From a virus, in IMG/VR virus record IMGVR_UViG_3300044646_002324, positions 1-23,137 of that record: DNA of 23,137 nt. One strand, given 5' to 3'. Positions 1-23,137 of the stretch are shown here, in pieces. How positions within the stretch are numbered: position 1 is the stretch's first letter; each line of letters begins with the position of its first letter. The notes beneath the pieces are model-generated. The model did no database searches and was not told the origin of the DNA. It saw only the letters and a list, made by a program, of their open reading frames with translations. The position numbers and the translations under genes were made by a program.

Positions 1-609
1 TGGCCCCTGGAAAAGATTGATCTGCTGCGCAGCCTTTGGGCGCGCGGCGATAGCGGCTCAGAAATTGGCCGCATCATGGGGATTTCGAAAAACGCCGTGG
101 TGGGTAAGGCGCATCGGCTGCTCCTGCCCCCGCGCCCTTCGCCGATCAAGGCGGGGCGGCGGCAGTATAGCGCGCGGCGCCATGGGGGTGTTGTGGTGCG
201 GCGCGCGGCGGCGGGTGTTGAATTTCCTCCGGCATCCGCCGCCAGAACAAGCTTGGGCGCCACGGGTGCCCCAAGGCCGGGCGCAGCGGCTTTTTCTGCG
301 CAGCATGACGTTTCCTCCCTATCCAACTTCCCCGCGCTGGCGGCGCGCTTAACGAACCCGTCGCCAGCGCGGGGCTTTTTGGGTGGGGCAGAGGCGAAGC
401 GGGAAAAGGCGGCGGCGCAGCCAAGGCCGCAGGTGTTTCAGGTGCGGGGCTGTCAGTTTCCGTTATGGCCGCATGGGGTGCGCGTGGCGCTGGAAGATAT
501 GCGCTTCTGTGATGCGGCCCCACGACGCAACAAGGATGGCCGGCAGGATAGCGCTTATTGCGCGGCGCATCATGCGGTGTGCTTCCAGAAGGCGAGGGAA
601 GCGGCGTGA
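1..609 (+). CDS. GcrA-like cell cycle regulator (5' end cut by window)
   Basis: GcrA is an alphaproteobacterial transcription factor that works with sigma70 at promoters carrying methylated GANTC sites. The frame is open from base 1; only a few N-terminal residues seem to be missing, because the family normally begins M-x-W and the first visible residue is Trp. Visible features are an N-terminal helix-turn-helix (LLRSLWARGDSGSEIGRIM followed by SKNAVVGKAHRL, residues about 8-41), a long low-complexity Ala/Arg/Pro/Gly linker, and a Cys/His C-terminal motif (GCQFPLW, FCDAAPR, YCAAHH) matching the family's CxWP...FC...YC..H signature. The linker DNA contains a strong terminator-like hairpin (330-380), which is odd for coding sequence. 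The stop overlaps the next start by one base (TGATG). This copy is probably phage-borne rather than the host's housekeeping GcrA, given the phage genes that follow; that is inference. Confidence 0.8.
   Translation, partial: WPLEKIDLLRSLWARGDSGSEIGRIMGISKNAVVGKAHRLLLPPRPSPIKAGRRQYSARRHGGVVVRRAAAGVEFPPASAARTSLGATGAPRPGAAAFSAQHDVSSLSNFPALAARLTNPSPARGFLGGAEAKREKAAAQPRPQVFQVRGCQFPLWPHGVRVALEDMRFCDAAPRRNKDGRQDSAYCAAHHAVCFQKAREAA
276..295 (+). terminator. weak terminator-like hairpin inside the GcrA linker
   Basis: A short stem GCCG (276-279) / CGGC (287-290) with a 7-base loop is followed at once by five T residues (291-295). An alternative overlapping stem GCGCAG (281-286) / CTGCGC (296-301) would place the T-run in its loop. 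It lies inside an open reading frame and the stem is short, so a terminator role is uncertain. Its closeness to the stronger hairpin at 330-380 is the main reason to list it. Confidence 0.25.
330..380 (+). terminator. strong intrinsic-terminator-like hairpin inside the GcrA frame
   Basis: A perfect 13-bp stem, CCCCGCGCTGGCG (330-342) with CGCCAGCGCGGGG (362-374), encloses a 19-base loop and is followed by C and five T residues (376-380). This is the textbook form of a Rho-independent terminator on the plus strand. It falls within the poorly conserved linker of the GcrA-like protein and is in frame with it. It may terminate or attenuate transcription within the gene, or be a piece of intergenic DNA captured into the linker. 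Confidence 0.55.
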
Positions 610-758
610 TGGGCGGTGTTTTCATGAGTGAAACGGAAAAGGCGAAGCTGGCCACGCTGCGCACGCTGGCGGAAGTGTATTTGAAAATCGGCGCGATCAA
701 GGATGTGCAGCGCGCGCTGGATGATATGCGCGATGTGCTGGAAGGGCGTGGGGAGTGA
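609..758 (+). CDS. small unknown protein in the early operon
   Basis: A 49-aa frame with no family that I recognise. The chosen ATG overlaps the GcrA stop (TGATG) and has AGGGAA eight bases upstream (595-600). A second in-frame ATG at 624 (MSETEKAKLATL...) gives a 44-aa product with a weaker GGGCGG upstream; either start is possible. From residue 6 on, the protein is charged and helical, with a heptad-like run of Leu/Ile/Val (LATLRTLAEVYLKIGAIKDVQRAL), suggesting one or two amphipathic helices and perhaps dimerisation. Its last codons overlap the GTG start of the next gene (755), so translation is probably coupled. Confidence 0.6.
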   Translation: MGGVFMSETEKAKLATLRTLAEVYLKIGAIKDVQRALDDMRDVLEGRGE

Positions 759-1282
759 GCGCCGCCGCCCTCGCCCCTGATCTGCGCGCCCGGATCGCAT
801 CCGCGTGGGATGATCGGCCGCCGCACGGGCTCGAGACTGGCATCTACGCGCCGCTGCCCAAGCGCGGCACCAAGGCGGGTGAGCGCATTTCGTTTGAATT
901 TGCCGAAGAGCTTACCTTGCATGATCCGGCGCATCTGGCGCGGGCGCTGGCGGCCATGGGCCTCACGCGGCGGATCATGACCGCGCCGCGCGCGGGCACG
1001 CCGCTTTGGTATGAAAGCCGCCTGCGCGGGGCTGATGTGCGCGATAGCATGCTGGATTGGCCGGTGCTGCTGATGGCCTCGGCTGAAGGTGTGGTGGATG
1101 CGCATTGGATTTGGCTTTGCGCGGTTTCCGGGAATTGGAAAACGGCTTCGGGTGGCGCGCGGGGGATGCGTGTTGTCTCGCTGGCGCAATTCATCTGGGG
1201 CGTTTCCGAATATGAAGCCGCGCGCAGGTTGTGCCGCGCCAATGGCTGGAAGGGGGTGCTCCGTGTCGGCGACCTTCGATGA
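755..1282 (+). CDS. hypothetical protein, possibly a zinc-less relative of a CHC2 primase domain
   Basis: A 175-aa protein starting at GTG 755, overlapping the previous stop by four bases (GTGA). I do not recognise the family with certainty. The C-terminal stretch (VVSLAQFIWGVSEYEAARRLCRANGW, given here as overlapping pieces of residues about 140-168) has the shape of the helical tail of CHC2-type primase zinc domains, where G-(D/x)-V-x-x-(L/F)-...-G-(V/L)-S-...-E-A-x-x-x-L follows the zinc site. The Cys/His ligands expected for such a zinc ribbon are absent here. The gene sits directly upstream of, and overlaps by 20 bases, a primase/helicase-type ATPase, which suits a replication accessory role. 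That role is inferred from context only. Confidence 0.7.
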   Translation: MSAAALAPDLRARIASAWDDRPPHGLETGIYAPLPKRGTKAGERISFEFAEELTLHDPAHLARALAAMGLTRRIMTAPRAGTPLWYESRLRGADVRDSMLDWPVLLMASAEGVVDAHWIWLCAVSGNWKTASGGARGMRVVSLAQFIWGVSEYEAARRLCRANGWKGVLRVGDLR

Positions 1283-3086
1283 TGGGTTTGACAAGGCGCT
1301 TTCGGATGCCTCCCGCCAGTTGAAGGTGGTGGAAGGTGGCAAGGGGCGGCGTGGTGGTGGCGGTGGTGGTGATTCTTCCCCGCCGGAAGCCCCGCCGGAA
1401 GATTTGGATTGGTCCCGCGCGCCGGTGGAATGCCTGGGCGTCTGCGGTGAGACCTGGTGGTTTGTGGATGCGTATCGGCAGATCATCAGCATTGCGGCGG
1501 GCAAGCTTTCGGCGCGTGGTGCGTTGAATGCCCTGCTGGGTGGTGATGCCACGGGTTGGGCCGCGCGCTACTGGCCGGAATTTGACAAGGAAGGGAAGAA
1601 AACCGGGGATTACAGCCCGCGCAAGCTGCATAAGGCGCTGGCGGAGCGCATGACGGAAGTGGGCTTGTTTGACCCTGCCACGCCGCGGCGCGGGCCTGGC
1701 GTGTGGCTGCATCAGGGCAAGCCTGTGGTGCATGCCGGTGCGCGGGTGTTTTTCCAGGATGGCGCCCGCAAGCCAAGCTTCATTCGTGATGGCATCGCGT
1801 ATATCGCGGCCCGCGCCATTGCCCTGCCCAATGATGGGCAAGATGATCGGCCCGCGCCTGGTGCTGCCGCGCTGGCCGAAGAAGCGGAAGCAGTTTTCCG
1901 ACAATGGAATTGGGAAAACGGCGCATCGGATCGGATGCTGCTGGGTTGGTGGACCATTGCCAATTTGGGCGCCCTGGCGCCCATGCGGCCCTTGGCCATG
2001 ATTGATGGGCAGGAAGGCGCTGGCAAATCCACGCTGCTCGAAATTCTGGCGGCGCTTTGCCCTGCCGGTGAAATGACGAATGACACCACGGAAGCCGGGT
2101 TGCGGCAGCGCATGAATCAGCGCGCGGCGCCGATGATCCTGGATGAATTTGAAGGGGAAGAATTGCTGCGCGTGCTGGCGATGCTGCGGCGCATTGTGAC
2201 CGGGGAAGGTAGCCGGTCCTTCCGTGGGCAGGGCAGCCAGACCGCCGTGGTGACGGAAGTGGTCGGCACCGCCGTCATGGGCGCGATCGGCGCGCCTGTG
2301 GCCAATAGCGCGGAAACCACCCGCATTCTGCGCTTGATGCTCTGGCCCCGCGCCCCGGGCGTGGCAAGCCTGGACAAGGCGGCGTTGCTCAGCTGGTGCC
2401 AGGAAGCCGCCCCTGCATTGTGGGGGCGGGCTATCGCTGCCTGGCCGCGTGTGCAGGCGAATGCGGCGATGATGCGGCGCGTTTTGGATAAGCAGGCCTG
2501 TTCGCCGCGCTATGCGGATATGTTGGGCTGGTTGATCGGCGCGCGGGAAGCCATGGTGGCTGATCTGCCGCTGACGGAAGCGCAGGCGGAAGCCGCGCTG
2601 GAATGGGCCTGGGGTTGGGTGGTGACGGAAGCCGAACAGGCGGAAGACACCACGGCGGCGCGCTGCCTGCAGCATTTGATGGCCTGCCCCATCCTGACCG
2701 GGCCAGGCCATTCGGAAACCGTGGCGGTCTTGGTTGAGCGCGCCTTGCGGGAGCCCGAAGCGCCTGCCACGCGGCTGCTGGCGGAGCTTGGCCTGCGCCT
2801 GGCCCCGTGCCCCATTGATGGGGGTGATCCGGCGCGCGTGGGGCTCTACGTCGCGGCGGGGCGAAGGCCGGCGCTGGCCAGGCTGTATCAGCAAACGGAA
2901 TGGCAGGGCGGGCGATGGGGCACGGTGTTGGCCCAGCTTCGCATGCGCGCCGATGGCGAAGAGGTCAGGGCCCAGCCGATCAAGACGCGGGTGCGCTTTT
3001 CGGGGGAGAATGACAGGGCTCAGGCGGTCTGGCTGGCGCCGGAATTGCTGCCTTCGGGCTCTCGCAAGGGGGTCGGGATGGATTGA
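1263..3086 (+). CDS. phage replication ATPase (primase/helicase type)
   Basis: A 607-aa protein with a P-loop ATPase core in its middle: Walker A GQEGAGKST at residues 249-257 and Walker B MILDE at 291-295 (catalytic D294/E295). The arrangement resembles the C-terminal helicase-like domains of phage/plasmid primases and SF3-like ATPases. The N-terminus (residues 1-50) is a Gly/Pro-rich linker with a run of Gly. The C-terminal part after about 430 is helical and unassigned; no Toprim or canonical primase motif is seen. The frame is open further upstream, but GTG 1263 is preferred because it has AAGGGGG just upstream and gives only a 20-base overlap with the previous gene. Probable role: loading or unwinding at the phage origin, for which the repeat array immediately downstream is the best candidate. 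Confidence 0.75.
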   Translation: MSATFDDGFDKALSDASRQLKVVEGGKGRRGGGGGGDSSPPEAPPEDLDWSRAPVECLGVCGETWWFVDAYRQIISIAAGKLSARGALNALLGGDATGWAARYWPEFDKEGKKTGDYSPRKLHKALAERMTEVGLFDPATPRRGPGVWLHQGKPVVHAGARVFFQDGARKPSFIRDGIAYIAARAIALPNDGQDDRPAPGAAALAEEAEAVFRQWNWENGASDRMLLGWWTIANLGALAPMRPLAMIDGQEGAGKSTLLEILAALCPAGEMTNDTTEAGLRQRMNQRAAPMILDEFEGEELLRVLAMLRRIVTGEGSRSFRGQGSQTAVVTEVVGTAVMGAIGAPVANSAETTRILRLMLWPRAPGVASLDKAALLSWCQEAAPALWGRAIAAWPRVQANAAMMRRVLDKQACSPRYADMLGWLIGAREAMVADLPLTEAQAEAALEWAWGWVVTEAEQAEDTTAARCLQHLMACPILTGPGHSETVAVLVERALREPEAPATRLLAELGLRLAPCPIDGGDPARVGLYVAAGRRPALARLYQQTEWQGGRWGTVLAQLRMRADGEEVRAQPIKTRVRFSGENDRAQAVWLAPELLPSGSRKGVGMD

Positions 3087-3210
3087 AGTGTCCCGCCAAT
3101 TGTCCCGCTAAAGGTGTGATTTGTCCCGCTGGCGCGGGGTAAGTCTTTGAAAACACTGACAGCGGGACAGCGGGACAAGCGGGACAGGGCATTTCCTCAT
3201 GTGTGCGCGG

Positions 3211-3225
3211 GCGCGCGTCGCGCGC
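3211..3225. repeat. GC-only inverted repeat in the centre of the site array
   Basis: GCGCGCG (3211-3217), a single T, then CGCGCGC (3219-3225) form a near-perfect palindrome between the second and third triplets of the TGTCCCGC array. It could extrude as a small cruciform or be a protein-binding dyad. No T-run follows, so it is not a typical terminator. Confidence 0.4.
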
Positions 3226-3269
3226 ATTTACAGGAATACGTGTGTCCCGCATGTACCGCATGTCCCGCT

Positions 3270-3313
3270 GAATAAAATAATAAATAATAACAAATAGATA
3301 GATAGATAGATAA
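3270..3313. repeat. AT-rich tract with TAGA microsatellite
   Basis: About 44 bases almost free of G and C in an otherwise GC-rich phage. The left part is AATAAAATAATAAATAATAA-like. The right part is a tetranucleotide repeat, four TAGA units at 3295-3310 plus TA. It lies between inverted triplets of the GCGGGACA sites, the position expected of a DNA-unwinding element in an iteron origin. A slippage-prone tract affecting spacing of a promoter for the gene at 3375 is an alternative. Confidence 0.6.
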
Positions 3314-3374
3314 GGGACAAAGGGCGGGACAGTTTTTCTGGGTGCGGGACAAATCGGGCGAAAGGGGTGGCGAT

Positions 3375-4097
3375 ATGGCGGATATCAAGAAGATTCAGGG
3401 GCTTTATGACGCGATCGGCGTTGTGCAGCCTGGGGTCTCATGGGTCACTGGCGATGGCATGGCGCGGCGGGTGGTGGAATCAGCCCATGCCCGTGCGATG
3501 GCCGAAGAAGCCCGTGCGCTGGCGGCTCAGTGCCGTCCAGACCCGCTGTTCAGGCTTCCGGCTGAATATGACCCTGAAGCGGCTGTGCGGGCTGCGGAAG
3601 GCCTGGCGCGGCGGGTGGTGCATCAGCGGGTGATGCGGGCGGATAAGCTGGCAGGGCTGCGGGATGGCGGGCGGATCACGGCCGCAGAGTATCGGGCGGG
3701 GCAGGAAATCCGCATGGTGGTGGAATTCCTGGATGGCGGGCGCATGCCGATGGTGCGCAGCCAGTGGGCGGAAAGGTTGGCAAGCGGATCGAACGCTGCT
3801 GAGTGTTTGGTCTATGTCGAGGAAGCGGAGCGTGAGCGCTTCGGCCCCTGGCGCGCCTGGGCAAGGCGGCATCCAGCGCGGCGGCTGCCTCGGCGGTCTG
3901 ATGAAACGCTGGAAGACCTGACGCGCCTGGTGGTGGTGAAGGGCAGGGGCGTCCAACAAGTGGCAGATGCGTTGGCGATTGATAGGCGGAATGCCCTGGT
4001 TCGGCTGCGTCAAAGCCTGGGCTGGTATGTGGAAAGGGCCGGCTGGGCAGGCTGTGAAAATAGCCGCTTGACTTCCCACCCGGTTTCGGTGCTATGA
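3375..4097 (+). CDS. DUF6456-like regulatory/replication protein
   Basis: A 240-aa protein beginning MADIKKIQGLYDAIG; ATG 3375 has AAAGGGG (3361-3367) seven bases upstream, better than the upstream in-frame GTG at 3342, which would start inside the site array. The middle (LAGLRDGGRITAAEYRAG, then a region with EEAERERFG) and the C-terminal helix-turn-helix-like part (residues about 188-222, GRGVQQVADALAIDRRNALVRLRQSL split over this span) resemble the alphaproteobacterial DUF6456 family, often found in prophages upstream of the terminase. It is Arg-rich, consistent with DNA binding. Its position between the repeat array and the late promoter region suggests control of replication or of late genes. 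Family assignment is from pattern memory and is moderate. Confidence 0.65.
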   Translation: MADIKKIQGLYDAIGVVQPGVSWVTGDGMARRVVESAHARAMAEEARALAAQCRPDPLFRLPAEYDPEAAVRAAEGLARRVVHQRVMRADKLAGLRDGGRITAAEYRAGQEIRMVVEFLDGGRMPMVRSQWAERLASGSNAAECLVYVEEAERERFGPWRAWARRHPARRLPRRSDETLEDLTRLVVVKGRGVQQVADALAIDRRNALVRLRQSLGWYVERAGWAGCENSRLTSHPVSVL

Positions 4098-4098
4098 A
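4068..4098 (+). promoter_or_regulatory. candidate sigma70-type promoter for the terminase operon
   Basis: TTGACT (4068-4073) and TATGAA (4093-4098) are separated by 19 bases, longer than the ideal 17. The -35 element matches the consensus TTGACA at five of six positions. It overlaps the end of the preceding gene and lies upstream of the non-coding leader before the small terminase gene, so it is well placed to start late transcription. Confidence 0.4.
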
Positions 4099-4158
4099 TA
4101 CCTATCTCGCAGAAGTGCGCCCGGCGCCTTCAAGCTTTGAGAAAATCCTTCTATCACT

Positions 4159-4200
4159 TTGGCACGCCGCTTGCGTGTCAAGTTGGCACGGCGCTTGCGC
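4159..4200 (+). promoter_or_regulatory. two tandem sigma54-type (-24/-12) promoter matches
   Basis: Two 24-bp direct-repeat units each contain TTGGCACG-N4-TTGC. The first has its -24 GG at 4161-4162 and -12 GC at 4173-4174. The second has GG at 4185-4186 and GC at 4197-4198. Both keep the exact ten-base spacing between GG and GC required by sigma54 and match the full core TGGCACG-N4-TTGC. They lie about 200 bp upstream of the terminase small subunit gene in non-coding DNA. Sigma54 promoters would make late expression dependent on RpoN and an enhancer-binding activator; none is seen in this window. A tandem operator with a chance sigma54 resemblance is the alternative. Confidence 0.5.
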
Positions 4201-4238
4201 TGTGGATAACCGCGGGTCCTCCCCGGCGGATTTGTATG

Positions 4239-4264
4239 CGGGCGGCTTTGCGCGCCCGAGTTTT
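4239..4264 (+). terminator. short hairpin with T-run in the late leader
   Basis: CGGGCG (4239-4244) pairs perfectly with CGCCCG (4253-4258) around an 8-base loop and is followed by AG and four T residues (4261-4264). It has the form of a weak intrinsic terminator. Lying downstream of the sigma54-like elements and upstream of the terminase genes, it could act as an attenuator or an antitermination target; a chance hairpin is also possible. Confidence 0.3.
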
Positions 4265-4287
4265 CTAGTCTGGAAATTGAAAAAAAG

Positions 4288-4326
4288 GGTTCATTTTGGT
4301 TCACAGAACCGCCCGGAAGTTCACCA
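4288..4326. repeat. GTTCA repeats upstream of terminase small subunit
   Basis: GGTTCA (4288-4293), TGGTTCAC (4297-4304) and AGTTCACC (4319-4326) are three direct copies of a GTTCA core, with an inverted GAACC at 4306-4310 forming a dyad with the first two. Terminase small subunits often bind repeats next to their own gene (cosB-like sites), and phage operators look similar. No experimental or comparative evidence is available, so the role is open. Confidence 0.35.
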
Positions 4327-4367
4327 GGCAAGAATGATTTTCTCCTGTTTTTCAGGAAAAATGCGAC

Positions 4368-4889
4368 ATGGCCGCTGAAGCAAAGCTGACGGTTGGCACT
4401 AAGGCCCAATATGCCGAGCATCGCGGCTGTTCGAAGGCGTATGTTTCCAAGCTGATCCGCTTGGGCAAGCTGGCGGCGCCGGCGCTGATGGCTGATGGTC
4501 GCGTGAATTTTATTCTGGCCGATCAGATGATCGGTGCGCCAAGTGCCGCCGATGCCGAATCGCTTTTCTCCGCGGCGGATGGTGTTGGCCCAAACTATTC
4601 CGCTGAGCGCGCCAAGCGCGAAGCGGCGGAAGCGGCGCTGGCTGAGCTCCGGCTCCAGGAAAAGCAGCGCGAAGTGGTGAAGACCGATGCCGTTTCTCAG
4701 GCCGCCACCAGTGTTTTTGGCCGTGCCATGGCGCGGTTTTCGGAAGCCTGGCCGGAATTGGCTGTGCCGCTGGCGGCAATGACCGATCCAGCGGCCATCG
4801 CAGACCGCCTGGCGGATGAACAGAAGCGCATCATGGCCGCGCTGCACAAGGAATTCATGGAGGATGTTGCCCGCCGATCCGCCGCGTGA
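4368..4889 (+). CDS. terminase small subunit (Nu1-like)
   Basis: A 173-aa DNA-packaging protein that would recognise phage DNA and bring the large terminase to it. The N-terminal 50 residues form a winged-helix/MerR-like DNA-binding motif (KAQYAEHRGCSKAYVSKLIR, then GKL) as in lambda Nu1-type small terminases. A charged, Ala-rich helical segment (about residues 78-110, RAKREAAEAALAELRLQEKQ) likely forms a coiled coil for oligomerisation, and the C-terminal third would contact the large subunit. ATG 4368 follows AGGAAAA (4354-4360) by seven bases. Its last 26 bases overlap the start of the large terminase gene, the usual partner. Confidence 0.85.
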   Translation: MAAEAKLTVGTKAQYAEHRGCSKAYVSKLIRLGKLAAPALMADGRVNFILADQMIGAPSAADAESLFSAADGVGPNYSAERAKREAAEAALAELRLQEKQREVVKTDAVSQAATSVFGRAMARFSEAWPELAVPLAAMTDPAAIADRLADEQKRIMAALHKEFMEDVARRSAA

Positions 4890-6906
4890 TGTGGAAGCGC
4901 TGCTGCTTCACGCGGTAGCCGCCGCCTGTCGCGTAGCCCCCCCGCGCAATGTTGCCGAATGGGCCGAAGCGGAGCGCATTGTCGCCGCCGAATCGGGAAG
5001 CCCATGGCCCGGCAAATGGCGCACGGATCGGGTGCCCTATCTGCGGGAAATCATGCAGGTGATGACGCTAAGCCACCCGGCCCGGCGCGTCACCTTTCTG
5101 AAATCGGCGCAGATCGGCGGTTCTGAAGCGGCGTTGAACATGATCGGCCAGGTCATGGCGGAAACGCCCGCGCCAGTGCTGGTGATGCTGCCCAGCATTG
5201 ACATGATGCGCGGCTACAACCGCTTGAAGCTGGACCCGATGATTACGGCCAGCCCGGCGTTATCGGCCCGCGTTGAAGAAGTAACCGCCCGATCTGGTGA
5301 AGAAAGCACCGCCACCTTCAAGCGCTTTCCCGGCGGGTATCTGCAGCTGCTGACAGCGAATTCATCGGCCAATCTGCAGATGCGTTCCGCCCGCGTTTTG
5401 GTGATGGAGGAAGTCTCAGACTATCCGCTGGATGCCGATGGCCGCGGCGATCCGGTCAAACAGCTTGAAGCCCGCGCCATTATCTATGCCGGCCGCGAAA
5501 AAATCCTGAAGGTCAGCACGCCGGCGGAAGAAGGTTCCTGCCGCGTCACGGCAGCTTATCAGCAAAGCAGCCAGGGCCGGTTTTTGGTGCCCTGCCCGCA
5601 TTGTGATCACCGCCAAACGCTGGAATGGGAAAGCCTGCGCTGGCCGAAGGGGCAGCCTCAGCGCGCGGAATATCACTGCGATGGGTGCGGCACCGGGATT
5701 GAACCATCCGCCCGCCCGGCCATGCTGGCGGCGGGGGAATGGGTGCATGACAAGCCGGAACTGATCACGGAACATGCGGGCTATCAGATCAATGCGCTGT
5801 ATTCGCCCACGCTTTCCTGGGGCGATCTGGCAGCGGAATTTGAAGAAGTTAAGGATGATCCCGAAGGCCTGAAAACCTTCACCCAACAGAAGCTTGGCCG
5901 CGCCTGGCGCATCGCCGGTGAAGCGCCAGAATGGCAACGGCTTTACGATCGGCGCGAAACCTGGGCGCCTGGCACACTGCCGGCGGGCTGCCTGAAGCTG
6001 ACTGCCGGGGTGGATGTGCAACGCAGCCCTGGCCGTGTGGAAGTGTTTGTCTGGGGATGGGGCCGCAACCGGCAAAGTTGGTTGGTGGATCATGTGGTGG
6101 TGATCGGCAGCCCCTTCGCCTGGCGCACCTGGGAACAGGTGGCGGCGGTGTTGGAGACCATCTACCCGCATGCCAGCGGCGGTGCCTTACCCATCAGCCT
6201 TTCGGCGGTGGATTCGGGTGACGGCACCACAACCGCCGAAGTTTATGCCTTTGTGCGCAAGATGGGGCAGCGCAAAGTGATTGCGGTGAAGGGCCGCGAT
6301 AATCTGCCGCAGGCCATCGTGCCGGGCGGCAAGGTGGATGTGAAGCGGTCCGGCAAGCGCGTGGGCCAGTTGAAGCCCTGGTTAGTTGGATCAAGCTACC
6401 TGAAGGGCGAATTTTACGGCCAGCTTCGGCTTGAAAAGCCCACGGCGGAAAGCGGCGCGGCTTATCCGGCGGGCTATGTCTTCCTGCCCGAACATCTGGC
6501 CGGTGAGGAAATCTGCCGGCAATTGGTGTCGGAAGAAATCCGGCGTCACAAGGTCCGCACCGGCGTTTTTCGGCAGGAATGGGTGAAAACCCGTGAACGG
6601 AATGAAGCGCTGGATGGCCGTGTTTATGCCCGCGCTGCCGCCGCCTTGCTGGGGATTGACCGCTGGCAGGAAGCGGATTGGGAACGCGCCGCCCGCGAAT
6701 TGAAGCAGTATCAGGCCAGCCGCCGCGCCTTACAGCCCGCGCTGGATATCGAAGAACAGGCCGATGACCTGGCCGTGCCGGATGCCTTGCCAGAAGATGA
6801 GGCGCCGGCAGAAACCGAACCGATGATGAAGATGCCGCCGCCCGCAAAGCCCGGGCGCAGCCGCTTCTGGAAACAGTCCCGCGCAGGCTTCGCCGCGCGC
6901 TTCTAA
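4864..6906 (+). CDS. terminase large subunit, GpA family
   Basis: The 680-aa ATP-driven motor and nuclease that cuts concatemers and pumps DNA into proheads. The N-terminal ATPase has the Walker A-like loop SAQIGGSEA (residues 81-89) typical of lambda GpA-type enzymes and a Walker B VLVMEEVSDYP (178-188; acidic E182/E183 where Asp-Glu is usual). Paired cysteines CPHC (244/247) and CDGC (272/275) form the zinc-ribbon insertion seen in this family. The C-terminal nuclease begins near 380 (AGVDVQ, D384), with a further acidic site at AVDSGDG. ATG 4864 is chosen over the in-frame upstream ATGs because AAGGA (4848-4852) lies 11 bases before it and family members start with a similar short N-terminus. 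It overlaps the small subunit gene by 26 bases. Confidence 0.95.
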   Translation: MLPADPPRDVEALLLHAVAAACRVAPPRNVAEWAEAERIVAAESGSPWPGKWRTDRVPYLREIMQVMTLSHPARRVTFLKSAQIGGSEAALNMIGQVMAETPAPVLVMLPSIDMMRGYNRLKLDPMITASPALSARVEEVTARSGEESTATFKRFPGGYLQLLTANSSANLQMRSARVLVMEEVSDYPLDADGRGDPVKQLEARAIIYAGREKILKVSTPAEEGSCRVTAAYQQSSQGRFLVPCPHCDHRQTLEWESLRWPKGQPQRAEYHCDGCGTGIEPSARPAMLAAGEWVHDKPELITEHAGYQINALYSPTLSWGDLAAEFEEVKDDPEGLKTFTQQKLGRAWRIAGEAPEWQRLYDRRETWAPGTLPAGCLKLTAGVDVQRSPGRVEVFVWGWGRNRQSWLVDHVVVIGSPFAWRTWEQVAAVLETIYPHASGGALPISLSAVDSGDGTTTAEVYAFVRKMGQRKVIAVKGRDNLPQAIVPGGKVDVKRSGKRVGQLKPWLVGSSYLKGEFYGQLRLEKPTAESGAAYPAGYVFLPEHLAGEEICRQLVSEEIRRHKVRTGVFRQEWVKTRERNEALDGRVYARAAAALLGIDRWQEADWERAARELKQYQASRRALQPALDIEEQADDLAVPDALPEDEAPAETEPMMKMPPPAKPGRSRFWKQSRAGFAARF

Positions 6907-6916
6907 GGAAACCCGT

Positions 6917-7483
6917 ATGGCAACGCTGGATGCTCCGCCGCTCCGCGCGACGGCGGGCGATACCTGGGCTTGGCGCTGGGCCAGCGCAGACTACCCGGCC
7001 AGCGCAGGATGGGCGAATGCCTGGCGCCTAGTCGGCACCGATGTCGAGCTTTCCATCAGCGCTACGGCGGAGGGGGATGGCTTTATCGCAACGGCCACGG
7101 CGGCAAATACGGCTGCGCTTTCGGTAGGTGCGCGCGGCTTGCCCGCTACCTTGATCGGTTGGGTTACCAAGCCCGGTGAGCGCTTCCAGGTCTATTCCGG
7201 CGGGCTGTTCATCCTGCCCAATCCGGCCACCATCACGGGTGATCTGCGCGGCCATGCCACGCGCACCCTGGCCGCGATTGAAGCCATGCTGGAAGGCAGC
7301 GCCAGCAAGGATCAGCGCAGCATCAAGATCGGGGATCGGGAAATCGCCCGCATCCCAATCCCGGAATTGCTGGCGCTCAAAGATTACTACGCCGGTGAAG
7401 CGCGGCGCGAAGCGGAAGCCGCCGCGCTGGCTTCTGGCCGCCCGCGTCGGCGGATTGTGCTGACACGCATGGGAAGGGCCTGA
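6917..7483 (+). CDS. gpW-like head-tail connector with extra N-terminal domain
   Basis: A 188-aa protein between large terminase and portal, the location of lambda gpW. Residues about 115-185 resemble gpW-like proteins: a first helix (TLAAIEAMLEG), a short beta hairpin (SIKIGDREIARIPI) and a second helix (ELLALKDYYAGEARREAEAA) ending in a basic tail. gpW itself is about 68 aa, so the first 110 residues are an added beta-rich domain (GDTWAWRWASADYPA, GWVTKPGERFQVYSGG) of the kind found as a separate small protein in other phages. It starts at ATG 6917 after AAGGAAA. The product probably completes or stabilises the head portal vertex. Confidence 0.7.
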   Translation: MATLDAPPLRATAGDTWAWRWASADYPASAGWANAWRLVGTDVELSISATAEGDGFIATATAANTAALSVGARGLPATLIGWVTKPGERFQVYSGGLFILPNPATITGDLRGHATRTLAAIEAMLEGSASKDQRSIKIGDREIARIPIPELLALKDYYAGEARREAEAAALASGRPRRRIVLTRMGRA

Positions 7484-7484
7484 T

Positions 7485-9005
7485 ATGGCGCTGCTGGATT
7501 TCCTCCGCCGCCGCAAGGCCGCCGCGCCCATCCTGCGCAGCCCCGGCGCGCAGGCCACCTGGTCCGCTATGGGCCCCAAGGTGCGTGCGCAAAGCGGCTG
7601 GATGGCCGCGCAGCCTTCGCGCCTACTGGCGGATTTGCCGGGCGGCCATGGTTTTGCGCCAAACCGCGATATCCGTTGGCAGTTGGACACGCTGCGCAAC
7701 CGGTCCCGCTGGCTGGCGCAGAATGAAGGCTATACGGCGGGCTTCCTGAAAAGCCTGCGCCGCAACGTGGTAGGGCCCAAGGGCTTCACGCTGCAAATGC
7801 AGGTGATGAATGATCGCGGCACCGGCAAGGATGAAAACGCGAATCAGCGTATTGAATCTGGCTTCTGGCAATGGTCGCGGCGTGGGGTTTGTGACGTAAC
7901 AGGCCGGCATTCCTGGCTGGATATGTGCGGCCTGGTGGTGCTGGGCGTCGCGCGGGATGGTGAAGCCCTGATCCGCCTGCACAAGGGCGGCAATCCATTT
8001 GGCTTTCAGCTTGAAATGCTGGACCCATCGCAGCTTGAAACCGATGTGAATGGCCGGCCGGAAGGCACCGCCAGCGGCAATGTGGTGCGCGCTGGTGTGG
8101 AACTGACGCCCTTTAACCGCCCCGCCGCGTATTGGATGCGCGCCCATGTGCCTAATGATGACCCAGCCGCGCTGAATGCCCCGCTGCGCAAGCGCGTGCG
8201 CATTCCGGCTGAGGAAATGATCCATCTGTTCCTGCCGGAATGGCCGCAACAGATCAGGGGTGTGCCCTGGATCAGCAATGGCATTCGCGCTTTGGCGATG
8301 CTCGATGGCTACGGGGAAGCGGAATTGACCGCCGCGCGCGTGGCCGCCGCCAAGATGGGGTTCTATCGGATTGATGCCGATGCAGAACCCGATGGCGAAT
8401 TGGCTGAAGATGGCGCGCTGGTCCAGGAAGCATCGGCTGGGACGTTCGAATTACTGCCCAAGGGTGTGGATTTCCAGCAATTCGACCCCCAGCACCCGAC
8501 CACTGCCTTCAAGGAATTTGTTTCCGCCATGCTGCGCCCGGTCGCGGCAGGTGCGGGAGTTTCCTATAACGCCTTCGCCAATGACGCGGAGGGCATGAAT
8601 TACAGCGCCCTGCGCGCCACGGAATTGGAAGATCGCGACGAATTCCGCACGCTGCAGCACTGGATGATTTCAGGCCTCTGTGAGCCCGTATTCACCGCCT
8701 GGCTGCGCGAAGCACTGATCACCGGCGCGCTGGGCCTGCCGGCAGGCAAGATGTGGAAGTTTGACGCGCCAAATTTCGTGCCGCGCGGCTGGCAATGGGT
8801 GGACCCGCTGAAGGAAGTGGCGGCGGTGGAAAAGGCCGTGGCGCTTGGCATCACCAGCCGCACCGCCACGGTGGCGGCGCAAGGCGGTGATTTTGCTGAA
8901 ACCATCGCTGAGCTGAAGGCCGAAAAAGCCCTGATGGGTGACCTGATACCGCCCGCCGCCGCGCCTGCCGCGCCGCTGGAACCTGATGCAGACGACGAGG
9001 ATTGA
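7485..9005 (+). CDS. portal protein, lambda family
   Basis: A 506-aa protein that would form the dodecameric ring through which DNA enters and leaves the capsid. Conserved portal features include RSRWLAQNEGYTAGFLKSL in the N-terminal wing (about residues 68-90), GDGEAL-type strand (VARDGEALIRL), MLDPSQLE, AEEMIHLF, QIRGVPWI and the C-terminal NYSALRATELEDRDEF stem region. The length is normal for lambda gpB-type portals. ATG 7485 has AAGGG (7474-7478) six bases upstream and follows the previous stop by one base. The C-terminus is an Ala/Pro-rich acidic tail. Confidence 0.95.
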   Translation: MALLDFLRRRKAAAPILRSPGAQATWSAMGPKVRAQSGWMAAQPSRLLADLPGGHGFAPNRDIRWQLDTLRNRSRWLAQNEGYTAGFLKSLRRNVVGPKGFTLQMQVMNDRGTGKDENANQRIESGFWQWSRRGVCDVTGRHSWLDMCGLVVLGVARDGEALIRLHKGGNPFGFQLEMLDPSQLETDVNGRPEGTASGNVVRAGVELTPFNRPAAYWMRAHVPNDDPAALNAPLRKRVRIPAEEMIHLFLPEWPQQIRGVPWISNGIRALAMLDGYGEAELTAARVAAAKMGFYRIDADAEPDGELAEDGALVQEASAGTFELLPKGVDFQQFDPQHPTTAFKEFVSAMLRPVAAGAGVSYNAFANDAEGMNYSALRATELEDRDEFRTLQHWMISGLCEPVFTAWLREALITGALGLPAGKMWKFDAPNFVPRGWQWVDPLKEVAAVEKAVALGITSRTATVAAQGGDFAETIAELKAEKALMGDLIPPAAAPAAPLEPDADDED

Positions 9006-9008
9006 ACC

Positions 9009-10796
9009 ATGCCCTTGCCGAAGAATTTTGACCGCCACGGAAAACGCACGGTGGCGCTGGAACGCGCCACCCTGAATGAGGAAACGCGCAGCATTGAATT
9101 GGCCTTTTCATCTGAAGCGCCGGTGGAACGGTCCTGGGGCATGGAAGTCCTGGGCCACAATGAAGATGAAATGGACCGTGGCTGGATCGGCGGCGGCACT
9201 GCGCCGCTGCTGCTGGGTCACGACCCCGATATTGTTGTTGGGGTGGTGGAAAGCGTCACCCTTGGCGATGACCGGAAGGCCCGGGCAATCGTGCGCTTCG
9301 GAAGAAGCCCACTCGCCGAGGAAGTGATGCGCGACGTGGCGGATGGCATCCGCACCAATGTGTCGGTTGGTTATGAATTGCTCGATATTCGCGAAGAACC
9401 CGCGAAGAAGGGCGAACCCCAGACCTATCGCGCGGTGCGCTGGCGTCCGCTGGAAGTGAGCCTGGTTTCCATACCCGCCGATATGACAGTTGGCGTGGGG
9501 CGGGAAGCGCCGGCTTCTGTTTTACCTCAACCGAAAACACAGGAGATCACCGGCATGGAACCGGAAGTGAAGGAAGCGCCCGCCGCGCGGGCGATTGATG
9601 ATGGTGCGGAGCAGCGCCGCCAGAAGGAAATCATGGACCTGGCCACCCTGGCCAATGTCCGTGACATGGGCGTTGATGCCGTGCTGAACGGCGACACGCT
9701 GGACCTTTTCCGCGGCAAGGTGCTGCTGGCCCGCCAGGGTGAAGCCAAGCCGCTTGGTGTGGCGCCGGCGCAGTTGGACATGACGCCGAAGGAAGTCGCG
9801 CGTTACAGCGTGTTCCGCGCCATGCGCGCGGCGGCGGAAAATGACTGGAAGGACGCCGGCCTGGAATTGGAAGCGCATCGCGAACTCTCCAAGCGCTTCG
9901 GCGCCGGGCAGGGCAAGCGCAGCTTCTATGTGCCGCTTGATGTCCAAAAGCGCGACCTGGTGGCGGCCACGCCTTCGGCGGGTGGCAATTTGGTGGCAAC
10001 GGATAACATCTCCTTCATTGACATTCTGCGCGCGCGCAGCGTGGTGATGCGCATGGGCGCCATGCGCATGACCGGCCTGGTGGGCAATGTCACGGTGCCG
10101 CGCCAGACCGGTGCGGCCACGGCGGCCTGGCTGGCGAATGAAGGCACTGGCGTTTCTGAATCTGACCAGACCTTCGGTCAGATGGCGCTTAGCCCGAAAA
10201 ACGTGGCGGCCTATACCGAACTCAGCCGGCAGCTGATGATGCAGTCTTCGCCTTCCGCTGAAATGATCGTGATGAATGATCTGGCGGCGGTGGTGGCGCT
10301 GGCGGTGGATAGCGCCGCGATCCAGGGCACGGGCCTGACCGGCCAGCCGACCGGGATCATCAGCACGTCTGGCATTGGTTCCGTCACCGGCACAACCATC
10401 GCCTACTCTGGCATTCTGGAATTCCAGACCGATGTCATGGCGGCGAATGCGCTGATCAATGCGGCGACCTCCGGTTATGTCTGCACGCCGGCGGTGGCGG
10501 CGCTGTTGGCGGGGCGGCAGCGCTTTGCCAGCACGGATACGCCGCTTTGGGAAGGTGGGCTGATGGATGGCCGCGTGGCGGGCTTTGTTGCGATGTCTTC
10601 CACCCAAATGCCGGCCAGCCGCTTGCTGTTCGGTGATTTCAGCCAGCTTGTGATTGCCGAATGGGGCGCGCTGGAACTGGATGTGAACCCCTATGCCAAC
10701 TTCCCGGCGGGGATCACGGGTGTGCGGGCCTTCTATACGGTTGATGTTGGCGTGCGCTACGCCGCCAGCTTCAGCTACAGCACGGCCATCACCTGA
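9009..10796 (+). CDS. fused prohead protease and HK97-type major capsid protein
   Basis: A single 595-aa frame joins two proteins that are usually separate. Residues about 1-165 are an S78-type prohead protease: RSIELAFSSEAPVERSWGME at the start, LLLGHD with likely catalytic His71, GIRTNVSVGYEL with likely nucleophile Ser119, and the typical RWRPLEVSLVSIPAD end (E149). Residues about 183-310 are charged and helical like an HK97 delta/scaffold domain. Residues about 305-595 form the capsid fold (GGNLVATD, VTVPRQTG, NVAAYTELSRQLM, AIQGTGLTGQPTGI). GAGG (8997-9000) precedes ATG 9009. An internal ATG at 9555 has its own AGGAG, so a free capsid protein may also be made. Confidence 0.93.
   Translation: MPLPKNFDRHGKRTVALERATLNEETRSIELAFSSEAPVERSWGMEVLGHNEDEMDRGWIGGGTAPLLLGHDPDIVVGVVESVTLGDDRKARAIVRFGRSPLAEEVMRDVADGIRTNVSVGYELLDIREEPAKKGEPQTYRAVRWRPLEVSLVSIPADMTVGVGREAPASVLPQPKTQEITGMEPEVKEAPAARAIDDGAEQRRQKEIMDLATLANVRDMGVDAVLNGDTLDLFRGKVLLARQGEAKPLGVAPAQLDMTPKEVARYSVFRAMRAAAENDWKDAGLELEAHRELSKRFGAGQGKRSFYVPLDVQKRDLVAATPSAGGNLVATDNISFIDILRARSVVMRMGAMRMTGLVGNVTVPRQTGAATAAWLANEGTGVSESDQTFGQMALSPKNVAAYTELSRQLMMQSSPSAEMIVMNDLAAVVALAVDSAAIQGTGLTGQPTGIISTSGIGSVTGTTIAYSGILEFQTDVMAANALINAATSGYVCTPAVAALLAGRQRFASTDTPLWEGGLMDGRVAGFVAMSSTQMPASRLLFGDFSQLVIAEWGALELDVNPYANFPAGITGVRAFYTVDVGVRYAASFSYSTAIT
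9541..9557 (+). promoter_or_regulatory. internal ribosome binding site and start for a separate capsid protein
   Basis: AGGAG (9541-9545) lies nine bases before an in-frame ATG (9555-9557, codon 183 of the fusion). Translation from here would give a 413-aa product (9555-10796) comprising delta domain plus HK97 shell domain, close to the usual length of a stand-alone major capsid precursor. Capsid protein is needed in great excess over protease, so an efficient internal start makes sense. Nested starts are known in lambda C/Nu3. Confidence 0.55.
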
Positions 10797-11029
10797 TGCC
10801 GCGCGCGAAAGACGCGCCGGCGCTGGTGGCGGGGGCGGAAGCCCCCGCTGCCGATGGCCCGGCGCAGGCAAGCACCACGCGGCTGCGCGTGCTGCGCCAA
10901 TTCCTTGTCGCGGGCGAAGTCCAGGAAGTGGGCAGCATTGTGGTGCTGCCCCGTCCCCTGGCGCGCGAATTGATCGGCGCCGCCAAGGCCGAATCCGCGC
11001 CGGAAGACGCGGCGGATGACGCCGCGTGA
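10796..11029 (+). CDS. small head-region protein
   Basis: A 77-aa protein whose ATG overlaps the capsid stop (TGATG). The N-terminus is Ala/Pro-rich. The core, RLRVLRQFLVAGEVQEVGSI followed by VVLPRPLARELI, has the look of short phage proteins of the type that place a small beta segment (G-x-x-x-x-x-G-x-x-V-x-L) before a helix and lie between capsid and connector genes. The C-terminus is acidic. Decoration or head completion is a guess from position only. Confidence 0.65.
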   Translation: MPRAKDAPALVAGAEAPAADGPAQASTTRLRVLRQFLVAGEVQEVGSIVVLPRPLARELIGAAKAESAPEDAADDAA

Positions 11030-11349
11030 CTGTATGGGATGACGCTTTCCGCACGATCCTTGCTGATGATGATTTGGCGGAAAGCGCCACCTATTACGCC
11101 GGCGGCGCCGGGCCCGGCCAGGCGCTGCGCGTGATCCGCTCAGCGCCCATCGCGCCAGCCTTTGGCCCGGCCGGTGGCATGGGTAGCCTGCAGCCCGCCT
11201 GCGTGGTGGATATGCTGGTGGCCGATGTGCCCACGCAGCCTTCGCCCGGCGATCTGCTGGTGATGGGTGATGAGACCTTCCGCGTGGAATCAGCGGAACG
11301 TGACGATCTGCGCCTGGCCTGGCGCCTGATGCTGGCGGAAGAAGCCTGA
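11026..11349 (+). CDS. head-tail connector, FII-like
   Basis: A 107-aa protein starting at GTG 11026, overlapping the previous stop (GTGA). The layout DDAF (N-terminus), YYAGG, LRVIRSAP, a central DMLVADVP strand, PSPGDLLVMGDETFRVESAE and a C-terminal WRLML strand matches small beta-barrel joining proteins of the lambda gpFII type, which bind the portal-gpW complex and form the tail attachment surface. Position after the capsid and before the tail terminator gene agrees. The stop overlaps the next ATG by one base. Confidence 0.7.
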   Translation: MTVWDDAFRTILADDDLAESATYYAGGAGPGQALRVIRSAPIAPAFGPAGGMGSLQPACVVDMLVADVPTQPSPGDLLVMGDETFRVESAERDDLRLAWRLMLAEEA

Positions 11350-11792
11350 TGCCAACCCCCATTCGTGAAGCCGTGCTGGCCGCCGTAGCCGCGCGGCTGA
11401 AGGCAGAGCTTTCCGGCGTGACGGTGCTGCGCGCGCATCGCGCGCCCCTGGACCCGCGCCAATGCCCTGCCGTGATTATCACCGGCACCGGCATGGATGC
11501 CGATGAAGATATCTCCTTCGGTGAAACCCAATGGCGCATTGGCTTTACCGTGGCTGGCTACATTACCGCCGCGACTGACCTTGTGGCCGAACAAGCGCTT
11601 TCCGCGCTGCATGCGCGCCTGGTGGCCGCGCTGCAGGATTATGATCTGGGCCCCGCCACCATCCAGCCGAACATCACCGGCGCGGAATTTGAACTCTACA
11701 GCATCGAAGAATCTGCCGCTCCGGCGGGTGAATTCAACGCAAGCTTTGAGGCCTTGGCAATGACGCCGGCGGCCAGCCCTTACGCTCCCTAG
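11349..11792 (+). CDS. tail terminator-like (minor tail) protein
   Basis: A 147-aa protein with N-terminal helix (IREAVLAAVAARLKAEL) followed by alternating beta strands, RIGFTVAGYI and a helix (AEQALSALHARLVAALQD), the usual secondary structure order of gpU/gpZ-like tail terminators that cap the tail tube and join it to the head. ATG 11349 overlaps the previous stop. It is immediately upstream of the tail tube gene, as in lambda-like modules. Sequence similarity alone would not separate gpU from gpZ. Confidence 0.7.
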   Translation: MPTPIREAVLAAVAARLKAELSGVTVLRAHRAPLDPRQCPAVIITGTGMDADEDISFGETQWRIGFTVAGYITAATDLVAEQALSALHARLVAALQDYDLGPATIQPNITGAEFELYSIEESAAPAGEFNASFEALAMTPAASPYAP

Positions 11793-11804
11793 AAAGGATC
11801 AAAC

Positions 11805-12986
11805 ATGAGCACGAATCTGGTGCGTCAGCGTTTTGCGGCGCTCGCCGTCAAGATTGAATCCACCCCTGGTACTGACGCAATTGCCGGGACGCCGGCAAAT
11901 GCGGACTACCTTGAGGTGAATGGAGAAATTCAATTTGATCAAACCGCAGTGCCAAACCCTGTAATGACAGGCAGTTTGGATCCTGCTGCGTCCATTGTCG
12001 GCGGTATGCGCGCACGCTTGCGTTTGACGGTTCCGCTGCGTGGTTCCGGCACGGCTGGCACGGCGCCGGAATGGGGGCGCTTGATGCAATGCGCCACCAT
12101 GCAGGAAACGCTGACGGCCGCCGCCGTGCCTGCCAGCCCGCTTGCGTTGAGCGCGGGTGGTGCTTCCGCCGTGACTCTGGGCGCCACCTTCGGCACCACT
12201 GCGCAGCAATACCGTGGCATGCCGCTGGCGCTGGGCGCCATCACGGGCGACCAGCCCGCACTCAGCGCCATTGCGGATTACACCGCGGGCCGCGTCGCTT
12301 CGCTGATCCACACCGTCAGCACCACCTTCACCGTCACGCAAACCGCGCAAATCCCGATCAACCAGCGCTACAGCCCAACCAGCGATGAAGCGGTGTTCAA
12401 GACCTGCACCATCTATGCCTATCAGGATGGTATGCGCTGGCGCTTTACGGGCTGCTTGGGCACCTGGTCCCTTGAGTTGACCACAGGCGGGATTGGCTTC
12501 CTGTCATTCGACTTTATGGGGAGTTTTGTGCCAACTGCGGAGAATGTTTCGATGCCTGTCGGCTGGAACACCGCAGCCCGCCCGACCGCCCCGCGTTTTG
12601 TGGCTGGTGCTTGCCGCTTAGCTGGTGCCGTTGCGCGTGTGGGGCGTTTTTCAGTGCAGGCGGGGGTCAACACGGTACTCCCTGAAAATCCGGAAGCTGC
12701 AGAAGGTTATGATCCGGCCGTTCCGGTTTCGCGCAACGTGGTTGGCAGCATTGATCCGTTAATGGATACTACGGTTTCCATCCCGCGCTTCAACAATTTC
12801 CGCAACGGCACTAACATGAGCCTTGGTGCCATCCTTGGCAGCACCCCCGGAAACCGCTTCGCTATTGTGCTGCCTTCCGTCCGTGCCACCGCCATGAACC
12901 CTGGTCAGCGGGGTGGCTTGGTTGTGGATACCATCAGCTTTGAGGCTGAAGGTCCTGATGCCACGGTGTTCCTGACCGCCTTTTAA
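11805..12986 (+). CDS. major tail tube protein
   Basis: A 393-aa protein likely to polymerise around the tape measure to form the tail tube. It is Gly/Ala/Thr-rich and beta-rich with little charge. It shows KIESTPGTDAIAG near the N-terminus, a motif typical of long siphophage tube proteins (E-x-T-x-G-T), then a repeated pattern of strands and FVPTAENVSMP. It may contain two tube-like halves (about 1-215 and 216-393). AAAGGA (11793-11798) lies six bases before ATG 11805, a strong site suited to an abundant protein. Parts of the gene (11860-11990 and 12470-12960) look less GC-biased than its neighbours, suggesting mosaic origin. Confidence 0.8.
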   Translation: MSTNLVRQRFAALAVKIESTPGTDAIAGTPANADYLEVNGEIQFDQTAVPNPVMTGSLDPAASIVGGMRARLRLTVPLRGSGTAGTAPEWGRLMQCATMQETLTAAAVPASPLALSAGGASAVTLGATFGTTAQQYRGMPLALGAITGDQPALSAIADYTAGRVASLIHTVSTTFTVTQTAQIPINQRYSPTSDEAVFKTCTIYAYQDGMRWRFTGCLGTWSLELTTGGIGFLSFDFMGSFVPTAENVSMPVGWNTAARPTAPRFVAGACRLAGAVARVGRFSVQAGVNTVLPENPEAAEGYDPAVPVSRNVVGSIDPLMDTTVSIPRFNNFRNGTNMSLGAILGSTPGNRFAIVLPSVRATAMNPGQRGGLVVDTISFEAEGPDATVFLTAF

Positions 12987-13005
12987 TCCAATCCTCGCAC
13001 AGCGG

Positions 13006-13065
13006 AACGCGGTTGCGCGCGTGGCGGGTTGATGCCCGCTTGGATTGAAACGCGGTTGCGCGCGT
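13006..13065 (+). repeat. 17-bp exact direct repeat after the tail tube gene
   Basis: AACGCGGTTGCGCGCGT occurs at 13006-13022 and again at 13049-13065, 43 bp apart, in the non-coding gap between tail tube and tail chaperone genes. A second, shorter pair CCTCGCACA (12993-13001 and 13137-13145) brackets the gap. The arrangement suggests tandem duplication or protein-binding sites. Confidence 0.7.
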
Positions 13066-13104
13066 CCCGGTGTCATGTGCAAGTGGCATCGCGCGCGTGA
13101 CACT

Positions 13105-13130
13105 GGCCGGGCTGTGTGCGCAGCCCGGCC
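13105..13130 (+). promoter_or_regulatory. strong GC hairpin upstream of the tail chaperone gene
   Basis: A perfect 10-bp stem GGCCGGGCTG (13105-13114) / CAGCCCGGCC (13121-13130) with 6-base loop TGTGCG ends 25 bases before the chaperone ATG. No T-run follows, so it is unlikely to be a complete intrinsic terminator. It may mark an RNA end, protect the upstream tail tube mRNA from 3' decay, or limit read-through to the low-abundance genes downstream. GTGTCA (13070-13075) / TGACAC (13098-13103) forms a second inverted pair just before it. Confidence 0.5.
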
Positions 13131-13155
13131 ACCCACCCTCGCACAAGGGATTCCC

Positions 13156-13713
13156 ATGAAAACCGAAGAACCTGTTTTGTCCCGCCGATCCATCCGCAAG
13201 GTGGATGGCAAGCGCGGCATTTATGAAGTGGCGCCGCTCACCATCCGCGAACGCGCGGCGTATCGTGCGGATATGGCGCGTGAAGGCTGCCGCCTGCCCA
13301 TGCGGTCTGAATTGCTGGAAGGCCTGGCCAGCGCCATGAAGGAATTGGCGCCGGATAACCTGGCGGATTTGCTGGCCGTGATTGCCCGCGCTGAAGCGGC
13401 GCAGGTTGATGGCGCGGAACCCATGGCCAAGGCCGATGAAGATGCGCTGCGCGTCATGGAATCCGCCGCGCGCGCGGTGCCCGCCTATGCCGCCATGTTG
13501 GCGGACCAGGTGCGCTGGTTTTCGCTGATGCCGCTGGTGACTGCGCGGCACGCGCTGCGCGGCTGGCAATCTGACCTGCTGCCCCCCTTCCAGCGCGTGC
13601 GCGGCCTGGTGCCGGATGAGCTTTTGGAAGAATGCGGCGAAGAAGACCTGTCCATCATCGCCGGTGCCGCGATTGACCTGATGCAGGTAACCAAGGCGCA
13701 GGAAAAAAACTAA
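13156..13713 (+). CDS. tail assembly chaperone (gpG-like)
   Basis: A 185-aa protein in the position of lambda gpG, between tail tube and tape measure. It starts MKTEEPVL at ATG 13156, six bases after AAGGG (13145-13149); the frame is open upstream but that part is intergenic repeat DNA. It is helical and acidic-basic mixed, consistent with binding the tape measure during tail assembly. It ends in the sequence GAA AAA AAC TAA, an A AAA AAC slippery heptamer directly before the stop. A -1 shift there continues into the frame at 13710-14018, as in the G/GT pairs of many siphophages. Confidence 0.78.
   Translation: MKTEEPVLSRRSIRKVDGKRGIYEVAPLTIRERAAYRADMAREGCRLPMRSELLEGLASAMKELAPDNLADLLAVIARAEAAQVDGAEPMAKADEDALRVMESAARAVPAYAAMLADQVRWFSLMPLVTARHALRGWQSDLLPPFQRVRGLVPDELLEECGEEDLSIIAGAAIDLMQVTKAQEKN
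13704..13710 (+). promoter_or_regulatory. programmed -1 frameshift slippery site A AAA AAC
   Basis: The heptamer AAAAAAC at 13704-13710 is in the X XXY YYZ register relative to the gpG-like frame (GAA AAA AAC TAA). Slippage by one base gives CTA AGG GGC... from 13710, open without a stop to 14018. Just after the site AAGGG-GCG-CCCTT (13712-13724) could form a small hairpin, and GCCG/CGGC pairs a little further on. A AAA AAC is one of the efficient bacterial slippery heptamers. Confidence 0.75.
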
Positions 13714-14018
13714 GGGGCGCCCTTGCCGCACTTCACGGCATTGGCGCTGGCGAAGGCCGATACGCTTCCGATGGGGGCGCGTTTCTGATCGGCGATGAAG
13801 AAGTGGCAGAAAACCCGCGCATCACCACGCCGCGGGCATTCATTGAATTTGTGCAGCTTTGGTTCGCCTGCCGGGCCGGCATGGGTGGGTATGCCACCTG
13901 GCCGGATGCGGGCGGCGTGGCGGACCAGGCGGCCTGGGTTTTCGATGCCTTCCGCAGCTTGGGCGGGATCGAGGCGGAACTGGAGGCGGCAAAAAAGCGG
14001 CGAAGGGGCGGTGAATGA
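13710..14018 (+). CDS. tail assembly chaperone frameshift extension (gpT-like part)
   Basis: The -1 frame from 13710 encodes 102 residues (LRGALAALHGIGAGEGRYAS..., later TTPRAFIEFVQLWFACRAGM and a basic end KKRRRGGE). Joined to the 185 residues upstream it makes a 287-aa G-T type fusion. Read alone, the only plausible start is GTG 13803, which lacks a good ribosome binding site and would discard 31 codons of clean open frame; this supports expression by frameshift. In lambda, the T domain recruits tail tube subunits to the tape measure-chaperone complex. The stop overlaps the next ATG (ATGA at 14015-14018). Confidence 0.72.
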   Translation, partial: LRGALAALHGIGAGEGRYASDGGAFLIGDEEVAENPRITTPRAFIEFVQLWFACRAGMGGYATWPDAGGVADQAAWVFDAFRSLGGIEAELEAAKKRRRGGE

Positions 14019-14746
14019 AAATCCTGGTGAAAGCGAACAAGCTGATTTCCGATGAAATCAAGCAGCGCCAGGAAATTCTAGCGTCCGGTTTGCGGGATGG
14101 CGTTCACCGCACGGGTGAAGTGCTGCAGGCGGAGCTGCGCGCCCAAGTGCGCCGCGCCAATCTTGGGGAAGGGCTGGAAAAAGCCTGGCGCTTGGACAAA
14201 TTCCCCAAGCGCCGATCGAAGCTGAATCTGGACCCGGCGGCGGTGGTGTATTCCAAAAGCACCATCCTGCACCGTGCTTTCGATGAAAGCCGCACCATTC
14301 GCGCGGGCCGGAAGCAGTATGTGGTGATTGCGCTGCCGGCCGCCATTCATCTTGGCCTTGGCTATTCGCGGAAAAGCCGTAAGGGCGGCACGGTGCCGGC
14401 GGGCGCGCTGCGCAAGGTTTCCGATATTGACGAAGCCGCCAAAAAGCTGCGCGCGGTGGTGGTTTCCGCCACACATGGCAAGCGCGGGCCGCGCGTGGCC
14501 AAGGCCAAGCCCAAGGGGCGTAATGCGCCGATCGAAGGCCGCCGCATCCTGATCATGAAGGCGAAAAAGGGCGAAGGCCTGACGGCGGTTTTTGTCGCGC
14601 CAGACCAGAAAAAGCCGTTGCCGCTTTTCGCGCTGCGTCGCCAGGTGGCCGGGCGGAAACTATTGGACATTGCTGGCCCGGCTGAAGCCGCGAAGCTGGC
14701 GGTGAAACGTGAAGTGAATGCAGCAATAGCAGGAAGGTTGGCATGA
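14015..14746 (+). CDS. DUF6441-like phage protein (tail region)
   Basis: A 243-aa, strongly basic protein starting at ATG 14015, overlapping the previous stop by four bases. The N-terminal helix with GLRDGVHRTGEVLQAELRAQ followed by a (R)LGEGLEKAWR segment, PKRRSKLNLDPAAVVYSKS and ILHRAFDESRTIRAG matches the layout I associate with DUF6441, found in alphaproteobacterial phages just before the tape measure gene. A lysine-rich linker (about residues 158-180) precedes a C-terminal beta segment. The function is unknown; a minor tail or tail-completion protein is likely from its location. It overlaps the tape measure gene by four bases. Confidence 0.65.
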   Translation: MKILVKANKLISDEIKQRQEILASGLRDGVHRTGEVLQAELRAQVRRANLGEGLEKAWRLDKFPKRRSKLNLDPAAVVYSKSTILHRAFDESRTIRAGRKQYVVIALPAAIHLGLGYSRKSRKGGTVPAGALRKVSDIDEAAKKLRAVVVSATHGKRGPRVAKAKPKGRNAPIEGRRILIMKAKKGEGLTAVFVAPDQKKPLPLFALRRQVAGRKLLDIAGPAEAAKLAVKREVNAAIAGRLA

Positions 14747-17700
14747 GCGGTTCCGCAGATCAGCGCCTTTCCATCCGGCTTTCCTTTGAAGGCGCGCAGG
14801 AAGCGCGCGCGCAACTGGAACAGCTTGGCCAGGCAGGCGATACCGCCATGCGCAAGCTGGAAACGGGCGGGCAGGCTGCCAGCCGGGGCGTGGCTGCGGT
14901 CGGCTTGGCCGGTAATGCGCTGCGCCAGGGCCTGAGCCAGGTCAATGGCGATCTGGCGATCACGCAGCGCCAGTTTGAGAGCCTGGCGAATTCCACCTTG
15001 GCCCTGGCCACATCAATGCGCAGCGGCGTGGGCTTGGCTGGCAGTCTTGGCTTGGTGGTGGTGGCTGCCACGGCAGCCTATGAGATTTTCCGTAATTGGG
15101 ATTCAATCAGTGATAAATTCGGGAAATCCATTGATTGGCTGACGGGCCGGTATCGGGACAACGCGACCGAGCTGACCAAGGTCAATGATGTTCTGCTTGA
15201 ATTTTCGCGCTTGTCTGAAACCGCGGCGCAAGCAGGCATAAGAAGCCAGATACGCACGCTGGAAGCGCTGGCCACGGCTGGGCAGGCTTCGCGCCAAGCG
15301 CTGAGCGCTGAAATCACCAATATCCAAGGGGAAATTGACCGTCGAATTGGATTAAGGCCAGAGGTTCTAAGTGCCGCGCGTAGCGGGCCAGGTGGCGCGG
15401 CGCTTTCGGAAGAAAGTGAACGCATCCTGCAGTTGGAAATTGCCCGCGTGCGTGAAAACGCAGCACGAAATCCTGAGATTATTCGCCTGCAGGCGGAAAT
15501 CGCGCAGCGCCGCGGCGCCGTTGGTGATCTGGATAATCGCCTGGGGTTTTTGCGTGGGCAGATTGCCGCGTTTGGTGAAGCCACAGGTTCTGTCCTTATC
15601 ACGCCGCCGGCTGCTGAAGCCACCCGCGCCACGCGCGAAGCCCGTTCCGCCCGGGCTGAACTCAGCGAAGCCGAACGCGAATACCAGCGCCTGGTGCAAT
15701 CCGGCATTTCGCTGGCCAGCAGCGCGGCCACGGAACAGGAACGCTACGCTCAGCAGCTGCTTGCCCTTGATGCCGCGCTTGGCGCCGCGCGCATCACCCA
15801 GGAACAATACAACCGCGCCGTGGCCGCGCTGGACCCTGCCGCCCGCGCCGCGCGTGAAGCGCAGGAACAGGCCGCGCGCCAAGCGGAACAATTCGCCCGC
15901 CGGTCGCGCGATGCGCTGGCGCAGATCGGCGAAAACGCGCTGGACCGGATCGGCACCGGCCTGGTGAACGCCTTTGCCGCGGGCGGGAAGGCAGCGCTGG
16001 ATTTCCAAAGCTTGATGAAGGGCGTGATCGCCAGCATCGCGGCGGATTTGCTGAAGCTGGCCATTGTGGCGCCCATCACCAATGCGGTGTTCGGCACCAG
16101 CCGCCCCACGCTGATGGGCGCCTTCCAGCCGGGCGGTGTAAGCGCAGGCGGCGGCGGCGGTATTGGCGCGGGCCAGATATTGCAGGCAGGGCAGGCGGTT
16201 TCTGGCATGGCGGGCGGCGGCGGTGGCATTATGAATATGCTGGGCCTGGGCGGTGCTGGCGCGGGCATCAGTAGCTTTTTGGCGCAGCCGATCTTTGGGT
16301 CCGCAGCGCAAGCAAGCGCCACAAACAGCGCGCTTGCGGCTATGCCTGGCGGCATGATGGGGCCGGCTACACCAGCCGCAGTAGGTGTTTCCGGCATGAG
16401 CATCGGCGCCGTCGCTGGTTCTGCCGCCGCAGGCTTCGGCGCGGGCATGCTGGGCGGCACGATTAGCGGCGGTATTCGTGGCACGGCTGATCCTACAGCT
16501 GGCAGCGCGATTGGCGCGGCCATTGGCACCGCTATCGGCTTTGCGCTTATTCCTGTTCTAGGCCCGCTTGGCCCGATCATCGGCGGTTTTGTCGGCGGCA
16601 CGGCAGGCGGCCTGTTCGGCCCGACGCGCAAAGGTATGGCTGCGCGCGCCGGGGGCGACGTATTCCTTGGCGTGAATGACGCCGGCCTGTTGAACATCAC
16701 AAACGCCGCCGGCAAGCGCTGGGACCAGGCTGGCGCCACGGCGGCGGTCCAACAGCAGCTTGACGCCATCAATCAAGCGGCGGCGGCGCGCGGCCTGACC
16801 TTTGCCGCGCCTGGGCAAGCGGCAATCGGTTTCGGCCAGGCTTCCGGCTCGCCGCGCGAATTGCAGCAGGCGGCGTTTATCGCTCAGCTTCGCAGCGGTA
16901 ATGTCAATCAGATGACCGCCTTCTCCACGCTGGCGGGGCGGCAGTCTTCTACACTGGAACAGGCCTTTCAGGCTGCGGATTTTGTGGCGCAGATTTACGA
17001 TCCGCTCACCCGCGCGGCGGAACAAACCAGCGCCTTTACCGCCGCCATGGAAGCCTTGACCAAAACCTATGATGACGCGACAGAAAAGGCGCGCGATTTG
17101 GGCCTGGCTGAAACCGATTTGCAAGCGCAGCGCGCGGAGCGTATCGCAAAGCTTGAAGCCGACCGCGCCCGCGATCTGGACATCATAGACCGCACCATTG
17201 CATCGCGCCGCATGATTGCGGCGGGCGATACGCGCGGGGCTGGCCTGACGCAATTTGACCTGCGTGCGGAAGCGGAATTGCGCGCCTTCGGGGATCAGCT
17301 TTTCGCGCTTGGGTTTGAGCGAACAGGCGATGAATACCGCCGCCGCGTGGTGGAATTGGAGCAGGTCATCGCCGATGAACGGCTGGCCGTGATGCGCCAG
17401 TTTGACAACCAGATGCGCGGCATTACGCAAGGCTTGTTGGAGAGCCTCACGCTTGGCGACTTGGGCGGCTTGCCGCTGGAAGCACGCTATGGCGCGGCGC
17501 TGGCAAGCCTTTCGGCGGCGCAGCAACCATTGTTGGACGGCGCGACGCCAGAAGAATTGGCCGAGTTTGCGCGCGTGGCACAGATTGCGCTGCCTGTCGC
17601 GCGGGAGTTTCTCGGCATTTCCGGCAGCTTTGCGGAATTGGTGGCGGACGTTTCCCGCACGCTCCGCACCGCTGCGCCGGGGAGTGATCCGGCCAATCTG

Positions 17701-17859
17701 GGCGCGCTTTTGGAAGCCCAGGTGGCGGGCGCTGATCGGCTGGAATTGGCCGTAATCGGCACCGGCCAGGCGCAAACGCAAGTCTTGAATAGCCTGCTGA
17801 CGGAACTGCGGCGATTGACAGCGCAGAATGAAGCGCTGTTGGCGCGCGCCACTGTGTAA
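14743..17859 (+). CDS. tail tape measure protein
   Basis: A 1038-aa protein, the largest in the window, that would set tail length and be ejected on infection. The N-terminal 450 residues are Ala/Glu/Arg/Gln-rich with long predicted helices and coiled-coil-like heptads (DQRLSIRLSFEGAQEARAQL split over the start, and AREAQEQAARQAEQFARR). Residues about 462-632 are Gly/Ala-rich and hydrophobic (many GGG, IGAAIGTAIGF, GPLGPIIGGF), typical of a segment that inserts into or crosses membranes. The C-terminal 400 residues are again helical. If length scales at about 1.5 angstrom per residue, the tail would be near 150 nm. The ATG overlaps the previous stop (ATGA). Confidence 0.92.
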   Translation: MSGSADQRLSIRLSFEGAQEARAQLEQLGQAGDTAMRKLETGGQAASRGVAAVGLAGNALRQGLSQVNGDLAITQRQFESLANSTLALATSMRSGVGLAGSLGLVVVAATAAYEIFRNWDSISDKFGKSIDWLTGRYRDNATELTKVNDVLLEFSRLSETAAQAGIRSQIRTLEALATAGQASRQALSAEITNIQGEIDRRIGLRPEVLSAARSGPGGAALSEESERILQLEIARVRENAARNPEIIRLQAEIAQRRGAVGDLDNRLGFLRGQIAAFGEATGSVLITPPAAEATRATREARSARAELSEAEREYQRLVQSGISLASSAATEQERYAQQLLALDAALGAARITQEQYNRAVAALDPAARAAREAQEQAARQAEQFARRSRDALAQIGENALDRIGTGLVNAFAAGGKAALDFQSLMKGVIASIAADLLKLAIVAPITNAVFGTSRPTLMGAFQPGGVSAGGGGGIGAGQILQAGQAVSGMAGGGGGIMNMLGLGGAGAGISSFLAQPIFGSAAQASATNSALAAMPGGMMGPATPAAVGVSGMSIGAVAGSAAAGFGAGMLGGTISGGIRGTADPTAGSAIGAAIGTAIGFALIPVLGPLGPIIGGFVGGTAGGLFGPTRKGMAARAGGDVFLGVNDAGLLNITNAAGKRWDQAGATAAVQQQLDAINQAAAARGLTFAAPGQAAIGFGQASGSPRELQQAAFIAQLRSGNVNQMTAFSTLAGRQSSTLEQAFQAADFVAQIYDPLTRAAEQTSAFTAAMEALTKTYDDATEKARDLGLAETDLQAQRAERIAKLEADRARDLDIIDRTIASRRMIAAGDTRGAGLTQFDLRAEAELRAFGDQLFALGFERTGDEYRRRVVELEQVIADERLAVMRQFDNQMRGITQGLLESLTLGDLGGLPLEARYGAALASLSAAQQPLLDGATPEELAEFARVAQIALPVAREFLGISGSFAELVADVSRTLRTAAPGSDPANLGALLEAQVAGADRLELAVIGTGQAQTQVLNSLLTELRRLTAQNEALLARATV

Positions 17860-17870
17860 GGACGGAACCC

Positions 17871-19397
17871 ATGCCCCTTCCCGCTTACCGCGCGAAACAA
17901 TCTACCAATGACGCAGGCACCGGCACGATTGTGCTGAATGCCGCTGCTTCCAATGCGCGCAGCTTCGCCGCCGCTTTCGGCGCATCATCGCGGCGCATTT
18001 TATACATGATCCAATGGTCGACCGGTTTTGAGTTTGGCCTTGGCGATTTTAACGGCGGCACGCCCGGCAGCCTGACGCGCGCGACGGTGCTGCTTTCGTC
18101 AAACTCCAACGCGCTTGTGACGCTGCCGACAGGGACGAAGGATGTCTTTGCCGTATTCGCCCCCGCCGCGCGGGAGGTTGTGTCGGTTTCTGCCTCTACG
18201 ACGCTGGCGCTGGCGGACCTTGGAAATGCGGTGGTGTTTACTGGAAGCACTGCCGGGGCTTTCGTGCTTTTGCCTGCCATCGCCACGGTGCCGCTTGGTG
18301 CTGGGTGGCTGGTGATCAATAGCGGAACGGTGGCGCTGACCATTGATCCTAACGGTGCCGAGCTGATCAATGGCGCAGCGACTTTGGTGTTGCAGCCGGG
18401 GCAATCTGCCCAGGTGTTCCGTGAGGCCAGCGCCTGGCGCGCGGCGGTGATGATGGGGCCAAACGTCACCGGCAATCTGTCTGTGAGTGGCGAGGTCCAA
18501 TCCACCGGCCCGATACGGATGCAGGCGGGGACTGCGCTGCTGCCTGGCATTACGCCAACGGGTGATCCTGATACTGGCTTTCACGCGCCTGGCGCGAATA
18601 TCTTGGCGGTATCGCTCGGCGGTGTGGAAGTCGCGCGCTGGGAAGGCGGGCGGTATCAAATAGCCGGATCGGATGGCGCCACCTTGCAGCGCGTGGCTGG
18701 CGCGTCTTATGCGCTGCGCCTGCAATCCCTGGCCGCCACTGGCATGAATGTGGAAGCCGTAAACCCGACAGAAGCGAGCTTTCAGCCTTTGCTTTTGGGT
18801 GGTTCTACTGTCACGCTTCGCACCAGCGGCACGGCGCGCGTTACGGTGCCGGCCTCGGGGGCGGTGGATGTTGTGGGGCCTTTGGCGATTGACGGCAATA
18901 ATGTCGGCATCAATCGCGGAACGGAACAGGCGACCACAAGCGGCGTGTCGATTGATTTCACCAGCATCCCGGCTGGCGTGCGGCGGGTCACCGTTTTGTT
19001 TGATCGTGTTTCAACTAATGGCACGTCACCGATTATGGTTCAGCTTGGCATTTCCACTGGCATTGAAGCAACCGGATACACGGTGGGTGGAACGCGCGCT
19101 GGATCAAATAATTTTGCTTCGCACGCGGCATATACAACTGGATTTGCCTTTGGCGACTCATCCGCTATGGTGGCAGCGCAACTTTATACAGGTCGCTTAC
19201 AGCTTGATCTTTTCAATGTGACCAACAATAGCTTTGTCGGAAACGGGTTTATTTCATCTAACACAGCAGGCGGATATGCTCTGTTTACTTCTGGACGTAA
19301 AGCGCTTGCGGGCGTTTTGGACAGGCTGAGAATAACCACAGTAAACGGCACAGACACTTTTGATAATGGCGCAGCTATCATCATGTGGGAGTTTTGA
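17871..19397 (+). CDS. tail fibre-like protein
   Basis: A 508-aa beta-rich protein (Gly/Ala/Thr/Val/Ser) following the tape measure gene; AAGGA (17858-17862) lies eight bases before ATG 17871. Residues about 1-95 (RRILYMIQWSTGFEFGLGDF, then PGSLTRATVLLSSN) form an N-terminal domain common at the start of phage tail appendage proteins. The middle carries PTGDPDTGFHAPGANILAVS, a motif of fibre shaft domains (GDxDTGF...). The C-terminal 150 residues (GVSIDFTSIPAGVRRVTVLF, later GRLQLDLFN) are a receptor-binding-like module seen at the ends of many fibres. DNA for this last module, about 18930-19390, is visibly richer in A/T than the rest, consistent with exchange of host-range modules. Confidence 0.72.
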   Translation: MPLPAYRAKQSTNDAGTGTIVLNAAASNARSFAAAFGASSRRILYMIQWSTGFEFGLGDFNGGTPGSLTRATVLLSSNSNALVTLPTGTKDVFAVFAPAAREVVSVSASTTLALADLGNAVVFTGSTAGAFVLLPAIATVPLGAGWLVINSGTVALTIDPNGAELINGAATLVLQPGQSAQVFREASAWRAAVMMGPNVTGNLSVSGEVQSTGPIRMQAGTALLPGITPTGDPDTGFHAPGANILAVSLGGVEVARWEGGRYQIAGSDGATLQRVAGASYALRLQSLAATGMNVEAVNPTEASFQPLLLGGSTVTLRTSGTARVTVPASGAVDVVGPLAIDGNNVGINRGTEQATTSGVSIDFTSIPAGVRRVTVLFDRVSTNGTSPIMVQLGISTGIEATGYTVGGTRAGSNNFASHAAYTTGFAFGDSSAMVAAQLYTGRLQLDLFNVTNNSFVGNGFISSNTAGGYALFTSGRKALAGVLDRLRITTVNGTDTFDNGAAIIMWEF

Positions 19398-19399
19398 TC

Positions 19400-19759
19400 A
19401 TGACCCCGACACGCATTGAAATGAACGTGCTTACCGGCGAATCAATCGAAGTCGAATTGACGCCAGAAGAAATCGCTGCGCTGCCACCGCCGCAAGCGCC
19501 AGCCGTCCCGCAAGAGGTGACGAACTTCCAGGCGCGCGCCCTGCTGATGAATATGCCGGGCAGCGCGCCAGGCCGCAGCCTGTTTCAAGACGTGAACGAC
19601 ACACTTCAAGCCATGGGCGGCGTGGAATTTCAGGCCTGGGAATACACGACAGTATTCCCGCGCCAGTCCGCATTGATTGCGGCCATCGCGGCGCAACTGA
19701 ACATGACGGAAGCGCAGCTTGATGAAATGTTCATCGCTGCGGCGGCGATTAGCGTTTAA
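19400..19759 (+). CDS. small fibre-associated protein
   Basis: A 119-aa protein starting at ATG 19400, with GGAG (19387-19390) nine bases upstream; a GTG at 19385 in frame is less likely. The N-terminal ELTPEEIAALPP is a short acidic segment common in tail-fibre-linked small proteins. The C-terminal part (QARALLMNMPGS, FQAWEYTTVFPRQSALI, LNMTEAQLDEMFIAAAAI) is a helical domain that recurs beside fibre genes in many phages, possibly as a fibre chaperone. The exact function is unproven. Confidence 0.65.
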   Translation: MTPTRIEMNVLTGESIEVELTPEEIAALPPPQAPAVPQEVTNFQARALLMNMPGSAPGRSLFQDVNDTLQAMGGVEFQAWEYTTVFPRQSALIAAIAAQLNMTEAQLDEMFIAAAAISV

Positions 19760-20154
19760 TGAAAACGCTCCGCCTGATCCTGGCCGAACTGAATACGCCA
19801 TCGGCGCAGCGTGATCACTGGTTCCTCTGGTGCGCGGCGCAGATGGCCCATGCCCTGATCGGCGCAGCCTTGGCGGGGGGCTTCCTGTTTTGGCTTTCGC
19901 CTGCCCAGGCATTCGCAACGGCGGCGCTTGGCTATGCGCTGGTGAAGGAAGTGCCGGATTTCCTTCGCGAGCGGTCATGGGCCAATGCGCGGGATTGCGT
20001 GCAGGATGCCCTTTTTGTGGCGGCTGGCGCGGCCTTGGCGGTGGCAATCTCAGGCGGACACGCCGCCTTGTTTTGCGCGGTAGTTGCAGCCTGCGCGGTA
20101 GGGCTGTTCTGGGGTGCGGCGGTGCGGCTGAAAGGGGCGGGCGATGTTCGGTGA
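19759..20154 (+). CDS. four-helix membrane protein (holin candidate)
   Basis: A 131-aa hydrophobic protein with probable membrane helices at about residues 22-47, 50-62, 84-99 and 101-122, and a basic C-terminus. ATG 19759 overlaps the previous stop. Its size and membrane content suit a holin, but no endolysin is seen nearby in the window. The polar residues within or beside helices, H31, K63-E64, D67, D79 and D83, form an H...KE..D...D...D pattern that resembles small integral-membrane families such as DUF2279/VanZ-like proteins, which would suggest a different role (for example envelope modification). Both readings are uncertain. Confidence 0.6.
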   Translation: MKTLRLILAELNTPSAQRDHWFLWCAAQMAHALIGAALAGGFLFWLSPAQAFATAALGYALVKEVPDFLRERSWANARDCVQDALFVAAGAALAVAISGGHAALFCAVVAACAVGLFWGAAVRLKGAGDVR

Positions 20155-20302
20155 TGACGCCCCGGCCATGGACGCGCCTGCCATCTTGGCGGAAGGCATG
20201 TCAAACGCGGGCCTTGCCTTTCGCCCCATGCTGACCATCGGGGACCAACCGCGCGCCGTGATCCTGGCGCTGGAAATCCAGGTAAAGGCGGTGGCGGCAT
20301 GA
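20144..20302 (+). CDS. 52-aa microgene between membrane and tail-hub genes
   Basis: A short frame encoding MFGDDAPAMDAPAILAEGMS and then NAGLAFRPMLTIGDQP and RAVILALEIQVKAVAA. ATG 20144 has AAAGGGG (20131-20137) six bases upstream and overlaps the end of the preceding gene by 11 bases; its stop overlaps the next ATG (ATGA at 20299-20302). The tight fit at both ends and the strong ribosome binding site are the evidence that it is real. It has an acidic N-terminus and a beta/helix-like hydrophobic C-terminus. I recognise no family. Confidence 0.6.
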   Translation: MFGDDAPAMDAPAILAEGMSNAGLAFRPMLTIGDQPRAVILALEIQVKAVAA

Positions 20303-21858
20303 TCGCGCTTGACGCGCCGGGGATGCTGGCACCGGCCTTCCTGCCGGATGCGTTCATCTCGCCGCAGAACATTACGGCGCTGCGCTTTGCCTCGGCTGGT
20401 TTTTACTCCGCCACTACTGACACGCCCGCGCTGGAGTTTTTCGAGCCGCGCATTTTGGGCGACATTGAAATCGGGCAATCTGCCGCCGATGCGGTGGCGG
20501 TTGGCGGTCGCGTGGCGCTAACCGTGTCAGAAATCGCGATGGCAGATGCTGATGGCTTCGCCGCCGATCTGGCGCGGTATGGCATTGCGGATGGCCGGCA
20601 GGCTTGGGTTTTTTCAATTCCGGTGAACGATGCCAGCGCCAGCGATTTCGGCACCAGCCTTGCCAGCGCTGCCGTGCCGTTTTCGGGCATTGTGCGGCAG
20701 GTTGACCGCACGGGCGCATTTGCAGCGCGCCTTGCCCTGAATGACATTACGGAACGTCTATCCACCCCCTTGCAGCCGACGCTCTATCAGGGCACCGGCG
20801 GCACAGAAGGCGGCACAGACATGAAAGGCAAACCCAAGCCGGTGGCGCTTGGGCAGGTTTTCAATGTCGCGCCGGTATTTCTCGGCAATGTGGACCTAGG
20901 CGCGGGCAGCCTGCCAACTTATCAATCGCACTGGCGCGAAATCGCCGGCCATGACGCCATTCGCATCCGGGGCGTGGCGCAGACCATCATCACATCCGGC
21001 ACGCCAACAGTGGGCCAGGCGCGCGATTACCCGGCGCAGGGCCTGTTTCAACTCGGCGCATCGCCGGATGGCGACGTAACCGCCGATCTGCGCGGCGATG
21101 CCGTGCCGATCTACATAAACACGCTGCCAACCATCCTGCGCCGCATGTTGGAAAGCCTTGGCGGCGCTTATGGCGCCAGCGAATTTGAAAGCACCGCCTG
21201 GGCGTTTGCCGAGGTGGATTTGCCGGGCATTGTGGGCTTCTACCAGGGCGCCACGGCGGTCAGCGCGCTATCGGCGGTAGAGGATATGCTGGCAGGCTCA
21301 GGCGCCATCCTGGCAGGCGGTAGGGCGGGGCGCTTGATCCTGGCTGATCCGCTGGCGACGGACGCGCCGCAGTTTGACGTGACCGCTGCCACCATCTTGG
21401 ATTGTGAACCCCTGCCGCTTCCTGCCAGCCTTCGCCCCCTGCCGCGCGCGGTGGCGGTGCGGTGGGACCGGAACCATGCGCCGCTGTCCAACATCGCCGG
21501 TGCGGTATCGGCGGCGGATCGCCAACGACTTTCGCAGGAAGGCAGCTTTGCGCGGGCCGAAAGCGCCATCATCACATCGCAGGTGGCGCAGCAGCGCGAC
21601 ATCAGTTTCCGCGCCAGCTACGCCCTGGAAGCCGATGCGCTGGCGCGGGCGAATAAATGGCGCGCGGTTTTGGAAGCCGGGCCGCGCATGGTGCGGGTGG
21701 TGACGGATCGTTACCTGGGTCAGATCGAGATCGGGCAGATTGGCCGCGTCACCTATCCGGCCTTCGGCCTGCAAAACGGATTTATTGGCGTGGTGGTGGC
21801 CTGGCGCGAAAATTTGAGCGCGCGGCGGGTGGAAATCACACTTTGGGGGGCAGGCTGA
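20299..21858 (+). CDS. tail hub/tip-like protein
   Basis: A 519-aa protein following the tail accessory genes. Its C-terminal part (RYLGQIEIGQIGRVTYPAFG, then RRVEITLWGAG) resembles the end of phage tail hub proteins, where a R-Y-L-G-(x)n-G-x-x-x-x-V-(T/L)-YPxxGL strand set closes the ring. The central region (AVSALSAVEDMLAGSGAILA, then GGRAGRLILADP) resembles the domain of tail-tip proteins in which a helix A-V/L-x-x-M-L-x-x-x-G-A precedes a short strand. The N-terminus begins with DAPGMLAPAF. ATG 20299 overlaps the microgene stop. The likely role is to form the tail tip above the receptor-binding proteins; a less specific minor tail protein is the alternative. Confidence 0.65.
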   Translation: MIALDAPGMLAPAFLPDAFISPQNITALRFASAGFYSATTDTPALEFFEPRILGDIEIGQSAADAVAVGGRVALTVSEIAMADADGFAADLARYGIADGRQAWVFSIPVNDASASDFGTSLASAAVPFSGIVRQVDRTGAFAARLALNDITERLSTPLQPTLYQGTGGTEGGTDMKGKPKPVALGQVFNVAPVFLGNVDLGAGSLPTYQSHWREIAGHDAIRIRGVAQTIITSGTPTVGQARDYPAQGLFQLGASPDGDVTADLRGDAVPIYINTLPTILRRMLESLGGAYGASEFESTAWAFAEVDLPGIVGFYQGATAVSALSAVEDMLAGSGAILAGGRAGRLILADPLATDAPQFDVTAATILDCEPLPLPASLRPLPRAVAVRWDRNHAPLSNIAGAVSAADRQRLSQEGSFARAESAIITSQVAQQRDISFRASYALEADALARANKWRAVLEAGPRMVRVVTDRYLGQIEIGQIGRVTYPAFGLQNGFIGVVVAWRENLSARRVEITLWGAG

Positions 21859-23137
21859 TGCCAGGCGCTTTTCTTTACGATAACGCGATCACAGCCGCTT
21901 CCCTTTCCAGCGATCAGGCCAATGTCGCCACGATGCCGCTGCAAAATCTGCAAGACGCGCAACCGCGCCGCCGCGCGCGGCTGAATGCTTCCAGCGCGAC
22001 AATCTATGCCGATTTCAATTCGGAGCGATCTGTGGATTGCGCTGCGCTGATTTCCACCACGCTTGGCGCGGGCGCTACCGTGCGGGCGCGCGTGGGTTCT
22101 CAGGAGGCGCTGGTGGAAGCCGCGCCGGTGGTGGCGCTGGATTTCATGCAGGCGGTCCCTTCCAGCATGGCGGCATGGTCCGCCGCGCGTGGCGGTGGCG
22201 GCGGCGCGGGTGAGGCGACGTATTTCGGCGCCGATGGCCTGCTGAAAATCGCCACAGCTGGCGAGTGGCGTCTTGACCACGCGCCGGGCACGGGCGAACG
22301 GCGCGGCCTGCTGCTGGAACCAGGCCGCGCCAATGCCGCCTTGCAGGCGCAGGACTTCACGCAAGCGGCCTGGGTGAAAACCAATATCACTGCCGCGCGG
22401 GACGTAATTGACCTTCGCGGCCTTGCCAATAGCGCATCGCGGCTGACCGCCACGGCGAATAACGCGACGGTGCTGCAAAGCATCACAGCGGCAAGTGCCG
22501 CGCGCATCACGTCCTTTTATCTGCGCCGCATCACTGGCACCGGCACGGTAGAGATTACCCAGAACGGCGGCACGAATTGGACCGCCGTGACGCTGACTGG
22601 CGACTGGCAGCGCTTTTCCATTCCTTTCGCAACCATCACCAATCCGCAGATTGGTATTCGCATCGGCACAAGCGGCGATGTGGTAGCGGTGGACGCGGCG
22701 CAGTGCGAAATCGGCACTTTCCCAACCAGCCCGATATTGACGGAAGGCACGGCGCTTACCCGGGAGGTGGATGTCGGAACAATTGCCATCAGCGCCACAG
22801 ACCGCGCTACTTTGTTTACTGATTGTTTTCATGAAGCGCATCGCAGCGATGGTGTGGTGAGTTCAGGGTCAAACATCCAGATTGACAATGGCGGAACCAG
22901 CGTTATTCGAAATCGCCTTATCGCGCCGCCGAATACTACGGATGGTTTAATTCTCAATTCAGGTAGCGCGGTTGCAGATTTCACTGGCGGATTGATTTCT
23001 CTGCCTGCCGCTGCATTGCAGGTGGTCGCCTATGCGGCGAACGACATGGCGTATTCCCAAAATGGCGGCGCGGCGGAAACAGATACCTCAGGCGTCTTGC
23101 CCGACCTGACGCGCGTGGCGATTATTCAGGGCGAAGC
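21858..23137 (+). CDS. carbohydrate-binding tail/spike protein (3' end cut by window)
   Basis: At least 426 codons, open to the right edge, with ATG 21858 overlapping the previous stop (TGATG). Three regions can be seen. Residues 1-100 (MPGAFLYDNAITAASLSSDQ) are beta-rich. Residues about 149-300 form a carbohydrate-binding, spike-fibre-like jelly-roll: RGLLLEPGRANAALQAQDF, AAWVKTNIT, SFYLRRITGTG, WQRFSIPF and IGIRIGTSGD, matching the LLLEGxxxNLL...SFY...W..F.... pattern of phage spike CBM domains. From about 300 a LamG/ConA-like beta domain follows (FHEAHRSDGVVSSG, VVAYAANDMAYSQNGGA). It is probably a receptor-binding or glycan-recognition protein at the tail tip. DNA from about 22790 on is more AT-rich than upstream. 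Confidence 0.75.
   Translation, partial: MPGAFLYDNAITAASLSSDQANVATMPLQNLQDAQPRRRARLNASSATIYADFNSERSVDCAALISTTLGAGATVRARVGSQEALVEAAPVVALDFMQAVPSSMAAWSAARGGGGGAGEATYFGADGLLKIATAGEWRLDHAPGTGERRGLLLEPGRANAALQAQDFTQAAWVKTNITAARDVIDLRGLANSASRLTATANNATVLQSITAASAARITSFYLRRITGTGTVEITQNGGTNWTAVTLTGDWQRFSIPFATITNPQIGIRIGTSGDVVAVDAAQCEIGTFPTSPILTEGTALTREVDVGTIAISATDRATLFTDCFHEAHRSDGVVSSGSNIQIDNGGTSVIRNRLIAPPNTTDGLILNSGSAVADFTGGLISLPAAALQVVAYAANDMAYSQNGGAAETDTSGVLPDLTRVAIIQGE

Follow-up and report, generated by a model that had tools for sequence, protein, structure and literature searches.

Comparative analysis of the window (the whole stretch of viral DNA analysed here, a virus record of 23,137 bases) suggests, with a probability of roughly 85%, that positions 3087–3374 are the replication origin, or its initiator-binding part, of a temperate tailed phage, and that the iterons it contains would be bound by the helicase encoded immediately upstream. 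From phage to phage the repeated word changes with the helicase while the geometry and position of the array stay, which supports the initial annotation in proposing an iteron origin that has an unwinding element and is linked to the upstream ATPase gene.

A twelve-site array follows the helicase gene

The window starts within a GcrA-like gene, followed in order by orf755, the helicase gene, the array, a gene for a 240-aa protein (the regulator), and the genes for the small and large terminase subunits, portal, protease-capsid and tape measure. A related contig carries a phage integrase and an endolysin, so that the lineage is probably temperate. A close copy of the array and helicase is present in a MAG titled Roseomonas sp., and BLASTN against phage records returned no match. 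The phage-encoded GcrA-like cell-cycle regulator (window 1–609, Pfam PF07750, E 1e-13, truncated by the contig start) is conserved in several relatives, again ahead of the replication module. The window as a whole is strongly depleted in the CcrM methylation site GANTC (22 found against 58 ± 7 expected), and the array contains none. The genes and array elements considered here are as follows.

755–1282, + strand: orf755, small gene of unassigned function, exchanged along with the helicase in the TTCACACC phages (48% identity)
1263–3086, + strand: putative initiator helicase, P-loop/AAA+, 607 aa, Walker-A at about aa 249–256
3089–3129, + strand: triplet 1, TGTCCCGC at 3089, 3101 and 3122, spacing 12 and 21 bp, conserved in 13 distinct relatives
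3130–3161: spacer 1-2, holding TTTGAAAA at 3146–3153
3162–3186, − strand: triplet 2, GCGGGACA at 3162, 3170 and 3179, spacing 8 and 9 bp
3187–3242: central spacer with an alternating purine-pyrimidine (Z-DNA-type) tract, longest run CATGTGTGCGCG at 3198–3209
3243–3268, + strand: triplet 3, TGTCCCGC at 3243, the one-mismatch site TGTACCGC at 3252 and TGTCCCGC at 3261, spacing 9 and 9 bp
3269–3311: spacer 3-4, AT-rich with a TAGA repeat, candidate DNA unwinding element
3312–3351, − strand: triplet 4, the degenerate two-mismatch site AAGGGACA at 3312–3319 and GCGGGACA at 3324 and 3344, spacing 12 and 20 bp
3375–4097, + strand: gene of the downstream regulator (240 aa, without a family match), ruled out as a general site reader

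Our re-count confirmed every element of the array as initially annotated, namely ten exact copies of TGTCCCGC/GCGGGACA and two sites with one and two mismatches, arranged as four triplets in the order +++ --- +++ --- with the spacings listed above. The array fills the gap between the helicase and regulator genes, its first site lying 2 bp past the helicase stop (the same distance as throughout the window's clade) and its last site 23 bp from the ATG at 3375. A search of the whole 23 kb window found a single exact copy of the word outside the array, at 13178. The best-word score of the array region is 21. The highest score was 6 among 25 dinucleotide shuffles and 10 among 62 other windows of the contig; the clustering of the word is far beyond chance. 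The TAGA microsatellite and AT-rich stretch that had been placed inside the right-hand pair do lie between triplets 3 and 4, where A+T content reaches 78% over 3269–3323. The cumulative GC skew, suggested earlier as a check, climbs across nearly the whole window with no inflection and gave no origin signal.

The word is exchanged together with the helicase

The same array is found in 16 viral contigs and in the MAG copy, all with helicases 79–100% identical to that of the window. Among 13 distinct sequences, 80 of 88 positions within the sites are invariant, against 108 of 200 elsewhere in the array region (p = 1e-10). At the position of TGTACCGC in the window, some of these relatives carry the canonical word, and the degenerate AAGGGACA at 3312 is invariant in the clade.

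A natural swap is seen in a second set of contigs (L032–L037 and L062–L069), found via the regulator or via their own helicase. The proteins of L062 are close to those of the window for GcrA (84% identity), regulator (82%), TerS (92%), TerL (94%) and portal (96%), but its helicase is just 27% and its orf755 48% identical. In BLASTN comparisons of the window with these phages, close DNA homology stops upstream and restarts past the array, from window position 3441 on. The array of the swap phages again consists of four triplets laid out as in the window, with the word TTCACACC replacing TGTCCCGC. The initial annotation had proposed looking in related phages for the same sites in the same order: the close clade keeps both word and order, whereas the swap phages keep the layout with a different word. 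Judged by these comparisons, the word changes with the helicase and not with the regulator, so the array is part of the helicase module and is not read by the regulator.

This bears directly on the alternative, also raised initially, that the sites are an operator array through which the 3375–4097 regulator controls its own or early transcription. The regulator's ATG is very near the last site and clustered sites are common among operators, but the site sequence is not conserved with the regulator, which is 78–82% identical in phages whose word differs completely, and most array-bearing relatives have no detectable regulator homologue. A promoter and terminator scan of the array region found neither, and the lack of a sigma-70-like promoter there is weak evidence in the same direction. 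We therefore consider the operator reading extremely unlikely. A tblastn search of phages with the regulator gave no match. The central spacer of the TTCACACC phages (L062, 6884–7150) contains an ATG that is in the regulator's reading frame and has a good ribosome-binding site (TAGGAGAAG); translation from it would read through the array.

Divergent relatives carry different words on one frame

A de novo word search past each helicase stop recovered an array in nearly all of about 30 more divergent relatives, which are mostly prophages of Alphaproteobacteria, an assignment that rests on the title of the MAG and on groups drawn from it. In 27 of 30 loci the region past the helicase stop scores above every shuffle, and in 23 of 30 it also scores above all other windows of its own locus; no array was found in L164, L168 and L171, which are among the most divergent relatives. 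More than 20 distinct words occur across these further relatives, examples being GTGTCCCA, GGTGTTCC, CTGTGAGG, CTGCGAGA, ATGTAACC, TGGCTACC, TGTAACGA, TGTGAACG, CTGTAGCG, TGTCTCAC, CGTCCCCT, CTGTAACC, GGTAACAG, CGTTAGGT, GCGTTACG, GTCCAACC, ACTGTCTC and GGTGTCTA. Two deposited phage genomes also have an array: that of Bdellovibrio phage phi1422 has the word GGTAACAC, and that of Synechococcus phage MinM1, with the word TGTGAG, was read by eye and fails the stricter of our two tests. Each phage contig has one array.

The frame is shared by nearly all arrays. Triplets 2 and 3 are mutually inverted and their spacing is mirrored (8/9 and 9/8), triplets 3 and 4 are inverted around an AT-rich spacer, and the outer triplets are spaced at about 10–12 bp, occasionally about 20; in some triplets just one or two copies are recognisable. 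A universal +++ --- +++ --- order was rejected, as triplet 1 is reversed, and so has the same direction as triplet 2, in L145, L148, L149, L150, L152 and L154. In L191–L193 extra sequence separates the array from the helicase stop by about 0.7–1.2 kb, and the L191 array consists of exactly 12 sites, grouped as four triplets. Because these three loci keep the frame at such a distance, the array is a cis element that can be separated from the gene and does not belong to its 3′ end. A constant frame with an exchangeable word is unusual. Strings resembling TTGAAAA (which are similar to TTTGAAAA) and AATGGGTTAAG recur in the AT-richer spacers 1-2 and 3-4 of many loci whose words are unrelated.

The inverted triplets could instead form a structural element, either a large hairpin or cruciform pairing triplet 2 with 3 and 1 with 4, as in the pRN1 origin, or an RNA structure past the gene. 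The single-strand folding of the region beats that of shuffled sequences (z = −5.3), the mirrored arrangement of triplets 2 and 3 is present in nearly all loci, and SF3 initiators of the pRN1 type do use a stem-loop 3′ of their gene (PMC4234260). However, 25 of the 69 mirrored site pairs deviate from the consensus and just one of these has the identical change on both sides, and one clade has triplets 1 and 2 in the same direction, unable to pair, with the word still kept. As paired changes are absent, the sites seem to be kept singly, as protein sites are, which argues against a hairpin and makes this reading quite unlikely.

The helicase is the candidate reader

All 21 aligned members of the helicase family match PHROG 21086 (unknown function) and PHROG 35358 (DNA primase), the latter over its helicase part (positions 464–839 of 968 for the window protein). 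Pfam gave only weak P-loop/AAA matches to these members, with D5_N/DUF927-type domains unmatched, and an NCBIfam scan gave no match for the members it covered. A sequence search of solved structures yielded P-loop matches only and no close relative. The AlphaFold models have a pLDDT of 46 for the whole helicase and 65 for its C-terminal 198 aa, too poor to claim a fold, and Foldseek and VIA-align searches with predicted helicase models gave matches at noise level only. Searching with the helicase alignment identified clear relatives (E below 1e-15) in 23 of 299 genomes of the MAG's family and fewer in its class and phylum; a scan of viral contigs with the divergent helicase L145 found nothing.

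Within this family, word similarity correlates weakly with C-terminal domain identity (r = 0.11, p = 0.045) and shows no correlation with ATPase domain identity (r = 0, p = 0.46). The C-terminal domain is the candidate reader. The sister helicases L158 and L159, 73% identical in the C-terminal region, go with the words GTGTCCCA and GGTGTTCC, whose cores are TGTCCC and TGTTCC.

Since orf755 is exchanged together with the helicase, it could read the sites in the clade to which the window belongs. More generally, the array might serve as an origin or a partition-like locus recognised by some other protein that moves with the helicase, such as orf755, or might act in segregation or incompatibility rather than initiation. 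Arrays of iterons in plasmids also serve incompatibility and partition. However, orf755 has no family match in our searches, MinM1 has the same array with a CHC2 zinc-ribbon/Toprim primase and a small ORF upstream of the helicase instead, and the helicase, through which every array was found, is common to all of them. We regard this reading as very unlikely. A host factor such as DnaA was likewise rejected as reader, as the words differ between lineages and no DnaA box occurs in 3087–3374 at up to one mismatch. One exact DnaA-box-like TTATCCACA lies at 4201–4209 on the − strand, in the gap after the regulator gene.

With the helicase as initiator, we propose that the protein recognises the 8-bp words, its variable C-terminal domain being the most likely binding part, and assembles on the triplets. 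It would then open the AT-rich stretch between triplets 3 and 4, and perhaps spacer 1-2 as well, and load itself at the opened region for replication. The 12 sites, in two mirror-related halves of six, might provide one site for each subunit of two hexamers. Binding, the binding domain, unwinding, replication and the two-hexamer count are all inferred.

Comparison with known origins

Classical iteron plasmids (RepA/RepE/TrfA) resemble the window in having short repeats beside an AT-rich region and an initiator gene. Their repeats are direct, their initiator is not a helicase and DnaA boxes are usual, in contrast to the alternating repeat direction, helicase partner and box-free array found here. 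Phage P4 is similar in layout: its crr lies directly 3′ of alpha and, within about 270 bp, contains ten type-1 repeats of 8 bp that occur in both orientations (P4 record), but these form two 120-bp direct repeats (++--+ ++--+) and P4 has a separate ori. Comparison of P4 alpha with the helicase family gave an hhalign probability of 6.7%, confined to the Walker-A region, which does not indicate homology.

For the self-loading initiator helicases of SaPIs and of SCCmec (Cch2), iterons lie immediately 3′ of the helicase gene; in Cch2 they are bound by the C-terminal domain (PMC7581432, PMC6092414), and PICI origins consist of two iteron sets around an AT-rich region (PMC6092414). The window shares this order, its helicase gene preceding sets of short iterons that surround an AT-rich region, and in SaPIs and PICIs, as in this family, each element has its own iteron sequence and rep allele (PMC6092414, PMC7581432). 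The window array likewise starts just past the gene, and its triplets 3 and 4 flank the 78% A+T stretch as the two sets would, with triplets 1 and 2 being extra. In contrast to these satellites, the arrays here belong to temperate phages that themselves encode terminase, portal, capsid and integrase: the window has terminase, portal, capsid and tape-measure genes, the integrase is in a close relative, and the window is thus not a satellite. The present arrays further differ in their four alternating triplets, fixed frame and central purine-pyrimidine tract. A Pfam scan of 21 members of the helicase family gave no match to the SaPI-type helicase domains of SaPI/PICI Rep and Cch2.

The primase-helicase ORF904 of pRN1 has a C-terminal DNA-binding domain and an origin directly 3′ of its gene, and in origins of this type the structure is constant and the sequence varies (PMC4234260). 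That origin is one stem-loop with no iterons, whereas here 8-bp words are repeated and paired changes are lacking (1/25).

If the helicase is the initiator, the uncharacterised phage helicase family PHROG 21086 gains a likely function, and the SaPI/PICI-like principle of a self-loading helicase with iterons 3′ of its gene would extend to complete temperate phages, in Alphaproteobacteria and beyond. The more than 20 natural helicase-word pairs on a constant frame would make an initiator DNA-recognition code testable by domain swaps, and such pairs could serve as orthogonal replicons.

The central purine-pyrimidine tract

An alternating purine-pyrimidine run of 11–28 nt is present in spacer 2-3 of about two thirds of the loci, and in 19 of 30 loci it is longer than in 99% of same-size windows of the same locus (p < 0.01); the run in the window itself measures 12 nt, with p = 0.005 in a comparison with other windows of the contig. 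Tracts of this kind can form Z-DNA, and their recurrence at the centre of the array raises a new question on origin topology. More tentatively, and with the odds somewhat against it, the arrays may represent an undescribed class of origin, in which a fixed 12-site frame surrounds a Z-DNA-type tract, the helicase assembles on it as two hexamers with one site for each subunit, and the word is freely exchanged along with the helicase, making related phages orthogonal to one another as replicons. We found no description of this type of array in the open-access literature, and 'undescribed' is provisional to that extent. The tract is absent in the clade of L145, L148–L150, L152, L154 and L157, some members of which have inverted repeats instead. 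In L150 the central spacer, about 80–131 bp past the helicase stop, has no purine-pyrimidine tract and contains a perfect 12-bp inverted repeat, TTTCCCCTATGG...CCATAGGGGAAA.
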